From contig NZ_JANBBF010000008.1 of NCBI RefSeq assembly GCF_024648885.1, forward strand, positions 1 through 64,000: DNA of 64,000 nt. Reading direction: 5' to 3'. Positions 1-64,000 of this stretch are shown here, piece after piece (within the stretch, counting starts at the first letter, position 1; the number at the start of each line of letters is the position of its first letter). A model generated the notes under the pieces. The model saw only the letters and a list, made by a program, of their open reading frames with translations, was not told the DNA's origin and did not search any database. This DNA is from Prauserella salsuginis. Lineage in GTDB: Bacteria > Actinomycetota > Actinomycetes > Mycobacteriales > Pseudonocardiaceae. A program made the position numbers and the translations under genes.

Positions 1-81
1 CTCGCCGTCCGCTACGAAGCCACCCTGCACATCGCCGCCATCAACATCTGGCTCGCCGACCTCACCAAGATCAATTCCTAA
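1..81 (+). CDS. IS5-like transposase, C-terminal end only (partial)
   Basis: The first frame is open from base 1 to a TAA at 79-81 and gives 26 residues containing RYEATLHIAAINIWLADL. This is the kind of C-terminal helix that ends DDE transposases of the IS5 superfamily. The catalytic part lies upstream of the window, so intactness cannot be judged. The bases straight after the stop (AACAGCACCTAG, 81-92) could be the element's terminal inverted repeat, but the other end is not visible. Family assignment is by recollection of the motif only. Confidence 0.55.
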   Translation, partial: LAVRYEATLHIAAINIWLADLTKINS

Positions 82-92
82 ACAGCACCTAG

Positions 93-306
93 TCGCGCGG
101 TAGCGCGGCGTTGGAGGCCGGGCGACGAGTGGCCTGATGTCGCTGTGATCTTCCGCACTCGGGTGACTGGGTCCCGGGTGCGGCATTCGTGCGTGCGACG
201 GCGAATTCTGCCCGGTCGAGTGGTGGTTCGGCACGCGCCGTGACGTTGAGGGCCGCCATCACGCCTTCGGGGCTCGCGCCGTCGGGTCATGTACGCTAAG
301 TCGCAC
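93..306. other. Non-coding stretch upstream of the mmpL operator
   Basis: No convincing gene is seen here. A reading frame on the minus strand is open across it, but its arginine-rich translation lacks any recognisable domain and looks like a high-GC artefact. The stretch separates the insertion-sequence end from the operator and exporter. Confidence 0.5.
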
Positions 307-335
307 GCCGTAAGATACGAGCCGTATCTTACGGC
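307..335. promoter_or_regulatory. Perfect TetR-type palindrome upstream of mmpL
   Basis: GCCGTAAGATACG (307-319) and its exact complement CGTATCTTACGGC (323-335) flank a 3-nt centre. Length, symmetry and the ATACG/CGTAT core are typical of TetR-family operators. TAAGAT at 311-316, inside the left arm, could be a -10 element, so binding would block transcription. The exporter start lies 290 nt downstream, leaving a long leader. The TetR gene at 3152-3742 is the obvious candidate ligand, by inference. Confidence 0.75.
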
Positions 336-625
336 GGGGTGTTGACCGAGGCGCCCGCCGAGGTCGCCGGCCGGGGGATCACCGTGGCGGATGCGTGGCC
401 CGAATCGCGCATCGTGGATGTGGCCCGTTCTGCGGGAGGGCCTGCCGCGCCACCCGCATGTGCTCCGGGCTGCGGCCTCACCGATGCGGGTGTGCGGCAA
501 CCGCGCCCGAACCGACCGCATGCGGCAGCAGCGGGCGGATTCGTGCCGACCAGTCCGGCAACGGGGCCGGCGATCGTGTGACACGAGCCCCAGTCCGTCA
601 CGTATCCAGGAGCCGAAGACCGCGC

Positions 626-2971
626 ATGGCCAAACTACTCTTCCGCCTCGGCAGGACCGCCTACCGCCGATGGCCGTTCTTCCTGATCGCCTGGCTCGTC
701 GTGCTCGCCGGAGTGGGCACGTTCTCCGTCACGCAATCGCAGCCGATGTCGGACCAGTTCACGATCCCCGGGATCGAGTCCGTCGAAGCCGCCGAGACGC
801 TGCCGGAGATCATGGACGGCCAGTCCTCGCCGATGGACGAGGCCAACGTCCAGGTCGTCGTACAGGCCCCCGAAGGTGAGCAGCTCGCCGCGCCGCAGCA
901 CATGCGGGCGGTCGACCAGCTGATCGCCGATCTGCGCGGCATCGACACGGTGCCGCAGGGCGAGCAGTCGATCGTCGGCCCCGTGCAGGCGGACGCGGGT
1001 CTCGAGCAGCAGGCGCTCCAGCAGGCCCGGCAACAGGCCGAGGCCAACGGGCAGCCGTTCAACCGCGAGGCGGCACTCCAACAGGTCGAACCGCAGCTCG
1101 CCGCGTCCTCGCCGCTGTCGGAGGACGGCCGCACCGGTCTGGTCGACTTCGCACTCGAGGTCGAGCAGGTCACCGACGTCGAACCGGAGACCCAGCAGGA
1201 GATCCTCGACGTCGTCGAGCAACACGCCGACTCCTCGGACCTCGCCATGGAGGTCCGCGGTTCGGGCATGCAGGTGATGGAGATCGGTGGTGCGACGGCC
1301 GAGCTCATCGGCATCGTCATGGCGCTGATCATCCTCGCGCTGACGTTCGGCTCGCTGGTGTCCGCGGGCATGCCGGTTGTGACCGCGGGGATCGGCGTCG
1401 CGATGGGATCGATGGGCATCACGGCGATGACCGTGTTCACCGACATCTCGTCGACCACGCCGATCCTCGCCACGATGATCGGCCTGGCGGTCGGCATCGA
1501 CTATGCGTTGTTCATCCTCGCGCGCTATCGCAGCGAACTCGAGCACACCGACGACCGGTCGGCCGCGCTCGGCATCGCCGTGGGCACAGCCGGGTCGGCG
1601 GTCGTGTTCGCCGGCCTCACGGTGATCATCGCGCTCGCCGCGCTCAGCGTCGTCGGCATTCCGTTCCTCACCACGATGGGGCTGGCCGCCGCGGCCACCG
1701 TCGCCATCGCCGTGCTCGTCGCCCTGACGCTGCTGCCCGCGGTGGTCGGCATGCTCAAGGGCAGGACGTTCGGGCTGAAGTTCCGCAAGTACAGCCCGAA
1801 ACGCGAGGACTCCGGACTGGTCCTGAACAACGGCGTGCGTTGGTCGCGGTTCATCGGCAAGAAGCCGCTCGTGTGGACGCTGCTCGTGGTCGTGGCACTC
1901 GGCGCGCTGGCGATCCCGTTCAAGGACCTGCGCCTCGGCATGCCGAGCGACTCGACGGCCCCCGGCGACTCCTCGCGCAGGCAGGCCGCCGAGATGATCG
2001 GCGACGCGTTCGGCCCCGGCAAGCTCGATCCGCTGATGCTGGTCGTCGACGCCCGCGGCATCTCCGACGACCCGCAGGCCCAGCAGGCCGCCTACCAGGA
2101 GGCCCAGCAGTGGGCCGCCGAACAGGACGGCGTGAGCCACATCGTGCCGGCGCCCGGCAACGACAAGGGCACGATGGTCATGCTGCAGCCCGAGTTCGGG
2201 CCGGACGACCCGCGTACCGCGCAGCTGCTCGAGAGTCTTCGCGCGGGCGAGGCCGGGTTCGAGGACCGCACCGGTGTGGACCTCGGCATCACCGGCACCG
2301 TCGCGATCATGGAGGATATCTCCCAGCAGCTCAACGACGCGCTCGTGCCGTACCTGGCCACCGTCGTCGGCCTGGCGTTCGTCCTGCTGGTGCTGGTGTT
2401 CCGCTCACTGCTCGTGCCGTTGACGGCGACCATCGGCTTCCTGCTGTCGGTGCTGGCCACGCTCGGCGTGACCGTGGCGCTGTTCCAGGAGGGCTGGTTC
2501 GGCATCTTCGAGGGCGGGCCGATCATCAGCTTCATGCCGATCATCCTGGTCGGTGTGGTGTTCGGACTGGCGATGGACTACCAGGTGTTCCTGGTGACCC
2601 GGATCCGTGAGGCGCACGTGCACGGCGCGTCGTACAAGGACGCCATCGTCGACGGCTTCCGCAACTCGGCCCGCGTCGTGACCGCCGCCGCGCTGATCAT
2701 GACCTCGGTGTTCGCCGGCTTCATGCTCATGGACGACGTGATCATCAAGTCGATGGGCTTCGCACTCGCCGTGGCCGTCGTGTTCGACGCGTTCGTGATC
2801 CGGATGCTGCTCATCCCGTCGCTGATGTACCTGATGAAGGAGAAGGCGTGGGCCATGCCCAGGTGGCTCGACAGGATCATCCCGAACGTCGACGTCGAAG
2901 GGGAGAGCCTCGAGCGGCCCGGCACCGCCCGGGATCACGCCGACTCCGAACGGGAACCGGCGAACGTGTAG
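626..2971 (+). CDS. MMPL family (RND superfamily) membrane exporter
   Basis: A 781-residue polytopic membrane protein of the MMPL/RND superfamily, which export lipids or drugs with the proton gradient. It has the family's two-fold layout: one TM, an exported loop rich in Gln/Glu (QQALQQARQQAEANGQ, likely coiled coil), five TMs, then a repeat. The paired transmembrane motifs GLAVGIDYALF (about residue 290) and GLAMDYQVF (about 650) carry the conserved Asp-Tyr. ATG 626 was chosen because AGGAG lies at 608-612 and MAKLLFRLG is a typical start; the frame is open further upstream but without a ribosome site. Regulation is probably through the palindrome at 307-335. Substrate unknown. Confidence 0.9.
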   Translation: MAKLLFRLGRTAYRRWPFFLIAWLVVLAGVGTFSVTQSQPMSDQFTIPGIESVEAAETLPEIMDGQSSPMDEANVQVVVQAPEGEQLAAPQHMRAVDQLIADLRGIDTVPQGEQSIVGPVQADAGLEQQALQQARQQAEANGQPFNREAALQQVEPQLAASSPLSEDGRTGLVDFALEVEQVTDVEPETQQEILDVVEQHADSSDLAMEVRGSGMQVMEIGGATAELIGIVMALIILALTFGSLVSAGMPVVTAGIGVAMGSMGITAMTVFTDISSTTPILATMIGLAVGIDYALFILARYRSELEHTDDRSAALGIAVGTAGSAVVFAGLTVIIALAALSVVGIPFLTTMGLAAAATVAIAVLVALTLLPAVVGMLKGRTFGLKFRKYSPKREDSGLVLNNGVRWSRFIGKKPLVWTLLVVVALGALAIPFKDLRLGMPSDSTAPGDSSRRQAAEMIGDAFGPGKLDPLMLVVDARGISDDPQAQQAAYQEAQQWAAEQDGVSHIVPAPGNDKGTMVMLQPEFGPDDPRTAQLLESLRAGEAGFEDRTGVDLGITGTVAIMEDISQQLNDALVPYLATVVGLAFVLLVLVFRSLLVPLTATIGFLLSVLATLGVTVALFQEGWFGIFEGGPIISFMPIILVGVVFGLAMDYQVFLVTRIREAHVHGASYKDAIVDGFRNSARVVTAAALIMTSVFAGFMLMDDVIIKSMGFALAVAVVFDAFVIRMLLIPSLMYLMKEKAWAMPRWLDRIIPNVDVEGESLERPGTARDHADSEREPANV

Positions 2972-2991
2972 CACCGCCGTCGGCGGGCAGA

Positions 2992-3037
2992 GCGGCAGGG
3001 CCCCTCGGACACCTCGACGTCCGAGGGGCCCTGCCGC
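2992..3037. terminator. Strong hairpin terminator after mmpL
   Basis: An 18-bp perfect stem (2992-3009 with 3020-3037) closes a 10-nt loop 20 bases past the mmpL stop. There is no T-tract, as is usual in actinomycetes. It lies between converging genes and could serve both strands. Confidence 0.8.
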
Positions 3038-3056
3038 GTCCAGGGGCGCTTCAGCG

Positions 3057-3110
3057 TCCGAGGGTGCTGCGGTATCCGAGGGTCCTGCGATGTCCGAGGG
3101 TTCAGCCGTA
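3057..3110. repeat. Three imperfect 18-bp tandem repeats
   Basis: Units at 3057-3074, 3075-3092 and 3093-3110 each begin TCCGAGGGT and then diverge. The unit resembles the right arm of the neighbouring terminator (TCCGAGGGGCCCTG at 3020), so it may have arisen by slippage from that hairpin. No function is evident. Confidence 0.6.
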
Positions 3111-3151
3111 CGCGGGGAACCGTTCCGTGCGGCCGGAGTCCGCGAGGGAAG

Positions 3152-3742
3152 TCAGGCCCGGCGGGTCAGCAGGGGCAGGCAGATGCGGTCGACGATGTCG
3201 GCGACCGCGGCCTCGTCGACGTGCCCGATGAACAACATCTCGTGATGCCACAGGGCCAGCGGCAACATCGCGATGCGTTCCGGTAGCGGTTCCGGGCCGA
3301 GTTCGCCACGGGCACGCGCGGCGTCCAGCACTCGTTGCAGCGCGGCTTCCGCCGGAGCCGTCGCGAGTTCGGCGAGCTGCGGCAACAGGTCGTCGTCGAC
3401 GTCGGCGATGAGCCGCCGCACGGTGGTGATGCCGATCTGCTCGAACCGCCTCCCGAGGGCGAGGCCGAGCGCCATCAGGTCCGAGCGCAGGTCGCCCGCG
3501 CTCGGCGACGGCAGATCCGCCGGTGCGCGGCGGACGAGCGCGTCGAGGACCAGCTGGGCACGCGTCGCATACCGACGGTAGATCACCGGTTTGCTGGTGT
3601 GCGCGCGGTGGGCGATGCCGTCGAACGTCAGGCCCGCGTAGCCGCGTTCGAACAGTTCGGACAACACGGCGTCGAGGATCGCGTCCCGCAGCTGTTCGCC
3701 GCTGCGGCGGGTCGTGCGCGCCGGATCGCTGTGGTCAGTCAT
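3152..3742 (-). CDS. TetR/AcrR family transcriptional regulator
   Basis: A 196-residue TetR-type repressor. The N-terminal helix-turn-helix is clear (LTFDGIAHRAHTSKPVIYRR, about residues 34-53), followed by a helical ligand-binding domain ending in VADIVDRICLPLL. ATG 3742 is preferred over in-frame 3844 because the extra 34 residues are Pro/Ser/Gly-rich and unlike the family. The gene converges on mmpL, and its likely target is the palindrome at 307-335. It lies 98 bp downstream of the iorAB-like genes on the same strand, so co-transcription with them is possible. Confidence 0.88.
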   Translation of the reverse strand: MTDHSDPARTTRRSGEQLRDAILDAVLSELFERGYAGLTFDGIAHRAHTSKPVIYRRYATRAQLVLDALVRRAPADLPSPSAGDLRSDLMALGLALGRRFEQIGITTVRRLIADVDDDLLPQLAELATAPAEAALQRVLDAARARGELGPEPLPERIAMLPLALWHHEMLFIGHVDEAAVADIVDRICLPLLTRRA

Positions 3743-3840
3743 GCCGACCCAGCACTGTACCGGGCGTGGTGCGGTGCGCGTCCCGGAAGGCCCGGCCGGA
3801 ACGTCGTCGCCCGCAGCCGAGCGGGACGGCCCGGAGGCGT

Positions 3841-4335
3841 TCACATGCGTGTTTCGCCGTCCCGGATGGCCTCGCGAATGCGCGTGTAGGTGCCGCAGCG
3901 GCAGATGTTGCGGATGCCGTCGAGGTCGGCGTCGGTGATCGTCCTGCCTTCGTCACGGACCTTCCGCACCAGCGCGACCGCAGCCATGATCTGGCCGGGC
4001 TGACAGTAGCCGCACTGGACGACATCGCGTTCGAGCCAGGCCTCCTGCATCGGGTGCAGGCCGTGCTGCCCGCGCGCCCCCTCGGAGGCCTGCGCAGGCA
4101 GGCCCTCGATGGTGGTCACCTCGTCGTCGGCGGACAGATCACCGACCTGTACGGCGCACGGGTTGAACGCCTTGCCGTTGATGTGCGACGTGCAGGCCTT
4201 GCAGACGTTGATGCCGCAGCCGTACTTCGGGCCGGTGACGCCGAGCAGGTCGCGCAGCACCCACAGCACCCGCACGTTGTCCTCGACCTCGACCGTCACC
4301 CGCTCACCGTTGACGATGAAAGTCTGTTCAGGCAT
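3841..4335 (-). CDS. (2Fe-2S)-binding small subunit of a molybdenum hydroxylase (IorA-like)
   Basis: A 164-residue protein with the two iron-sulfur domains of the xanthine-oxidase family small subunit. The N-terminal plant-ferredoxin cluster is KYGCGINVCKAC with a later Cys in FNPCAVQVG. The C-terminal helical domain has CGYCQPGQ and ICRCGTYTRIREAI. It would pass electrons from the molybdopterin subunit encoded just upstream (53-nt gap, same strand). Length and the family match isoquinoline 1-oxidoreductase alpha subunits; the true substrate cannot be told from sequence. Start ATG 4335 gives MPEQTFIVNG, a typical beginning. Confidence 0.9.
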   Translation of the reverse strand: MPEQTFIVNGERVTVEVEDNVRVLWVLRDLLGVTGPKYGCGINVCKACTSHINGKAFNPCAVQVGDLSADDEVTTIEGLPAQASEGARGQHGLHPMQEAWLERDVVQCGYCQPGQIMAAVALVRKVRDEGRTITDADLDGIRNICRCGTYTRIREAIRDGETRM

Positions 4336-4368
4336 CTGGGGTCTCCGTGTTTCCCATCGGTGCTGGAA

Positions 4369-4398
4369 AGTAGGTGGTCAGTAGGTGGTCAGTAGGTG
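4369..4398. repeat. 11-bp tandem repeat across the iorB-like stop codon
   Basis: AGTAGGTGGTC is repeated at 4369-4379 and 4380-4390 with a partial third copy to 4398. The stop codon of the large subunit (4389-4391) lies inside the array, so slippage here would change the last residues of that protein. Confidence 0.7.
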
Positions 4399-6692
4399 TG
4401 ATCGAGGCCGTCGGTCGGTGACTGCGGCACCGGCGGTGTGTACGGCTTCGGATCGAACGACAGGGTCTGGTGGTTGATCGGGAACTCGGTCGGCATCGTG
4501 CCGGTGGCTCGGGCGTAGGCGCACGCGGCCGCCGCGGCCGATGCGGCGACGCCCGCCTCGCCGACCCCGCCCGGCGGTTCGGTGGACTCGAGCACGACCA
4601 CGTCGAGTTCCGGCGGGGTGTTCCACTGCCGGGTGTAGAAGTAGTTGTCCCAGCTGGCTTCCTGGAAGTGCCCGTCGCGCAGGTGGAGGCTGCTGGTGAG
4701 CGTCATCGCGATGCCGTCGTTGACGCAGCCTTGCATCTGCGCCTCGACCCCGCGCGGGTTGATCGCCCTGCCGCAGTCGATCACCATCGTCGCCTTCGTG
4801 ACGCGCGGCCCGGTCACGGCGTTGCGGACCTTGCGATTGACCGTCTCCGGGCGGCAGTCGATCTCCATGATGCAGGCGGTGACGCCCTTGTACTCGACAT
4901 GCACGCCGATGCCCTGCGCCATGCCCTCCGGCAGCTCCTTGCCCCACTCGGCCTTCTCGGCTGCCGTCTCGAGCGCGGTGCGGAGTCGGCCGTTGCGCAG
5001 GTGCGAGAGCCGGAACTCGAGCGGATCCGTGCCCATGCGCTGCGCGAGCTGGTCGACGATCAGTTCGTTGGCCGTGCGGACGTCGGGGGAGTAGATGTTG
5101 CGCATCGAGCTGGTGTTGAACCGCGTGTCGGTCTCGACCAGCGATTGGCCGACGGCGCCGAAGTCGTACGGCAGGATCGTCGTCAGGTGGAAGATCACCT
5201 GGGCGAACGGGAGATTTCCCAGGCCGGCGGGCAGGTCGGCGGCCTTGGCGGTGATGATGTCGCCGAGGCCGTGCCGGAAGTCGGTCTCGATGCTGGTGTG
5301 CGCCTGCTGGAAGCCGAGCACGGTGTCGCCGGAGTAGCAGGCGCGGATGCGGGACGTGGCGAGCGGATGGGTACGGCCCACGCGGGCGTCGTCGGCGCGG
5401 TGCCACATGAGCTTGACCGGCACGCCCATCGCGTGGCTGATCCGCGCCGCTTCGATCGCGGGTTCGTCGAACAGTCGCCTGCCGAACGAGCCACCGCCCT
5501 GGACCACGTGGACCGTCACGTTGTTCAGGGGAATGCCGAGGGCCTCGGCGATGCGGCCCTGGGCGACGTTGGGGTTCTTCAGGCTCGCCCAGATCTCGGC
5601 GCGGCCTTCGCGCACGTCGGCGACCGCACTGTTGGTGTCCATCGCGGAGTTGCTGCGGAACCAGAACGTGAAGTCGCCCGAGACGGTCTCGCCCGCGGGA
5701 AGCGCGGGGACGGGCCCCTCGGCGGCGCGGACACCGGCGAGCGCGTCCTCGTCGGACATGCCTGCGACCGGACCGTCGTTCCAGGACACGTCGAGTGCTC
5801 GGACCGCGTCGATGCACTGGCCGAACGTCGAGGCCCGTACCGCGACTCCCGTCGGGACCGTCGCCACGTGCGTGACACCCGGCATGTCGCGCACCTCGTC
5901 CGCGTTGTGCACCGCGTTCGGGGTGCCGTTGAGTGTCGGGGCGCGGCACACCATCGTCGGCAGCGCGTCCGTGACGTCGAGGTCGGTGGCGAACCGCTTG
6001 GTGCCGGTCACGGCGTCGAGCGCGTCGATCCGGTTGACCGGCGTGCCGACGACGCCGTGGGAACCCTCGTCCTTGAGCTGGACCTCGACCGCTTCGGGCT
6101 GTTCTTTCGCCGCGAGGGCGGAGAGCCTGCCGTAGTCCACGCGGCGGCCGTCGGGCGCCACGATGTGGCCGAGGTGCGAGGTCAGCTTGTTCGCGCTGTC
6201 GCCGAGCACGGTCGCCGCGGCCTGCAGTAGTGCACCCTTTGCGACCGCGGCGGCCACGCGGATCGGTGTGTACATCGCGTGGATCGTGTTCGACCCACCA
6301 GTGATCTGGTTGTACAGCAGCTCGGGCCTGGCAGGAGCCAGCGTGACGTGGACCTTGTCGAGGGGCAGGTCGAGCTCTTCGGCGATGAGCATCGCGGCAG
6401 CCGTCGTGATGCCCTGGCCGACCTCGGCGCGAGGCAGCTCGAACGAGGCGGTGCCGTCGTCGTTGATCGTGACGGTGATCAGCTGCGACGTCGGCGCGGC
6501 GGCGAGGGTGAGCAGGTCGCTGAGATCGGCGATCTCGGCGGGCTGGGGAAGGGTCGGCAGTTCGCCGGCATCGGCCGTGGCGCCGCGGGCGAACATCCCG
6601 AGGTCGGCGGCGGCGACGACGGTCGCACCGCCGAGCAGATAACCGATGAACTTGCGCCGGTTGACCGTGCGCGGGCCATCCGTGGTGGTCAC
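4389..6692 (-). CDS. Molybdopterin-binding large subunit, isoquinoline 1-oxidoreductase beta type
   Basis: A 767-residue aldehyde-oxidase/xanthine-dehydrogenase-type catalytic subunit of the IorB class, which hydroxylates N-heterocycles or aldehydes at a Mo centre. The N-terminus carries a twin-arginine-like signal (NRRKFIGYLLGGA), so Tat export or membrane association is likely. EVGQGITTAAAMLIAEEL and VQGGGSFGRRLFDEPAIEA match the cofactor-binding regions of the family, and GGVGEAGVAASAAA lies near the C-terminus. GTG 6692 was chosen: AAAGGAG sits 8 nt upstream, and the extension to 6842 would run through the operator. It forms a two-gene operon with the 2Fe-2S subunit and is divergent from a TetR gene. 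Confidence 0.9.
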   Translation of the reverse strand: MTTTDGPRTVNRRKFIGYLLGGATVVAAADLGMFARGATADAGELPTLPQPAEIADLSDLLTLAAAPTSQLITVTINDDGTASFELPRAEVGQGITTAAAMLIAEELDLPLDKVHVTLAPARPELLYNQITGGSNTIHAMYTPIRVAAAVAKGALLQAAATVLGDSANKLTSHLGHIVAPDGRRVDYGRLSALAAKEQPEAVEVQLKDEGSHGVVGTPVNRIDALDAVTGTKRFATDLDVTDALPTMVCRAPTLNGTPNAVHNADEVRDMPGVTHVATVPTGVAVRASTFGQCIDAVRALDVSWNDGPVAGMSDEDALAGVRAAEGPVPALPAGETVSGDFTFWFRSNSAMDTNSAVADVREGRAEIWASLKNPNVAQGRIAEALGIPLNNVTVHVVQGGGSFGRRLFDEPAIEAARISHAMGVPVKLMWHRADDARVGRTHPLATSRIRACYSGDTVLGFQQAHTSIETDFRHGLGDIITAKAADLPAGLGNLPFAQVIFHLTTILPYDFGAVGQSLVETDTRFNTSSMRNIYSPDVRTANELIVDQLAQRMGTDPLEFRLSHLRNGRLRTALETAAEKAEWGKELPEGMAQGIGVHVEYKGVTACIMEIDCRPETVNRKVRNAVTGPRVTKATMVIDCGRAINPRGVEAQMQGCVNDGIAMTLTSSLHLRDGHFQEASWDNYFYTRQWNTPPELDVVVLESTEPPGGVGEAGVAASAAAAACAYARATGTMPTEFPINHQTLSFDPKPYTPPVPQSPTDGLDHTY

Positions 6693-6787
6693 GAGGCACG
6701 CTCCTTTGCGTGTTTTCGTGCGGCGGTGCGGCGGGTACGGGAACGGACGCGGCGCGGGTCGGGCGCGGTCCCTTGATCCACCGTTCG

Positions 6788-6831
6788 TGGTACGCCTGTG
6801 TACCGGAGCGGAACGGTACACAGGCGTACCA
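6788..6831. promoter_or_regulatory. Double TetR operator between iorB-like gene and tetR
   Basis: An 18-bp arm (6788-6805) is repeated in perfect inverted orientation (6814-6831) around an 8-nt spacer. Each arm itself contains a near-palindrome, GGTACGCCTGTGTACC. The whole therefore looks like two adjacent TetR sites, able to bind two dimers and to silence both divergent genes. It lies 41 bp before the proposed tetR start and 95 bp before the iorB-like start. Confidence 0.75.
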
Positions 6832-6872
6832 TTGAGGGGCAAACATCGTCATCCGTTAGGGGACATGAACTG

Positions 6873-7568
6873 TTGTCCACCAGAGCGGCCCCCGGCGACG
6901 CGGCCGGAGTGAATTCGCCCGCGGTGAGTTCGCCCGCCACGAGTTCCGCGGCCACCACCGGCTGTGTGCCGGGAGTCCGCAGTGACGGTGAGCGGCGCTC
7001 CGGTCCGGCGGCCTTCCGCAGGCGCCTGCTCGACGGCCTGGCCGCCGAGCTCGCGGCCGGCAGTTACCGCGACGCCACCGTCGCCGGGATCGTGCGCCGC
7101 GCCCGGACCTCGCGCCGCACCTTCTACCAGCACTTCGCCGACCGCGACGAGTGTTTCGTGACGCTGATGGCCGAGACCACGGGCGAGATGGTCCGCTACG
7201 TCTCCGAGGCCGTCGACGAGACGGAGCCGTGGCCCGAGCAGGTGCGCAGCGCCGTCGAAGCGTGGTTCGCCTACGCCGAGGCCGAACCGGCGATCGTCGT
7301 CAGCTGGATCAGGGACGTGCCCGCACTCGGGGACAAGGCGCGGCAGCTGCAGCGGATGCAGCTCGACGGTTTCGTGACGCTGGCGCAGCGACTCCGGCAG
7401 CGCACGGAGCTCCGCGGCGCCGGCGCGCCGGTGCCGCGCGAGAGTGTGATCATCCTGCTCGGCGGGCTGCGGGAACTCGTGGCGACGACTGTCGAGGACG
7501 GCGGGAGCCTCGACGGCGTGGTCGAATCGGCGGTCCACGCGGCCGTGTCCTTGCTGACTCCCCAGTGA
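6873..7568 (+). CDS. TetR family transcriptional regulator
   Basis: About 231 residues with a TetR DNA-binding domain (ATVAGIVRRARTSRRTFYQH then FADRDECFVTLM) and a helical C-terminal domain. The first 50 residues are Ala/Ser/Pro-rich and the start is uncertain: TTG 6873 has TTAGGGGA at a good 9-nt spacing, while GTG 6909 or 6924 are alternatives. It is divergent from the molybdenum hydroxylase genes and separated from them by the double operator at 6788-6831, so local autoregulated repression is the natural reading. The inducer is presumably a substrate of that enzyme, by inference. Confidence 0.85.
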   Translation: MSTRAAPGDAAGVNSPAVSSPATSSAATTGCVPGVRSDGERRSGPAAFRRRLLDGLAAELAAGSYRDATVAGIVRRARTSRRTFYQHFADRDECFVTLMAETTGEMVRYVSEAVDETEPWPEQVRSAVEAWFAYAEAEPAIVVSWIRDVPALGDKARQLQRMQLDGFVTLAQRLRQRTELRGAGAPVPRESVIILLGGLRELVATTVEDGGSLDGVVESAVHAAVSLLTPQ

Positions 7569-7667
7569 CGCGTCGTCCCGTCGGCGGCACGATGACGGCC
7601 GGAGGGCGGCACGATGACGTCCGCCACGGGACGCCCGCCAGAGGCGAAGACGACGAGAGGATCGGCC

Positions 7668-8840
7668 ATGCCCGGCACACAGACACCGCTCGGCCTGTTC
7701 GGCACCGAGGACCTGATCTGCGAGGACGACAGGGCGATCCGCGACACGGTGCGGGCGTTCACCGCTGACCGGATCCGCCCGCATCTGGCGGACTGGTTCG
7801 ACAGCGCGTCGATCCCTGCGCGCGACCTGGCCCGCGAACTCGGCAAGCTCGGTGTGCTCGGCATGCATCTCGAGGGGTACGGCTGCGCCGGTACCACGGC
7901 GACGGCCTACGGCCTGGCCTGTATGGAGCTCGAGGCCGCCGATTCGGGACTGCGGAGTCTCGTGTCGGTGCAGGGGTCGCTCGCGATGTACGCGATCTGG
8001 CGCTGGGGCTCGGAGGAACAGAAGCAGGAGTGGCTGCCGCGGATGGCCGCGGGGGAGGCGATCGGGTGCTTCGGCCTGACCGAGCCCGATTTCGGGTCGA
8101 ACCCCGGCGAGATGCGGACCTACGCGCGCCGTGACGGGGAAGACTGGGTGCTCAACGGCACGAAGATGTGGATCACCAACGGTTCCGTGGCCGACGTGGC
8201 CGTGGTGTGGGCGCAGACCGACGACAAGATCCGGGGCTTCGTCGTGCCCACGGACACACCCGGATTCTCGGCTCCGGAGATCACGAAGAAGCTGTCGCTG
8301 CGGGCTTCGGTGACCAGTGAGCTCGTGCTGGAGGACGTCCGGCTGCCCGCGTCCGCCATGCTGCCGGAGGCGCGCGGCCTGTCCGGACCACTGTCGTGCC
8401 TGAACGAGGCCCGCTACGGCATCGTGTTCGGCGCACTCGGCGCGGCCCGGGACTGCCTCGAGACCGCGATCGCCTATGCGCAGGAACGCGACATCTTCGG
8501 CAAACCCCTGGCCTCCTACCAGGCCACCCAGCTCAAACTCGCCGACATGAGCCTCGAGCTCGGCAAGGGAATGCTGCTGGCGCTGCACCTCGGAAAGCTC
8601 AAGGATGCCGGCACGCTCACGTCCGAGCAGGTCAGCACCGGCAAGCTGAACAACGTGCGGGAGGCCATCGCGATCGCGCGGGAATGCCGGACGCTGCTCG
8701 GTGCCAACGGCATCAGCCTCGAATACCCGGTCCTGCGGCACGCCAACAATCTCGAATCGGTGCTGACCTACGAGGGCACGTCGGAGGTGCACCAGCTCGT
8801 CATCGGGCAGACCCTGACGGGCCACTCGGCGTTCCGGTGA
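7668..8840 (+). CDS. Acyl-CoA dehydrogenase, glutaryl-CoA dehydrogenase-like
   Basis: A 390-residue FAD acyl-CoA dehydrogenase. GCFGLTEPDFGSNP and the following KMWITNG are the FAD/substrate signature region. TYEGTSEVHQLVIGQTLTG carries the catalytic-base Glu in the position used by glutaryl-CoA dehydrogenases (TYEGT). The stretch LRSLVSVQGSLAM matches the substrate-binding segment of that group. The usual role is oxidative decarboxylation of glutaryl-CoA in lysine, tryptophan or aromatic degradation. ATG 7668 was chosen for AGAGG at 7656-7660. It stands alone, downstream of a TetR gene. Confidence 0.85.
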   Translation: MPGTQTPLGLFGTEDLICEDDRAIRDTVRAFTADRIRPHLADWFDSASIPARDLARELGKLGVLGMHLEGYGCAGTTATAYGLACMELEAADSGLRSLVSVQGSLAMYAIWRWGSEEQKQEWLPRMAAGEAIGCFGLTEPDFGSNPGEMRTYARRDGEDWVLNGTKMWITNGSVADVAVVWAQTDDKIRGFVVPTDTPGFSAPEITKKLSLRASVTSELVLEDVRLPASAMLPEARGLSGPLSCLNEARYGIVFGALGAARDCLETAIAYAQERDIFGKPLASYQATQLKLADMSLELGKGMLLALHLGKLKDAGTLTSEQVSTGKLNNVREAIAIARECRTLLGANGISLEYPVLRHANNLESVLTYEGTSEVHQLVIGQTLTGHSAFR

Positions 8841-8967
8841 CGGCCGGCGCCGGCCTGTGAGCGAGGTCTCCACCCGCGGCAACGATGCAGGCCGGCGCCG
8901 ATCCCGGGGTGGGCGAGCGGTCTTCACCGCGTCGTCGCCGGGCGCGACGGCGGGCCGCGGGAGGCTA

Positions 8968-9177
8968 GGGTGGCGGTGCTGGTGGTTCACCCGCGCCGGG
9001 CCCGCACGGGCCTGCCGGGTGAGGCAAGAGGGAACCCGGTGCGAATCCGGGACTGCCCCGCAGCGGTGAGCGGGAACGACCGCCGTCAACAGCACTGGAC
9101 CCCGGGTCCGGGAAGCGACGGCCAGTAGGACCTCCGGCCCAGGCCGGGAGTGCCCGCGAGTCCGAAGACCTGCCACC
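8968..9177 (+). ncRNA. Cobalamin riboswitch (aptamer) upstream of metE-like gene
   Basis: The conserved core is plain: GGGAACCCGGTGCGAATCCG, then ACTGCCCCGCAGCGGT, GGCCAGTAGGACC, and near the 3' end CGAGTCCGAAGACCTGCC. This is the arrangement of the AdoCbl riboswitch (Rfam Cobalamin family). In actinomycetes it commonly turns off the B12-independent methionine synthase when B12 is plentiful. The 5' boundary is approximate. Confidence 0.93.
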
Positions 9178-9179
9178 GG

Positions 9180-9203
9180 CGCGCGCACCACCCGGTGCGC
9201 GCG
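9180..9203 (+). terminator. Hairpin just after the cobalamin aptamer
   Basis: A 10-bp GC stem (9180-9189 with 9194-9203) and 4-nt loop begins two bases after the aptamer. It could be the expression-platform terminator, although there is no T-tract. The remaining leader to the TTG start at 9321 holds no other obvious element. Confidence 0.5.
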
Positions 9204-9320
9204 GGTCCGAGGTCTCGCGGGTGGACCGGGCGGACGGGCCGGGGTGTGTGCCCCGATCGGCGTGCGCCCCTCCGGCGGGACCGTCGGCACCCGTGTCGAC
9301 GAGCTCGCGAGGAGAGAGCA

Positions 9321-11417
9321 TTGACCGGCATCATCGGTTCCACCGTCCTGGGATATCCCCGCATCGGCCCCGGCAGGGAGCTGCCGCGGGCGCTCGAACG
9401 TTACTGGACCCACCGCGCGGACGAGTCCGAACTCCGTGCCGTCGCCCGGGAACTGCGGGCGCGCACGTGGCGGGAGCTGTCCGCCGCGGGGCTCGACTCG
9501 GTGCCGGGCGGCACCTTCTCGTACTACGACCACGTCCTCGACACGGCCGTGATGGCCGGTGCCGTGCCCGAGCGGTTCCGTGCGCTCGGCCTCGGCCCGT
9601 TGGACACGTACTTCGCCATGGCACGGGGCACCGACTCGGTGTCACCGTTGGCCACCGCGTCCTGGTTCGGCACGTCCTACCACCACCTGGTGCCGGAGAT
9701 CGGTCCGGACACCCCGCTCACGTTCGCCGACCGAACCCCGGTGCGGGACTATCTCGAGGCGTTGCGGCTCGGCGTGCACACCCGGCCGGTGCTGCTCGGC
9801 CCCGTGACGTTCCTGCTGCTGTGCGCCCCGGAGCCGGGGTCGCCGCCCGGTTTCCGGCCCCTCGATCGGCTCGGCGAACTGCTCGGGGTGTACGCCTGGG
9901 TGCTCGGCGAGTTGCAGGCGGCTGGAGCCGACTGGGTGCAGCTCGACGAACCGGCGTTCGCCGCCGACCGCACCGCCGCCGACCGTGACGCCCTGCGGGA
10001 CGCCTACGACGTCCTGGGCGCCCGGACGCGGCGCCCGGCCCTGTTGGCCGCCGTGCCGTACGGCGACCCGGGGCCGGCACTCGGCGCCCTCGCCGCCACA
10101 CCCGTCGAGGGCGTCGCGGTCGACCTCGTGTCGGAGACGTCCACGGTGAACACGGTCGTCGCCGCGCCGGGCCTGTCGGACAAGACGCTCGTGGCCGGGC
10201 TGGTCGACGGGCGCAACGTGTGGCGCACCGACCTCGACACGGCGCTGGTCACGGCGGCCACGCTGCTCGGTTCGGCACGGGAGGTCGTGGTGGGCACATC
10301 GTGCTCGCTGCTGCACGTGCCGTACGACCTCGACCGGGAGACCGCGCTGGACCCGCAGGTCGCGCCGTGGCTCGCGTTCGCCTCGCAGAAGGTGCGGGAG
10401 GTGGTGGCGCTGGCCACGGCGTTGCGCCGCGGCCCCGACACCGCCGCAGCCGAGCTGACCCGCACCCGGGAGATCCTCGCCCACCGCGGTGCGAACCCGC
10501 CTACCGACCGGCGCGTCCGGGCGCGGCTGGCCACCCTGCGGCCTGCGCATCTCCGGCGCGCCGCGTACGCCGACCGGCGCGCGGCGCAAGACCGTAACCG
10601 CGGGTCGGACGAACCGATCGACCCGCTCGTGGCGGCCGTCGACCGGCGGGCGCGCACCGACAGCGGCGGCGACGAGTCGTACGCCGAACGGATGCGCGCG
10701 GGCCTGCACGACGTGGTGCGCCTGCAGGAAGTGCTCGGACCGCACGCGGCAGACCTCGCAGCGCCCTCGGCCGACCAGCGGCGCTACGACGACCTGGTGT
10801 GTTTCGTCGCGCAGCGGCTGCGCGGCGTCGTGACCCCCGAACACGCGTGGGTGCAGCACAGCGGCGCCTACTGTGTCCGGCCACCGATCGTGGTGGGTGA
10901 CGTGAGTAGGGCGGCGCCCATGACGGTCAAGTGGGTCACGACCGCCCAGCGGCTGACCACGGCTGCGGTGAAAGGCGTGTTGCCCGGTCCGGTGACGGCG
11001 ATCGCGGGGATGTTCGTACGCGACGACGTCCCGGTGCTCGACACGGCGGCGCAGCTGGCGCTCGCGCTGCGCGACGAGGTGCGAGACCTGGAAGCGGCCG
11101 GCATTCGCGAGATCCAGGTGGACGAGCCCGCGTTGTGGCGGCGGCCGCCGCTGCGTGAGCGGGCCCGCCGTGACCGGTGGACGTGGGCGACCGAGGCGTT
11201 CCGGGTGGCGACGTCGGGCGCCGCGGCGTCGACGCGGATCCGCACACAGCTGGGTGATGCGGGGATCGAGGAGACGCTGCAGGTCACCGCGGCGCTCGAC
11301 GCCGACGTGACGACGACCGCCGCGGCGACGGCGGGGTCTCGTGCCCATGCGGACGCGCTCGCGATGCTGCGGAACGCGGCGGCCGGACCGGAGTCGGCCG
11401 GCAGGCCGTTGCCGTAA
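9321..11417 (+). CDS. metE: Cobalamin-independent methionine synthase homologue lacking the zinc site
   Basis: A 698-residue MetE homologue, shorter than the usual 750 or so. TTG 9321 follows AGGAGAGAG (9310-9318). The N-terminal half is well kept: TVLGYPRIGPGRELPRALE, WFGTSYHHLVPE, VQLDEPAF, GTSCSLLH. In the C-terminal half VKGVLPGPVT, LALALRDEV and IQVDEPAL are recognisable, but key segments are gone. The IGSFPQT homocysteine loop and the VHGEAERNDMVE block cannot be found. The zinc motif HTHLCYAEF is replaced by RTQLGDAGI (residues 641-649). The later Glu ligand is Ala, and the region that should hold the fourth ligand (NPDCGLKTR) is deleted. No frameshift explains this. A normal synthase reaction is unlikely; it may be a decaying gene or a repurposed folate-binding protein. 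Confidence 0.85.
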   Translation: MTGIIGSTVLGYPRIGPGRELPRALERYWTHRADESELRAVARELRARTWRELSAAGLDSVPGGTFSYYDHVLDTAVMAGAVPERFRALGLGPLDTYFAMARGTDSVSPLATASWFGTSYHHLVPEIGPDTPLTFADRTPVRDYLEALRLGVHTRPVLLGPVTFLLLCAPEPGSPPGFRPLDRLGELLGVYAWVLGELQAAGADWVQLDEPAFAADRTAADRDALRDAYDVLGARTRRPALLAAVPYGDPGPALGALAATPVEGVAVDLVSETSTVNTVVAAPGLSDKTLVAGLVDGRNVWRTDLDTALVTAATLLGSAREVVVGTSCSLLHVPYDLDRETALDPQVAPWLAFASQKVREVVALATALRRGPDTAAAELTRTREILAHRGANPPTDRRVRARLATLRPAHLRRAAYADRRAAQDRNRGSDEPIDPLVAAVDRRARTDSGGDESYAERMRAGLHDVVRLQEVLGPHAADLAAPSADQRRYDDLVCFVAQRLRGVVTPEHAWVQHSGAYCVRPPIVVGDVSRAAPMTVKWVTTAQRLTTAAVKGVLPGPVTAIAGMFVRDDVPVLDTAAQLALALRDEVRDLEAAGIREIQVDEPALWRRPPLRERARRDRWTWATEAFRVATSGAAASTRIRTQLGDAGIEETLQVTAALDADVTTTAAATAGSRAHADALAMLRNAAAGPESAGRPLP

Positions 11418-11428
11418 CGCCCGTGACC

Positions 11429-11464
11429 GACGATGCCCGGCACCACGGCGGGCCGGGCATCGTC
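11429..11464. terminator. Bidirectional terminator between metE-like and codB-like genes
   Basis: A 13-bp perfect stem (11429-11441 with 11452-11464) and 10-nt loop, between two converging genes, 11 bases after the first stop. Confidence 0.8.
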
Positions 11465-11478
11465 TGCCGCGGTGCGGG

Positions 11479-12792
11479 TCAGTCCGCCGTCGCCGGCCGG
11501 CGGCCGAGCGCGGCCGTGAACGCGACGACGAGGGCGAAAGCGACGGCGATGCCCTGTACCGCAGGGATCCCCACGTCGAACAGTGATCCGACCAGTGCTG
11601 CGGCCGTGCCGCCGACATAGGCGAGCAGTCCGGGCCACACCACGAGCGGGACGTCCTCGACCGCGGTGCCGGGATCGCGGCGTCGCCACGCGAACAGGAA
11701 CATGCCGATCAGCACTCCGCCCAGCGGGGGAACGAACACTCCGAGCAGCGTGAGGAAGGCCGTGATCGCCTCGTCGATACCGGTGAGTGCCATCCCGATG
11801 CCGATGGCCACGCCACCGACGATGAACGGCCGCTTGTCGGGTTTGCCGAACAGCTCGGCACCCGCGACGCCGAACGCGTACGCCGTGTTGTCGTTGGTGG
11901 TCCACAGATTCGTCACGATGAGCAGGACCGCCAGACCTGTCGAACCGAGCCCGAGGAGCACGTTCGCGAAGTCCGGTTCGCCGTAGCCGATCGCTCCCAG
12001 CCCGCCGAAGGCGAGGAGTCCGAACTGGACCAGCAGCATCGTTCCGGCCGTCATCGCGAAGGCGAGCGTGCTGCCCGGGGCGAACCGCGTCCAGTTGCCG
12101 ATCTGCGAACCACCGCTGACGAACGTGCCGATCATCATGGTCAGCGCCGTGCCTGCGCTGATCGCTCCCGTCCCCTCGTAGGACACCACGGCGTCCCAGC
12201 CGCCCGCCTCGCCGACCGCCGAGATCGCGACCCAGAGGCACAGCGCCGTCATGAGCGGTACGGAGATCCACGACAGCAGCTCGATGCCGCGAAACCCGGT
12301 GTAGGCCGTCACGGCCATGGCGATTCCGCCGACCAACACGAGTGGCCAGGTCACCGACAGGTCGAACGCACCGCCCAACAGGGTGGCGAGCACACCGACC
12401 GTGATGCCGTACCAGCCGATCTGGGTGCCGCCGAGCAGGAGCGAGGCCCATTTGCCGCCGGCTTTGCCGAGCGCGAGCCGTGCCAGCAACACGGTGGTGA
12501 GACCGGTGCGGGCGGCGGCGATGCCCAGGGTCGCGATGTAGCCGGCCAGCACGAGCGCCGAGATCAGCGCCAGTACGAGGAACGTCGGGAAGCCGAACGC
12601 GCCCGCGACCTGTCCGCCCGTCGCCATCGTCGGGGTGAAGAACCCGAAGCCGGCGATGACCACGGCGAGGGAGGCGATGCCTTTGCGCGCGTGGTCGGGA
12701 ACCCTGCTCAGCGGATGATCGCGGTCGATCGGTGCCGGGGCGGCGCCCGGGTCGGCGGCGCCCGGATCGGATGGTGTCTGCGACGTCGTCAC
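11479..12792 (-). CDS. codB: Cytosine permease-like NCS1 transporter
   Basis: A 437-residue membrane protein of the NCS1 nucleobase:cation symporter family, closest in layout to CodB. About twelve hydrophobic segments follow a short polar N-terminus. Family hallmarks include GFFTPTMATGGQVAG in TM1, GGTQIGWYGITVGVLA, and NLWTTNDNTAYAFGVAG in the middle. It would import cytosine or a related base. GTG 12792 is preferred because GAGAGG precedes it and the upstream extension is Arg/Pro-rich. No deaminase gene lies beside it, so the substrate is an inference. Confidence 0.85.
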   Translation of the reverse strand: MTTSQTPSDPGAADPGAAPAPIDRDHPLSRVPDHARKGIASLAVVIAGFGFFTPTMATGGQVAGAFGFPTFLVLALISALVLAGYIATLGIAAARTGLTTVLLARLALGKAGGKWASLLLGGTQIGWYGITVGVLATLLGGAFDLSVTWPLVLVGGIAMAVTAYTGFRGIELLSWISVPLMTALCLWVAISAVGEAGGWDAVVSYEGTGAISAGTALTMMIGTFVSGGSQIGNWTRFAPGSTLAFAMTAGTMLLVQFGLLAFGGLGAIGYGEPDFANVLLGLGSTGLAVLLIVTNLWTTNDNTAYAFGVAGAELFGKPDKRPFIVGGVAIGIGMALTGIDEAITAFLTLLGVFVPPLGGVLIGMFLFAWRRRDPGTAVEDVPLVVWPGLLAYVGGTAAALVGSLFDVGIPAVQGIAVAFALVVAFTAALGRRPATAD

Positions 12793-13012
12793 GGAGCACC
12801 TCTCGGGAGGGGACGGGGAGAGGGGAGCACCGCTCCACGGCGACGGGGAGCGTACGTGCGCACAGCGGCGGACGTTAGCCCGACAGCGTACCGCCGTGTT
12901 GCGTGCGTTCGGCACGGGCGCCCGCGGGCACGCCCGTGGAGGTCACGGTGACGACGTCAGGGGTTCGGGGTGCGTCGGCCGGGTGGAGGGCAGGGAGTGG
13001 ACGCCCGGCCGG

Positions 13013-13063
13013 TTCCGGCGGTGCCCGTCCCGCGCTCGGCGCGCGGGACGGGCACCGCCGGAA
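13013..13063 (-). terminator. Terminator of the lysozyme gene
   Basis: A 23-bp perfect inverted repeat (13013-13035 with 13041-13063) and 5-nt loop, starting only four bases after the GH25 stop codon. It is among the strongest hairpins in the window. Confidence 0.85.
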
Positions 13064-13067
13064 GGGG

Positions 13068-14441
13068 TCAGCGCCGGCTGCGTGCGGGCGCGCGGGTCAG
13101 CGTCAGCACGATCAGGCCGAGCACGATCATCGCGGCGGCGAACACGATCAGCCGCGGCAGGTCCTGCTCGGCGCCCGTCTCGGCGAGCTTGTCCGGACCG
13201 TCGTCCTGCGTGGCCACGTCGCCGCCAGCCTTCTGCTGTGACTGCTGCGGAGCCTGCTCGGCGGCCTGCTTCGGTGCTTCCTCCAGCACGAGCTGGTCGC
13301 TGCCGGTGCCGTCCGCGACGGCGTTCTGGTCCGCCGCCCCACCGGCGTCGTCCGAACCAGTGCCGGCGCCATCCTGTCCCTGGTCACCGTCGTCGCCGGC
13401 CTGCGGGTCGGTCGCCTCGTCCCGGCCGTCCGCCGCGTCGTCATCGGATGGTGCGTCGTCATCGGACGGCGTGGCGGGAGCGTCGGACTCCGGCGAATCC
13501 GGCGTGGACGGTTCCGGCTCCGGGCTCGGCTCGGGATCGGGTTCGGGACTCGGTTCGGGTTCCGGCTCCGGCTCCGGTTCCGGTTCCGGGCTCGGCTCGG
13601 GGTCGGGGTCCGGTTTCGGATCGGGCTTCGGGTCCGGGTCCGGCTTCGGGTCCGGTTTTGGCTCCGGTTTCGGTTCGGGGTCGGACTTGTCGTCGTCGCC
13701 GCGGGCCAGCTGCTTCAACTGAGCCATCGAGCCGTTGAAGGTGTTCTGGTCGCCGGGCATCGGGCCGTGATCGTTGTACTGCCACAGCGTGTAGTGGGTC
13801 CAGCCGTTCGGCAGTTCGCCGACGCGATCGTTGTAGCGGGCGATGAACAGCGGGTGGTCGCTGCCGAATCGGGGCGAGTTGCCGGTGCAGTTCTTCCACC
13901 AGTCCGTGGTCGTGTAGATCATCGGCCACCGGCCGGTCTTGGTGTGGACCCGCTCGGAGAAGCTCTTGATCCACCGGACCATCTCGCCGTGCGACCGGCC
14001 GTAGCACGGGTCGGCGCCGTACGGGTTGTACTCCATGTCGAGCAGCGGCGGCAGTGTCTTGCCGTCCGCAGACCAGCCGCCGCCGTTCGCGACGAAGTAG
14101 TCGGCCTGCGGCGCCGCCGGACCGACGTCCGGGCGGGCGAAGTGATAGGCGCCGCGGATCATGCCGACGTCGTGGGCGCCGTTGTACTGCTGGGCGAAGT
14201 ACGAGTTGGTGAATCCGGTGCCCTCGGTGGCCTTGACGTAGGCGAACCGTGCGCCCGTGTTCCACGCGTGCTGCCAATCGACGTTCCGCTGGTGCCCGGA
14301 GACGTCGATGCCCGGAACGCCGTCCGGGGCCGCCGCGGCGCGCGATCCGCCCAGCAGGGTCAGTGATCCGAGCAGCATCGCCGCGAGTGCGGCCAGGGTC
14401 AACGAGATCCGCGAGGCGGTGCGCAGGCCGTTCGCCGGCAT
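13068..14441 (-). CDS. Wall-anchored GH25 lysozyme with LAETG sorting signal
   Basis: A 457-residue secreted muramidase. Residues 1-40 form a signal peptide ending near SRAAAAPDG. The GH25 domain follows (about 43-235), with GIDVSGHQ and the catalytic LLDMEYNP. Then comes a long Pro/Asp/Glu/Lys spacer of PEP/PDP repeats (about 250-300), an acidic stretch, and a C-terminal LAETG motif, hydrophobic helix and Arg tail. LAXTG is the class E sortase motif of high-GC actinobacteria. The enzyme would cleave peptidoglycan while linked to the wall, probably in growth or remodelling. ATG 14441 follows GGGAGGA. A possible MtrA site lies upstream at 14577-14594. Confidence 0.9.
13500..13690 (-). repeat. 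Low-complexity (Asp/Glu/Lys)-Pro coding repeat
   Basis: Degenerate hexanucleotide repeats of the type TCCGGC/TCGGGT on the plus strand encode the alternating Pro/charged spacer of the lysozyme. This kind of tract spans thick cell walls and is prone to length change. Confidence 0.8.
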
Positions 14442-14576
14442 GGTGTTCCTCCCAAGCCGCACCTGCAGGGCCGGGCGCGGCGTTCGGTTCGGGCCGCGCT
14501 CGGCATGCGCGCGGCCCTGGTCTGCACAAGCGCCTTCAGGATCGGTTCACATGGTGCTGGTGTAAATATGTGGGTC

Positions 14577-14594
14577 GGGTGTGACTCGTGTGAC
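14577..14594 (-). promoter_or_regulatory. MtrA-like direct repeat upstream of the lysozyme gene
   Basis: On the minus strand the sequence reads GTCACACGA-GTCACACCC: two adjacent 9-bp direct repeats. The response regulator MtrA of mycobacteria is known to recognise 9-bp direct repeats of the GTCACAgcg type and controls wall hydrolases. An AT-richer patch (CATATTTACA) just downstream may be the -10 region. Binding is inferred. Confidence 0.5.
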
Positions 14595-14792
14595 TTCTGT
14601 GGTTTACGCAGGTCAGGTGACCGTCCGCCCTGGCGCAGTGCAGGCGAAGTCACCTTCGTGGGTGACGTCTACGAGGGGACGTGCCTTGCGCTCACCGGGG
14701 GTATCGGGTGGGTCCACGGTGTCGCGGTCGTGCGGATCTGACGGATTCGTGACATCGGCGCCGGTCCGGCCGCGAACGTCCGCGGCCGCTCC

Positions 14793-14798
14793 TACGGT
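14793..14798 (+). promoter_or_regulatory. Leaderless -10 element (TACGGT)
   Basis: TACGGT ends 6 nt before the ATG of the epimerase gene, the spacing expected when transcription starts at the initiation codon. No ribosome site is present. Confidence 0.5.
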
Positions 14799-14804
14799 GT
14801 CGGC

Positions 14805-15863
14805 ATGCGTGTTCTCATCACCGGTGGCGCCGGATTCGTCGGATCGCACGTGGCGGACGTCCTGACCGAGCGCGGCCACGAGGTGCGGCTGCTCGACCTG
14901 CTGGTCGACACCGCCCACGGTGGTGGCAGGCCGCCGGCCTGGGTGCGTGGTTACGACACGGTGCTCGGAGACGTGCGCTCCGACGAGGTCCTCGACTCGG
15001 TGCTGTCCGATGTGGATGTCGTCTGCCATCAGGCCGCGGTCGTCGGGCACGGGCTCGATCCGTCGGACGCGCCGCGGTACACCGCCCACAACGATCACGG
15101 CACGGCTGTGCTGCTCGCGGCGATGTTCCGGGCCGGGGTGCAGCGGCTCGTGCTGGCGTCGTCGATGGTCGTGTACGGCGAGGGTCGTTACGCGTGCCGC
15201 GAGCACGGCGTGACGCCGCCTGCGCCGCGGCGCAGCGACGCGATCGCCGGCGGGCGGTTCGAACCACCGTGCCCCCACTGCGGCTCCGACCTGGAACCGT
15301 TGCTCGTGCCGGAGGACGCTCCGCTCGACCCGCGCAGTGTCTATGCGGCGTCGAAGGTCGCTCAGGAGCATCTCGCGAGCGCGTGGGCGCGGCAGACCGG
15401 CGGCGACGTGTGGGCGTTGCGCTACCACAACGTGTACGGCCCGAGGATGCCGCGAGACACCCCGTACGCGGGCGTGGCGTCGCTGTTCCGCTCCCGGCTG
15501 GAACGTGGCGACGAGCCGGTGGTGCTCGAGGACGGCGGGCAGCGGCGCGACTTCGTCCATGTGCGCGACGTGGCGCTGGCGAACGCGCTCGCGGTGGAAC
15601 GGCCGACCGAGGGCCTCACCCCGGTCAACGTGTGCTCGGGTGAGCCGCACACGGTCGGCGAGCTCGCGGCCGAACTGTCCCGTGCGATGGCGGGCCCGGA
15701 GCCGCGGATCGTCGGCGGTGCCCGGCCCGGGGACGTGCGGCACGTCGTGGCGGACCCGGCGCGGGCGCGCGAGCTGCTGGGCTTCCAGTCGTCGGTGCCG
15801 TTCGCGGCCGGTGTGACGGCCTTCGCGACTGATCCGCTCCGTTCCTCCGCCGGTCTCGGCTGA
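14805..15863 (+). CDS. NAD-dependent epimerase/dehydratase (extended SDR)
   Basis: A 352-residue extended short-chain dehydrogenase. The Rossmann motif TGGAGFVGSHVADVL opens the protein, and the catalytic pair is in SVYAASKVAQEH (YxxxK). RYHNVYGPRMP and GGQRRDFVHVRDVA are typical of nucleotide-sugar epimerases. An insertion holding CPHCGSDLE is reminiscent of dTDP-L-rhamnose 4-epimerases and may bind a metal. It probably makes a nucleotide sugar for the glycosyltransferases of the following cluster. ATG 14805 is apparently leaderless. The exact sugar is unknown. Confidence 0.85.
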   Translation: MRVLITGGAGFVGSHVADVLTERGHEVRLLDLLVDTAHGGGRPPAWVRGYDTVLGDVRSDEVLDSVLSDVDVVCHQAAVVGHGLDPSDAPRYTAHNDHGTAVLLAAMFRAGVQRLVLASSMVVYGEGRYACREHGVTPPAPRRSDAIAGGRFEPPCPHCGSDLEPLLVPEDAPLDPRSVYAASKVAQEHLASAWARQTGGDVWALRYHNVYGPRMPRDTPYAGVASLFRSRLERGDEPVVLEDGGQRRDFVHVRDVALANALAVERPTEGLTPVNVCSGEPHTVGELAAELSRAMAGPEPRIVGGARPGDVRHVVADPARARELLGFQSSVPFAAGVTAFATDPLRSSAGLG

Positions 15864-15890
15864 GCGCACCGGCATCGCGACCGGCGCGGG

Positions 15891-16937
15891 TCAGCCTGCC
15901 AGGGGCAGCCGAACCTCGAACCGGCACCCCGGCCCGTGGTTGCGCACCTCGATGCGGCCGGAATGCGCCTCGACGAGGCCTTTCGCGATCGCCAGGCCGA
16001 GGCCCGCGCCGGCCGGCTGGTCACCGGACTCCGGCGTGCGGGCGGCGGTGCCGCGGTAGGCCACGTCGAACACCTTCGGCAGGTCGGATTCGGCGATGCC
16101 ACCGCAGGCGTCGTCGATCGCGAGTACGCCCCGGCCCTCGTCGACACCGGCGTGCACCACGACCGTGCCGTCCTGCGGTGTGTGGCGGATGGCGTTGGAC
16201 AGCAGGTTGCGCACGACGCGGCCGAGCTCGGTGTCGCTGCCGAGTACGACGGGCCAGGCCGCGGCGTCGGTGTGCACCCGGATCCGTTTCCGGTGTGCGA
16301 CGGGCCCCTGTGCGGCCAGGGCGTCCTCGACGACCTCCCGTAGCGGCACGGCCGCCAACGTCAGGTGGAGCGCGCCGGCGGTGATGCGGGAGAGCTCGAA
16401 CAGGTCGTCGACCATGCCGGACAGCCGCGCGCTTTCGGTGCCGATCCGGTTCGCGTAGTCGGCCACCTCCTCGGGCCTGCTGACCACCCCGTCGGACAGC
16501 GCCTCGGCCATCGCGCGAATCCCGGACAGTGGGCTGCGCAGGTCGTGGCTGATCCACGCGACGAGCTCGCGACGCGATTCCTCGGCGGCCCGTTCCCTGC
16601 GGCGCGCCTCGCGTTCCCACACACTGCGGCGCGCGATCAGGCGTCCGAACAACACGGCCACTGGCACGGTCACGAGCGCCACCAGCAGGCAGACGAGCCA
16701 CATCGTCGTGAGGGTCGCGTCGAACATGAACCCACTGATGCCGAGCACGCCCGCGAACATGGCGATCACCGGGATCAGGACCAGCACGGTCATCGTCGTG
16801 GCCAGGGTGCGGCGGCGCACCGCGCGGAGCACCAGCGCGCCGGCCAGCACGACGGGAATCACCAGCGCCAGTGCCACGGGCAGAATGTGGAGTGCGTGCT
16901 CCAGCATCGCTGCGAAGGACTCGTCGGGCGTGATCAT
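15891..16937 (-). CDS. Sensor histidine kinase
   Basis: A 348-residue membrane kinase. Residues 15-110 contain two or three hydrophobic pairs with only very short loops, so there is no sizeable extracellular sensor domain. A HAMP-like linker leads to the H-box ([15 protein letters not shown]), with N-box [10 protein letters not shown], and G-boxes DDACGGI and [13 protein letters not shown]. It would phosphorylate the response regulator encoded just upstream, whose stop overlaps this start in ATGA (16934-16937). The stimulus is unknown; a compact membrane sensor suggests an envelope signal, by inference. Confidence 0.9.
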
Positions 16938-17671
16938 GAGCGGAGGCCCGCGTCGTAGCGGTAGCCGACGCCCCACACGGTGGCGATCCGGGCGGGCTCG
17001 GCGGGCACCCGTTCGATCTTCTCCCGCAGCCGTCGCACGTGGACGGTCACGGTGGACTGGTCGCCGAAGTCCCAGCCCCACACGCGTTCGAGCAACTGCT
17101 GCCGCGTGAACGCCTTGCCGGGATGGGTGAGGAAGAACCAGAGCAGGTCGAACTCGCGGGTGGTCAGTGCGAGTCCACCGCCGTGCAGTGTCGCGGTGCG
17201 CGCTGCGGGGTCGAGCGTCAGCGGCCCGTCGGTGACCACGTCTCCGGAACCGGCGGTGTCGGCCGCGGGCCTGACGCGCCGCAGCACCGAGGTCACCCGC
17301 AGCGCCAGCTCGCGCGGACTGAACGGTTTCGTCACGTAGTCGTCCGCGCCGAGTTGCAGCCCGGCGATCCGGTTCTCCTCCTCGCCCAGGGCGGTCAGCA
17401 TCACCACCGGCACGTCCGAGGCCTCGCGTGCGCCGCGGATCCGGCGGCACACTTCCAACCCGTCGAGGTCCGGGAGCATCAGATCGAGCACGACGAGGTC
17501 GGCGGGGCGCTGCTCGTGGGCGCGGAGCGCCTCCTGTCCGGTGCCGGCGAGCGCGACCGTGTATCCGGCGAGTTCGAGATATCGGCGGACGACGTCGCGG
17601 ACGGTCACGTCGTCGTCGACGACGAGGATCGTGCCCTCGGAATCGGCCCGCGCGGCCGCGCTCGTGGTCAT
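16934..17671 (-). CDS. OmpR/PhoB family response regulator
   Basis: A 245-residue two-domain regulator. The receiver domain has the acidic pair [10 protein letters not shown], the phospho-Asp in LVVLDLMLP and the Lys in [12 protein letters not shown]. The C-terminal winged helix follows ([17 protein letters not shown], then ERVWGWDF and [13 protein letters not shown]). ATG 17671 has GAGGAGG upstream. It is translationally coupled to the kinase and lies 37 bp after a membrane protein gene. A plausible target is the pair of 19-bp repeats at 19142-19220. Confidence 0.93.
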
Positions 17672-17708
17672 GGCGATCCTCCTCGTCTCACGCGGGCAGC
17701 CGTCCGCG

Positions 17709-19091
17709 TCACCAGTTCGTCAGGAACAGATGGTTCACCGCGAGTGCGGTCGCCGCTTGCAGCGCCAGCCACCAGCGTGCACTGCGTGCCGGTAGGAACG
17801 CCGCGGCAGCGAGGAGCCACACGGCGAACGGCAGCCAGATGCGTTCGACCTCGGCCTTCGACAGGCCCGACAGGTCGGCGGCGGCAACGGTCACGACGGC
17901 ACCGGCCACCACGGCCACGAGGCGAGGTGCGGCACGCAGCCCGCACGCGGCCCGGCGGAGCGCCGGCCCGATAGCCGGACCGGTCGCCAGGGCCAGGCAG
18001 CCGAGGTTGGCCCACACCCAGAAGGTGTACGGCCGGTCCGCGGCGATGCCTTCGTAGTAGCGGTCGACCACGGCGTGGTACCCGTCGAGCCACCAGAACC
18101 CGCCGAGCGCGAACAGCCCGACCACGGCGAGAGCACCGGCCACGGCGAGGCCGAACGCCCGCCAGGCGCGGGTGGCCACGACGACGGCGAGCGCGATCGC
18201 GCCCAGCGTGATCAGCCCGTACGAGAGGAAGATGCCGAACCCGAGGATCGCGCCCGCGGGCAGGGCCCACGCCGGGTGGCGCACCGCAGCGAGTGCGAGC
18301 AGCGCGATGCCGGTGGCGGTCACACCCGCGAACAGGGCGTCGGCCGAGACCCCGAGCCACACCGCGCCCGGGAACAGCACCAGCAGCGGCAGCGCGGTGC
18401 GGGCGCGGTCGCGGTGACCGAGCAGCGACACCGTCGCCGGGACGGCCACCGCCGCGAGGGCACCGGCCAGCACGCACACGGTCGACGCGGCGACCCCGCC
18501 GCCGAGCCCGATGCGGTCGAGCCAGACGAACACCAGCGTCGCACCGGGCGGATGGCCTGCCACGTGGACGGTCCACGAGTCCGGTTGACCGTGAGCGATG
18601 CGGTCGGTGAAGCCGGCGAGCATCGCGGGGATGTCGGTGATGCCGGGGACCTCGGCCAGATACTCGGTACCGGGGGTGAGCCGGCCCGCGAAGCCCCGCT
18701 GCCAGCCGTCCACGAGCGCGAGCGAGGTGATCCAGCCCAGCGCCGTGACATAGCCGAGCACCAGAGCCCTGCGCCAGGGCAGGCGCGCCGCGAGTGACGG
18801 CCCGTAGCAGATGGTGAGGACGGCGAGCAGCACCGCGGGCACCGTGCCGGGCCCGGCGTGGGCCAGCGGCGTGCCGAGGAGCGGCCACTCCCCGAAGTCC
18901 TCCGGGGCTCCCTTGAAGGAACTCGGGCCGAGCTGGCGAGCGGGATTCCACCAGAGGGTGCCCGCCACAGCGGCACCGACCAGCGCGACGACCACGGTGG
19001 CGGCGAGGAGGTCGGCGGGAGGCACCGGCCGGCTGCGGGTGGCCGGGCCGGAGGGTTCGCCACCGGGGTCGTCGCGCTGGTCGGCGGTCAT
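17709..19091 (-). CDS. Polytopic membrane protein, probable glycosyltransferase
   Basis: A 460-residue protein with about ten to twelve hydrophobic helices. The sequence HVAGHPPGATLVF in a loop, following a Trp-rich segment, recalls polyprenyl-phosphate-dependent (GT-C-like) glycosyltransferases of actinobacteria, but no catalytic signature is certain. It heads an operon with the response regulator and kinase, all read leftward, and is divergent from a GT2 gene. A joint role in assembling an envelope glycan is inferred. ATG 19091 is preceded by TAGATT at the leaderless distance. Confidence 0.75.
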   Translation of the reverse strand: MTADQRDDPGGEPSGPATRSRPVPPADLLAATVVVALVGAAVAGTLWWNPARQLGPSSFKGAPEDFGEWPLLGTPLAHAGPGTVPAVLLAVLTICYGPSLAARLPWRRALVLGYVTALGWITSLALVDGWQRGFAGRLTPGTEYLAEVPGITDIPAMLAGFTDRIAHGQPDSWTVHVAGHPPGATLVFVWLDRIGLGGGVAASTVCVLAGALAAVAVPATVSLLGHRDRARTALPLLVLFPGAVWLGVSADALFAGVTATGIALLALAAVRHPAWALPAGAILGFGIFLSYGLITLGAIALAVVVATRAWRAFGLAVAGALAVVGLFALGGFWWLDGYHAVVDRYYEGIAADRPYTFWVWANLGCLALATGPAIGPALRRAACGLRAAPRLVAVVAGAVVTVAAADLSGLSKAEVERIWLPFAVWLLAAAAFLPARSARWWLALQAATALAVNHLFLTNW

Positions 19092-19099
19092 CGCCGTCG

Positions 19100-19105
19100 A
19101 ATCTA
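19100..19105 (-). promoter_or_regulatory. Leaderless -10 element (TAGATT, minus strand)
   Basis: TAGATT on the minus strand ends 8 nt before the ATG of the membrane protein at 19091. No ribosome site is present. Confidence 0.45.
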
Positions 19106-19141
19106 GCGGCGCGGCCGCCGGCGGCCCAGCCGACGCGGCGT

Positions 19142-19220
19142 GACGTCAGGACTTCGTAAGACGTTCCGGGTGATGCGACGGCCGGCAGCGCGCCGGCGGC
19201 CGCGACGTCAGGGTTTCGTA
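19142..19220. promoter_or_regulatory. Two 19-bp direct repeats, 60 bp apart, in a divergent promoter region
   Basis: GACGTCAGG-NN-TTCGTAAG occurs at 19142-19160 and again at 19202-19220 with only the two central bases changed. The copies lie between the divergent membrane-protein/two-component operon and the GT2 operon. Same-orientation repeats are usual for OmpR-type regulators, so the linked response regulator is the candidate binder. Confidence 0.6.
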
Positions 19221-19257
19221 AGCCGCCGCTCGGTTTCCGCGCCGCGTCCGGTCGTCC

Positions 19258-19263
19258 TAGCGT
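19258..19263 (+). promoter_or_regulatory. Leaderless -10 element (TAGCGT)
   Basis: TAGCGT ends 7 nt before GTG 19271. It follows the second 19-bp repeat by 37 bp, so a regulator bound there would sit near the -35 region or just upstream. Confidence 0.5.
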
Positions 19264-19270
19264 CGGAGAG

Positions 19271-19978
19271 GTGGACGACGACGCAGAGGGGACCGAACTC
19301 GCGGCCCCGAGTAGCCCGGCGGACGGCGCGGCGCACGGCACGGTGGACGTGGTGCTGCCGTGCCTCGACGAGGCCGCGGCGCTGCCGGGCGTGCTGGCCC
19401 GCCTGCCTGCCGGATACCACGCACTGGTGGTGGACAACGGTTCGACCGACGGCTCGGCGGACGTGGCACGGGCCCATGGCGCGACGGTCGTCCCCGAGTC
19501 CCGGCCCGGTTACGGAGCTGCCGTCCACACCGGACTCGTCTCGGCCACGGCCGACATCGTGTGCGTGATGGACGCGGACGGCTCCCTCGACGCCGCTCGG
19601 CTGCCGGATCTGGTGGCGCACGTCCGGTCTTCCCGGCTCGTCGTGGGTGCGCGGCGACCGGTGACCGCGACGGCCTGGCCGTGGCACGCGCGGACGGGTA
19701 ACCGGGTGATCGCGGCGCTGCTGCGGCGGCGCGGCGTGCCGGTGACCGACCTCGGCCCGGTGCGGGTGGCGTACCGGACGTCGTTGCTGGCGCTGGACGT
19801 GCGCGACCGTGCGTTCGGCTATCCGCTCGAGGTGCTGTTGCGGGCGGCGGAGGCGGGCTGGTCCGTGGTGGAACTACCGGTCGACTACCACGAGCGAGCG
19901 GCCGGCACGTCCAGCAAAGTGACGGGCTCGGTCCGGGGCACGTGGCGAGCGGTCCGCGACATGGCGAGGGTCCTGTGA
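19271..19978 (+). CDS. Family 2 glycosyltransferase
   Basis: A 235-residue GT-A fold transferase. VDVVLPCLDEAAALPGVL is the N-terminal strand-turn of GT2 enzymes, VVDNGSTDGSADVARAHG the nucleotide-binding segment, and VCVMDADGSLD the DxD metal site. There is no membrane anchor, and it resembles DPM1-type enzymes that glycosylate polyprenyl phosphate. GTG 19271 is used with an apparent leaderless promoter; GGAGAG lies too close to act as a ribosome site. Its stop overlaps the next start (GTGA). Confidence 0.88.
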   Translation: MDDDAEGTELAAPSSPADGAAHGTVDVVLPCLDEAAALPGVLARLPAGYHALVVDNGSTDGSADVARAHGATVVPESRPGYGAAVHTGLVSATADIVCVMDADGSLDAARLPDLVAHVRSSRLVVGARRPVTATAWPWHARTGNRVIAALLRRRGVPVTDLGPVRVAYRTSLLALDVRDRAFGYPLEVLLRAAEAGWSVVELPVDYHERAAGTSSKVTGSVRGTWRAVRDMARVL

Positions 19979-20703
19979 CCGGCGCGGTCGTGCTGGTCGT
20001 CGCGAAAGCGCCGGTGGCCGGAGCGGCGAAGACGCGGCTGGCGGCGTCGGTCGGCGCCGTGGCGGCGGCCCGGGTGGCCGCGGCATCGCTGCTGGACACG
20101 ATCGAGGCGGCGGTGCACACCCCGGCCGCGACGACCGCAGTCGCGTTCACGGGTGACGTCTCGGCCGCGGAGGAGCATGCGGAGCTGGTGGGGTTGCTCG
20201 GCCGGTGCGTGGTGTTCGGTCAGCGGGGCCTCGGGTTCGCGGAGCGGCTGGCGGCCGCGCACGCGGACGTGGCCGACCGGTACGCGGGGGCATCCGTGGT
20301 GCAGATCGGCATGGACAGTCCCCAGGTCACGCCGGGGCTGCTCGCATCGGCGCTGTCCCGGTTGGACACCGTGGATGCGGCGCTGGGCCCGGCCGTGGAC
20401 GGCGGATGGTGGGCCCTCGCGCTACGGAATCCGCGCCACGCCGCGGTGCTCAGGGGAGTTCCGATGTCCACTGCGGACACGGCGGCGGCCACTCGTGCGG
20501 CGTTGGCGGGCATCGGCCTCGACGTGGCGGCCCTGCCGCTGATGTCCGACGTGGACACCGAGCAGGACGCACGCGCGGTGGCGCGCTCGGTGCCGGGCAG
20601 CCGGTTCGCACGCGCCGTCGAGACCGAACTCGGCGCAGGCAGCGCTGCGCAGTGGCAAGGGCCGCAGTGGCAAGGGCAGCGGTGGGAAGAAGGGGAGCGG
20701 TGA
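19975..20703 (+). CDS. CofC-like glycosyl/nucleotidyl-transferase domain protein (TIGR04282/DUF2064)
   Basis: A 242-residue protein of the DUF2064 family, related to the nucleotidyltransferase fold of CofC. VVAKAPVAGAAKTRLA is the N-terminal signature, followed by VQIGMDSPQVTPGLL and ALGPAVDGGWWALAL. Members often sit beside GT2 and methyltransferase genes, as here, but their reaction is not established. GTG 19975 overlaps the GT2 stop by four bases. The C-terminus ends in imperfect pentapeptide copies (QWQGP, QWQGQ, RWEEG). Confidence 0.85.
   Translation: MTGAVVLVVAKAPVAGAAKTRLAASVGAVAAARVAAASLLDTIEAAVHTPAATTAVAFTGDVSAAEEHAELVGLLGRCVVFGQRGLGFAERLAAAHADVADRYAGASVVQIGMDSPQVTPGLLASALSRLDTVDAALGPAVDGGWWALALRNPRHAAVLRGVPMSTADTAAATRAALAGIGLDVAALPLMSDVDTEQDARAVARSVPGSRFARAVETELGAGSAAQWQGPQWQGQRWEEGER
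20649..20693 (+). repeat. Three 15-bp in-frame repeats at a gene end
   Basis: GCAGTGGCAAGGGCC (20649-20663) is followed by a nearly identical unit (20664-20678) and a degenerate third (20679-20693). They encode the Gln/Trp-rich C-terminus of the DUF2064 protein. Confidence 0.6.
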
Positions 20704-21365
20704 ACGGGTTCGACACCGGCCTGCTGGGCGGCCCGGCCTGGCTCGAAGCGGCGAGTGGTGCCCGTATCGCCCTGCCCGCAGAACGGTGGCACGCGGCACC
20801 GGCCGACGGCGACGAACTGCTGCTCGGCGCCTGCACCGGGCCGACCGTCGACATCGGGTGCGGCCCCGGACGGCTGAGTGCCGCTCTCGGTGACCTGGGG
20901 GTGCCGGTACTGGGGGTGGATTCGTCGCCGGTCGCGGTGGACCTGACCCGGCGGCGCGGCGCGCCCGTCGTCCTGCGCAACGTCTTCGAGTCGTTGCCGG
21001 CCGAAGGCCGTTGGCGCCACGCGCTGCTGGCGGACGGCAACATCGGGATCGGTGGCGATCCGGTGGGCCTGCTGCACCGGGTGGCGAGGCTGCTGGCCCC
21101 GGGCGGGAGCGCGCTCGTGGAGCTCGACCCGCCTGGCGGTGGCCTGCGGCGGGGCCGGGCACGGGTCTCGACAGGGGAGAGCGCGCCCGGGACCTGGTTC
21201 GATTGGGCGTGGGTCGCCGCCGACGCCGCTCCCGGACTCGCCTCCGACGCGGGCCTGCGGTTGGACTGGGTGGTGGGCCGCGGTGGCCGGTGGTTCGCGG
21301 AGTTCCGCAAACCCGGCAGGGCGTCGGATCCGCCGGGTGATGCCGAGCGGCAGGCCGGGTCCTGA
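20700..21365 (+). CDS. Class I SAM-dependent methyltransferase
   Basis: A 221-residue methyltransferase. TVDIGCGPGRLSAAL is motif I, LGVDSSPVAV motif II, and LLADGNIGIGGDP follows. The substrate is unknown; position in the operon suggests a methylated sugar or a lipid-linked glycan. GTG 20700 overlaps the previous stop (GTGA), so the three genes are translationally coupled. A hairpin follows the stop by one base. Confidence 0.85.
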   Translation: MNGFDTGLLGGPAWLEAASGARIALPAERWHAAPADGDELLLGACTGPTVDIGCGPGRLSAALGDLGVPVLGVDSSPVAVDLTRRRGAPVVLRNVFESLPAEGRWRHALLADGNIGIGGDPVGLLHRVARLLAPGGSALVELDPPGGGLRRGRARVSTGESAPGTWFDWAWVAADAAPGLASDAGLRLDWVVGRGGRWFAEFRKPGRASDPPGDAERQAGS

Positions 21366-21366
21366 G

Positions 21367-21402
21367 CCGGGCCGATCGCGCGGCCGAGGCTTGTCGGCCC
21401 GG
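21367..21402 (+). terminator. Probable terminator of the GT2 operon
   Basis: A 9-bp GC stem (21367-21375 with 21394-21402) with an 18-nt loop begins one base after the methyltransferase stop. It is weaker than others in the window. Confidence 0.5.
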
Positions 21403-21476
21403 TCGTGGCGGAGCTACCGTCGCCGCGGACCGAGTGTGCCCGTCCGCGTGGGCACCGGCACGACCTGGAGGGCAGC

Positions 21477-22439
21477 GTGGCCCAGAAGGCATTCGCCTCG
21501 TCGGCGGACCTCGACGAGAAGGAACGGACGCTCGAGGTGCTCGCCGACGGCGTGTACGCCCTCACCGCCGAGGGCGACCCGAACGTGGGCGCGATCGAGG
21601 GCGAGGACTTCCTCGTCTGTTTCGAGGCCCTGGCCACGCCCGTCGTCGCCCGCGAATGGCTGGCCATGCTGCGCGAGTACACGGACAAGCCGGTGCGATA
21701 CCTGGTGCTGTCGCACTACCACGCGGTGCGGGTGCTGGGTGCGTCGGCATTCGACGCCGACGTCATCGTCGCCCACGAGAACACCCGCGCACTGGTTGCC
21801 GAGCGCGGAGCCGAGGACTGGGAGAGCGAGTTCGGGCGGATGCCGCGGCTCGCGAAAGGTGCCGAGTCGGTGCCGGGGTTGACCTGGCCGACGCTGACCT
21901 TCTCCGACCGGCTGACCATCGACCTCGGCGGCGACCGGGGAGACCTGGTGCTCGACCATTGCGGCCGCGGGCACACCGAGGGCGACCTCGTGGCGTGGCT
22001 GCCGCAGCAGAAGATCCTGTTCGCGGGCGATCTCGTGGAGGCCGAAGCGGCGCTGTACACCGGCGACGCGTTCCATCGCGAATGGGCGTCGTCGACGTTG
22101 GATCGAGTCGCGGCCTACGGTGCCGAGCAGTTGGTCGGCGGCCGCGGCGGCGTCACGAGGGGCCGCTCGGCCGTCGACGCCGCCATCGCCCAGACACGGG
22201 AGTTCCTCAGCGTGATGCTCCGCGAGGTCGGTGCGGTGCACGAGTCCGGAGGCACGCTCAAGGAGGCTTTCGACCGCGCCCACGCCGCACTGGCACCCGG
22301 CTACGGGCATTGGCCGATCTTCGAGCACTGCCTGCCGTTCGACGTCTCCCGGCTGTGGGACGAACTGTCCGGCGTCGAGCGCCCGGTGATCTGGACGGCC
22401 CAGCGCGACCGTGAGGTGTGGGACCGGCTGCAGGACTGA
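21477..22439 (+). CDS. MBL-fold metallo-hydrolase-like protein with altered metal motif
   Basis: A 320-residue metallo-beta-lactamase-fold protein. The strand-loop LVLSHYHAVRVLGASAF replaces the usual HxHxDH: both His of HxH remain but Asp-His is Val-Arg. The later ligands look present (GRGHTEGDLV, FAGDLVEAEAAL, IFEHCLPFD). The site may bind a single metal or work differently; I believe relatives share this change, so it may be a subfamily trait. GTG 21477 follows GGAGGG. It is the first gene of an operon with a flavin hydroxylase (19-nt gap) and an MHS transporter, so a role in handling a ring-cleavage or ester intermediate is inferred. Confidence 0.8.
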   Translation: MAQKAFASSADLDEKERTLEVLADGVYALTAEGDPNVGAIEGEDFLVCFEALATPVVAREWLAMLREYTDKPVRYLVLSHYHAVRVLGASAFDADVIVAHENTRALVAERGAEDWESEFGRMPRLAKGAESVPGLTWPTLTFSDRLTIDLGGDRGDLVLDHCGRGHTEGDLVAWLPQQKILFAGDLVEAEAALYTGDAFHREWASSTLDRVAAYGAEQLVGGRGGVTRGRSAVDAAIAQTREFLSVMLREVGAVHESGGTLKEAFDRAHAALAPGYGHWPIFEHCLPFDVSRLWDELSGVERPVIWTAQRDREVWDRLQD

Positions 22440-22458
22440 GACGGGCGGAGGATGAAGC

Positions 22459-24093
22459 GTGGCAGACCTCGACGACGCGGTCGCCACCCGTGGTGTCGCG
22501 GTGATCGGTGCGGGCCCGGTCGGACAGACGACGAGCCTGCTGCTGGCCCGCCGGGGCGTGCCCGTGGTGCTGCTCGACGGCAGACCGGAGCGTGACCCGG
22601 TCGGCTCGAAGGCCATCTGCCAGCAGCGCGACGTGCTCGACGTGTGGGAGTTCGCCGGCGGCGGACGGCGCATCGCGGCCGAGGGCGTGACGTGGCGGAC
22701 CGCACGGACGTTCCACCGTGACCGCGAACTGTTCGCCGACCACCTGCCCGACGCGGGGGTATCGGAGTTCCCTCCGTTCGTGAACATCTCGCAGGCGCGG
22801 GTGGAGGAGATCCTCGACGAGCAGATCGCGCGGCAGCCGCTGATCGAGGTCCGGTGGGACCGGGAGGTGGTGGGACTCGCGCAGGACTCCTCCGGTGTGA
22901 CGATCCGGTGCGTCGGTGGCCGAGACCTGCGTGCCGCGTATGCGGTGGCGTGCGCCGGTGCCCGCGCGGAGTCCGTCCGGCGGGCACTCGGCGTGACCTT
23001 CGGCGGGCGCTCGTTCGACGACCGGTTCCTGATCTGCGACATCCGCGCTGACCTGCCGGACTGGGCCGATGAGCGCCGGTTCTACTTCGACCCGGCCTGG
23101 AATCCGGGCAGACAGGTGCTGATCCACCCGTGTCCGGGCGGCGTGTTCCGGATCGACTGGCAGGTGCCCGAGGATTACGACCTGGTGGCGGAGCAGTGGT
23201 CCGGAGCGCTGGACGAGCGGATCCGCGCGATCGTCGGCGACGTCGGCTACGACGTCGTCTGGTCATCGGTGTACCGGTTCCATTCCCGCGTGGTGGACCG
23301 GATGCGGGTCGGCCGGGTGTTGCTGGCCGGCGACTGCGCGCACCTGTACGCCCCGTTCGGCGCCCGCGGGCTGAACTCGGGTGTCGGCGACGCCGACAAT
23401 GCCGCGTGGAAGCTCGCGTGGGTGCTGCGGGGCTGGGCGGGCGAGGCGCTGCTGGAGAGCTATCACGCCGAACGTCACGCCGCTGCGGAGGAGAACCTCG
23501 CGGTGACGACGGCGACCATGGATTTCCTCGTCCCGCACGACGAGGACCGGCGGCGCAGGCGGGAGGCCGTACTGACCGGCGCGGTGTCCGACCCGGGGCT
23601 GCGCGGGCAGGTCGACTCGGGGCGGCTCGCGGAGCCGTTCTGGTACGTCGCCTCGCCGCTGACCACGGTCGACGAGACTCGTCCGTTCGCGGGCAGGCCG
23701 CCGCGTGCGACGGTGCCGTCGCCCGGCCCCGGCATTCTGGTTCCCGACGTTCCGGTGTCGGTGGCCGATTGCACCCGACTGCGGGAACTCGCCCGCAGCG
23801 GCTTCCTCGTCCTGGCGGCGCCGGAGGCGGACCTGGCTGCGGCGGAGGCCGTGCTGACGGCAGGGAACAGGCGCGGCGGGACGGACGAGGGGGAGTGGAC
23901 GGGACCGCTGCGGGTGCTGGCGGCCGACGACGTCGACCCGACCGGATCCGTGGCGGCCGAGCTGGGCATGCGCAGCGGGGAGCTGTGGGTGCTGCGACCG
24001 GACGCGTACGTGGCCGCGGTGATCACCGACCCACGGGACCTCGGGCCCGTCCTGCGCCGGGCCTGCGGCCGCGCGGCCACCCCTGTCCGGTGA
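22459..24093 (+). CDS. FAD-dependent aromatic monooxygenase (PheA/TfdB-MhpA type)
   Basis: A 544-residue class A flavoprotein hydroxylase. VAVIGAGPVGQTTSLLLARR binds FAD ADP. The DG-type motif lies near VACAGARAESVRRALG. GDCAHLYAPFGARGLNSGVG is the second FAD signature, and the C-terminal thioredoxin-like extension fits the phenol-hydroxylase subfamily. These enzymes ortho-hydroxylate phenolic substrates with NAD(P)H and O2. GTG 22459 has GGAGG at 22447-22451. The neighbouring MBL protein and MHS uptake permease support aromatic acid catabolism; the substrate is not identifiable. Confidence 0.88.
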   Translation: MADLDDAVATRGVAVIGAGPVGQTTSLLLARRGVPVVLLDGRPERDPVGSKAICQQRDVLDVWEFAGGGRRIAAEGVTWRTARTFHRDRELFADHLPDAGVSEFPPFVNISQARVEEILDEQIARQPLIEVRWDREVVGLAQDSSGVTIRCVGGRDLRAAYAVACAGARAESVRRALGVTFGGRSFDDRFLICDIRADLPDWADERRFYFDPAWNPGRQVLIHPCPGGVFRIDWQVPEDYDLVAEQWSGALDERIRAIVGDVGYDVVWSSVYRFHSRVVDRMRVGRVLLAGDCAHLYAPFGARGLNSGVGDADNAAWKLAWVLRGWAGEALLESYHAERHAAAEENLAVTTATMDFLVPHDEDRRRRREAVLTGAVSDPGLRGQVDSGRLAEPFWYVASPLTTVDETRPFAGRPPRATVPSPGPGILVPDVPVSVADCTRLRELARSGFLVLAAPEADLAAAEAVLTAGNRRGGTDEGEWTGPLRVLAADDVDPTGSVAAELGMRSGELWVLRPDAYVAAVITDPRDLGPVLRRACGRAATPVR

Positions 24094-24176
24094 CGGCGGC
24101 GCAGGCCGGGGAATCGGCCCCGCCGAGGGCTGGCGTCACGCCGTCCGATGCCGCATTCTCGTTCATCGCCGCGCCC

Positions 24177-24211
24177 CGCCTGCCGGGCGAGGTGCGGTGC
24201 GCCGGCAGGCG
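24177..24211 (+). other. Intergenic hairpin between hydroxylase and transporter
   Basis: A 10-bp stem (24177-24186 with 24202-24211) and 15-nt loop lies in the 155-bp gap. It may lower transporter expression as a partial terminator, or stabilise the upstream mRNA. Confidence 0.4.
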
Positions 24212-24248
24212 ACCGCCTCCCCGGCACGGTTCGAACAACGGAGTTCAC

Positions 24249-25637
24249 ATGGAACCGCAGTCCCCACTGCACGGATCCGCAGCGGCCGGCGACCGCCGAC
24301 CGGAACGGCGGAAGTTGACGACCGGCGAACGGAAGGTGCTGGCCAGCACCCTCGCCGGTACGTCCATCGAATGGTTCGACTTCTTCATCTACGCGCAGGC
24401 CGCCGGTCTGGTGCTCGCGCCACTGTTCTTCGGCCCGCTCAGCGAGGAGTCACCCGGGCTCGCCGCGGTCGTGTCGCTGGCGACGATCGGCATCAGTTTC
24501 CTGTTCCGGCCGCTCGGCGCGATCATCGCCGGACGATACGGTGACCGCCTCGGCCGCAAGAAGATGCTGGTGCTCACGCTCGTCACGATGGGCGGGGCGA
24601 CGACCCTGATCGGCCTGCTCCCGACCTACGCGGAGATCGGTGTCGCGGCCCCGATCCTGCTGATGCTGTTGCGGATCCTGCAGGGATTCTCCGCGGGCGG
24701 CGAGTGGGGCGGCGCCGCCCTGATGTCGGTGGAGCACGCGCCGGTGAACCGGCGAGGGGTGTTCGGAGCGTACCCGCAGATCGGCGTCCCGATCGGCCTG
24801 ATCCTCGCCACCGGCATGCTGTGGGCGGTCACGTCGCTCACCACGGCGGCGCAGTTCGAGGCGTGGGGCTGGCGGGTCCCGTTCCTGTTCTCCGTGGTGC
24901 TGGTCGGCGTGGGCTACGCGATCCGGCGGGCCGTCGAGGAGAGTCCGGTGTTCCAGGAGATGCTGGAGCGGCGGAAGGAATCGTCGGCACCGCTGCGGGA
25001 CCTGATGCGCGGCCACAAGCGGGAAGTCGTATTGACCGCGCTGATCTTCGTGGGCAACAACGCGGCCGGGTACCTGGTCATCGCGTACTTCCTGACCTAC
25101 GGCACGAACGTGCTCGGGCTGGAGCGGTCCGCGATCCTGACCGTGATCGTCATCGCCTCGGTGGCCTGGCTGCTGTCCACACTGTGGGGCGGGATGTTGT
25201 CGGACCGCATCGGCCGCGTGCGCACGTTCCAGTTCGGCTACGCGTTCATGTTCGTGTGGATGCTGCCGATGTTCCTGCTGGTCGACACCGGTGACCTGAT
25301 GCTGTTCGCCGCCGGGATCGTGATCCTGGCCCTGGGACTCGGCTTCTCCTACGGCCCGATGTCGGCCCTGTACGCCGAGATGTTCCCGGTGAGTGTGCGC
25401 TATTCGGGCGTGTCGATCGGGTATGCGCTCGGTGCGATCCTCGGCGGTGCGTTCGCCCCGACGATCGCCGAACTGCTGGTGCAGGGCACCGGATGGGGCG
25501 GTTCGGTCGGCCTGTACATCATGCTGCTCGCGGTGATCTCGGGCGGCGCGGTGTCGCTGGTGAAGGAGCCGAAGGGGGTCGACCTCGGGGTCGACGCTGC
25601 CGCAGGGCGGGCGTCCGCCGACCGCGCAGGCACCTGA
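24249..25637 (+). CDS. MHS-family MFS transporter
   Basis: A 462-residue major facilitator of the metabolite:H+ symporter family (ShiA/ProP/PcaT-like). The signature GTSIEWFDFFIYAQAAG begins TM1. The loop RYGDRLGRKKMLV links TM2-3, and QGFSAGGEWGGAALMSVE is TM4. Twelve TMs are predicted by eye. It would import an organic acid used by the upstream hydroxylase, by inference. ATG 24249 gives MEPQSPLHG; the frame is open much further upstream but overlaps the hydroxylase. A strong terminator follows. Confidence 0.88.
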   Translation: MEPQSPLHGSAAAGDRRPERRKLTTGERKVLASTLAGTSIEWFDFFIYAQAAGLVLAPLFFGPLSEESPGLAAVVSLATIGISFLFRPLGAIIAGRYGDRLGRKKMLVLTLVTMGGATTLIGLLPTYAEIGVAAPILLMLLRILQGFSAGGEWGGAALMSVEHAPVNRRGVFGAYPQIGVPIGLILATGMLWAVTSLTTAAQFEAWGWRVPFLFSVVLVGVGYAIRRAVEESPVFQEMLERRKESSAPLRDLMRGHKREVVLTALIFVGNNAAGYLVIAYFLTYGTNVLGLERSAILTVIVIASVAWLLSTLWGGMLSDRIGRVRTFQFGYAFMFVWMLPMFLLVDTGDLMLFAAGIVILALGLGFSYGPMSALYAEMFPVSVRYSGVSIGYALGAILGGAFAPTIAELLVQGTGWGGSVGLYIMLLAVISGGAVSLVKEPKGVDLGVDAAAGRASADRAGT

Positions 25638-25671
25638 CGGGGCACGACGACCGGTGCCGCATTCGGACGGT

Positions 25672-25716
25672 GTGGCGTCGTGGCCCGGCCTCGTCCAGGG
25701 CGGGCCACGACGCCAC
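25672..25716 (+). terminator. Terminator after the MHS transporter gene
   Basis: A 16-bp perfect stem (25672-25687 with 25701-25716) and 13-nt loop, 34 bases after the stop codon. Confidence 0.75.
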
Positions 25717-25739
25717 GCGACGACGGAGGCCGCCGGCCA

Positions 25740-25920
25740 GGACATGAGGGCCCGCCAGGTCTTCGGCCCGCACACCCTGTCGGTGACGAGCCGGTTGACC
25801 GACTGGGCTTCTCGACGGCCGACTTGGGACCGACCCGAGTCGGCCGTCGACGCGCAGATCGGCGAAGTTGCGGCTGCGCAGCAGCCGCTGAATGACCTTC
25901 ACCGAGTCACCCGAGGCGCC
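25740..25920 (-). pseudogene. Frameshifted peptidoglycan-binding domain relic
   Basis: Read leftward, one frame gives GASGDSVKVIQRLLRSRNF then ADLRVDGRLG. After a one-base shift near 25833-25838 the adjoining frame continues with EAQSVNRLVTDRVCGPKTWR and then ALM. Joined, this is a PG_binding_1 repeat (VDGxxG ... GPxTWxAL). There is no signal peptide or start of its own, and the 5' side runs into the YedE-type gene. It seems to be what remains of a secreted wall-binding protein. A 13-bp inverted repeat (25812-25824 with 25838-25850) lies within it. Confidence 0.7.
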
Positions 25921-25954
25921 CGGGTCGAGGCGGCATGCGCGATCAGCGGCCGAA

Positions 25955-27226
25955 TCAGCAGACGCCATCGCTCGGCCGGGGGACGCCGAGCCCGAAGAGC
26001 GGACGGAGCTTGATGCCGACCCAGGTACCGAACAGCGCGAACGCGCCCCACAGCCAGCCGTGCAGGCTGCCGGTGGAGATGCCGCCGAGATAGGCGCCGA
26101 TGTTGCAGCCGCCGGCGAGGCGGGCGCCGAGTCCCATCAGGACGCCGCCGAGGACCGCGGCGACGGCCGTGCGCCACGGGATCTCCGCCCTGATCTTCCA
26201 GGCGCCCGCCGCGGCGGCGGCGACGGCCGCACCGAGAATGATCCCCACGTTCGTGAGCGTCGTCTTCTCCGTCCACACCGAGTCGCTCAGCATCTCGGCG
26301 AACCGTGGCTGCTGCCAGAAGTCCCACGTCTCGGGATGCAGACCGATCAACTGCAGCAGCTTCGCGCCCCACAGGGCGAACGCGGTGGTCACACCCCAGA
26401 TGCCACCGGAAACGAGTACGACCGCGGCGGCCAGCACGCCCAGCACGAGGGCTCCGACCAGCATCGGCCAGGAACCGCGGAACACCCGGGCGACGCCCCT
26501 CGCGGTGGGCGGAGTGCCGACGGGCGGCGGGTTGCGCCGGGCCTGGACGACCCGGGTCGCCACGACGATGAGCAGGAGGACCGCGAGCGTGATCGCCCAG
26601 GAACCGAACCATCCGACGTGGTCGGACAGCAGCACGCCCGGTACCGCGGGCCAGCCGTCGAGTACGGGGAAGGCGAACGTGTAGAGGACCGAGCCGATGA
26701 CGAACCCGCCCAGCGTGAGCACGATCGTCGACTGGCCCGAGCCGACGGCGAACAACGTGCCGGATGCGCACGCACCACCCAGTTGCATGCCGATCGCGAA
26801 CAGGGTGGCGCCCACGAACAGCGCGAGCCCGATGGGTCCTGCACTGGCCTCGGGCGTGGTGCCGAACAGCCCGGTGCCGGTGCCGATGACGAGGGCGATG
26901 AGCGTGGCCGCGGTGCCGAGCAGCAGAGTGTGAGCGCGCAGCCCCTCGCCGTTGCCGACGCCGATCAGCTGCCTCCAGGCGGAGGTGAAACCGAATCGGG
27001 AATGGAACAGCGCCGCCCCGAGCAGCAGCCCGATGACCAACAGTGCGCCGAACTGGGCGCCGTGCACGGACCAGACGTACCAGGCGAGTGCGAGGGCGCC
27101 GATTCCCGCGACGACGAGGGGCACCGGCCGCACGGGGCCTTCGGGTTCCCGGTGCGGCGCCGGCCCGGAGGTCGGCGACGTGGTCAGGAAGGTGCGTACG
27201 GGGGTGGGGTCGGTGTCGGTGGACAC
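25955..27226 (-). CDS. YeeE/YedE family (TsuA-type) sulfur compound transporter
   Basis: A 423-residue membrane protein with two internally homologous halves, typical of the thiosulfate transporter TsuA and relatives. The conserved Cys motifs are present: LGGACASGTLFAVGSGQS in the first half and LAGGCNIGAYLGGISTGS in the second. Those cysteines relay thiosulfate through the pore in characterised members. GTG 27226 was chosen because AGGAG lies 7 nt upstream. It lies 227 bp downstream of a BisC-type gene on the same strand, suggesting a shared sulfur-related role. Confidence 0.88.
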   Translation of the reverse strand: MSTDTDPTPVRTFLTTSPTSGPAPHREPEGPVRPVPLVVAGIGALALAWYVWSVHGAQFGALLVIGLLLGAALFHSRFGFTSAWRQLIGVGNGEGLRAHTLLLGTAATLIALVIGTGTGLFGTTPEASAGPIGLALFVGATLFAIGMQLGGACASGTLFAVGSGQSTIVLTLGGFVIGSVLYTFAFPVLDGWPAVPGVLLSDHVGWFGSWAITLAVLLLIVVATRVVQARRNPPPVGTPPTARGVARVFRGSWPMLVGALVLGVLAAAVVLVSGGIWGVTTAFALWGAKLLQLIGLHPETWDFWQQPRFAEMLSDSVWTEKTTLTNVGIILGAAVAAAAAGAWKIRAEIPWRTAVAAVLGGVLMGLGARLAGGCNIGAYLGGISTGSLHGWLWGAFALFGTWVGIKLRPLFGLGVPRPSDGVC

Positions 27227-27343
27227 GGTCGCTCCTGCGTCGATGCGATGCCGCGGCCGCGGCGATCCACAGTGGAACCACCGGGCCGCCCGGTTGATGG
27301 GTGGCAGGCCCGCGGCCGCTCGGAATCCCTCGGCGGCGGTCAT

Positions 27344-27368
27344 GCGGTGATCGTCACGCGGCGATCGT
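27344..27368. repeat. Pair of 11-bp direct repeats upstream of the YedE-type gene
   Basis: GCGGTGATCGT (27344-27354) and GCGGCGATCGT (27358-27368) are 14 bp apart. The first overlaps a small palindrome, GTGATCGTCAC (27347-27357). They lie in the 227-bp gap and could be an operator for a separate promoter. Confidence 0.35.
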
Positions 27369-27453
27369 GAGCGGGGACGGCGGGCCGGGCTCGGCGCCGG
27401 TGCCTGCCGTTCTGCAGCCTACGTCCGTGCGCAGGAGACGCGACCGGCGTCCA

Positions 27454-29814
27454 CTATCCGGGACGCCCGGAAGGCAGTGTCGTGGGCGCGTGCCCTGTGT
27501 CGTCGTCGACGATCTCGGGCGGATCGAACGCACGGACGTCGGGCACGTCCGGGCCCGCCGGTTCGATCTCGACGAGCGTGGTGCCGGAGGTCGGCCCCTG
27601 GGCGAGCCGGGACGTCCCGACGTCGCGGGTCAGCACGTTCGGGTTGCCGTGCCGGCAGAGTCCGTCGGCGTCCGGGTCGTACCACGCGCCCGTCGCCAGC
27701 ACCGCCACGCCGGGCCGCACCGCGTCGGTGAGCCGCGCACCGGCGAGGCAGGCGCCGCGGTCGTTGTGAATTCGCACGGTGTCGCCGTCGGCGATGCCGC
27801 GGGCACGAGCGTCGTCGGGGTGCAGGTCGACGGGCTCGCGGCCGCCGACCTTCGACTCCCGGCTGACGCGGCCGCCGTCGTACTGCGAGTGCAGCCGGGT
27901 CTTCGGTTGGTTCGACACCAGGTGCAGCCCGTGGCGCTCGGCCGCCTCCGTGCCGAGCCGCTCGTAGGGTTCGAGCCACATGGGCATGCCGGGACAGTCC
28001 GGATACCCGAACGCGGCGACCGTGTCGCTGACCAGTTCGATCCTGCCCGACGGCGTGGCGAGGGGAGCGGCCGCGGGGTCCGCGCGGAGGGCGGCGAACG
28101 AACCGCCGTCGGGCGTCATGTCCTTCTCCGGCAGTGCCGCCGAGCCCGCGTTCCAGAACGCGTCGAAGCCGGGCAGGTCGACGCCCTCGTCGCGCAGCCG
28201 ATCGCGCGTGCGGTCGTACAGTTCGCGCACCCACTGCCACTCGGAGCGGCCCTCGGTGAACCGCTCACCGAAGCCGAGCCGCTCGGCCAGTCCGGCGAAG
28301 ACCGCGTGGTCGGTGCGCACCTCCGCGGGCGGCGGCACCGCCCGGTGCATGGCGCTGATGGTGGAGTCGGCCGAGCCCAGCGCGAAATCGTCCCGTTCGA
28401 GCGTGGTGGCCACCGGGAAGACGATGTCGGCACGCGTGGCCGTCGCGTTCCACCAGGATTCGTGGACGATCACCGTGTCCGGTCGCCGCCAAGCCCGTTC
28501 GAGCCTGCCGAGATCCTGGTGGTGGTGGAACGGGTTGCCGCCGGCCCAGTACACGAGCCGGATGTCCGGAAACGTGATGCGCTCGCCGTCGTAGTCGATC
28601 GTCGCGCCCGGGTCGAGCAGCATGTCCGCGACGCGCGCGACGGGAATGCGAGCCACGGCACCGCCAGGGGGCTGGGGGAGCGCAGCGATCCGCCGATGGC
28701 CGCGGGTCCCGTGCTCGGCGATGCCCAGTCCGCCCGCGGGTCCGCCGCCGGGCAGGCCGCACGACCCGGACAGCGCCGCCAGCGCGATGCCCGCCCAGTA
28801 CGGCTGCTCGCCGTGGTCGTGCCGTTGGATCGACCACGCGAGGTTGATCACCGTGCGGTGGGCGGCGATCGTGCGGGCCAGGTCGCGGATGTCGCCCGCA
28901 GGCACTCCGGTGATGCCGGTTGCCCACGCCGGATCCTTCGCCGTGCCGTCGCCGCGGCCGAGCACATAGTCGCGGAGCCGGTCGAAGCCGCTGCAACAAC
29001 GGTTCGCGAAGTCGGTGTCGGCGAGGTCCTCGGTGAGCAGCACGTGGATGAGCGCGAGCATCAGCGCCGTGTCGGTTCCGGGCCGCAACGGCAGCCACTG
29101 CGCGCCGAGGTCGGCCGCGGCGTCGTCGCGCACGGGGGAGACGTTGACGAATCGCACCCCGGCCTCGGCCGCGGCCCGTTGCCACGAGGTCTGCGTGTGC
29201 CTGCTCGGACCTCCCGGCACCATCTGGGTGTTCTTGGCTGCCAGCCCGCCGAAGGAGACGACGAGGCCGGCGTGTTCGGTGATCTCCCGCCACGTCGGGC
29301 CGCGCTCGTGCAGGCTGGTCGGCCCGCCTCCGATCACGTGCGGCAGGACGACCTCCATGGCCGCGAAGCTGTAGGTGTTGACCGACGCGGTGTACCCGCC
29401 GGCCATGGCGAGGAACCGGTGGATCTGGCTCTGGGGATGGTGGAACCGGCCGGCGCTGCCCCAACCGTACGAACCGCCGTAGATCGCCGCGGGCCCGTGC
29501 TCGTCGCGGACCCGGGCGAGTTCCCCGGCCGCAAGGTCGGACGCGCGGTCCCAGCTCACGGCGACGAACCGGTCACGCCCGCGCTCCGAGCCGTGGTCGC
29601 CCCGGAGCCAGCCTTCGCGCACTATCGGACGGGTGATCCGGTACGGCGCGTGGTTCACCTCGGGCACGCCCGCGCCGATCGGGGACGGATCCGGATCGCC
29701 CGGATGCGGTTCCAGCGCCACGACCCGGTCGCCCGAGGACAGGACGTCGTAGCGGCCCCAGTGAAAGGTCGTCGGGGTGCGGATGGTCTCGCCTGCCGAA
29801 CTGTCGCCAGTCAC
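27454..29814 (-). CDS. Molybdopterin oxidoreductase, biotin/TMAO/DMSO reductase type (BisC-like)
   Basis: A 786-residue bis-MGD enzyme of the DMSO-reductase family. YGGSYGWGSAGRFHHPQSQ and NTYSFAAMEVVLPHVIGG match the BisC/TorA class, the Ser after NTY being the expected Mo ligand. There is no N-terminal 4Fe-4S cysteine motif, as in BisC/TorA. No signal peptide is seen, so it is probably cytoplasmic like BisC and would reduce biotin or methionine sulfoxide. HGLHLVSNQPKTRLHSQYD and the dinucleotide-binding C-terminal domain complete it. GTG 29814 lacks a ribosome site but has a leaderless -10 element. Confidence 0.88.
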   Translation of the reverse strand: MTGDSSAGETIRTPTTFHWGRYDVLSSGDRVVALEPHPGDPDPSPIGAGVPEVNHAPYRITRPIVREGWLRGDHGSERGRDRFVAVSWDRASDLAAGELARVRDEHGPAAIYGGSYGWGSAGRFHHPQSQIHRFLAMAGGYTASVNTYSFAAMEVVLPHVIGGGPTSLHERGPTWREITEHAGLVVSFGGLAAKNTQMVPGGPSRHTQTSWQRAAAEAGVRFVNVSPVRDDAAADLGAQWLPLRPGTDTALMLALIHVLLTEDLADTDFANRCCSGFDRLRDYVLGRGDGTAKDPAWATGITGVPAGDIRDLARTIAAHRTVINLAWSIQRHDHGEQPYWAGIALAALSGSCGLPGGGPAGGLGIAEHGTRGHRRIAALPQPPGGAVARIPVARVADMLLDPGATIDYDGERITFPDIRLVYWAGGNPFHHHQDLGRLERAWRRPDTVIVHESWWNATATRADIVFPVATTLERDDFALGSADSTISAMHRAVPPPAEVRTDHAVFAGLAERLGFGERFTEGRSEWQWVRELYDRTRDRLRDEGVDLPGFDAFWNAGSAALPEKDMTPDGGSFAALRADPAAAPLATPSGRIELVSDTVAAFGYPDCPGMPMWLEPYERLGTEAAERHGLHLVSNQPKTRLHSQYDGGRVSRESKVGGREPVDLHPDDARARGIADGDTVRIHNDRGACLAGARLTDAVRPGVAVLATGAWYDPDADGLCRHGNPNVLTRDVGTSRLAQGPTSGTTLVEIEPAGPDVPDVRAFDPPEIVDDDTGHAPTTLPSGRPG

Positions 29815-29821
29815 CCCGGCG

Positions 29822-29827
29822 ACGGTA
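29822..29827 (-). promoter_or_regulatory. Leaderless -10 element (TACCGT, minus strand)
   Basis: TACCGT on the minus strand ends 7 nt before the GTG start of the BisC-type gene at 29814. Confidence 0.5.
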
Positions 29828-29954
29828 CTCGTGTGCCGGGCGGGCGGCGGCTGCCACGGTCGTGTGAGTCCGGGGCGCGTGTCCTGGGCTCGCGGCCGGG
29901 CGAGCGCACTGCCGAACCGGATGGTCGCGAGTAATCTCCGACTCGGTGACCGGA

Positions 29955-29970
29955 CGTGATCGTGGTCACG
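29955..29970. promoter_or_regulatory. CRP-like palindrome upstream of the first Usp gene
   Basis: CGTGA-TCGTGG-TCACG (29955-29970) matches the TGTGA-N6-TCACA layout bound by CRP/FNR-family regulators. It overlaps a second symmetry, GTGACC-N12-GGTCAC (29946-29969). It lies 41 bp before the Usp start. Confidence 0.5.
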
Positions 29971-30011
29971 CAGGCCGGGCCGGCGGCAGGCACCCGAGGG
30001 GAGCGCAGTTC

Positions 30012-30902
30012 ATGGCAACGATCGTGGCGGGCATCGACGGGTCGGCATCGGCGATGAACGCGGCCGTGTGGGCGGCCCAGGAGGCGGCGCGGCGCGGCGA
30101 CACGGTGCGCCTCGTCCACGCATACGTCGTCCCGACCAGCGCCTACCCGGCGTTTGCGACGTCGTCGTCCGAAGTGCGGGAGAGCGCGGAGCAACAGGCC
30201 CAGACCGCGCTGGACGTCGCCCGTACCGAGATCGCCCGGACGGTGCCGGGTGTCGAGGTCGAGGCGCAGCGGACCGAGGGTCAGCCGGGCCATGTGCTCA
30301 CCGGTGAATCGCGTGGGGCGCGGTGCGTGGTGATCGGATCGCGCGGCCACGGCGGGTTCACCGGCATGCTCGTCGGCTCGATGGCGGTGACGCTGGCCTC
30401 GCATGCGCACAGCAACGTCGTGGTGGTCCGCGGCGAGCACCACGACGACCCGCCGCCCACGACCGGGCCCGTGGTTGTCGGCATCGACGCCTCCGACCAC
30501 GCCGGGCCGGCACTGGGGCATGCGTTCGATGCGGCGCACGAGCGTGCGGTGCCGCTCGTGGCTGTGCACACGTGGAACGACCTGGTTGCCGCGGAAGGGC
30601 CGTACGCGCACCCGTTCTCGACAGACCTGTCGGATGTCGAGACCGCGGGTGACGAACTGCTCGACGAAAGGCTCGCACCGTGGCGGAAGCGCTACCCCGA
30701 CGTCGAGGTGCGGGAAGTGCTCGAACCGGGTCGGCCGGCGCGTGCCCTGCTGCAGCAGGCCGACGGCGCGCAGCTGGTGGTCGTCGGTACCCGGGGCCAC
30801 GGTGGGTTCGCCGGCATGCTGCTCGGATCCACGAGCCAGGCACTCGTGATCCACGCACCGTGTCCGGTGCTCGTGATCCGCCACGAGGATGCGGGAGCCT
30901 GA
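30012..30902 (+). CDS. Tandem-domain universal stress protein
   Basis: A 296-residue protein of two UspA domains. Each opens with a VAGIDGS/VVGIDAS strand-loop and ends in the ATP-binding signature: IGSRGHGGFTGMLVGS in the first domain and VGTRGHGGFAGMLLGS in the second. Such proteins bind ATP and respond to hypoxia, starvation or redox stress in actinobacteria. ATG 30012 follows GGGGAG at 8 nt. It is paired with a second Usp gene 61 bp downstream and preceded by a CRP-like site. Confidence 0.93.
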   Translation: MATIVAGIDGSASAMNAAVWAAQEAARRGDTVRLVHAYVVPTSAYPAFATSSSEVRESAEQQAQTALDVARTEIARTVPGVEVEAQRTEGQPGHVLTGESRGARCVVIGSRGHGGFTGMLVGSMAVTLASHAHSNVVVVRGEHHDDPPPTTGPVVVGIDASDHAGPALGHAFDAAHERAVPLVAVHTWNDLVAAEGPYAHPFSTDLSDVETAGDELLDERLAPWRKRYPDVEVREVLEPGRPARALLQQADGAQLVVVGTRGHGGFAGMLLGSTSQALVIHAPCPVLVIRHEDAGA

Positions 30903-30963
30903 TCCTCACCGGGTCGCGACACGCGAGGGGTCGCGTCCGGTGACGTCGAAAGGAGCGCCAGGT

Positions 30964-31860
30964 ATGGACACCGAACCGCCAGTGCTGCGCGACGGCCCGG
31001 TGGTGGTCGGGACCGACGGGTCGGACGGTGCGACCCGTGCACTGGACTGGGCCGCCGACATGGCCGTCCTGAGCAACCGGCCGCTGCGCATCGTGCACGC
31101 CTTCACCTACGTGCAGGGGTTCTACGGCGGGGACCTGCCGGCGAGTCCCGAGGTGTATCAGTCGATGGAGGACGAGGGGCGCAAGTTCCTCGACGAGGCG
31201 GTCGACCACGTGACGGCCCGGGCGCCCGAACTCGCCGTCGAGACCGACATGCCCCTGCAGGGGTCGGTCCCGATGCTGGTGGACGAGTCGGAGCGGGCGA
31301 GCGTGCTCGTGGTCGGCACCTCCGGGCGTGGCGGCTTCACCGGCATGCTGGTCGGTTCGACGTCGGTCTCGCTGACCGCGCACGCGCAGTGCCCCGTGGT
31401 CATCGTGCGGGGCGGCGGCAGCGGGTTGGCGACCGAAGGGCCGGTGGTCGTCGGCGTCGACGGCAGCGGGGTTAGCACGGCCGCTGTGACCGCCGCGTTC
31501 CAGACGGCCTCCCTGCTGGGCGCCCCACTGGTCGCCGTACACGCGTGGGCGGACGTCGAGTACGAATGGGGCATGCCGGAGATGGTCGAGAGCTCGTCAC
31601 GGGAGCAGTCCGAGCAGATCGTGCTGTCGGAAGCGCTGGCCGGCATGCCGGAGCGGTATCCGGACGTGGCCGTGGAACGTGTCGTGGTGCCGGGCAAACC
31701 ACGGCAGCAGCTGCTGGAACGCTCGCAGGGCGCGCGGTTGCTGGTTGCGGGCAGCCGCGGGCGCGGTGGTTTCCGCGGGATGCTCCTGGGATCGACGAGC
31801 CAGGCGCTCCTCCATCACGCCTCGTGCCCGGTCATGATCGTCCGGCCGCACCGGGGTTGA
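30964..31860 (+). CDS. Tandem-domain universal stress protein
   Basis: A 298-residue paralogue of the preceding gene, again with two UspA domains and both ATP motifs (VGTSGRGGFTGMLVGS, AGSRGRGGFRGMLLGS). The two are about equally diverged in each half, suggesting an old duplication. ATG 30964 has AAAGGAG at 30950-30956. Likely co-transcribed with the first. Confidence 0.93.
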   Translation: MDTEPPVLRDGPVVVGTDGSDGATRALDWAADMAVLSNRPLRIVHAFTYVQGFYGGDLPASPEVYQSMEDEGRKFLDEAVDHVTARAPELAVETDMPLQGSVPMLVDESERASVLVVGTSGRGGFTGMLVGSTSVSLTAHAQCPVVIVRGGGSGLATEGPVVVGVDGSGVSTAAVTAAFQTASLLGAPLVAVHAWADVEYEWGMPEMVESSSREQSEQIVLSEALAGMPERYPDVAVERVVVPGKPRQQLLERSQGARLLVAGSRGRGGFRGMLLGSTSQALLHHASCPVMIVRPHRG

Positions 31861-31887
31861 CCGGGAACGAGGCGGTGCGGCCGCCGG

Positions 31888-32169
31888 TCAGGCCGGGCGC
31901 GGCCGTGGGCCGAGCGGCGGGTGCGTGAAATCGACGACGCGGTCGTGCCGCACCCACGTCGGTTCGACGTCGTCGGCGGCACCGTCCGGCCGGGTCGGCA
32001 GCCAGACCACGGCGGTGTAGGGATCGGGCACGGGCGGTGCGACGACGTGCCCGTGGACGACCTTCTCGTGGCCGACGTTCTGCTGGAGACAGTGCCGCGT
32101 GGCCGGCGCACCGCCCGGCAGATAGGTGACGCGGTCTCCGACGCCGATGTCGTTCGCGCGTTCGATCAT
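31888..32169 (-). CDS. Small hypothetical protein (93 aa)
   Basis: A 93-residue polar protein beginning MIERANDIGVGDRVTYLPGG, with alternating Val/Gly strands that suggest a small beta-barrel (SH3- or KOW-like) fold. It has one Cys and several His in TRHCLQQNVGHEKVVHGH. ATG 32169 has AGGGAG at 6 nt spacing. I do not recognise the family. It converges on the Usp pair. Confidence 0.7.
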   Translation of the reverse strand: MIERANDIGVGDRVTYLPGGAPATRHCLQQNVGHEKVVHGHVVAPPVPDPYTAVVWLPTRPDGAADDVEPTWVRHDRVVDFTHPPLGPRPRPA

Positions 32170-32464
32170 GGCGACTCCCTTCGCGTGCGTGCCGGTACCC
32201 GAAAGCCGGCGTCCGTCGGCGCCGCGGGAGGTGCCGGAAGTGTCCGACGGTCCGGTTCGCCCGGAACACCCCTGCCGTGTCCGGTGCGGGTCCCGCCGTG
32301 GCCGTCCTACCCCAGCCGTGTGCGGCGCTCGGTGTGTGCACGTTTCCCCGCACGGCAAGCTACACCCGGGAGCGCGGTGCGGGAACGGCTCGACGGCACC
32401 GGGCGAACGGGTGGTCTGCGCCGGAGTTGCGGCGGCCGGTCAGGATCGTCGCCGGTACCCGCTG

Positions 32465-32477
32465 GTCCACAGTGGAC
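32465..32477. promoter_or_regulatory. Small perfect palindrome GTCCAC-A-GTGGAC
   Basis: Thirteen bases with 6-bp arms, 80 bp upstream of the AEC gene. It may be an operator. The surrounding stretch 32170-32464 shows no gene or other element. Confidence 0.35.
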
Positions 32478-32500
32478 TGAATGACGCCTACCCGGCAGTC

Positions 32501-32516
32501 AGTGATATAAGTCACA
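32501..32516. promoter_or_regulatory. CRP-like palindrome upstream of the AEC gene
   Basis: AGTGA-TATAAG-TCACA (32501-32516) differs from the CRP consensus TGTGA-N6-TCACA at one of ten positions. Its centre is about 25 bp upstream of the expected transcript start, overlapping the promoter, which favours repression. Confidence 0.55.
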
Positions 32517-32520
32517 GATC

Positions 32521-32526
32521 TAGGGT
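32521..32526 (+). promoter_or_regulatory. -10 element (TAGGGT) ahead of a leaderless micro-ORF
   Basis: TAGGGT ends 7 nt before GTG 32534, the same geometry as the leaderless genes at 33994 and 58601. Confidence 0.5.
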
Positions 32527-32533
32527 TTGGCGT

Positions 32534-32548
32534 GTGACAGCCGCATGA
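32534..32548 (+). other. 4-codon upstream ORF overlapping the AEC start
   Basis: GTG-ACA-GCC-GCA-TGA runs from the predicted transcript start and its stop overlaps the AEC start in ATGA (32545-32548). The AEC gene has no ribosome site of its own. Translation of the micro-ORF and re-initiation could load ribosomes there. Inference from geometry only. Confidence 0.4.
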
Positions 32549-33474
32549 ACGGGGTGCTCGAAGGGTTCCTGGTCATCGGATTCGTGGTCGCGGTCGGATA
32601 CGTCCTCGGCCGATCCGGTGCACTGGGCGGATCGGCCATGCAGGTGCTGTCCCGTACCGCGTTCTTCGTCGGCAGTCCGGCACTGCTGTTCGGCACGCTC
32701 GCGCGCACCGATGTCGGCTCGGTCTTCTCCACCGCGCTACTCGTCACGGGTGTCACCAGCACGCTGGCGTGCGCGCTGTACCTGCCGTTCGGGCTGATGC
32801 GGCGCAGGGCGGCCGGTGAGCTCACCGTCGGCTCGATGGCCAGCGGCTACGTCAACGCGGGCAATCTCGGCATCCCGATCGCGACCTATGTCCTGCACGG
32901 CGTCGCCGACGTGGCGCCCGTCCTGCTGTTTCAGCTGGCGGTGCTGACACCGGTGTTCACGTCGGTGCTCGACGTCCTGTCCGAACGTGCCGGCGGCGGC
33001 AGCCCGAACTGGCTGCGGGCGTTCAGCGCACCACTGCGCAATCCGCTCGCGCTGGCGAGTGCGGCCGGCATCGCCTGCTCCGCGACGGGCTTTCTGCCGC
33101 CCGAGGCCGTGATGGACCCGATCGACCTCATGGGCAATCTGGCGGTGCCGGCGATGTTGCTGGCCTTCGGCATCTCGTTGCACGCCTCGACCCTGCCGGG
33201 TCGTGACCGTGACCTGCGCTCCTCGCTGGTCACGGTGGTGGTACTGAAGAACCTGGTGCATCCGCTGCTCGCGTGGGTGCTCGCCACCGCGATCGGTGCA
33301 GGCCAGCACGCGCTGCTCGCGGCGGTGGTGTGCGCCGCGCTGCCCACCGCGCAGAACGTCTTCGGCTACGCGGTCCGATTCGACCAGGGTGTGCAGCTCG
33401 CGCGCGATGCCGCACTCACGACGACGATCGTGTCGCTGCCGATGCTGTTCGCCGTGGTCGCGGCAGTCGGCTGA
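32545..33474 (+). CDS. AEC family transporter (auxin efflux carrier-like)
   Basis: A 309-residue membrane protein with about ten TMs in two five-helix repeats, as in the AEC/MleP-like carriers that move organic acids. Features include VVAVGYVLGRSGALGG near the start, ASGYVNAGNLGIPIATYVL in the first half, and CAALPTAQNVFGYAVRFDQG in the second, which is strongly conserved in the family. ATG 32545 is the first sensible start; there is no Shine-Dalgarno and a micro-ORF overlaps it. A CRP-like site lies upstream. Confidence 0.87.
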   Translation: MNGVLEGFLVIGFVVAVGYVLGRSGALGGSAMQVLSRTAFFVGSPALLFGTLARTDVGSVFSTALLVTGVTSTLACALYLPFGLMRRRAAGELTVGSMASGYVNAGNLGIPIATYVLHGVADVAPVLLFQLAVLTPVFTSVLDVLSERAGGGSPNWLRAFSAPLRNPLALASAAGIACSATGFLPPEAVMDPIDLMGNLAVPAMLLAFGISLHASTLPGRDRDLRSSLVTVVVLKNLVHPLLAWVLATAIGAGQHALLAAVVCAALPTAQNVFGYAVRFDQGVQLARDAALTTTIVSLPMLFAVVAAVG

Positions 33475-33643
33475 CGCCGCTGAAGCGAGCGCGACGGCCC
33501 ACCGGCGACCCTGTCGAGGAGGTGGCGTGCGGGTCGTGGCGCGCTGCGGCGTCACCCGCGGCCAGTCGTACGAAGCGCCGGAACGGCGCAGCCGTGATAC
33601 AAGAGAAGACCCGATGTGCACACGGCTTGGTGACGGAGAGCAT

Positions 33644-33967
33644 ATGGAACTGGTGATCACGGCCGACCGAAGTGACGATGCCTTGTTCGTCCGTGCGAAG
33701 GGCGAGGTGGACCTGGGTACGGTGGCCCAGCTCAACTCCGCCCTCGACGCCGCGTGCGAGGAGGCCTCGCCCCCCATGGCCGTGGTCGCAGATCTGAGCG
33801 GGGTCACCTTCCTGGCCTCGTCCGGGCTCAGCGCCCTCGTCCGGGCCCATGAACGCTGTGAAAAGGCCGGCACGCCGCTGCGCGTGATCGTCGGCAACCG
33901 CGCGGTGCTGCGCGGCTTCGAGGTGACCGGTCTGGACAAGTTGCTCGACCTGCGCGAGAGCGAATAG
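33644..33967 (+). CDS. STAS-domain anti-sigma factor antagonist
   Basis: A 107-residue SpoIIAA/RsbV-type protein. VDLGTVAQLNSALDAA and VADLSGVTFLASSGLSAL form the STAS fold, and the Ser in FLASSGL is the residue phosphorylated by anti-sigma kinases in known members. When unphosphorylated such proteins bind the kinase and free a SigB-type sigma factor. ATG 33644 has GGAGAG close upstream; ATG 33614, ten codons earlier, is an alternative. No kinase gene is nearby. Confidence 0.88.
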   Translation: MELVITADRSDDALFVRAKGEVDLGTVAQLNSALDAACEEASPPMAVVADLSGVTFLASSGLSALVRAHERCEKAGTPLRVIVGNRAVLRGFEVTGLDKLLDLRESE

Positions 33968-33980
33968 CGCCCGCGGCGCA

Positions 33981-33986
33981 TAGGGT
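33981..33986 (+). promoter_or_regulatory. Leaderless -10 element (TAGGGT)
   Basis: TAGGGT ends 7 nt before ATG 33994 and no ribosome site is present. Confidence 0.5.
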
Positions 33987-33993
33987 GTCGCCC

Positions 33994-34614
33994 ATGGCGG
34001 TCTACTACGACGTACATCAGGACAATCCCCAGCCGCGGTCGATCGGTAAGGTCGTCGACCTGCTCCGCTCCGGCGGGCTGATCGCCTATCCCACCGATTC
34101 GTGCTTCGCGCTCGGCACCTCGCTCGACAACCGCGAAGGACTCGACCGGATCCGGAGCATCCGCAAGCTGGACGACAAGCACCACTTCACGCTCGTGTGC
34201 CAGGACTTCTCCCAGTTGGGGCAGTTCGTCCACGTCGACAACAGCGTCTTCCGGGCGATCAAGTCCGCGACACCCGGCCAGTACACGTTCATCCTGCCCG
34301 CGACGAAGGAAGTGCCGCGGCGGTTGCTGCACCCGAAGAAGAAGACCGTCGGCGTGCGCATTCCGGATCATGTGACGACGCAGGCGCTGCTCGAGGGGCT
34401 CGGCGAGCCCCTCGTGTCGAGCACGCTGCTGCTGCCGGGCGAGGAGGAGCCGCTCACCCAGGGATGGGAGATCAAGGAGGCCCTCGATCACGTGTTGGAT
34501 GCGGTGATCGACTCGGGCGACTGCGGCGTCGAACCGACCACCGTCGTCGACTTCTCCGGCGACGAACCCGAGATCGTCCGGGTCGGTGCCGGCGATCCCG
34601 CACGGTTCGAATAG
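33994..34614 (+). CDS. YciO/TsaC/YrdC family protein (L-threonylcarbamoyladenylate synthase-like)
   Basis: A 206-residue protein of the Sua5/YciO/YrdC family. GGLIAYPTDSCFALG, IRKLDDKHHFTLVCQD and GQYTFILPATKEVP are the conserved blocks; KKTVGVRIPDHVTTQ and TVVDFSG close the nucleotide-binding fold. Sequence pattern is closer to YciO than to the essential TsaC, so the tRNA t6A role is possible but not assured. ATG 33994 sits at a leaderless distance from TAGGGT. Convergent with the next gene across a 15-bp gap. Confidence 0.85.
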   Translation: MAVYYDVHQDNPQPRSIGKVVDLLRSGGLIAYPTDSCFALGTSLDNREGLDRIRSIRKLDDKHHFTLVCQDFSQLGQFVHVDNSVFRAIKSATPGQYTFILPATKEVPRRLLHPKKKTVGVRIPDHVTTQALLEGLGEPLVSSTLLLPGEEEPLTQGWEIKEALDHVLDAVIDSGDCGVEPTTVVDFSGDEPEIVRVGAGDPARFE

Positions 34615-34629
34615 CGGGCGCCCCGCCAC

Positions 34630-35805
34630 TCACGCGGGCGGGGCCAGCACGCACCGGGTGCGGCTGTAGATGGTGGGCATGCACTTGTTGCAGTGCACGC
34701 ACAGGGAACGGTGCCGCGGTTCGGACCGCAGCCGGTTCGGCAGATCGGGCTCGCGCAGCAGTGCCCTGGCCATCGCGACGAATGCGAAGCCGTGGCGCAT
34801 CGCCAGGTCCATCGTGTCGCGGCCGGTGATGCCGCCCAGCAGGACGAGCGGCAGGTCGAGGGCGTCTCGGAACTGGAGCGCACGGTCGAGCAGGTAGGCG
34901 TCGCGGTAGGAGTAGCTGCGCAGGAAGGCCGAGCCGGCCAGGCGCAGTCCGGTTCGCAACGGTTGCCCGAAGGCGCGCGCGAACTCCGTGACGGGGGCGT
35001 CGCCGGTGAACAGGTACATCGGGTTGAGCAGCGAGCTGCCCGCGGTGAGTGCGAGCGCGTCGAGGGTGGCGTCGGCTTCGAGCCAGCGCGCGATCTGCAG
35101 GCTCTCCTCGAGCCAGAGCCCGCCCGGTACGCCGTCGTCCATGTTGAGCTTGGCCGTGACGGCGACACGGTCGCCCACGGCCTCGCGCACCGCTGCGGCC
35201 GTGTCCCTCGCCAGTCGCGCGCGGCGGGTGAGGGAACCGCCGTAGCCGTCGGAGCGGTGGTTCAGTGCCGGACTGAGGAACGAGCTGATCAGGTAGTTGT
35301 GCCCGAAGTGGAGTTCGACGGCGTCGAACCCGGCGGCCACCGCGACACGCGCGGCGTCCGCGTGGGCGACGACGATCCGGGCGAGGTCGGCCTCGCTCGC
35401 CCTCCGCATCATGCGCATGCCGAGTGGGCTGGGCAGCGCATGGGGAGCGAGGGCGGGAAGGCGATTCGATGCGCCGTTGGCGACCGGGCCGGCGTGGCCG
35501 AGCTGGGCGCTGACGGCGGCCCCTTCCGCATGCACCGCATCGGTGAGCCGGCGCAGGTCCGGCACGGCCTCGGGTCGCATCAGGATCTGGTGGCGGTCGG
35601 TCCGGCCCTCAGGGGCGACCGCGCAATAGGCGACGGTGGTCATGGCTGCGCCGCCGCGGGCGACCTCGGCGTGGAAGTCGACGAGGTCGTCGGTGATCAC
35701 GCCTTCCGGTGTGCGGCCTTCGAACGTCGCCGCCTTGATGATGCGGTTGCGCAGCGTGACTGGTCCGAGTCTCGCGGAGCTGAAGACATCCGGGGCAGTG
35801 GTCAC
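34630..35805 (-). CDS. NADH:flavin oxidoreductase (old yellow enzyme family)
   Basis: A 391-residue FMN barrel enzyme. LGPVTLRNRIIKAATFEG begins the barrel, VSAQLGHAGPVANG and FDAVELHFGHNYLISSFLSP hold active-site residues (His and Asn-containing HFGHNYL), and LGGITGRDTMDLAMRHG binds the phosphate. The C-terminus has CVHCNKCMPTIYSRTRC, recalling the cluster-binding cysteines of 2,4-dienoyl-CoA reductase-type members, but the second flavin domain of those is absent. Substrates would be alpha,beta-unsaturated carbonyls. GTG 35805 has GGAGGG upstream. A TetR gene lies immediately upstream on the same strand (52-bp gap). Confidence 0.88.
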   Translation of the reverse strand: MTTAPDVFSSARLGPVTLRNRIIKAATFEGRTPEGVITDDLVDFHAEVARGGAAMTTVAYCAVAPEGRTDRHQILMRPEAVPDLRRLTDAVHAEGAAVSAQLGHAGPVANGASNRLPALAPHALPSPLGMRMMRRASEADLARIVVAHADAARVAVAAGFDAVELHFGHNYLISSFLSPALNHRSDGYGGSLTRRARLARDTAAAVREAVGDRVAVTAKLNMDDGVPGGLWLEESLQIARWLEADATLDALALTAGSSLLNPMYLFTGDAPVTEFARAFGQPLRTGLRLAGSAFLRSYSYRDAYLLDRALQFRDALDLPLVLLGGITGRDTMDLAMRHGFAFVAMARALLREPDLPNRLRSEPRHRSLCVHCNKCMPTIYSRTRCVLAPPA

Positions 35806-35857
35806 GATCCCTCCGGTGCGGCTGGTGCGGAACGGGCTGTGCGTGGGCCGGGGCGGT

Positions 35858-36490
35858 TCACCGCGGCGGCGCCGAGAGCCCGGCGACGGTGAACGCGCGC
35901 AGCGAGCGGAAGCTGTCGCGTGTGGGAGGCTCGGCCGGTCCGGCCGCGGACAGGGTGTGGAGGATGAGGTCGAACGCCAGCAGCAGCCTGCGAGCGGCTT
36001 CGGTGCCGCCGAGTCCGGGTATCGCGCCTCGCAGGAGTGCGATCCACGGCCGTAGTCCGAACCAGCCGGAGGCGAACCCGACGTCGCGCCGCGCCAGTAC
36101 CACCCGGGCCAGCAGTCGCAGCTGCAGCCGGCCGTGCTCGGTGCGGGTCAGCTCGCCGAGCGGGGTGAGCACGACGTCGACGAGTTCACCGACCGCCGGT
36201 GGATCGCCCGCACGGTGGCGTCCGGTGAGCCGGGCGAGGCCGTCGTGCCAGTGGGGTGCCAGGCGCCGTTCGAGCAGTGCGCCGATCAGGGCGTCCTTCG
36301 AACCGAAGTGGTAGTGCACGGCTGCCGGGTTCATCCCCGCGGCGGCGTTGATGGCGCGGATCGAGACCTCGTCGATGTCGCGCGCGAGCAATAGGGATTC
36401 GGCTGCCTCGAGGAGCCGGTCACGGGTGGTCGGCCGGTTCCCGTCGGCTGCGGGCGCGGACCTGGCCGAGGATGGGGCCGTCGTTGGCAT
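35858..36490 (-). CDS. TetR family transcriptional regulator
   Basis: A 210-residue TetR regulator. The DNA-binding domain is VSIRAINAAAGMNPAAVHYH followed by FGSKDALIGALLERR, and the C-terminal half is helical. ATG 36490 (MPTTAPSSARS) is preferred; the longer frame to 36844 is antisense to the DUF2277 gene. It precedes the OYE-type gene on the same strand, so it probably controls that gene and itself. Confidence 0.88.
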   Translation of the reverse strand: MPTTAPSSARSAPAADGNRPTTRDRLLEAAESLLLARDIDEVSIRAINAAAGMNPAAVHYHFGSKDALIGALLERRLAPHWHDGLARLTGRHRAGDPPAVGELVDVVLTPLGELTRTEHGRLQLRLLARVVLARRDVGFASGWFGLRPWIALLRGAIPGLGGTEAARRLLLAFDLILHTLSAAGPAEPPTRDSFRSLRAFTVAGLSAPPR

Positions 36491-36616
36491 GCCGCCAGTA
36501 GAGCGCAGCGGTGGTCTCGCCTCAAGTGGTGTTTCAATCAGTGATGGGTTCCGATCGCCCGCACTCGTCGTCCCGGAGGCGTCCGCCGAACAGTCGCCGG
36601 CGGGCCGGGCGGGGAC

Positions 36617-36622
36617 TACCGT
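36617..36622 (+). promoter_or_regulatory. Leaderless -10 element (TACCGT)
   Basis: TACCGT ends 7 nt before ATG 36630, with no ribosome site. Confidence 0.5.
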
Positions 36623-36629
36623 CACGGGT

Positions 36630-36920
36630 ATGTGCCGGAACATCACGACCCTGCGGGGACTCGAACCGTCCGCAACGCCCGAGGAGATCGAGGCGGCGGC
36701 GCGGCAGTACGTGCGGAAGGTCAGCGGTGTGCAGAGCGTGTCTGATGCGACCCGCGAACCGTTCGAACAGCCCGTCGCGGAGGTGACCGCCACGACGGCA
36801 CGTCTGCTCGCGCAGCTGCCGGAGCGGCGCCAACCGCCGCGCACCGTACCGCCCCTTCGCCGCCCGGAGGTTCAGCGCCGTCTCGAGGTGCAGGCCGGGG
36901 AAGCGGCGGAACGCGCCTGA
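36630..36920 (+). CDS. DUF2277 domain protein
   Basis: A 96-residue protein with the family's N-terminal MCRNITTLRGLEPSATPEEI and a second conserved helix ARQYVRKVSGVQSVSD. Small, soluble and widespread in actinobacteria and proteobacteria; function unknown. ATG 36630 appears leaderless. A terminator overlaps its stop codon. Confidence 0.85.
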   Translation: MCRNITTLRGLEPSATPEEIEAAARQYVRKVSGVQSVSDATREPFEQPVAEVTATTARLLAQLPERRQPPRTVPPLRRPEVQRRLEVQAGEAAERA

Positions 36921-36951
36921 CGGGTGCCGGCGCACGGTGGCCGGCACCCGT
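36920..36951. terminator. Bidirectional terminator between DUF2277 and MHS transporter
   Basis: A 12-bp perfect stem (36920-36931 with 36940-36951) and 8-nt loop between convergent genes; its first base is the last base of the DUF2277 stop. Confidence 0.8.
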
Positions 36952-36957
36952 GGGCGG

Positions 36958-38316
36958 TCATTCGACCCTGTCGAGGTCGCTTCCGCGGGTCTCCTTGCTC
37001 GTGGCGACGGCGATCACGGTGATCAGCATCGTGACGACGAGGTAGCCGACGACCATGCCGACGCCGAACGAATCGATGAGCCACACGGCGATGAACGGAG
37101 CCGGGGCGCCGGCGATGATCGACGATCCCTGGAACACCAGCGACGATCCCGCGTACCGGCGCCGCGTCGGGAACAGCTCGGTGATCCACGCGGCTTCCGG
37201 CCCCGCGAGCATGCCGTGCAGGAAGGCACCGACACACGTGCCCAACCACAGCAGCGACAGGCTCTCCTGCTGCACGAGAACGAAGAACAGCGGTGCCCAG
37301 ACGACGAGCAGCGCCGAAGGGACGAGCATCGCCTTCTTCCTGCCCACCCGGTCCGACCAGGCACCACCGCCGATCATGCCGGCGAACTGCGCGGCCGACG
37401 CGAACGTGACGGCCAGGACGACGTCGCCCCGTTCGTAGCCGAAGTACGTGGTGGCGTAGGCGATGACGAACACGGTGTAGATGTAGAACGCGATGTTCTC
37501 ACCGAGCCGCATGCCGAGGCCGTGGAGCACCGGCCGCGGATTGCGGAGCGCCTCCAGCACGCTGGACCGGCGCGGCGCGGTCGCGGCGGGTTCTTCCGAC
37601 GTGGTCTCGGGTTCCAGCGCGGCGCGTTCCTGCGCGGCCTGGAACACCGGTGACTCCTCGACGCTGCGGCGCACCCAGAAGCCGACGACCAGCAGTGGCA
37701 GCGCGACCAGGAACGCGAGCCGCCAGCCCCACTGGTCGAACGCGTCACCGGGCAGGGCCAGGGCGATGGTGCTGACCACGACGGTGGCGAGCACGGTGCC
37801 CAGTGGCGCGCCCGCCTGCGGCCACGACGCCCAGAACCCGCGGCGCTTCGGATCGCCGTACTCGCTCACCATCAGCACGGCCGCGCCGAACTCGCCGCCG
37901 AGCGCGAATCCCTGGGTCAGGCGGAGCAGCACGAGCAGCACCGTCGCGCCGAGGCCGATCTGCTCGTAGGTCGGCAGCAGGCCGATGGCCGCGGTGGAGG
38001 TGCCGAGTAGCAGGAAGGTCGTGACGAGCATCGGCTTGCGGCCGAACTTGTCGCCGAGATGGCCGAACACGATCCCGCCGAGCGGCCGGGCGATGAACCC
38101 GATGCCCTGCGTGGCGAGCGCGAGCAGCAGTTTGATGATGTCGCTCTCGCCCGGGAAGAACAGCGGGCCGAGCACGGTCGCGGCGAGCACGCCGTAGATG
38201 GCGAAGTCGTACCACTCGAGCACGGCGCCTGCCATCGATCCGGTCAGGACACGGCGGAAACTCGTGCCGCGTCTGCCGGGCAGGCCGTCGACGCGCGGGG
38301 AGGCCGATGACGTCAT
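36958..38316 (-). CDS. MHS-family MFS transporter
   Basis: A 452-residue metabolite:H+ symporter. GSMAGAVLEWYDFAIYG opens TM1, the loop GHLGDKFGRKPMLV is the MHS/MFS signature, and QGFALGGEFGAAVLMVSEY is TM4. A charged central loop (ERAALEPETTSEE) divides the halves. ATG 38316 follows AAAGGA. It lies 66 bp downstream of the P450 gene on the same strand and probably imports that enzyme's substrate, by inference. Confidence 0.88.
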   Translation of the reverse strand: MTSSASPRVDGLPGRRGTSFRRVLTGSMAGAVLEWYDFAIYGVLAATVLGPLFFPGESDIIKLLLALATQGIGFIARPLGGIVFGHLGDKFGRKPMLVTTFLLLGTSTAAIGLLPTYEQIGLGATVLLVLLRLTQGFALGGEFGAAVLMVSEYGDPKRRGFWASWPQAGAPLGTVLATVVVSTIALALPGDAFDQWGWRLAFLVALPLLVVGFWVRRSVEESPVFQAAQERAALEPETTSEEPAATAPRRSSVLEALRNPRPVLHGLGMRLGENIAFYIYTVFVIAYATTYFGYERGDVVLAVTFASAAQFAGMIGGGAWSDRVGRKKAMLVPSALLVVWAPLFFVLVQQESLSLLWLGTCVGAFLHGMLAGPEAAWITELFPTRRRYAGSSLVFQGSSIIAGAPAPFIAVWLIDSFGVGMVVGYLVVTMLITVIAVATSKETRGSDLDRVE

Positions 38317-38382
38317 TGTCGGACGGTCCTTTCGCAAGGGGTGGGGAGAACCGAGTGGGGAGACGGGGAGGGGAGCGTGGGG

Positions 38383-40707
38383 TCAGAGGCCGAGCGTGAG
38401 CGAGGCGCCGCAGGCGCGGGAGCAACAGGTCATCATCCTGGTGCCCGCCGACCGCTCGGCCCGGGTCAGCACGACGTCGCGGTGGTCGACCTCGCCGTCG
38501 AGCACCGGTGCCTCGCACGTGCCGCAGAGGCCTTCCTCGCAGTCGCTGGGCACGTCGATGTTGGCGGCGCGCAGTGCTGCGAGCACGGTCTGATCGGGCG
38601 CGACCCGCACGGTGAGGCCGGAGTCGGCGAGGCTTACGTCGAAGGCGTGCTCGACGGCCGGGTCGAGTTCCCGGCCCGCCGTGGTGAAGTGTTCGACGCT
38701 GAGGGCGTCCTCGGGCCAGTGCGCGCTCGCCGCGTCGAGGGCGGACAGGAGTCGCTGCGGGCCGCACGCGTAGATCCGCGTGCCGTCGGCGGGCTCGGCC
38801 AGGAGCGTGGTGACGTCGAGCCGGGTGCCGGCGTCGGAGACGTGCTCGTGCAGCCGTGGCCCGTGGTCCCGGCGTACGCGGTCGAGCAGGGCCATCGTGT
38901 CGGCCGAGCGGCCGCAGTAGTGGAGTTCGTAGCTGCCGCCTGCGGCGCGGACGGCGTCGGCCATGGCGAGGATCGGGGTGATGCCGATGCCGCCGGCGAC
39001 GAACACGTGGTGGCGGGTGGCGGCGTCGAGGCGGAAATGGTTCCGCGGTCCCCGGACGGCGACCGAGGTCCCGGGGCGCAGCTCGTCGTGCACGTACCGG
39101 GAGCCGCCGCGGCTGTCCGGGTCACGCAGCACGGCGATGCGGTACCGGCTCCGGTCCTCGGGATCGCCGCACAGTGAGTACTGCCGGGAGACGTCGTCGC
39201 CGAGCTGCAGCTCGATGTGGGCGCCGGGGGACCACGAAGGGAGCGGTGTGCCGGCCGGTGCGGCGAGCGTGATCTCGACGACGTCGCGGGCGGCGGGTTC
39301 GGCCCGTTCCACGGTGAGGGTGCGACTGAGGCCGCGGGTGGTGGGCTCGCCGATACGCACCGGGTGCCGGGTGTGCAACAGCGCCGGGTCGGTGCGTTCG
39401 GGGTTGGCGGCGGGGTCCCACTGCACCCACAGGTGCTCCGGGCCGCGGAACGACGTGTTCGGGACGTAGGTGAAGCGCTGACCGGGCACCAGGTCCAGAT
39501 GCGGCAGCCTGCGGGTGAGCTCTTCGAGGAACACCTGCAGTTCCATCCGCGCGAGGTTCTTGCCCATGCACTGGTGGCTGCCGTAGCCGAACGTCAGGTG
39601 CTCGGTCGCGTTGTCCCTGCGGATGTCGACGCTGTCCGGGTCCTCGAAGTGCCGTTCGTCGCGGTTGGCCGAGGAGTTGACGATCAGCAGCTTCGCGCCC
39701 GCCGGGATAGGCACGCCGCCGACCGTGGTGTCGGAGGTGACGAGCCGCCGCCATGCGGCCACCGATCCGGAATGCCGCAGGCACTCCTCGACCGCGTTGG
39801 GGATCAGTCCGGGGTCGGCGCAGAGCTCCTCCCACACCGTGCGGTTCTCCAGCAGCAGCTTCAGTGCGTTGGCCGCGGCGTTGGCCGTCGTCTCGTGGGC
39901 CGCGACGATGCCGGCCATCATCATCGAGTGCAGATAAGAGTCGGTGATGACGTCGGGGAACTCCCGCTGTTTGCGGATGCTGTAGGGCATCCAGCCGTCG
40001 CCGGACGGGTCACGCCGGAGCTTGTCCAGCACGGTGCCCGCGTACTGCCAGAATTTGCCGACGTTCTCGGCGACCGTGAGCTGCTCCTCGGGGGACGGTC
40101 TGCCCCAGGTGTTGACCGTGTGGGCGATCGAATACTTCCGCAGCGTCGCCATGTCCTCCTCGGGTACACCGAGGAAGTGCAGCGCGACCGTGAGCGGCAC
40201 CTCCCACAGCATCTCGTCGACGAGGTCGGCCTTGCCCGCATCGACGAACCGGTCGACGTACTCCCGGGTCAGCCTTCGGACCATCGGTTCGTGGTGGGAG
40301 AGCCGGTCGGGGGTGAAGGGGTCCATGAGCACGCGGCGGCGCGGCATGTGCTCCGGCTCGTCCTCGTTCACGAGGGTCCGGTTCATCGCGTAGTCGTAGC
40401 GTTCGAGGGTGGCTATGGCCTCGTCGGAGACGGGCGTGATCTTCTCGAGTGCGATCGAGGGGGAGAACGTGATGTTGTCGCGGAAGACGGCCTTCACGTC
40501 GTCGTAGCGCGTCACGACCCAGTAGCCGAGCGACGGGCTGTAGAACACCGGCTCCTCGTCGCGGGACCAGCGCACGGCCTCCGGCGGATCGGCCTGGTAC
40601 GCGTCGCCGAACGGATCGAACGCCGCCGCGCCGACGCTGACGGGACAACCCGAGACCGGATCCGTCGGACGGTCGGCGTGGTCGACGGGACACGACTCCG
40701 TGCTCAT
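38383..40707 (-). CDS. Self-sufficient cytochrome P450, CYP116B type (P450-FMN/NADH reductase-2Fe2S fusion)
   Basis: A 774-residue fusion. The P450 domain has the I-helix AGIVAAHETT (265-274), ExxR at E308-R311 and the haem loop FGYGSHQCMG with Cys380. After a linker (about 425-450) a phthalate-dioxygenase-reductase-like module follows, with RQYSLCGD for flavin and GGIGITPILAM for NAD(P)H. The C-terminal ferredoxin has C723, C728, C731 and C761 (CEEGLCGTC, MMTC). This matches P450RhF and other CYP116B enzymes, which oxidise aromatics and O-dealkylate ethers without partner proteins. ATG 40707 has GAGGAGG. An IclR gene lies upstream and an MHS transporter downstream, all on the same strand. 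Confidence 0.95.
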   Translation of the reverse strand: MSTESCPVDHADRPTDPVSGCPVSVGAAAFDPFGDAYQADPPEAVRWSRDEEPVFYSPSLGYWVVTRYDDVKAVFRDNITFSPSIALEKITPVSDEAIATLERYDYAMNRTLVNEDEPEHMPRRRVLMDPFTPDRLSHHEPMVRRLTREYVDRFVDAGKADLVDEMLWEVPLTVALHFLGVPEEDMATLRKYSIAHTVNTWGRPSPEEQLTVAENVGKFWQYAGTVLDKLRRDPSGDGWMPYSIRKQREFPDVITDSYLHSMMMAGIVAAHETTANAAANALKLLLENRTVWEELCADPGLIPNAVEECLRHSGSVAAWRRLVTSDTTVGGVPIPAGAKLLIVNSSANRDERHFEDPDSVDIRRDNATEHLTFGYGSHQCMGKNLARMELQVFLEELTRRLPHLDLVPGQRFTYVPNTSFRGPEHLWVQWDPAANPERTDPALLHTRHPVRIGEPTTRGLSRTLTVERAEPAARDVVEITLAAPAGTPLPSWSPGAHIELQLGDDVSRQYSLCGDPEDRSRYRIAVLRDPDSRGGSRYVHDELRPGTSVAVRGPRNHFRLDAATRHHVFVAGGIGITPILAMADAVRAAGGSYELHYCGRSADTMALLDRVRRDHGPRLHEHVSDAGTRLDVTTLLAEPADGTRIYACGPQRLLSALDAASAHWPEDALSVEHFTTAGRELDPAVEHAFDVSLADSGLTVRVAPDQTVLAALRAANIDVPSDCEEGLCGTCEAPVLDGEVDHRDVVLTRAERSAGTRMMTCCSRACGASLTLGL

Positions 40708-40731
40708 CGGCGCCCTCCTCGGCGTCTCTGC

Positions 40732-40791
40732 TTCGACTCGCGCAGTTGCTATGACCTGGCATGTTACTAATAACGCACACGCTGAGTCGAA
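40732..40791. promoter_or_regulatory. Probable promoter/operator region of the P450 gene
   Basis: TTCGACTC (40732-40739) recurs inverted as GAGTCGAA (40784-40791), flanking an unusually AT-rich patch with TTACTAATAA (40764-40773), the likely -10 on the minus strand. Placement just before the P450 start and the IclR gene next door suggest an IclR operator. Confidence 0.4.
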
Positions 40792-40943
40792 TAGCGAACA
40801 CCAGGAAGGTAAGCGGGTCCGGTGGGGGCGTCAAGTGGGGCAGCGACGCGGCAGTACGTCGGCACGGCGGCCGGCGGGATCCGCGGTGACCGTCGGCCGG
40901 GAGAACGGGAACGGACGCCTGACGCGCCGGGGTGGCCGCTGCG

Positions 40944-41627
40944 TCAGGCCGTGAGGAGCTCTTCGAGTCGTCGTGCCGCGCGGGTGACGGCGTGGGCGGC
41001 CCTGTCGGTGTCGAGGCCCTCGATCGCCACGACGCCGACCGACCGTTCGGCGTGCCCGACCGCATGCCTTCCCTCGGGAACGCCGATTCCCGCCGCGACA
41101 CCGACGGCGCCGTGCTCGAGTTCGCCGCGGGTGAGGCTGTAGCCGTCCCGGCGGGCGCGTACCACCGCGGCGGGGTCGTCGGGCTGTTCCGGGCGCCGGG
41201 CGAGGATCGCGATGCCGGCGGCACCCTTCGACAGCGGATGCCTGCTGCCGACCCGGTAGCCGACCGTCAGGAGTTGCGCATCCGGCTCGGCGACCTGCAA
41301 CGCGACACAGTCGCCGCCCTCGGCCGCGGACAGGAAGGCCGTCGCCCGCGTCTCGTTGGCCAGTTCCTGCAGCAGGGGCCGCACGTCGTGATGGAGCTGG
41401 GGTTCGAAGCGGGCCGCGAGCACCGACACGCCGACGGCGAGGCGCAGTTTCCCGTCCTCGGTTCTGGCGATGAGCTGGTGTTCCTCGAGCGTGGACACGA
41501 TGCGATAGCAGATGGCGCGGTGCACGTCGAGCCTGCGCGCGAGCTCGGCGACCGACATGCCGCCGGGTGCCTGGGAGATCACGTCGAGCGCGCGCAGGCC
41601 TCGGTCGAGCGTCTGCAGCGTGCTCAT
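40944..41627 (-). CDS. IclR family transcriptional regulator
   Basis: A 227-residue regulator. The N-terminal winged helix has MSVAELARRLDVHRAICYRI, and the C-terminal effector domain has SKGAAGIAILA and AAGIGVPEG. IclR proteins often activate or repress aromatic catabolic genes in response to the substrate. ATG 41627 has GGAAAGGA upstream. It is 236 bp upstream of the P450 gene in the same direction and is its likely regulator. Confidence 0.9.
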   Translation of the reverse strand: MSTLQTLDRGLRALDVISQAPGGMSVAELARRLDVHRAICYRIVSTLEEHQLIARTEDGKLRLAVGVSVLAARFEPQLHHDVRPLLQELANETRATAFLSAAEGGDCVALQVAEPDAQLLTVGYRVGSRHPLSKGAAGIAILARRPEQPDDPAAVVRARRDGYSLTRGELEHGAVGVAAGIGVPEGRHAVGHAERSVGVVAIEGLDTDRAAHAVTRAARRLEELLTA

Positions 41628-41851
41628 CGGCGCATGTCCTTTCCTCGGCGGCGGTGTCGGATTCCGCCCGCGGCACGTTCGGGTGTGGTGGATTCGGTGT
41701 GGTGCTCGAGCGTAGCGGCGCCGGGCCTAGGCTGGACGTGGCCGTCGGGCGAGTCGGATCCGGTGGATTCGGGCGGTCGGTGCGGTACCGGTGATGTGGT
41801 TCCGGTGACCCGCGTACCCGAACACGCAGTATCGAGGATTCAGGGGAGAGC

Positions 41852-42673
41852 GTGACTGAGGAGTCCACACCGGACGGGCAGTTCCGGGACCGGCTGCGGG
41901 CGGACTGCGGCCGGTGCTACGGAATCTGTTGCGTGGCGCCGGGTTTCGTGACCTCGGCCGATTTCGCGATCACCAAGCCCGCGGAGACACCGTGTCCGCA
42001 TCTCAGGGACGACTCGTGGTGCGGTGTCCACGACACACTGCGCGAGCGGGGATTCCCCGGCTGCACCGTGTACGACTGTTTCGGTGCGGGGCAGAGCGTG
42101 GCCGCACGGGCGGGTGGCGATTGGCGGGGCGATGCTGCGAGGGCGCGGCGTATGTTCGCGGCCTATCCGGTGCTCCGCGATCTGCACGAGCTGCTGTACT
42201 ACCTCCACGAGGCGCGAGGCATCGCGGCGGCGGCCGAGGTGCACGCCGAGCTGGACGAGACGATCACCGCGACCGAACGCCTTGCCGGACGCGGACTCGA
42301 CGAGCTCGCGCAGACGTCCCTCGCCGAGCACTGGGCCGGGGCCAACGCGGTTCTCTCGCGGGCGAGCGAGCTGGTGCGGGCGCAGGCCGCGGGACGTGAG
42401 CTGCGAGGCGCCGACCTCGTCGGGGCGGGCCTCCGTCGAGCGGACCTGCGGGGCGCGAACCTCCGGGGTGCGGTGCTGCTCGGTGCCGACCTGCGGGCAG
42501 CGGACCTCGCGCTGGCCGATGTGACGGGCGCCGACCTGCGCGGTGCCGATCTGGCGGGTGCTGCGGTGGCCGAGACGCTGTTCCTGACCCAGGCGCAGCT
42601 GGACGCCGCCCGCGGGGACGCGGCCACCCGGCTGCCCGACTGGGCACGCGTCCCCGCGCACTGGGCGGGTTGA
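41852..42673 (+). CDS. Pentapeptide-repeat protein with N-terminal cysteine cluster
   Basis: A 273-residue protein. The first 90 residues contain a Cys-rich block (DCGRCYGICCVAPGF, CPHL, WCGVHD, GCTVYDCFGAGQ) that probably binds a metal. A helical middle follows, and residues about 185-240 are pentapeptide repeats of the A(D/N)LRG type forming a right-handed beta-helix. Some pentapeptide proteins mimic DNA and protect gyrase, but the Cys domain here suggests another role. GTG 41852 follows GGGGAGAG. Function unknown. Confidence 0.85.
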   Translation: MTEESTPDGQFRDRLRADCGRCYGICCVAPGFVTSADFAITKPAETPCPHLRDDSWCGVHDTLRERGFPGCTVYDCFGAGQSVAARAGGDWRGDAARARRMFAAYPVLRDLHELLYYLHEARGIAAAAEVHAELDETITATERLAGRGLDELAQTSLAEHWAGANAVLSRASELVRAQAAGRELRGADLVGAGLRRADLRGANLRGAVLLGADLRAADLALADVTGADLRGADLAGAAVAETLFLTQAQLDAARGDAATRLPDWARVPAHWAG

Positions 42674-42737
42674 CCCCGCGGCTTCGGTGCCGGAGCGGTC
42701 CGATTGCAGAGCGCTTCGGTGTCAGAGCGGCCCGGTG

Positions 42738-43199
42738 TCAGAGCACGTGCGCCGCGGAGGTGGCTTCCGGTGCGGGGACGTCCGCGGTGGCGGCGGCCGC
42801 GGACAGCCGTCGGGGCAGGTCGGGCAGCGTGGCGAACTCCGGTGGGTCGAGATGTCCTGGCATCGCACCGTCGAGAACCCTGCGAGCGAACCGTGCCACG
42901 CGTTCCGGCTCGGGCACGGGGTCGTTGCCGCCGAGGTAGGACACCATGAGCAGGTCCTCACCGCAGTGGGTCTCGATCGCGACGCCCCAGCCGTGCCGTT
43001 CGTCCCAGATGAGAGCGACGTCGCGGTCAGGGAAGCCGGGAAGACTCCCGTCCACGGCGATGTACGCGCCCGCAGGAGTGGTGGAGGCGTCGCAGGTGTA
43101 CTGCGCGGCAGCGGCGTCGGCCGGTGCGAGTGCGGTGGCGACGGCCGAGATGTAGGCGTGCAGTGCCGGTTCCGTCGAGTGCCAATCGTAGACGTCCAC
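42738..43199 (-). CDS. DUF6292-like protein
   Basis: A 153-residue soluble protein. Recognisable parts are HAYISAVATALA near the start, AYIAVDGSLPGFPDRDVALIW and HGWGVAIETHCGEDLLMVSYLGG in the centre (split here: VALIWDERHGWGVAIE), and a helical tail. I associate this with DUF6292, found in Pseudonocardiaceae and their relatives. GTG 43199 has GAGGTGA upstream. Function unknown. Confidence 0.7.
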   Translation of the reverse strand: MDVYDWHSTEPALHAYISAVATALAPADAAAAQYTCDASTTPAGAYIAVDGSLPGFPDRDVALIWDERHGWGVAIETHCGEDLLMVSYLGGNDPVPEPERVARFARRVLDGAMPGHLDPPEFATLPDLPRRLSAAAATADVPAPEATSAAHVL

Positions 43200-43366
43200 T
43201 GATGATCACCTCGATTCGTTCTGGCCGGCGTGTGTGATGCGCCGGCGGTTCACGCCCGCCCGGCCGGGTTCGGCCCGCCCGGTACGCGGTGTCCGCAGTC
43301 CGGCGGTGCCGGTGCGCGGTGTGGGATGCGCTGGAGTGCTGCGGTGGTATGGGGTCGCGCCCGTGC

Positions 43367-43699
43367 TCAGGCGTCAGCGGAGGCGCTGTCGGGCGGCTCT
43401 CCGAGTCGCCTGCGCAGCGCCGTGATCTCCCGGCGGGCCGCGTCGAGTTCGTATTCGAGCGCGAGGATGCGCTGCGCCGCGTTGAGGTTCATGCCTTCGT
43501 CGAACAGCGCGCGCATGCGACTCGCCTGGCCGAGCTGATGCCGGGAGTAGCGCCGGTGGCCGCCGCCGGAACGTTCGGGGGAAACCACGCCTGCCGTGTC
43601 GAGGCTCCGCAGGAACGGCTGCTCGACGCCGAGGATGTCGGCCGCCTGGCCCGTGGTGAACGTCGGCCGGTGCTCGTCGTCCAGATCGTTCAGGGTCAT
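43367..43699 (-). CDS. MerR family regulator (HspR-like)
   Basis: A 110-residue MerR-type DNA-binding protein. FTTGQAADILGVEQPFLRSL is the helix-turn-helix and GGGHRRYSRHQL the wing. A C-terminal helix (ALEYELDAARREITALRRRL) would form the dimer coiled coil. No cysteine ligand site is present, as in HspR-like members. The regulated genes are not evident; the 215-bp gap to the divergent FMO gene holds its promoter and no clear operator. Confidence 0.85.
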   Translation of the reverse strand: MTLNDLDDEHRPTFTTGQAADILGVEQPFLRSLDTAGVVSPERSGGGHRRYSRHQLGQASRMRALFDEGMNLNAAQRILALEYELDAARREITALRRRLGEPPDSASADA

Positions 43700-43908
43700 G
43701 CGCTCTCGCTCCGGAAAACTGATCTCACCATTTGGGGTTCAGTAACTCGGCTGTTGTAGTGAAGTTTTAGTGGCCGGTACAGGTTTCGTCAAGTGGTGGA
43801 TGTGGGCCCCGGCGCCGGCGTGACCGATGTAGGCCGTGGCACCGGGCGGGCGTGATCGGTAGCGTCGACCGCGGTCGGGCGACGGCGGTGTCGCCCCGGG
43901 TGCGGAGG

Positions 43909-43950
43909 AGCGCCATGCCCGCCGAACACAGCGCCATGCCCGCCGAACAC
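43909..43950 (+). repeat. 21-bp tandem duplication over the FMO start codon
   Basis: A 21-bp unit occupies 43909-43929 and again 43930-43950 without a mismatch. It places ATG codons at 43915, 43936 and (after the repeat) 43951 in one frame, adding MPAEHSA twice to the N-terminus. Only the first ATG has a ribosome site. Confidence 0.85.
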
Positions 43951-45435
43951 ATGGACGTGCTCGTCGTGGGAGCAGGGCTGGCAGGCATCGGCGCGGCCTG
44001 CCGGCTACGCCAGCGGCATCCGCGCCGCACGGTGGCCGTACTCGAGGCGCGCGGTGCGATCGGCGGCACCTGGGACCAGTTCCGCTATCCCGGGGTGCGG
44101 TCCGATTCGGACATGTTCACGCTCGGCTACGGTTTCCGCCCGTGGCGACGGGCCGAGGCGATCGCCGACGGGCCGTCGATCCGGGAGTACATCCGCGACA
44201 CCGCGCGCGAGTTCGGGATCGACGAGCGGATCCGGTTCCATCACCGGGTCGACGCGGCGTCCTGGTCGAGCGATCGGGCACTGTGGACGGTCACCGCACA
44301 TCGGTCCGACACCGGCGAGCAGGTCACGCTGACGTGTTCGCTGCTGTACGTCTGCTCGGGTTACTACCGCTACGACGAGGGATATACGCCGCAGTTGCCG
44401 GGCGTGGACCGATACGAGGGCAGGCTGGTCCACCCGCAGCACTGGCCCGAGGAGCTCGAACACCGCGGCCGCCGCGTGGTGGTGATCGGCAGCGGTGCCA
44501 CCGCCGTCACACTGGTGCCCGCAATGGCGTCCGACGCCGCACACGTGACGATGCTGCAGCGGTCGCCGAGTTACGTGATGGCACTGCCCTCGGTCGATCC
44601 ACTCGCGCGGCTGCTGAAGCGCGTGCTGCCCGACAGCGTGACCTTCCCGGTGGTGCGATGGAAGAACGCGCTGACCATGGGCCTGTTCTTCCGGCTCAGC
44701 CGCCGCGCGCCCGGACTCGTGCGCCGGTTGATCGAGCGGGGTGTCCGGTCGGCGCTGCCCGACGGGTTCGACGTCGACCGGCATTTCTCACCCGAGTACC
44801 GCCCGTGGGACCAGCGGCTGTGTTTCGTGCCGGACGGCGACCTGTTCCGCACACTGCGGCGCGGCGACGCCTCGGTCGTCACCGACACCATCGACACGTT
44901 CACCCCCGACGGCATCCGGCTCACCTCGGGCGCCGAACTGGCCGCGGACATCGTCGTGACGGCGACGGGTCTGAACCTGCTCGCCATCGGCGGCATCGCC
45001 CTCGACGTCGACGGCGAGCCGGTCGACGTCGGCAAGGCCGTGACCTACAAGGGCATGATGCTCGACGGCGTGCCGAACTTCGCGATGACGATCGGCTACA
45101 CGAACGCGTCGTGGACGTTGAAGGCCGATCTCGTCGCCGAGTACGTGTGCCGGCTGCTCACGCACCTCGACGAGCACGACCTCGACAGCGCGACCCCGGT
45201 GCTGCCGCCCGGTGACCGGCCCGCGGAGCCGTTGATCGACCTGCAGGCCGGGTACGTGCTGCGCAGCATCGACCGGATGCCGAAGCAGGGGCATGCGGCC
45301 CCCTGGCGGCTCCATCAGAACTACGTCCGCGACGTGTGGCACCTGCGCCACGGCAGCGTCACCGAGGACATGGACTTCGGCGTCGCGGCCGGACGGCGTC
45401 AGTCGTCGCTGAGCGGCGGCGGCGCGCAGCGATAG
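43915..45435 (+). CDS. Flavin-containing / Baeyer-Villiger-type monooxygenase
   Basis: A 506-residue FAD monooxygenase resembling EthA-type enzymes. VLVVGAGLAGIGAACRLRQR binds FAD, VVVIGSGATAVTLVP binds NADPH, and YEGRLVHPQHWPEEL fits the FMO/BVMO fingerprint (F/Y)xGxxxHxxxW. IGGTWDQFRYPGVRSDSD is the conserved active-site loop. It would insert oxygen into ketones or oxidise S/N atoms. ATG 43915 has GGAGGAG but two later in-frame ATGs come from a tandem duplication. Its 3' end overlaps the convergent CoA-transferase gene by 37 bp. Confidence 0.9.
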   Translation: MPAEHSAMPAEHMDVLVVGAGLAGIGAACRLRQRHPRRTVAVLEARGAIGGTWDQFRYPGVRSDSDMFTLGYGFRPWRRAEAIADGPSIREYIRDTAREFGIDERIRFHHRVDAASWSSDRALWTVTAHRSDTGEQVTLTCSLLYVCSGYYRYDEGYTPQLPGVDRYEGRLVHPQHWPEELEHRGRRVVVIGSGATAVTLVPAMASDAAHVTMLQRSPSYVMALPSVDPLARLLKRVLPDSVTFPVVRWKNALTMGLFFRLSRRAPGLVRRLIERGVRSALPDGFDVDRHFSPEYRPWDQRLCFVPDGDLFRTLRRGDASVVTDTIDTFTPDGIRLTSGAELAADIVVTATGLNLLAIGGIALDVDGEPVDVGKAVTYKGMMLDGVPNFAMTIGYTNASWTLKADLVAEYVCRLLTHLDEHDLDSATPVLPPGDRPAEPLIDLQAGYVLRSIDRMPKQGHAAPWRLHQNYVRDVWHLRHGSVTEDMDFGVAAGRRQSSLSGGGAQR

Positions 45436-46514
45436 GACGGCGGGGTGGCCGACAGGCCGATCGGGTTTCTGGGGAGCCGAACCTCGGTGCCGTCGGGACG
45501 TGCGATCCCGACGACGGGATCGAGCCCGAGTTGGGCGGCGAGGTGGAACGCGCCCGCCATGTCGTTGACGACCCCCGCGGGAACCCGCGCCTCGGTGAGC
45601 AGGTCGGCCCACGTGCGCGCATCGCGGGCCTTCAGCAGCCGAATCAGATGCTCGCGCAGTTCCTCCCTGCGGTCGACCCTGGCGGTGTTGGTGGCGAACC
45701 GGGCGTCGGTGCCGAGCTCGGCCTCGCCCAGCTGCTCGCACAGGGTCCGGAACTGCCGGTCGTTGCCGACGGCGAGGACGAGCTCCCCGTCGCCGCAGGG
45801 CAGCACCTCGTACGGTGCGACGCTGGGGTGCGCGTTGCCCATCCGCTGGGGCACCACACCGCCCGAGGTGTAGGCCGAGCTCTGGTTGACCAGCGCCGCG
45901 AGCAACGACGACAGCAGGTTCACCTCCACGCGCTGGCCCTCGCCGGTCGCGTCGCGATGTCGTAGCGCGGCGAGCATGCCGACCGTGGCGAACTGCCCGG
46001 ACAGGACGTCGACGAGGGCGACGCCGACTTTCTGCGGTTCACCGTCGGGCCGACCCGTCACGCTCATCAGGCCGCCGAGCGCCTGGATCAGCAGGTCGTA
46101 TCCCGGAAGCTGCGCACCGGCACCGGCCCCGAACCCGGTGATGGAGCAATAGATCAGCCCGGGGTCGGCGGCCCGAAGCTCCTCGTAGCCGAGCCCGAGC
46201 TCGTCCATCAGGCCCGGGCGGAAGTTCTCGACCACGACGTCCGCGCCCGCGGCGAGCTCCCGTGCGCGGGCGATGCCCTCATCGGTGCGCAGATCGAGCG
46301 TCACCGACTCCTTGTTGCGATTGACGGCCTGGTAGTAGGTCGCCTCACCGAGGTCGTCGTACGGCGGGCCCCACGCCCGGGTGTCATCGCCCGTGCCGGG
46401 GCGTTCGACCTTGACGACGGTGGCGCCCAGGTCGGCCAGCAGCATCGTGGCGAACGGCCCGGCGAGGACCCGGGAGAAGTCGACGATGCGCAGATCTCCG
46501 AGGGAGGAGGACAT
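45399..46514 (-). CDS. CaiB/BaiF class III CoA transferase
   Basis: A 371-residue family III CoA transferase. LRIVDFSRVLAGPFATMLLA begins the protein, NRNKESVTLDL and VVENFRPGLMDELGL are signature blocks, and the catalytic Asp is expected in GYDLLIQALGG. These enzymes move CoA between acids in carnitine, oxalate or aromatic pathways. ATG 46514 is used. It lies 53 bp downstream of a bile-acid-type transporter gene on the same strand, so substrate uptake plus activation is a fair inference. Confidence 0.9.
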   Translation of the reverse strand: MSSSLGDLRIVDFSRVLAGPFATMLLADLGATVVKVERPGTGDDTRAWGPPYDDLGEATYYQAVNRNKESVTLDLRTDEGIARARELAAGADVVVENFRPGLMDELGLGYEELRAADPGLIYCSITGFGAGAGAQLPGYDLLIQALGGLMSVTGRPDGEPQKVGVALVDVLSGQFATVGMLAALRHRDATGEGQRVEVNLLSSLLAALVNQSSAYTSGGVVPQRMGNAHPSVAPYEVLPCGDGELVLAVGNDRQFRTLCEQLGEAELGTDARFATNTARVDRREELREHLIRLLKARDARTWADLLTEARVPAGVVNDMAGAFHLAAQLGLDPVVGIARPDGTEVRLPRNPIGLSATPPSYRCAPPPLSDD

Positions 46515-46567
46515 CGGGGGAGTGCTCCTTCGCTGGAACGGGGCGCCGCGAGGGCGTGCTGCGGAGG

Positions 46568-47545
46568 TCAGGCGCCGGTGTGCTCGTCGGGCGCCGTGGC
46601 CGCCGACGACGTGGGACGGCGAGCCCAGAACGTCGCGAGCAGCGCGCCGGAGAGGTTGTGCCACACGGAGAACAGCGCGCCGGGCAGTGCGGCCGCCGCG
46701 GTGAAGTGGGTCGTGGCGAGGCTCGAGGCGAGCCCCGAGTTCTGCATGCCGACCTCGACGCTCACGGCGCGCCGTGCGGACTCGTCGAGACCGGCGAGCC
46801 GCGCGGCGCCGTAGCCGAGTGCCAGGCCCACCGAGTTGTGGGCGACGACCGCGAGCATGAGCAGCACCCCGCTCTCTGCGATCGTGCCGGCGTTCGCGCC
46901 GACGACCGCCGTCACGACCAGCGCCACGCCGAGCACCGACACCAGGGGCAGATAGGGCAGCACCAGGCGGACGTACCGGTCCGCGAGCGCTCTGATGATC
47001 AGGCCCGCCATGACCGGCAGGAGCACGACCTGTGCGATGGAGACGAACAGGTCGCCGAAGCCGACGGGCAGATCGGATCCCGCGAGGAGCAGCACGAGCA
47101 ACGGGGTGAGCAGTGGTGCCAGCAGCGTCGACACCGACGTCAACGTCACCGACAGCGCCACGTCGCCCTTGGCGAGGTAGACGACCACGTTGGACGCCGT
47201 GCCACCCGGTGCGGAACCGACCAGCACCATGCCCACGAGCAGGGCTCCGGAGAGTCCGAACAGCTGACCGATGCCCGATGCCGTGAGCGGCATGATCAGG
47301 AACTGTGCCACGAGTCCGAACAGGACGGCGAGGGGGCGGCGTGCGACGAGGGCGAAGTCGGCTCCCCGCAGCGTGAGCCCCATGCCGAACATGATCACGC
47401 CGAGCAGCAGCGGCACGTGTTCCACGAGCGTCGCCGACTGGTCGGGCGCCAGTAGACCGACGGCCACTCCGAGTACGACGAGAAGTGCGAACCACCGGCT
47501 CGCCGCTTCCGCCAGCTTGCGCACCGCACCGTGCCGCTCTGTCAT
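46568..47545 (-). CDS. Bile acid:sodium symporter (BASS) family transporter
   Basis: A 325-residue membrane protein with nine to ten TMs. GVIMFGMGLTLRGADFALV and VLVGSAPGGTASNVVVYLA (the crossover helix), and EVGMQNSGLASSLATTHF, are the conserved family blocks. It would carry an organic anion with sodium. ATG 47545 has GGAGG. It precedes the CoA-transferase gene on the same strand; the two look like an uptake-activation pair. Confidence 0.9.
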   Translation of the reverse strand: MTERHGAVRKLAEAASRWFALLVVLGVAVGLLAPDQSATLVEHVPLLLGVIMFGMGLTLRGADFALVARRPLAVLFGLVAQFLIMPLTASGIGQLFGLSGALLVGMVLVGSAPGGTASNVVVYLAKGDVALSVTLTSVSTLLAPLLTPLLVLLLAGSDLPVGFGDLFVSIAQVVLLPVMAGLIIRALADRYVRLVLPYLPLVSVLGVALVVTAVVGANAGTIAESGVLLMLAVVAHNSVGLALGYGAARLAGLDESARRAVSVEVGMQNSGLASSLATTHFTAAAALPGALFSVWHNLSGALLATFWARRPTSSAATAPDEHTGA

Positions 47546-47698
47546 GTTCGCCTCCAGCTCGTGGTCCGGAGGCACTGTAGGCGAAGTGCCCTGCCGGTGG
47601 TGGCCGGGACGCGGTGGTGGTGTCGCGGGCCACGCCGGACCGGCTTCCGTGCGGGGCGCTGTCCGGCGTACCGGGCGGCTCTGGGGTAAGCAGGGCGC

Positions 47699-49291
47699 GT
47701 GCGGTATTCCTCGGAGACGGCCGACGCCGTGGTCATCGGTGCGGGGCCGAACGGGCTCGTCGCGGCGAACCTCCTCGCCGACGCGGGCTGGGACGTCCTC
47801 GTGCTGGAGGCGACTGCGACCCCGGGCGGTGCCGTGCGCAGTGCCGAGGCGATCGAACCCGGCTTCGTGACGGACCTGTTCAGCGCCTTTTACCCGATGG
47901 CCGCCGCCTCGCCGGTCATCGCCGGTCTGGGGCTCGAAAGCTACGGGCTGGCCTGGCGGCACGCGCCAGCCGCGCTGGCGCACGTGCTGCCGGACGACCG
48001 GGCTGCGCTCGTGTCCCGCGATCTCGACGAAACGACGGCGTCGCTGGCGGCGTTCGCGCCGGGAGACGGGGCGGCATGGCGCGAAGAGGTTGAGCTGTGG
48101 CACCGGATCCGTGAACCCCTGCTGGAGGCGTTGCTGTCGCCGTTCCCACCGGTACGCGCGGCAAGCCGGCTGGCGCGGGCCGCGGGCACGGCGGACGGGA
48201 TGCGACTCGCCCGGATGGTCGCGATGCCCGTGACGCTGTGGGCGCGCGAGCGATTCCGCGGCGCGGGCGCCCCGGTCCTGGCTGCCGGCAACGCGCTCCA
48301 CACCGACCTGGGCCCGGCGCAGGCGGGCAGCGCGGTCTTCGGGTGGCTGCTGTCGATGCTGGCGCAGGACGTCGGATTCCCCGTACCGGACGGCGGGTCC
48401 GGTGCGCTCACCGCGGCACTGACGCGGCGGCTCACGGCCCGCGGCGGGCGCATCGAGTGCGGCAGGCCCGTGACGCGGGTGTTCACGGGCCGAGGTCGGG
48501 CGATGGGAGTGCTCGCCGGCACGCCGGTGCGGGCACGCCGTGCGGTGCTGGCGGCCGTGCCCGCGCCGCTGCTGTACGGCCGCATGCTCGACGAGGACGT
48601 GCTACCTGCCCGCCTGCGCGGTGATCTTCGCCGGTTCGAATGGGACGCGGCCACGGTCAAGGTGAACTGGACGCTGTCGGGGCCGATTCCGTGGACGGCC
48701 CCGGAGGCGGCACGAGCGGGCACGGTGCACCTCGGTGGTGACCTCGACGGCCTCGCCCGGTACGGACTCGATGTCGAGCTCGGCACCGTGCCCGCCGACC
48801 CGATGTTGGTGATCGGGCAGATGGCCGTTGCGGATCGGTCGCGGGCACCGGAAGGGAGCGAGTCCGCGTGGGCCTACACCCACGTGCCCCGCGGACTCGT
48901 CTGGGACGGCGATCGGCTCCGCAGGTTCACCGATCGGATGGAGACGCTCCTCGAACGGCACGCCCCGGGCTTCCGTGCCCGCGTCCGCGGCAGGCTGGTG
49001 CAGGGGCCGGGGGAACTGGAGCGCGCGAACCCGGCGCTCGTCGAAGGCGCGGTCGGCGGGGGCAGCTCGGCGATGCACCAGCAGCTCGTGTTCCGGCCCG
49101 TGCCGGGGCTGGGCCGTGCCGACACGCCGGTCGACCGGTTGTTCCTGGCCGGCGCGTCCGCTCACCCCGGCGGTGCGGTGCACGGCGGTCCCGGCGCGAA
49201 CGCTGCGCGGGCCGCGGTGGCCCGCGCCGGTGCGAGTGGCGGTGCCTATGCCGCAGCGGTCGCCGGTGTGCACCGGCTGCTGTACGGCTGA
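47699..49291 (+). CDS. CrtI-like FAD/NAD(P) oxidoreductase
   Basis: A 530-residue amine-oxidase/phytoene-desaturase-type flavoprotein. ADAVVIGAGPNGLVAANLLA binds FAD, and GGSGALTAALTRRLTARGG is the typical mid-protein segment. FLAGASAHPGGAVHGGPGANA closes the FAD site in the C-terminus. No carotenoid genes are nearby, and the protein is of the general NAD(P)/FAD-dependent class, so the substrate is unknown. GTG 47699 lacks a good ribosome site. It is convergent with a GCS2 gene, separated by three bases. Confidence 0.85.
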   Translation: MRYSSETADAVVIGAGPNGLVAANLLADAGWDVLVLEATATPGGAVRSAEAIEPGFVTDLFSAFYPMAAASPVIAGLGLESYGLAWRHAPAALAHVLPDDRAALVSRDLDETTASLAAFAPGDGAAWREEVELWHRIREPLLEALLSPFPPVRAASRLARAAGTADGMRLARMVAMPVTLWARERFRGAGAPVLAAGNALHTDLGPAQAGSAVFGWLLSMLAQDVGFPVPDGGSGALTAALTRRLTARGGRIECGRPVTRVFTGRGRAMGVLAGTPVRARRAVLAAVPAPLLYGRMLDEDVLPARLRGDLRRFEWDAATVKVNWTLSGPIPWTAPEAARAGTVHLGGDLDGLARYGLDVELGTVPADPMLVIGQMAVADRSRAPEGSESAWAYTHVPRGLVWDGDRLRRFTDRMETLLERHAPGFRARVRGRLVQGPGELERANPALVEGAVGGGSSAMHQQLVFRPVPGLGRADTPVDRLFLAGASAHPGGAVHGGPGANAARAAVARAGASGGAYAAAVAGVHRLLYG

Positions 49292-49294
49292 GCC

Positions 49295-50473
49295 TTACTC
49301 GGGCAGGTCGCGGATCGTGTCGTCGGCGACGGTGCGCATGGCGTTCCGGATGCCGCTTGCCGCTGCGCGGCGCTGACGCTGTGCACCCGAACCCTCGGCG
49401 AGCACTCGGCGGGCGAGTGCATCGACGAGGTCGGCGTCGCCCGAGCGTTCCAGCGCGGGACGCACGTGGCCCAGCAGATCGTCGACGAGCTCGGCCGCGG
49501 GGCGGGTGTGGCCGGTCCACGGGTCGACACCGCGGCCGCTGAGGCCGTACCGGGCGGCCGACCACACCGCTGCGGGGAGTATCTCCTCGAGCGGCGCTGC
49601 CTCCCCGGCCTGCTGCTCCCCGGCCGGCTCACCGCTTCCGGTGCCGGCCGAACCCGGGGCGCCGAGGGCCGTGTCGACGAGGGCGCGGCACAGCAGCGCC
49701 TGCAACAGGGCTTCGTCGGGTGTGGTCGCGGTGTCGGCGACGCGCACCTCGACGGTCGGCAGCACGGGGGAGGGGCGGGCGAGCCAGAACGTCGTGTACT
49801 GGGCGCCGAGGGCTCCGGACGTGACGAGGCGGTCGACCAGCGCGTCGTGTTCTGCGACGCCGGCGAACCGGGGAGGGACACCCGCGGTGGGGAAGCGTGA
49901 ATGCTGCACCGTCCGCCAGCTGGCGTATCCGGTGTCGTGTCCGCGGTCGTACGGCGAGTTGGCCGACAGCGCGAGCAGCGTGGGCAGCCACGGGCGCAGG
50001 TGGTTCACGGCGACGACGGCTGCCTCCCGGTCGGGCACGCCGACGTGCACATGGCAGCCGCAGCCCTCGTAGTCGCCGATCAGTCCCCGGTAGAGGCCGT
50101 CGAGTTCGGCGTACTGGGGGTCCGGCCCGAGCGGAACGGTGGGGCCGGCGAGCGCGGGGGTTCCGGACGCGACGAGCGCGAGGCCCTCGGCCTGGGCGGC
50201 CGTGGCGAGCCCGCGCCTGCCGGTCAGCAGTTGCCTCCGGAGGGCCGAGGCCGTCGTGCAGACGCCGGTGGCGGCCTCCACCTGGCTGGCGCGCAACTCG
50301 CCGTGCCATGCCGGGTCCCGGACCTCGTCGTCGGTCAGGCCGGGACCGTCGATGTCGGACGGCGCGGCGGGCAGATGTGCGAGCACGTCTTCGGCGGCGG
50401 GGACGGTCTGCCAGGTGTCGGGGTCGACGAGCAGGAACTCCTCTTCGATCCCGACGGTGCGTGCGGCGGACAC
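49295..50473 (-). CDS. Glutamate-cysteine ligase GCS2 / YbdK-like carboxylate-amine ligase
   Basis: A 392-residue ATP-dependent ligase. VGIEEEFLLVDPDTWQ is the family's hallmark, GCGCHVHVGVPDREAA the substrate segment, and YTTFWLARPSPVLPTVEVRV follows. It would join an amino acid or amine to glutamate; whether it makes gamma-glutamylcysteine cannot be decided. An Ala/Gly/Glu-rich insert (GEPAGEQQAGEAAP) interrupts the C-terminal third. GTG 50473 has a poor ribosome site and lies 18 bp after the crotonase stop, so coupling is likely. Confidence 0.85.
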   Translation of the reverse strand: MSAARTVGIEEEFLLVDPDTWQTVPAAEDVLAHLPAAPSDIDGPGLTDDEVRDPAWHGELRASQVEAATGVCTTASALRRQLLTGRRGLATAAQAEGLALVASGTPALAGPTVPLGPDPQYAELDGLYRGLIGDYEGCGCHVHVGVPDREAAVVAVNHLRPWLPTLLALSANSPYDRGHDTGYASWRTVQHSRFPTAGVPPRFAGVAEHDALVDRLVTSGALGAQYTTFWLARPSPVLPTVEVRVADTATTPDEALLQALLCRALVDTALGAPGSAGTGSGEPAGEQQAGEAAPLEEILPAAVWSAARYGLSGRGVDPWTGHTRPAAELVDDLLGHVRPALERSGDADLVDALARRVLAEGSGAQRQRRAAASGIRNAMRTVADDTIRDLPE

Positions 50474-50491
50474 TCGATCGGGCCTTCCGGG

Positions 50492-51280
50492 TCAGCGGCC
50501 GGTAAAACGGGCCTGGCGGCGGTCGACGAAGCTTTGGAGGCCTTCGGCGGCGTCCTCGCTGGCGAGAACGCCGGGCAGGAGCTCCCGCAGGTGGTCGGCA
50601 GCAGCACGCTCGTTCTCCAGCCGCTGCGCGACGCGGGCGTTGGCCAGTGTGCCCTGCACGCCCAGCGGCGCCTGCTCGGCGATGACGCGCGCGATCTCGG
50701 TGGCCTTCTCGAGCTGAGTGCCGGCCGGGACGACTTCCTGGACCAGGCCGATCCGGTGGGCCTCCGCGGCGCCGAACTCCTCACCGGTGAGGAGGAACCG
50801 CATCGCGTTGCCCCAGCCGAGCTGGGTCGTCGCGCGGACCGTCGCTCCGCCGAACGGGATGATGCCCCGGCCGATCTCCAGCTGCCGGAACCGCACGTCG
50901 GCTGCGCCGATGACGATGTCGGAGGCCAGCGCGAGCTCGATCGAGAGCGTGAAGGAGATGCCCTGGACGGCCAGCACGACCGGCTTCGGCACCGGTGGCT
51001 TCCACAGGCCGAACGGGTCGTACGCGCCGCCTCCCGACAGTGCGGACGGCCCGTCGTCCTGCACGGAGGGCCAGACGTCCGCCAGGTCGAGACCGGCACT
51101 GAAATGGTCACCGTGGCCGTACAGCACCCCGACGCGAGCCTCGGAGTCCTCGGCCAGCCGGTCGTAGGCGAGGCCCACCTCGTCGATGGTGCGGCGATCC
51201 CACGCATTGCGCTTCTCGGGCCGGTTCACGCCGATGAGCAGTACGTGGCCGTCGCGTTCGACGGTGACTCGGGGCGACAT
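50492..51280 (-). CDS. Enoyl-CoA hydratase/isomerase (crotonase) family protein
   Basis: A 262-residue crotonase. VNRPEKRNAW begins the fold, HFSAGLDLADVW forms the first oxyanion-hole segment and AVQGISFTLSIELALASD the second. FRQLEIGRGIIPFGGAT holds one acidic residue where hydratases have the catalytic pair. The reaction is on an acyl-CoA, not further defined. ATG 51280 is used with AGGAGG at some distance. Two palindromes at 51328-51368 lie upstream. Confidence 0.88.
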   Translation of the reverse strand: MSPRVTVERDGHVLLIGVNRPEKRNAWDRRTIDEVGLAYDRLAEDSEARVGVLYGHGDHFSAGLDLADVWPSVQDDGPSALSGGGAYDPFGLWKPPVPKPVVLAVQGISFTLSIELALASDIVIGAADVRFRQLEIGRGIIPFGGATVRATTQLGWGNAMRFLLTGEEFGAAEAHRIGLVQEVVPAGTQLEKATEIARVIAEQAPLGVQGTLANARVAQRLENERAAADHLRELLPGVLASEDAAEGLQSFVDRRQARFTGR

Positions 51281-51327
51281 GGAAGTCCTGGTCCTCCTCG
51301 GCTCGGTGAGCACGTACGACGATCAGG

Positions 51328-51368
51328 GAGCAGCGTGTCACGCTCCTCAGGTGTATAACGGCCTATAC
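51328..51368. promoter_or_regulatory. Two adjacent palindromes upstream of the crotonase gene
   Basis: AGCGTG-T-CACGCT (51332-51344) extends by GAG/CTC on either side after one mismatch. Eight bases further lies GTATA-ACGGCC-TATAC (51353-51368), a perfect 5-bp-arm site in an AT-rich patch. The second has the look of a GntR- or TetR-type operator over a minus-strand promoter. Confidence 0.5.
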
Positions 51369-51432
51369 GGCACGGCGTTTAGTGGCGACGTCTCCCGCTC
51401 TCGCCACCGCGTCTCCACCACCAGTGATCAGC

Positions 51433-52062
51433 TCAAGAGGCGACAGAGTTTTCCGAGGTCGCGGGGTTTGCCGAGGTCGCGGCCTCGTCCACGTACTCGA
51501 CGACACCCGCCTCGCGGAGCAGCTCCAGAATCCGGTCCGCCGCGCCCTCCGGCGAACCCGTGCTCGTGTCGATCTGCAGGTCCGGCGCCTCCGGGTGTTC
51601 GTAGACGTCGTCGACGCCCGTCAGGCCCTTGACCTCGCCCGCGGCCGCGCGCGCGTAGAGCCCCTTGGGGTCCCGGCGCGCGCATTCCTGCAGGGGAGTG
51701 CTCACATAAACCTCGAAGAACGCGCAGCCACGCTCGGCGTGGTGCGCGCGGACCGCGTCCCGCGTCTCCGCGTACGGGGCGATCACCGGCACGAGGGTGA
51801 GCACGCGATGCCGCGACAACAGTTCCGCGATGAACCCCACGCGTTGTCCCTGCTTGTCCCGGTCCTCGCGGCTGAAGCCGAGGTCGCTGGAGATCGTGCG
51901 GCGGATCTCGTCGCCGTCGAGCACCTCGACCTCCGCGTCGATGCTCTCGCCCGCGACGAGCGTCGCGACGGCCCCGGCCACCGTCGACTTGCCCGCGCCG
52001 GACAATCCGGTCAACCAGACGGTCGCGCCGCGGGTGACGCGAAGGGACCGGTCCGCAGTCAT
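51433..52062 (-). CDS. cysC: Adenylylsulfate kinase
   Basis: A 209-residue APS kinase, which phosphorylates adenylylsulfate to PAPS. The P-loop is WLTGLSGAGKSTVA, LDGDEIRRTISSDLGFS binds the substrate, and FFEVYVSTPLQECARRDPKG and GVDDVYEHPEAPDLQI are conserved. It lacks a sulfurylase domain. ATG 52062 has GGAGGAG. It is divergent from a sulfotransferase gene by 129 bp, so its PAPS may feed that enzyme. Confidence 0.92.
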   Translation of the reverse strand: MTADRSLRVTRGATVWLTGLSGAGKSTVAGAVATLVAGESIDAEVEVLDGDEIRRTISSDLGFSREDRDKQGQRVGFIAELLSRHRVLTLVPVIAPYAETRDAVRAHHAERGCAFFEVYVSTPLQECARRDPKGLYARAAAGEVKGLTGVDDVYEHPEAPDLQIDTSTGSPEGAADRILELLREAGVVEYVDEAATSANPATSENSVAS

Positions 52063-52191
52063 AAGAAGCTCCTCCAGGAAACCGTTACCTACCTGTGGTG
52101 GTGGTGCACGGGACATCATCCGTGCGGAAAGAAAACTCACCGTGAAGGCCACAGCAAACCATCCGGTGTGACCGAGTACGCTCCCGGGGCC

Positions 52192-53376
52192 ATGAGCTCC
52201 GCAACACAGCGTGTGTACCTGCACATCGGGTTACCCAAGACCGGAACGACATCGCTGCAGGAGCTGCTGTGGCACAACCAGAGCGCCCTGACCTCGGACG
52301 GCGTGTCGTTCCCCGGCTACGACCTCGGTGCCCATCACCGGGCCGTCGCCGACGTGCATCCCGGTCGCTACGGCGGCTGGAAGGAGAAGCGCACGCCCGG
52401 GTCGTGGAACTGGCTGGTCGAGCAGGCGAGGGCGTTCGAAGGGGCGACGCTGATCTCCTCGGAACTGCTGGCACCGGCGAGTCCCGACGAGGCCGAACAG
52501 GTCGTCTCGTCGTTGTCGTTCGCCGAGGTGCACATCGTGTGTACCGTCCGCGACCTGGCGCGCCAGATCCCATCGGTGTGGCAGGAGAACGTCAAGACCA
52601 GGCAGAGCACGTCGTACCCCGATCTGCTCGCCTCGCTCCGCAGCGGCGAGCTCGACGACACGGCGACGCTGTTCTGGGACTACCAGGATCTGCCGCGCGT
52701 ACTCGAGACGTGGGGTGCGGGAGTTCCGGCCGACCGCGTTCACGTGGTGACCGTGCCGCCCCGTGGCGGGCGTCCGGACGTGCTGTGGGAGCGGTTCGCC
52801 GGACTGCTCGGCCTGGACCCGGCCAAGTACGAGACGGACATCCCGCACTACGGCAACTTCTCCCTCGGCTACCCGGAGACGGAGTTCCTGCGGCGGATCA
52901 ACGCGTCACTGCCCGAGCGGTTCCCGTGGCTCCAGTACGCGCGCCGGGTCAAGGACGACTTCGCCGCACACACGCTGAGCGCGCGCAGCGGCCGCGGCAG
53001 CATCCCGTTGCCCAAGCAGGATCAGGACTGGGTGCGCGAAGCGGCGGAGCACTACATCGAACGGGTCCGCGACGCCGGGTATCACGTCGTCGGCGACCTC
53101 GAGGATCTGCGGCCGGCCGCGCCGCGCGGTGACGAACCGGCGACGGCCGACGAGCTGACCCCGAGCGAGGCGGAGATCGGCGAGATCGCGATGGAGTCGG
53201 TCACCGACCTGCTCCGCCACCCGGCCGGTTCTCGCCGGATGATGAAGCGCAAGCCGCCGCAGCAGGCGAAGGCGCTGAAGCTGCGGCAGTTCGTGATGCG
53301 CATGTCGGATCAGTATCCGCAGGTCATGGCCGCACGCCGGGCGTACTGGCGGGCGCGCGCCAAGCTGGGTCGCTGA
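52192..53376 (+). CDS. PAPS-dependent sulfotransferase-like protein
   Basis: A 394-residue protein. YLHIGLPKTGTTSLQELLW is the 5'-phosphosulfate loop of sulfotransferases, and TVRDLARQIPSVWQENVK the 3'-phosphate-binding Arg/Ser segment. The C-terminal third is basic and specific to this group. It would transfer sulfate from PAPS to an unknown acceptor such as a glycolipid or wall sugar. ATG 52192 lies 9 nt after TACGCT, possibly leaderless. Divergence from cysC supports the assignment. Confidence 0.85.
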   Translation: MSSATQRVYLHIGLPKTGTTSLQELLWHNQSALTSDGVSFPGYDLGAHHRAVADVHPGRYGGWKEKRTPGSWNWLVEQARAFEGATLISSELLAPASPDEAEQVVSSLSFAEVHIVCTVRDLARQIPSVWQENVKTRQSTSYPDLLASLRSGELDDTATLFWDYQDLPRVLETWGAGVPADRVHVVTVPPRGGRPDVLWERFAGLLGLDPAKYETDIPHYGNFSLGYPETEFLRRINASLPERFPWLQYARRVKDDFAAHTLSARSGRGSIPLPKQDQDWVREAAEHYIERVRDAGYHVVGDLEDLRPAAPRGDEPATADELTPSEAEIGEIAMESVTDLLRHPAGSRRMMKRKPPQQAKALKLRQFVMRMSDQYPQVMAARRAYWRARAKLGR

Positions 53377-53435
53377 CCGGATTCGACCACGCCGAGGGCC
53401 CGCGGCAGGCGCCGGCGGGCGGGATGGAGCACGTG

Positions 53436-54188
53436 ATGAGCCGAGTGGTGCTCAGCGACAGCGACGGCCGGTGGACCCTCACCCTGACCGATCCCGACCG
53501 GCGCAACTGCCTCGACGACGTGACCTGCCGTGAGCTCGGCGAGGCGATCGACACGGTCGCCTCGGCCGAGGACGCGCGCACCCTCGTCGTGGCGGGGGAG
53601 GGCAAGGCGTTCTGCGCGGGTGCGGACCTGCCCGCGCTGTTCGGTGACGCCTCCGAGCGTGCGGTCGGCGAACTGCGCAGGCACCTGCACTCGGTCTACG
53701 ACAGCTTCTTGCGGCTGCGCCGGTTGGACATCCCGACGATCGCGGCGGTGCAGGGTGCGGCCGTCGGCGCGGGGTTGAACCTGGCGATGGCCTGTGACGT
53801 CCGTATCGCCGGTCCGCACGCGTCGTTCGCCGCGACGTTCTCGCGGATCGGGCTGCACCCGGGCGGCGGGTGCACGTGGTTCCTCGTCGACGCCCTGGGG
53901 CGGCAGCGAGCGATGGCGTTGCTGCTCGACGGCGGGACGCTGGACGGCGAGGCGGCCGTCGCGCAGGGGCTGGCGCTGGAGCTCGCCGAGGACCCGCTGG
54001 CCCGTGCGCAGGAGATGGCTGACCGGTGGGCGGGGCACGACCCGGCGCTGGCGCGGGACATCAAGGCGGCCGTCGGCCTGGCCGCGGGTGGCGACTTCGA
54101 CGCGACCCTGGAGTTCGAGGCGTGGGCGCAGGCCTCCAGCGCGACCGGACCGAAGATCCGCGAGGTGGTCGAGCGTTTCCGGAAGTGA
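53436..54188 (+). CDS. Enoyl-CoA hydratase/isomerase family protein
   Basis: A 250-residue crotonase. TDPDRRNCLDD begins the fold, KAFCAGADLPALF and VQGAAVGAGLNLAMACD provide the oxyanion hole, and FSRIGLHPGGGCTWFLVDA carries the position of a catalytic acid replaced by Gly/His-rich residues. Substrate unknown. ATG 53436 is preferred since GGAG lies six bases before it; ATG 53424 is an alternative. It follows the sulfotransferase gene by 59 bp. Confidence 0.87.
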   Translation: MSRVVLSDSDGRWTLTLTDPDRRNCLDDVTCRELGEAIDTVASAEDARTLVVAGEGKAFCAGADLPALFGDASERAVGELRRHLHSVYDSFLRLRRLDIPTIAAVQGAAVGAGLNLAMACDVRIAGPHASFAATFSRIGLHPGGGCTWFLVDALGRQRAMALLLDGGTLDGEAAVAQGLALELAEDPLARAQEMADRWAGHDPALARDIKAAVGLAAGGDFDATLEFEAWAQASSATGPKIREVVERFRK

Positions 54189-54311
54189 TCGCGTGGGCGT
54201 ACGCGGGGTCGCGCGAGCTCCCGGAGCGTGTTCGACGGGTGAACCGCGGAGAACACGGGTCGAGTCGGAGACATCGGCGCTCGGCACGATCTCCGGGATC
54301 TCGAACGAACC

Positions 54312-54539
54312 TCAGGCCACGACACCCTGCGCGGTCAGCAGGTCCCGGCTGCGGCGGCGACGGCGGAGCCACACCCGGCGCGTGCCGTCGGAGTAGAGCC
54401 GCACGTTGGCCAGCTCCCAGCCGGTGAACTCGGCCTGGATGGCCAGCTGCACGGATGCGGTCACGCGGGAGACACCCGGCGGGAGCTGGACCCGCTGGTA
54501 CTCCCAATCGTCTTCGACCACCGCTTCCGTACTCGTCAT
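54312..54539 (-). CDS. DUF5703 family protein
   Basis: A 75-residue protein with WEYQRVQLPPGVSR, GWELANVRLYSDGTRRVWLR and an Arg-rich C-terminal helix, as in the actinobacterial DUF5703 family. Function unknown. ATG 54539 overlaps the lipoprotein stop (ATGA), so it is the last gene of a coupled three-gene operon. Confidence 0.85.
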   Translation of the reverse strand: MTSTEAVVEDDWEYQRVQLPPGVSRVTASVQLAIQAEFTGWELANVRLYSDGTRRVWLRRRRRSRDLLTAQGVVA

Positions 54540-55597
54540 GGCGTGATCACCTGGATACCTTCCTCGGCTGCCGAACCGATGACGACCCGGGACGTCCGCT
54601 CATCGACGGTAACGGAATCGGGCTGGCGAACGGTGGGTAGCCGGAACTTTTCCTCCGGTTGTCCGCCGCGTACGTCGTATCCGACGACCTGGTTGCGTTC
54701 GGTCAGCGTGATCCACGCGACGTGCCGCTTCGCGTCGTAGGCGATGCCGTAGGCACCTCCCGGAACCGGGTGTCGCTGGCGCAGCAGCAGCGGGTCCGCA
54801 TCGAAGGCGAGCAGGGCACCGTTGCGTGCGTCGGTGACCAGGACGCGGCCGTACTCGTCGGTCGTCGCGTCGGCAGCTCCCTGTCCGGCCCTGAGGCCCT
54901 CGCTGATCGTGCCGTCGGCGAGGTCGACCGAGAACACGGCGGTCCGCAGCTGGTCCAGCACGACTGCGCCACCGTCGCCGACGAGGACGTCGTCGGCGCT
55001 GTAGAGATCGTCGCGGATGGTGCGCACCGGCCGGTCGTCGGCGTCGAGGACCTGCACCGCCTTGGCGTCGCGCAGGGCCACGAGGGTGCGGTCGCCGTCG
55101 GCGGCGACGCCCGCGGGCGCCCCGTCGAGTTCGACGACGTCGGCCTCGCCCGCCCCGACATCGATGCGGGCGAAGGCTCCGGCGTCCGGCATGGCGGCGA
55201 CGACTGTGCCCTCGATCGTGGTCAGGCTCGTGACCTCACCCGGCAGTGAGACGGTGCGTGCCTCGGCGCCGGGTTTTTCGAGATCGTAGAGCCGCACGGC
55301 GTCCTCGTCGGCCATGGCGGCCGCCAGGGTGCCGTGGGCCGTGGCGACGTCGGTGATGTCTCCGTCGGCCGGCACCACCCGGCCCGCCGGCTCCTCGGTC
55401 GTCGGGGGCGCGGATGCGGCGCTCGCCCGCTCCGGATCCTCGACGACCTGAAGTTGGTCGCGCCCGGCGCCCGCATCGGAACAGCCGGTCAGTAGCAGGA
55501 CCGAGGTGAGCGCGAGAGCCGTCCACCGGAACGCTCGCCGGGACACGGACGGTGCGCCGGCGTCCGGCGCGGGGTGAGCTGTGGGCGGCGCGGTCAC
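54536..55597 (-). CDS. Lipoprotein with beta-propeller-like repeats
   Basis: A 353-residue exported protein. TALALTSVLLLTGCSDAGAG is a lipobox signal, the Cys becoming the lipidated N-terminus. The rest is a series of VAxxDGxxTLVALRDxxxV strands, as in YncE- or SMP30-like beta-propellers. It may sense or bind something at the cell surface; no catalytic residue is recognised. GTG 55597 overlaps the aldo-keto reductase stop (GTGA). Confidence 0.85.
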   Translation of the reverse strand: MTAPPTAHPAPDAGAPSVSRRAFRWTALALTSVLLLTGCSDAGAGRDQLQVVEDPERASAASAPPTTEEPAGRVVPADGDITDVATAHGTLAAAMADEDAVRLYDLEKPGAEARTVSLPGEVTSLTTIEGTVVAAMPDAGAFARIDVGAGEADVVELDGAPAGVAADGDRTLVALRDAKAVQVLDADDRPVRTIRDDLYSADDVLVGDGGAVVLDQLRTAVFSVDLADGTISEGLRAGQGAADATTDEYGRVLVTDARNGALLAFDADPLLLRQRHPVPGGAYGIAYDAKRHVAWITLTERNQVVGYDVRGGQPEEKFRLPTVRQPDSVTVDERTSRVVIGSAAEEGIQVITP

Positions 55598-56595
55598 GGG
55601 GAATCCTCGTTCGGGTCGGTGGCGTCGGCCGCACCGGAGCGTGCGGTCGCGCCGTCGTCGGCGGGCAGGCTGACGTCGTCGAGTGCGCCGCGGATGGCCT
55701 CCGGCAGGGTCAGTTCCTCGGCGGCGAGTGATCCGGCGAGCTGGGTGGCGTCGCGGGCTCCGACGACGGGAGCGACGACGCCGGGCCGGTCGCGGACCCA
55801 GGCCAGCGCGACCGCCAACGGCGAGGTGCCGAGGCCCTCGGCCGCGGTGGCGACGGCTTCGACGATGCGGCTCGCGCGGTCGGTGCGGTGATGGTCGACG
55901 TAGCCGCCGTAGGCAGGGTCGGCGCCACGGGAGTCCGCGGGCGTGCCCGACCGGTACTTGCCGGTCAGCACCCCGCGGCCGAGTGGTGCCCACGGCAGCA
56001 GGCCGATGCCGTGATGGCCCGCAGCGGGCACGATCTCCCGCTCGGGGGTGCGTTCGAGCAGGGAGTACTCGGTCTGGGTGGCCACGATGCGCGTGGTGCG
56101 CAGGCCGCACGCCGCCGTGGCCAGTTGCCAGCCCGCGTAGTTGGACACGCCGATGTAGCGGACCTTTCCGCTGGTGATGGCGTGGTCGAGGGCCGAAAGC
56201 GTCTCATCGAGCGGCACGGCCGGATCCCACGCGTGCACCTGCCACAGGTCGATGTGGTCGACGCCGAGGCGCCGCAGCGAACCCTCGAGCGCGGCCAGCA
56301 GCGACCCGCGGGAGGCGCCACCGCCGAACGGCCCTGACTCACGGCGGGCCGCGGCCTTCGTGGCGAGCACGATGTCCTCGCGGGGCACGAGGTCGGCCAT
56401 GAGGGAACCGAGGATCCGTTCGCTCTCGCCGTCGCCGTAGACATCGGCGGTGTCGACGAGCGTGCCTCCCGCGTCGACGAAGGCCACGAGCTGGTTGGCG
56501 GCTTCTTCGGCGTCGGTGCCGGTGCCCCACGACAACGTGCCGAGGCCCATGCGGGACACCTGCGCGCCCGAAGCGCCGAGCGGGCGACATTCCAT
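55594..56595 (-). CDS. Aldo/keto reductase
   Basis: A 333-residue NADPH-dependent barrel enzyme. The catalytic tetrad is visible: Asp and Tyr in DTADVYGDGESER, Lys in IVLATKAA and His in LWQVHAWDPA. YIGVSNYAGWQ and LLPWAPLGRGVLTGKY are typical of the YajO/AKR11-12 type. It reduces aldehydes or ketones, possibly in detoxification. ATG 56595 seems leaderless. It heads the operon with the lipoprotein and DUF5703 genes, and is divergent from a luciferase-like gene by 86 bp. Confidence 0.9.
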   Translation of the reverse strand: MECRPLGASGAQVSRMGLGTLSWGTGTDAEEAANQLVAFVDAGGTLVDTADVYGDGESERILGSLMADLVPREDIVLATKAAARRESGPFGGGASRGSLLAALEGSLRRLGVDHIDLWQVHAWDPAVPLDETLSALDHAITSGKVRYIGVSNYAGWQLATAACGLRTTRIVATQTEYSLLERTPEREIVPAAGHHGIGLLPWAPLGRGVLTGKYRSGTPADSRGADPAYGGYVDHHRTDRASRIVEAVATAAEGLGTSPLAVALAWVRDRPGVVAPVVGARDATQLAGSLAAEELTLPEAIRGALDDVSLPADDGATARSGAADATDPNEDSP

Positions 56596-56603
56596 GGCTG
56601 CCC

Positions 56604-56609
56604 AGCGTA
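56604..56609 (-). promoter_or_regulatory. Leaderless -10 element (TACGCT, minus strand)
   Basis: TACGCT on the minus strand ends 8 nt before ATG 56595. Confidence 0.5.
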
Positions 56610-56639
56610 GTCATCACCCGTCCGCGAGATTGACCAAGG

Positions 56640-56672
56640 CACTATCGGCGGCATGTCCGGCCACCGATAGTG
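56640..56672. promoter_or_regulatory. Inverted repeat in the divergent AKR / luciferase-like promoter
   Basis: CACTATCGG (56640-56648) and CCGATAGTG (56664-56672) are exact complements 15 nt apart. The right arm covers TAGTGT (56668-56673), the likely -10 of the rightward gene, so a bound dimer pair would shut it off. Confidence 0.5.
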
Positions 56673-56681
56673 TCGCTGCCC

Positions 56682-57728
56682 GTGCGACTGGGTTTGAATC
56701 TCGGCTACTGGGGCGCCGGGAACGATGCGAGTAATTTGACACTGGCCAAACACGCCGACGAGCTCGGTTTCTCCGTCGTGTGGGCGGCGGAGGCGTACGG
56801 CTCGGACGCGCCGACCGTGCTGGCGTGGGTCGCAGCACAGACGTCGAATATCGACGTCGGCAGCGCGGTGCTGCAGATCCCGGCGCGCACGCCCGCGACG
56901 ACGGCGATGACGGCCGCGACGCTCGACTCGCTGTCCGGTGGCCGGTTCCGGCTGGGGCTCGGGGTGTCGGGCCCACAGGTGTCGGAGGGCTGGCACGGAG
57001 TGCGGTTCACCTCGCCGCTGGGTCGCACGCGGGAGTACATGGACATCGTCCGGACGGCACTGCGCCGCGAGAAGGTCGCCTACGAGGGCGAGCACTTCCG
57101 GCTGCCGCTGCCGGACGGGCCGGGCAAGGCGCTGCGGCTGACCGTGCATCCGGTGCGCGAGCACGTGCCGATGTACCTCGCCGCGATCGGCCCGAAGAAC
57201 GTCGAGTTGACCGGCGAGCTCGCCGACGGCTGGCTGCCGGTGTTCTTCTCGCCCGAACACGCCGGCGACCAGCTGGCCCAGCTGCGGGCTGGTGCGGAGA
57301 AGGCAGGCCGTGACCTCTCGTCGTTCGACATCGCGCCGACGGTGCCGCTCGTGCCGGGCGAGGACTGGCGGGTGTGTGCCGACTCGGTGCGTGCCTACGC
57401 CGCGCTGTACCTGGGCGGCATGGGCAGCAAGGACAAGAACTTCTACAACCGGCTCGCGGTGCGGATGGGCTTCGAGGCCGAGGCCGCCGAGGTCCAGGAG
57501 AAGTTCCTCGCGAAGGATCACGCGGGCGCGATGGCCGCGGTGCCGGCCGAGTTCCTGGACGCGACGTCGCTGCTGGGCCCGAAGGAGCGGATCGCCGAGC
57601 GGCTGGCCGCGTTCGCCGAGGCCGGCGCGACGACGGTGAGCCTGTCGCCGTTCGTGGCTCCCGAGCAGGGCTTCGACGCGCTGCGCACGGCCGTCGAGGC
57701 GCTGGAACTGGCGGGGGTGGCCGGCTGA
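56682..57728 (+). CDS. LLM class F420-dependent oxidoreductase
   Basis: A 348-residue luciferase-like barrel protein. RLGLNLGYWGAGNDASNLTL begins it. DSLSGGRFRLGLGVSGPQVS and LPLPDGPGKALRLTVHPV are common to the F420-dependent subfamily, and YLAAIGPKNVELTGELADGW follows. It would use coenzyme F420; the substrate is unknown. GTG 56682 is preferred because it lies 8 nt after TAGTGT and yields the usual N-terminus; GTG 56670 is inside the operator-like repeat. Its stop overlaps the uppP start (TGATG). Confidence 0.88.
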   Translation: MRLGLNLGYWGAGNDASNLTLAKHADELGFSVVWAAEAYGSDAPTVLAWVAAQTSNIDVGSAVLQIPARTPATTAMTAATLDSLSGGRFRLGLGVSGPQVSEGWHGVRFTSPLGRTREYMDIVRTALRREKVAYEGEHFRLPLPDGPGKALRLTVHPVREHVPMYLAAIGPKNVELTGELADGWLPVFFSPEHAGDQLAQLRAGAEKAGRDLSSFDIAPTVPLVPGEDWRVCADSVRAYAALYLGGMGSKDKNFYNRLAVRMGFEAEAAEVQEKFLAKDHAGAMAAVPAEFLDATSLLGPKERIAERLAAFAEAGATTVSLSPFVAPEQGFDALRTAVEALELAGVAG

Positions 57729-58567
57729 TGGGGTGGTTCGAGGCGCTGGTCCTGGGCATCGTCCAGGGGCTGACGGAGTTCCTGCCGATCTCGTCGAGCG
57801 CGCACCTGCGGGTGACGGCGGCGTTCGCGGGCTGGGGTGACCCTGGCGCGGCGTTCACGGCCGTGACGCAGATCGGGACAGAGCTGGCCGTGCTGCTGTA
57901 CTTCGGGAAGAAGATCGGCAGCATCCTGAAGAACTGGTTCTTCTCGATTTACAAGCCCGAGTACCGCCGCCATCCGGACGCGCGGATGGGCTGGCTGATC
58001 ATCGTCGGTTCGATCCCCATCGGTGTGCTGGGGTTGCTGTTCGAGGAACAGATCAGCCACGTGTTCCGCGACCTGCGGCTCATCGCCACGACGCTGATCG
58101 TGTTCGGCATCTTCCTGCTGCTGGCCGACCGGATGGGCAGGCAGGACCGCGATCTGGACCATCTGACCGTCAAGCACGGTCTGACGTACGGGTTCTTCCA
58201 GGCGCTCGCGCTCGTGCCCGGCGTGTCCCGGTCCGGCGGCACGATCACCGGTGGCCGGCTGATGGGCTACAACCGTTCGGCCGCCGCGGAGTACTCGTTC
58301 CTGCTCGCGGTGCCCGCGGTGCTTGCGTCCGGTCTGTACAAGCTCACCGACATCGGTGAAGGGCAGGGTCCGGCATGGGGGCCGACGATCCTGGCGACGG
58401 TCGTGGCGTTCGGCGTCGGATTCGCGGTGATCGCCTGGCTGATGTCCTACATCAAGCGGCACTCGTTCCTGCCGTTCGTGATCTACCGGGTTGCGCTGGG
58501 CGTGCTACTGTACGTGCTGGTGTTCACGGGCGTGCTCGACCCGCACGCCGGACCGGTGGAGAGCTGA
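57728..58567 (+). CDS. uppP: Undecaprenyl-diphosphatase
   Basis: A 279-residue integral membrane phosphatase of the BacA/UppP family that recycles undecaprenyl pyrophosphate for wall synthesis. LGIVQGLTEFLPISSSAHLR is the first catalytic region (Glu and Ser motif) and LVPGVSRSGGTITGGRLMG the second with the PGxSRSG motif. ATG 57728 overlaps the preceding stop. Confidence 0.96.
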   Translation: MGWFEALVLGIVQGLTEFLPISSSAHLRVTAAFAGWGDPGAAFTAVTQIGTELAVLLYFGKKIGSILKNWFFSIYKPEYRRHPDARMGWLIIVGSIPIGVLGLLFEEQISHVFRDLRLIATTLIVFGIFLLLADRMGRQDRDLDHLTVKHGLTYGFFQALALVPGVSRSGGTITGGRLMGYNRSAAAEYSFLLAVPAVLASGLYKLTDIGEGQGPAWGPTILATVVAFGVGFAVIAWLMSYIKRHSFLPFVIYRVALGVLLYVLVFTGVLDPHAGPVES

Positions 58568-58587
58568 TCCACGCCCCGGAGTCGGCG

Positions 58588-58593
58588 TAGGGT
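58588..58593 (+). promoter_or_regulatory. Leaderless -10 element (TAGGGT)
   Basis: TAGGGT ends 7 nt before GTG 58601; it would give an extra promoter inside the uppP run. Confidence 0.5.
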
Positions 58594-58600
58594 GACGGGC

Positions 58601-59326
58601 GTGGGAACCGTCATTCTGCTGCGGCACGGTCGGTCGTCGGCCAACGGCTCGGGTGTGCTCGCCGGACGCACGCCGAAGGTCGGCCTGGACGAAACGGGGC
58701 GCGAGCAGGCGCAACGGCTGGTGGACCGGCTTGCGGACGTGCCGTTGGCCGCGCTCGTGTCGTCACCGCTGCTGCGGTGCAAGCAGACGCTCGAACCGCT
58801 CGCGAAGGCGCGCGGGCTCACGCGGGTGGCCGAGTCGCGGTTATCCGAAGTGGACTACGGCGACTGGACCGGCCGGGAACTGAAGAGTCTCACGCAGGAG
58901 CCGCTGTGGCGGGTCGTCCAGGCTCATCCGTCCGCGGCGGTGTTTCCCGGCGGGGAGGGCCTGGCCGGCGTGCAGGCTCGCGCCGTGGCGGCTGTGCGGG
59001 ACCACGACGCACGGCTGACGGCCGAGCACGGTGAGCACGTCGTGTGGGCACTGTGCAGCCACGGCGACGTCATCAAGTCGATCCTCGCCGATGCCCTCGG
59101 CCAGCACCTCGACGGTTTCCAGCGCATCGTCGTCGACCCGGGGTCGCTGTCGGTCGTGCGCTACAGCGAGACCAGGCCGTTCGTGTTGCGCATCAACGAC
59201 AACGCGGGCGATCTCTCCGGGATCGTGCCCCCGAAACCCGCCAAGCGCGGCCGCAGGCGCGGTAAGCGCGCCGACTCCTCCGACGCCGTCATCGGTGGTA
59301 CCACTGGACGAAAGGACAACGCGTGA
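58601..59326 (+). CDS. Histidine phosphatase, MSMEG_4193 family
   Basis: A 241-residue phosphoglycerate-mutase-fold protein. VILLRHGRSSANGSGVLAG has the catalytic RHG, SSPLLRCKQTLEPLA and SEVDYGDWTGRELKSL are substrate-binding parts, and ALCSHGDVIKSILADALG holds the second His. The basic tail (KRGRRRGKR) is specific. It matches the actinobacterial MSMEG_4193-type phosphatases of unknown substrate. GTG 58601 is preferred to 58592 because of the leaderless -10 element. Its stop overlaps the peptidase start. Confidence 0.88.
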   Translation: MGTVILLRHGRSSANGSGVLAGRTPKVGLDETGREQAQRLVDRLADVPLAALVSSPLLRCKQTLEPLAKARGLTRVAESRLSEVDYGDWTGRELKSLTQEPLWRVVQAHPSAAVFPGGEGLAGVQARAVAAVRDHDARLTAEHGEHVVWALCSHGDVIKSILADALGQHLDGFQRIVVDPGSLSVVRYSETRPFVLRINDNAGDLSGIVPPKPAKRGRRRGKRADSSDAVIGGTTGRKDNA

Positions 59327-61368
59327 CCGACAACCCGCTGCTGGCGCCGAGTGATCTGCCGTACGGGCTGCCGACGTTCGACCGCATCTCCGACGAGCAC
59401 TTCCTGCCCGCTTTCGAGGCGGCGTTCGCCGAGCACCGGGCGGAGATCGCGGCGATCGCCGACGACCCGGAGTCGCCGACGTTCGAGAACACGATCGTCG
59501 CGCTCGAGTGTTCGGGGCAGTTGCTGCACCGCGTGTCCCAGATTCTGTTCAACCTGACCGCGGCGGACTCCACGGACGTGCGCCGGGAGGTACAGACCGA
59601 GGTGGCTCCGCGGCTGGCGGCCCACTCGGACGAGATCCATCTCAACGCCGCGCTGTTCGCCCGCGTCGATGCGGTCCACGCCCAGCGCGAGGAGCTCGAC
59701 CTCACCCCGGAACAGGACTGGCTGCTGCACCGCACCCACATCGCGTTCCGGCGTGCCGGCGCGGATCTTCCCGAGGACAAGCAGACGCGGCTGCGCGAGC
59801 TGAACGAGGAGCTGTCCCGGCTGGAGACCCGGTTCCAGGACAACCTGCTGGCCGACACCAACGACCTCGCGGTTCTGGTGTCCACACGCGACGAGCTGGC
59901 GGGGCTGTCCGACGGCGCGATCGCGGCGGCGGCAGAGGCGGCCACCGCGCGGGGTGAGGACGGCAAGTACCTGCTCACGCTCGGCCTGCCGTCGGCCCAG
60001 CCGGTACTCGCGTCGCTGGAGAACCGCGAACTGCGCAAGCGGGTGTTCCGCGCGTCCGTCTCACGGGCCGGCCGCGGCAACGAACACGACAACAAGGACG
60101 TGCTGGCCACGATCGCCCGCCTGCGGGCCGAACGCGCTGCCGTACTGGGCTACCCGCATCACGCGGCGTACGCCATCGAGGACCAGACGGCCGGGTCCGC
60201 CGATGCCGCGGTGGCCATGCTGGAGCGGCTGGCGCCCGCCGCCGTCGCCAACGCGAACGCGGAGGCGGCCGAACTGCAGGAGGAACTCACCGCCGACGGC
60301 GTCGAGGGCGACCTGCAGCCCTGGGACTGGGCCTACTACGCCGAGCGGGTCCGGAAACGCAAGTACGACATCGACGACGCCGCACTCCGGCCGTACTTCG
60401 AACTGGAACGTGTGCTCGTCGACGGCGTGTTCCACGCCGCGGGCAAGCTGTACGGGCTCACGTTCACCGAGCGGCCGGACTTGTCCGGATACCACCCGGA
60501 TGTGCGCGTGTGGGAGGTGTTCGACGCCGACGGCCGGCCGATCGGGTTGTATCTGGGCGACTACTTCACGCGTGACGCCAAGCGCGGCGGAGCGTGGATG
60601 AACAACCTCGTCGAGCAGTCGCGGCTGCTGGGACAGCGTCCGGTAGTGGTGAACAACCTCAACATCACCAAGCCTCCGGAGGGTGAGTCGGCACTGCTGA
60701 CCTACGTCGAGGTGACCACGCTCTTCCACGAGTTCGGCCACGCTCTGCACGGGCTGGTGTCCGATGTGGAGTACCAGTCGCTGGAGGGCACGAACGTGCC
60801 GCGCGACTTCGTCGAGTTCCCGTCGCAGGTCAACGAGATGTGGGCGTTGTGGCCGGAGGTGCTGGCGAACTACGCGCGGCACCACCTCACCGGCGAGCCG
60901 CTGCCGCAGGAGACGGCGTCCAAGCTGGAGGAGGCGAGCCGCTACGGCGAAGGGTTCCGCACCACGGAGTACCTCGCGGCGTCGCTGCTCGACCTCGCCT
61001 GGCACACCCTTTCCCCGGACGCCGACGTGACCGACGTCGACCGGTTCGAGGCCGAAGCGTTGGAGAAGGCGGGCGTCGCGCTGGCGACGATCCCGCCGCG
61101 CTACCGCAGCACGTACTTCGCCCACGTGTTCAGCAACTCCTACGCGGCCGGCTACTACTCCTACATCTGGTCCGAGGTGCTCGACGCCGAATCGGTCGAG
61201 TGGTTCCGGGCCAGCGGCGGGCTGACGAGGGAGAACGGGGACCGATTCCGTACGGAGCTGCTCGCCAAGGGCGGCAGTGTCGACGTGATGGAGGCATTCC
61301 GTGCCTTCCGCGGCCGCGACCCGGAGTTGCGGCCGTTGCTGGAGCGCCGAGGCCTGACCGCAGCGTGA
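59323..61368 (+). CDS. M3 family zinc metallopeptidase (peptidyl-dipeptidase Dcp-like)
   Basis: A 681-residue oligopeptidase. The zinc site is TTLFHEFGHALHGL with the third ligand in FVEFPSQVNEMW. The N-terminal FDRISDEHFLPAFEAAF and the final YFAHVFSNSYAAGYYSYIW are characteristic of M3A peptidases. No signal peptide, so cytoplasmic turnover of short peptides is likely. GTG 59323 has AAAGGA at 6 nt and overlaps the phosphatase stop (GTGA). Confidence 0.94.
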   Translation: MTDNPLLAPSDLPYGLPTFDRISDEHFLPAFEAAFAEHRAEIAAIADDPESPTFENTIVALECSGQLLHRVSQILFNLTAADSTDVRREVQTEVAPRLAAHSDEIHLNAALFARVDAVHAQREELDLTPEQDWLLHRTHIAFRRAGADLPEDKQTRLRELNEELSRLETRFQDNLLADTNDLAVLVSTRDELAGLSDGAIAAAAEAATARGEDGKYLLTLGLPSAQPVLASLENRELRKRVFRASVSRAGRGNEHDNKDVLATIARLRAERAAVLGYPHHAAYAIEDQTAGSADAAVAMLERLAPAAVANANAEAAELQEELTADGVEGDLQPWDWAYYAERVRKRKYDIDDAALRPYFELERVLVDGVFHAAGKLYGLTFTERPDLSGYHPDVRVWEVFDADGRPIGLYLGDYFTRDAKRGGAWMNNLVEQSRLLGQRPVVVNNLNITKPPEGESALLTYVEVTTLFHEFGHALHGLVSDVEYQSLEGTNVPRDFVEFPSQVNEMWALWPEVLANYARHHLTGEPLPQETASKLEEASRYGEGFRTTEYLAASLLDLAWHTLSPDADVTDVDRFEAEALEKAGVALATIPPRYRSTYFAHVFSNSYAAGYYSYIWSEVLDAESVEWFRASGGLTRENGDRFRTELLAKGGSVDVMEAFRAFRGRDPELRPLLERRGLTAA

Positions 61369-61373
61369 CCCGG

Positions 61374-61413
61374 GCGCGGATGGGCCTGCCCCGAACGCGG
61401 GTCCCATCCGCGC
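61374..61413 (+). terminator. Terminator after the M3 peptidase gene
   Basis: An 11-bp perfect stem (61374-61384 with 61403-61413) and 18-nt loop, five bases past the stop. Confidence 0.75.
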
Positions 61414-61417
61414 TCGC

Positions 61418-61423
61418 TAGGCT
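61418..61423 (+). promoter_or_regulatory. Leaderless -10 element (TAGGCT)
   Basis: TAGGCT ends 8 nt before GTG 61432, right after the terminator of the previous operon. Confidence 0.5.
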
Positions 61424-61431
61424 TCGGGTTC

Positions 61432-61806
61432 GTGCTCCCGATCATTCCCCTGGCCATCGGTGTCGGCGCCGTCGTAGCCGGTGCCGCGCTGCCCGCTCGT
61501 CGCCGCAGCGAACACCGGCGTGAACTGGCCGCGGCGACGGCCACCGCGCGCGCCGCCCACAACCGGCTCGGCTTCTGCCTGGAGACCCTCGCGCCCGGTG
61601 ACAACGCCGCCGCGGCGGACAGTCTCGCGCGGGCGCGGGAGCGGTGGCACACCACGGGCGCACTGCTCGCCGAGGCGACTACGGCCGAGGAGTGCCGGGT
61701 CGCCGACGAGGTCGCCGCCGCCGGTATGGACCACATCGTTCGTGCGTGCCGCCTGCTGGGCACGCCACTTCCGTACAGCGGTGCCGTGGACGACACCGGT
61801 GCGTAG
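61432..61806 (+). CDS. Small membrane protein with cytoplasmic helical domain (unknown)
   Basis: A 124-residue protein. Residues 1-22 form one TM (IPLAIGVGAVVAGAALPA) followed by an Arg-rich stop (RRRSEHRR) and a helical cytoplasmic domain with ERWHTTGALLAEATTAEECR. That segment resembles the C-terminal tail of the next protein. I do not recognise a family. GTG 61432 seems leaderless. Its stop overlaps the next start by eight bases. Confidence 0.7.
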   Translation: MLPIIPLAIGVGAVVAGAALPARRRSEHRRELAAATATARAAHNRLGFCLETLAPGDNAAAADSLARARERWHTTGALLAEATTAEECRVADEVAAAGMDHIVRACRLLGTPLPYSGAVDDTGA

Positions 61807-63139
61807 GGCTGCTGCGACGCTCGCCGTACTGGGGTGTGTCCTCGGACTCGGCGTGTCCGGGACCGGTGTGCCTGGGACAGCTGCGACCGCGGGGAAAGCG
61901 CAGGAGCGTCCGGAACCGGACGGAGAGGCGATCTGGCGCGGCCTCCAGCAGGATCCGGTGCACGTGATGCCGGGCGCGCAGGCCCGGTTCGACGACGCGA
62001 CCATCCGGCAGCAGCGCCGGAGTGCCGACGCCGAGGTCGCAGGAGCGGTGTACATCGTGGTCGCCCCGATCGGCCGATCCGGGATCTCCATCAGGAACGC
62101 GCTCGACGACCACCTCGGCGAGCAGGACGAACTGATCACCGTCGGCGGACTGCAGGTGGGTACCGATTGGTTCGAGTTCGCCGGCGGCCGGTACTACGGC
62201 GACGGTCCCGAAGGCGACTGGTCGAACGCCGTGAATCGCAGGCACGCCCGCAGGGTCATGACGACCTACGACGTCACCGCGCCGTTGGTCGATGTCCTCC
62301 GCATGGCGCGCCGCGCCGACCCTGCCGATCCTGCGCCGCCGCCGGCGCGTGAACCGGCCCCGCGCGCCACCGTCGACCGGCTCGCGACCGACCTGGAGCG
62401 CGACCGGATCGCCGACGGCATGAGCACCGACGGCATCGGCCACGGCGACATCGAACGGCCGCCGTACGACGCAGAGGAGTTCGGCCGCTTCCGCATCGCC
62501 TACCTTCCTCCGGCCAGGCCGGGACAGGCCGTGGACGACCCGCTACCGGCCTTGTCGCGGCGGTTCCCCGAAGACACCGTGGTCGTCGTCCGTGGCCTGT
62601 GGGTCGACGCGGCCGGGCCCGGTGACCGCGACGCCGTCGACACGGCGCTGCAGTACGCCAGGGACAACCGGAACGACGACCTGCTGTGGCTGGGCCGGCC
62701 CGCGTCGGCGGTCGGTGACTTCTACGAGCGGATCGGTCAGATCCGCCGCGGCACGCTCGATCCCCGAGGAGTGCCGGTGAAACCGCCGAGCGCGGACGAG
62801 ACCGGTGGCGTGGTGGGCCCGTGGGCGTTCGCAGCGACGGGCGTCGTCATCGCGAGCGTCTCGGCGGGCGCGTGGTGGTGGCGGCGTCGCCGCCGCCAGG
62901 AATCCGAGGCGAGGGCCTTCCGGCTCGCGAGTGCGGAATTGACGGCGGAACTGGCGCGTGTCGCCGCGGCCATCACGGTGGCCGACGGTCGCGACGGCCC
63001 CGGCCCCGGCCGCGCAGCCGCGGCGGAGCGGTATGCCACGGCGGTCGGCCTCGCCGAGCAGGCGACCACCGACGCGGAGCTGGCCGTCGCGCTCGACGTG
63101 GCCGGTGAGGCCCGCCGGATGCTGGAGGACGTGCGATGA
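61799..63139 (+). CDS. Exported membrane protein with duplicated extracellular fold (unknown)
   Basis: A 446-residue protein. An N-terminal signal/TM (LAVLGCVLGLGVSGTGV) is followed by about 310 extracellular residues with two similar beta-alpha-beta parts (VYIVVAPIGRSG then DELITVGGLQV; RFRIAYLPPARPG then DTVVVVRGLWV). Next come a TM (WAFAATGVVIASVSAGAWWW), a run of Arg (RRRRRR-like) and a helical tail with ERYATAVGLAEQATTDAEL. A TPM-like fold is possible but unproven. GTG 61799 lies inside the end of the preceding gene. Function unknown. Confidence 0.7.
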   Translation: MRRAAATLAVLGCVLGLGVSGTGVPGTAATAGKAQERPEPDGEAIWRGLQQDPVHVMPGAQARFDDATIRQQRRSADAEVAGAVYIVVAPIGRSGISIRNALDDHLGEQDELITVGGLQVGTDWFEFAGGRYYGDGPEGDWSNAVNRRHARRVMTTYDVTAPLVDVLRMARRADPADPAPPPAREPAPRATVDRLATDLERDRIADGMSTDGIGHGDIERPPYDAEEFGRFRIAYLPPARPGQAVDDPLPALSRRFPEDTVVVVRGLWVDAAGPGDRDAVDTALQYARDNRNDDLLWLGRPASAVGDFYERIGQIRRGTLDPRGVPVKPPSADETGGVVGPWAFAATGVVIASVSAGAWWWRRRRRQESEARAFRLASAELTAELARVAAAITVADGRDGPGPGRAAAAERYATAVGLAEQATTDAELAVALDVAGEARRMLEDVR

Positions 63140-64000
63140 CCGGAGAGGCCCGGAGCCGGGGCCTGCGGTGGCTGATCGGGATCCTGCTGGTCGGCGGCGC
63201 GTTGTTCTCGATCGCCGGCGTACTGATCCCGCTGCTCGCAGCGCCCGACGAGCCCTCGTCGACGACGTCGATCCCGGAGGCCGACCGGGCGATCGACGGA
63301 TTACGGGAACGCAGCGTCTACGTCGAGTCCGGCGACAGGGCCGAGTGGCAGCTCGACGTGTCCGCGGCCCGTGAACTCATCGGCGACCGGCCGATCCTCG
63401 TCGCCGGCTTCGCGGGCAAGGACACGTTGCAGGCGGAGGCGCCGTACTTCCGCGACGCGATCGCCGAGGTGCAACGGCGCCCCGGCGCTCTCGGCGACCT
63501 GGCCGAGTACGACGGGCCGATGGAGGCCACGTGTGAGGCGATCGCCGGGGAGTATCCGGACACGATGGTGGTTGTGCTGCATCCGCGTCCCGGGTTCGAG
63601 ACCGCGTGCGCCGGCCCCGAGTTCCCGGCGCACGGATCCGAGGACGAGCCCGTGTCGTGGGCCGAAGGTGTGCTCGCCTCCGCTGGAGGCGCCGGCGCCC
63701 CCCGTGCGGACCGCACGGACAGACTTCCCCTCATCGACGGGCTGGTACCGGCGTACGAGACGGGTATCGAACGGCTCGACCCGCCGCCGGGGGACCGGGA
63801 TCTCGCGGGGCCGTTCCGGACTCTGCGGATCAGTGCCTACGTGGTCGGCGGTGTCGTCGCGGCCGCGGCGCTGTTCCTGCTCCTGCGGTACGGGATCATC
63901 GCGAGCGGAACATCGGTGCGGGAGCGCCGCCGCGACCGTAGGTCCGCGCGTGTCTCGGCCCGTGCCGACGTCCACGCGCTGGCGGATCGTGTCCTCGCAC
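63136..64000 (+). CDS. Membrane protein with extracellular domain (unknown; runs past the window)
   Basis: At least 288 residues, cut by the window end. TM1 is LIGILLVGGALFSIAGVLI, then about 190 extracellular residues (WQLDVSAARELIGDRPILVA, YPDTMVVVLHPRPGF), TM2 (AYVVGGVVAAAALFLLLRYG) and an Arg-rich junction (RERRRDRRSARVSAR). The order TM, Arg-rich stretch, helix repeats that of the two upstream genes. ATG 63136 overlaps the previous stop (ATGA). Function unknown. Confidence 0.7.
   Translation, partial: MTGEARSRGLRWLIGILLVGGALFSIAGVLIPLLAAPDEPSSTTSIPEADRAIDGLRERSVYVESGDRAEWQLDVSAARELIGDRPILVAGFAGKDTLQAEAPYFRDAIAEVQRRPGALGDLAEYDGPMEATCEAIAGEYPDTMVVVLHPRPGFETACAGPEFPAHGSEDEPVSWAEGVLASAGGAGAPRADRTDRLPLIDGLVPAYETGIERLDPPPGDRDLAGPFRTLRISAYVVGGVVAAAALFLLLRYGIIASGTSVRERRRDRRSARVSARADVHALADRVLA

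Follow-up and report, generated by a model that had tools for sequence, protein, structure and literature searches.

A cobalamin riboswitch ahead of a probable MetE pseudoenzyme in Prauserella

Introduction

Why would a gene of the methionine synthase family MetE be kept, under apparent B12 control, when the residues that make methionine are gone? The question is raised by a locus of Prauserella salsuginis contained in the window, the 64,000-nucleotide stretch of DNA analysed here. An earlier sequence-only reading had described an apparently intact B12 riboswitch followed by a MetE homologue with an open frame, a well conserved N-terminal half and no zinc or homocysteine site. It proposed either relaxed selection, as the B12-dependent enzyme MetH suffices, or a folate-binding protein with a new role. 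The results below point to a MetE pseudoenzyme under riboswitch control, likely released from methionine synthesis and retained for a different function.

Riboswitch, start and domains of the gene

The cobalamin riboswitch is the sole Rfam match exceeding the gathering score in the 64-kb window. The full coverage of the model (Table 1) and the conservation of the aptamer core across 9 aligned Prauserella metE leaders agree with the earlier description of an intact element. RF00174 scores range from 74.0 to 82.8 at five degenerate Prauserella loci (the four described below and that of P. rugosa) and from 76.9 to 88.7 ahead of four functional Prauserella copies, the match of genome G001 spanning model positions 45-169 only. 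The longest ORF, of 755 residues, was rejected because its GTG start falls inside the riboswitch and thus begins too early; TTG 9321, preceded by AGGAGAGAG, was chosen, and relatives share this start context. The stretch GAGCTCGCGAGGAGAGAG (18 bases ahead of the start) is identical in all nine Prauserella metE leaders. In a single-sequence fold of the leader (8966-9345), a prediction made with no control folds, CUCC and GGAG pair with probabilities of 0.96-0.99; this predicted pairing suggests translational control of the gene via sequestration of the Shine-Dalgarno stretch. Judged from the sequence, both riboswitch and ribosome-binding site are preserved ahead of the degenerate gene. Two more cobalamin riboswitches occur in the same genome, upstream of ORFs that resemble BtuF-like binding proteins on by-eye reading.

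The encoded protein contains the two homologous barrels of MetE, the second shortened. Pfam Meth_synt_1 matches with 330.7 bits (model positions 2-308 of 313) and Meth_synt_2 with 184.1 bits (positions 20-252 of 324); since the latter match stops at 252, the end of the domain is missing. Among proteins of solved structure, the closest in sequence are MetE enzymes (A. thaliana 1u1h, 438.5 bits). Two equivalog models for MetE give different answers: NCBIfam NF003556 accepts the window protein (633.7, cut-off 541), as it does all four degenerate copies and that of P. rugosa (618.5-764.5), and TIGR01371 rejects it (573.3, cut-off 929.95) together with the same set (550.4-688.3). The functional copies of G001 and P. 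halophila exceed both cut-offs.

Table 1. Features of the locus, in window coordinates
Feature	Position	Strand	Remark
Acyl-CoA dehydrogenase gene (upstream, outside the system)	7614..8840	+	Pfam
Cobalamin riboswitch aptamer RF00174	8966..9191	+	79.9 bits vs gathering score 31.5; model 1-189 covered fully
Predicted hairpin with the Shine-Dalgarno stretch inside	9270..9314	+	CUCC 9270-9273 pairs with GGAG 9311-9314
Shine-Dalgarno stretch AGGAGAGA upstream of the TTG start	9310..9317	+	part of GAGCTCGCGAGGAGAGAG
Putative MetE-derived pseudoenzyme, 698 aa	9321..11417	+	TTG start 9321, stop 11415-11417
N-terminal barrel, residues 1-340, conserved part	9321..10340	+	65/71 columns kept; omega 0.069
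Former beta2 / HGE..DMV block, residues 474-497	10740..10811	+	homocysteine Glu lost; predicted helical
Former zinc motif, residues 641-649, RTQLGDAGI	11241..11267	+	alignment
Former zinc Glu642 position, now Ala667	11319..11321	+	residue alignment
Short remade tail, residues 668-698	11322..11414	+	beta7-alpha7-beta8 with the last Cys ligand missing
NCS1-type permease gene (convergent, outside the system)	11479..12915	-	Pfam

Loss of the catalytic residues

The zinc, homocysteine and folate residues are numbered here as in T. maritima MetE, following PMC539065. They were compared in an alignment of the window protein with 47 of 101 candidate loci, the start pattern being unmatched in the remaining 54. 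Eight of an original 109 candidates had been left out beforehand: the duplicates L013, L018, L029, L042 and L062, the split frame L066, and L011 and L044, which duplicate each other and whose protein is absent from the alignment. The listed side chains are unchanged in all 43 functional MetE sequences of this alignment, "functional" meaning that these residues are kept, as judged by sequence; the sole exception at the listed sites is the backbone contact Ile409, a Val in G001.

The window protein has lost the complete zinc ligand set (His, Cys, Glu, Cys): His618 is replaced by Gln643, Cys620 by Gly645 and Glu642 by Ala667, while Cys704 is deleted. The loss of the Glu ligand and of the segment bearing the last Cys had been claimed earlier, as had the reading RTQLGDAGI in place of HTHLCYAEF, and both were confirmed; functional Prauserella MetE-A has HTHLCYSEF at this position and G001 HTHLCYAEF. 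Two of the three homocysteine side chains are also gone (Ser411 to Pro435, Glu462 to Ala481) and Asp577 is retained, so that the proposed loss of both sites stands. The HGEAERNDMVE block, called unrecognisable, has indeed lost its homocysteine Glu, but not its whole identity, as a D-L-V remnant persists. Two of the seven folate contacts are kept (Arg15, Arg496), and Lys18 is replaced by Pro, Lys104 by Ser, Arg493 by Tyr, Trp539 by Gly and Glu583 by Arg. Because these five comprise the Trp that stacks on the pterin, the Glu that binds it and three basic contacts, the suggestion of a folate-binding protein finds no support, and a folate-binding relic is rejected on the same replacements.

A motif check of 128 loci and the window, with a MetE match in 126 of these loci and in the window, identified as lacking HTH[LM]CY-type and NPDC motifs the window itself, 14 locus ids (five degenerate Prauserella copies) and the fragment L127. 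The P. rugosa copy is intermediate: the zinc His618 is kept and a Glu aligns at Glu462, both zinc Cys, Ser411, Lys18, Lys104, Arg493 and Trp539 have given way to other residues, and Asp stands in place of Glu642 and Glu583.

The damage is unevenly spread along the protein. Of 71 N-barrel columns invariant in the 43 functional MetE, 65 are retained by all four degenerate copies, in line with the conserved N-terminal half reported earlier, and the tail retains one of 25 such columns. Ten old-site positions are lost but still aligned; six are fixed among the four degenerate copies and four vary (His618 as Gln or Asp, Trp539 as Gly or Cys, Arg493 as Tyr or His, Lys104 as Ser or Pro). Background variability among the four is 72 of 225 positions in residues 441-665 and 59 of 340 in the N barrel. 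The old-site positions are thus apparently near background, under no special constraint, yet this is no proof of disuse.

Predicted structure

The AlphaFold model of the window protein reaches a pLDDT of 88.8 and a pTM of 0.90, although functional MetE rows guided the prediction, so that the C domain may look more MetE-like than it is; the tail falls below a pLDDT of 50. In Foldseek, MetE structures occupy ranks 1-29 with TMq values of 0.77-0.87. The C domain of the model exhibits clear strands beta3 to beta6 (550-555, 597-601, 639-643 and 663-665, in a numbering of our own) and a long hairpin. It shows no strand beta2, beta7 or beta8, whereas a functional copy modelled as control has beta7 at 691-695 and, in short form, beta2 and beta8; both models have a marginal beta1. 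The catalytic barrel may be cut towards a half barrel composed of strands beta3 to beta6.

A shared locus in Prauserella

Three other Prauserella species, P. isguenensis (G003), P. aidingensis (G004) and P. halophila (G005), carry the same degenerate form at the same locus as P. salsuginis (G000), so the form is not a sequencing error or a frameshift; the frame is free of stops in all four, in line with the open frame read earlier in the window. At this locus P. rugosa (G002) represents an earlier stage and G001 an intact enzyme. The sequence-only reading had held that relatives with a complete C-terminal domain at the locus would speak against it. G001 does have one, but the degenerate form still stands, as four species share it, and the complete domain at the same place indicates the direction of change rather than an error. 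The locus common to the degenerate copies and the functional G001 copy is flanked, by sequence reading, by a molybdopterin-type dehydrogenase and a TetR-type gene on one side and a permease or GH25-like gene on the other; in G002, G005 and G006, the 12 kb surrounding each functional copy gave no match to these neighbours. The upstream acyl-CoA dehydrogenase gene is matched, among the loci compared, only at the degenerate loci of P. halophila, P. isguenensis and P. aidingensis.

In the gene tree, G001, then P. rugosa, then the four degenerate copies form one clade, a paralogue lineage that we label MetE-B. Supports, read by splits, are 99.9/100, 99.6/100 and 100/100 for the full protein and 99.5/100, 87.3/98 and 100/100 for the N half. 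A scan of 84,980 species genomes gave 403 relatives, of which 80 were retained in a list that may omit the P. salsuginis genome; in this list three degenerate copies lead at 79-87%, P. rugosa reaches 59%, and functional MetE does not exceed 58%. The full degenerate form is known in the four related species only. Among seven Prauserella genomes, a degenerate copy is the only one in G000, G003 and G004, a degenerate and a functional copy occur together in G005 and G002, and a functional copy alone is found in G006 and G001, the latter genome being 91% complete.

Selection on the degenerate copies

Codon-likelihood fits were made per region with a purpose-written script. Among the four degenerate copies they gave omega values of 0.069 for the N barrel, 0.113 for the linker and 0.085 for residues 441-665, compared with 0.088, 0.082 and 0.035 for N, linker and C among four functional copies, all fits being biased low because third-position GC is ~0.9. 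Tested against an omega of 1, the degenerate values yield 2dL of 364, 103 and 242, respectively. Neutral simulations, with 12 runs per region at each of two mutation GC values and fitted alike, gave 0.36-0.73 for N and 0.43-0.78 for C, so that the observed values lie ~5-fold below the lowest neutral one. Stops arose in all 24 simulated N runs and in 22 of the 24 C runs, as against none in the four real copies. By the branch test, constraint on the N barrel equals that in functional copies (2dL 1.4), and constraint on the C part is relaxed ~2.5-fold (0.096 vs 0.039; 2dL 14.7).

Sorted by codon position, the variable sites (N, 47/27/131; linker, 33/17/55; C, 47/41/108) show a third-position excess (p 4e-20 for N, 7e-10 for C). 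The tail, at 13/14/18, has no codon-position signal (p 0.63), though its codon-fit omega is 0.17-0.18 against 0.45-1.42 under neutrality. Pairwise Nei-Gojobori ratios, from four of the six pairs within the degenerate copies, are 0.15-0.23 for N, 0.18-0.37 for the linker, 0.20-0.41 for C and 0.30-0.69 for the tail; the P. salsuginis tail gives 2.19 against P. rugosa and 1.01 against G001. The stops, frameshifts and near-neutral omega of a pseudogene are thus absent at the sequence level, and the loss of catalytic residues together with purifying selection is what characterises a pseudoenzyme. The protein appears to be maintained for something other than its old chemistry, the final 31 residues weakly if at all.

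Metabolic setting

MetH is encoded in all seven Prauserella genomes, with a second MetH-type ORF in G000 and G002, and so are CobS and CobN, the latter split over two frames in G001. With MetH present, methionine can be made while the cell has B12. The search proposed earlier for metH and a second metE in the genome of P. salsuginis thus returned MetH, CobN and CobS, and no other double-barrel MetE in a protein search to E 10 of this 99.95% complete genome. A Meth_synt_2 family search added three matches: a 345-residue single-domain protein that matches no NCBIfam model, an ORF on contig C5 with a different zinc-like motif, and a partial match at C1:876889. The first two were rejected as metE, neither being double-barrel by its reading frame; the activity of single-domain MetE-type proteins is called unclear in PMC4428469. 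As for relaxed selection through the sufficiency of MetH, the old sites are indeed free and MetH is ubiquitous here, but the protein as a whole is under clear purifying selection.

Possible roles of the protein

These data are best accommodated by the riboswitch-controlled pseudoenzyme, since evolution that retains a protein without its methionine-making parts makes another role probable. At the one Prauserella locus, the MetE-B paralogue has been stripped of its zinc, homocysteine and folate sites and of the last part of the catalytic barrel, yet the riboswitch and the start region are retained, and purifying selection still covers the N barrel, the linker and most of the remaining C domain. 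At high B12 the riboswitch would turn the gene off via Shine-Dalgarno sequestration, and the protein would be made when B12 is scarce, if the switch behaves as it does for metE elsewhere. The protein itself would be devoid of methionine synthase activity, MetH supplying methionine, and its new role would rest mainly on the N-terminal barrel.

Had MetH and the cell's own B12 synthesis made the gene dispensable, it could instead be a slowly dying metE whose open frame is a leftover. The loss of all three sites, the weaker constraint on the C domain, and the tail with its missing codon-position signal and high ratios in the longer comparisons are in keeping with such decay. Three of the seven genomes are, moreover, without functional MetE of either lineage, so that B12-independent synthesis seems dispensable there. 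Against this, neutral drift almost always introduced stops in the simulations and the four species have none, omega lies far below the neutral range, the third-position excess is strong in both barrels, and the riboswitch and start region are intact; decay is an unlikely account of the locus. Repurposing as an enzyme that acts on another substrate, at a new active site formed in the inter-barrel cleft, is favoured by 36 residues that are fixed in all four copies and differ from those kept by at least 95% of the 43 functional ones, some of the changes being placed by alignment at the former folate cleft (K22P, Y122H, S513H, R606W, E607R). The barrel end is missing, however, and among the four copies the old catalytic positions show no more conservation than the residues around them, which argues mildly against new chemistry at that centre; we regard this possibility, too, as rather improbable. 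That the protein is still a methionine synthase with an alternative zinc site might be read from the NF003556 score and the retained Asp577, but is hardly credible for a protein with no zinc ligand, without Ser411, Glu462, Trp539, Glu583 or the Cys704 segment, and with a TIGR01371 score far below the cut-off.

Within the pseudoenzyme reading, one may speculate, with little confidence, that the MetE double barrel now has a binding or sensing function in B12 scarcity. Basic residues would line the former folate cleft: Arg15 and Arg496 are kept, Glu583 has become Arg607 beside Arg608, a Tyr is now His122 and a Ser His513. A cleft relined in this way could hold an anionic ligand other than folate; the 36 newly fixed residues may leave room for a new ligand, and the half barrel might pair with another copy. 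If this were true, the riboswitch would govern a response to B12 shortage other than methionine synthesis.

There is also a practical stake. The degenerate form is the only double-barrel "MetE" of G000, G003 and G004, and as NF003556 still names it MetE, methionine and B12 dependence would be mispredicted in these three genomes.

Comparison with known systems

No double-barrel, riboswitch-controlled MetE pseudoenzyme is described among the matches listed in a search of open-licence PMC titles and abstract openings, and no open-licence PMC paper was found that treats Prauserella together with methionine synthase. The window protein resembles the solved MetE enzymes (T. maritima, A. thaliana, C. 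albicans, N. crassa, S. mutans) in its two Pfam domains and its predicted fold, and differs from them in having lost all zinc ligands, two of three homocysteine and five of seven folate residues, and C-terminal strands. Riboswitch control of metE in M. tuberculosis and E. coli is stated in PMC4428469; the window gene likewise has a cobalamin riboswitch ahead of it, with a predicted B12 response. The closest relative with intact function, the MetE-B of G001, shares the locus, the clade, the riboswitch (in its shorter match) and the start context, and differs in being full length with all listed side chains intact. Intact, partly lost and wholly lost forms are thus alive in relatives at one locus, and offer a testable series from enzyme to pseudoenzyme.

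Two precedents for loss are known. MesB-like proteins of Chloroflexales belong to the MetE superfamily and lack zinc ligands, as the window protein does, and another function has been proposed for them (PMC7857596); unlike it, they consist of a single-barrel core, and the parts of that paper covered mention no riboswitch. The N-terminal barrel of MetE is itself a duplicate of the zinc/homocysteine barrel whose sites were obliterated in evolution, according to PMC539065, but in the window protein the second, catalytic barrel has lost its sites too. It would be a double-barrel MetE without methionine synthesis in which B12 control and selection are retained. As far as the sources covered go, zinc-less single-barrel MesB-like proteins and the disabled N barrel of MetE are already known, and the double-barrel, riboswitch-controlled form appears to be new.

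Gene content around the metE locus

In all four degenerate loci (the one in the window and those of P. halophila, P. isguenensis and P. aidingensis), a TetR-type gene is followed by an acyl-CoA dehydrogenase gene and then by the riboswitch. The acyl-CoA dehydrogenase gene finds no match at E 1e-15 in the stretches of P. rugosa and G001, the genome with intact MetE-B; its insertion probably took place in the line leading to the four degenerate copies. On the other side, downstream of metE, P. aidingensis, P. rugosa and G001 carry the convergent permease gene, but neither the P. halophila nor the P. isguenensis stretch has a match to it (L121, L122).

Each functional MetE-A locus carries a second cobalamin riboswitch (97-100 bits), stronger than that of metE and located about 3 to 4 kb from it.

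The cobN gene of G001 reads as two overlapping open frames; it forms a single frame in the six other Prauserella genomes. The MetE fragment L127 contains two in-frame TGA codons, and its genome, G033, also harbors, about 19 kb away, a metE bearing all motifs.

Coordinates of the features discussed
Feature	Location	Strand
Acyl-CoA dehydrogenase gene, between TetR-type gene and riboswitch	window 7614-8840	
Convergent permease gene	window 11479-12915	
Second cobalamin riboswitch, MetE-A	L120:342-559	
Second cobalamin riboswitch, MetE-A	L118:11419-11635	
Second cobalamin riboswitch, MetE-A	L116:8178-8395	
cobN, frames of 924 and 335 aa	G001:C25:24025-27296	
MetE fragment, L127	G033:C1:4657396-4658217	
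Single-domain MetE-like protein, 345 aa	L136:624-1661	+
Second MetH-type ORF, L032	G000:C5:4485-5138	
Second MetH-type ORF, L135	G002:C36:4140-4790	

Comparison with known MetE- and MetH-type proteins

The single-domain MetE-like protein carries the HCC and TPTCGLAG motifs and matches no NCBIfam model; Meth_synt_2 matches of similar extent exist in all seven Prauserella genomes. It is perhaps of the same kind as Rv3015c, whose activity is called unclear in PMC4428469. Two of the seven genomes possess, alongside the usual MetH, another MetH-type ORF, whose activation domain matches less strongly (102-105 bits vs about 430). The two may correspond to the MetH/MetHa pair that PMC4428469 describes for actinomycetes.
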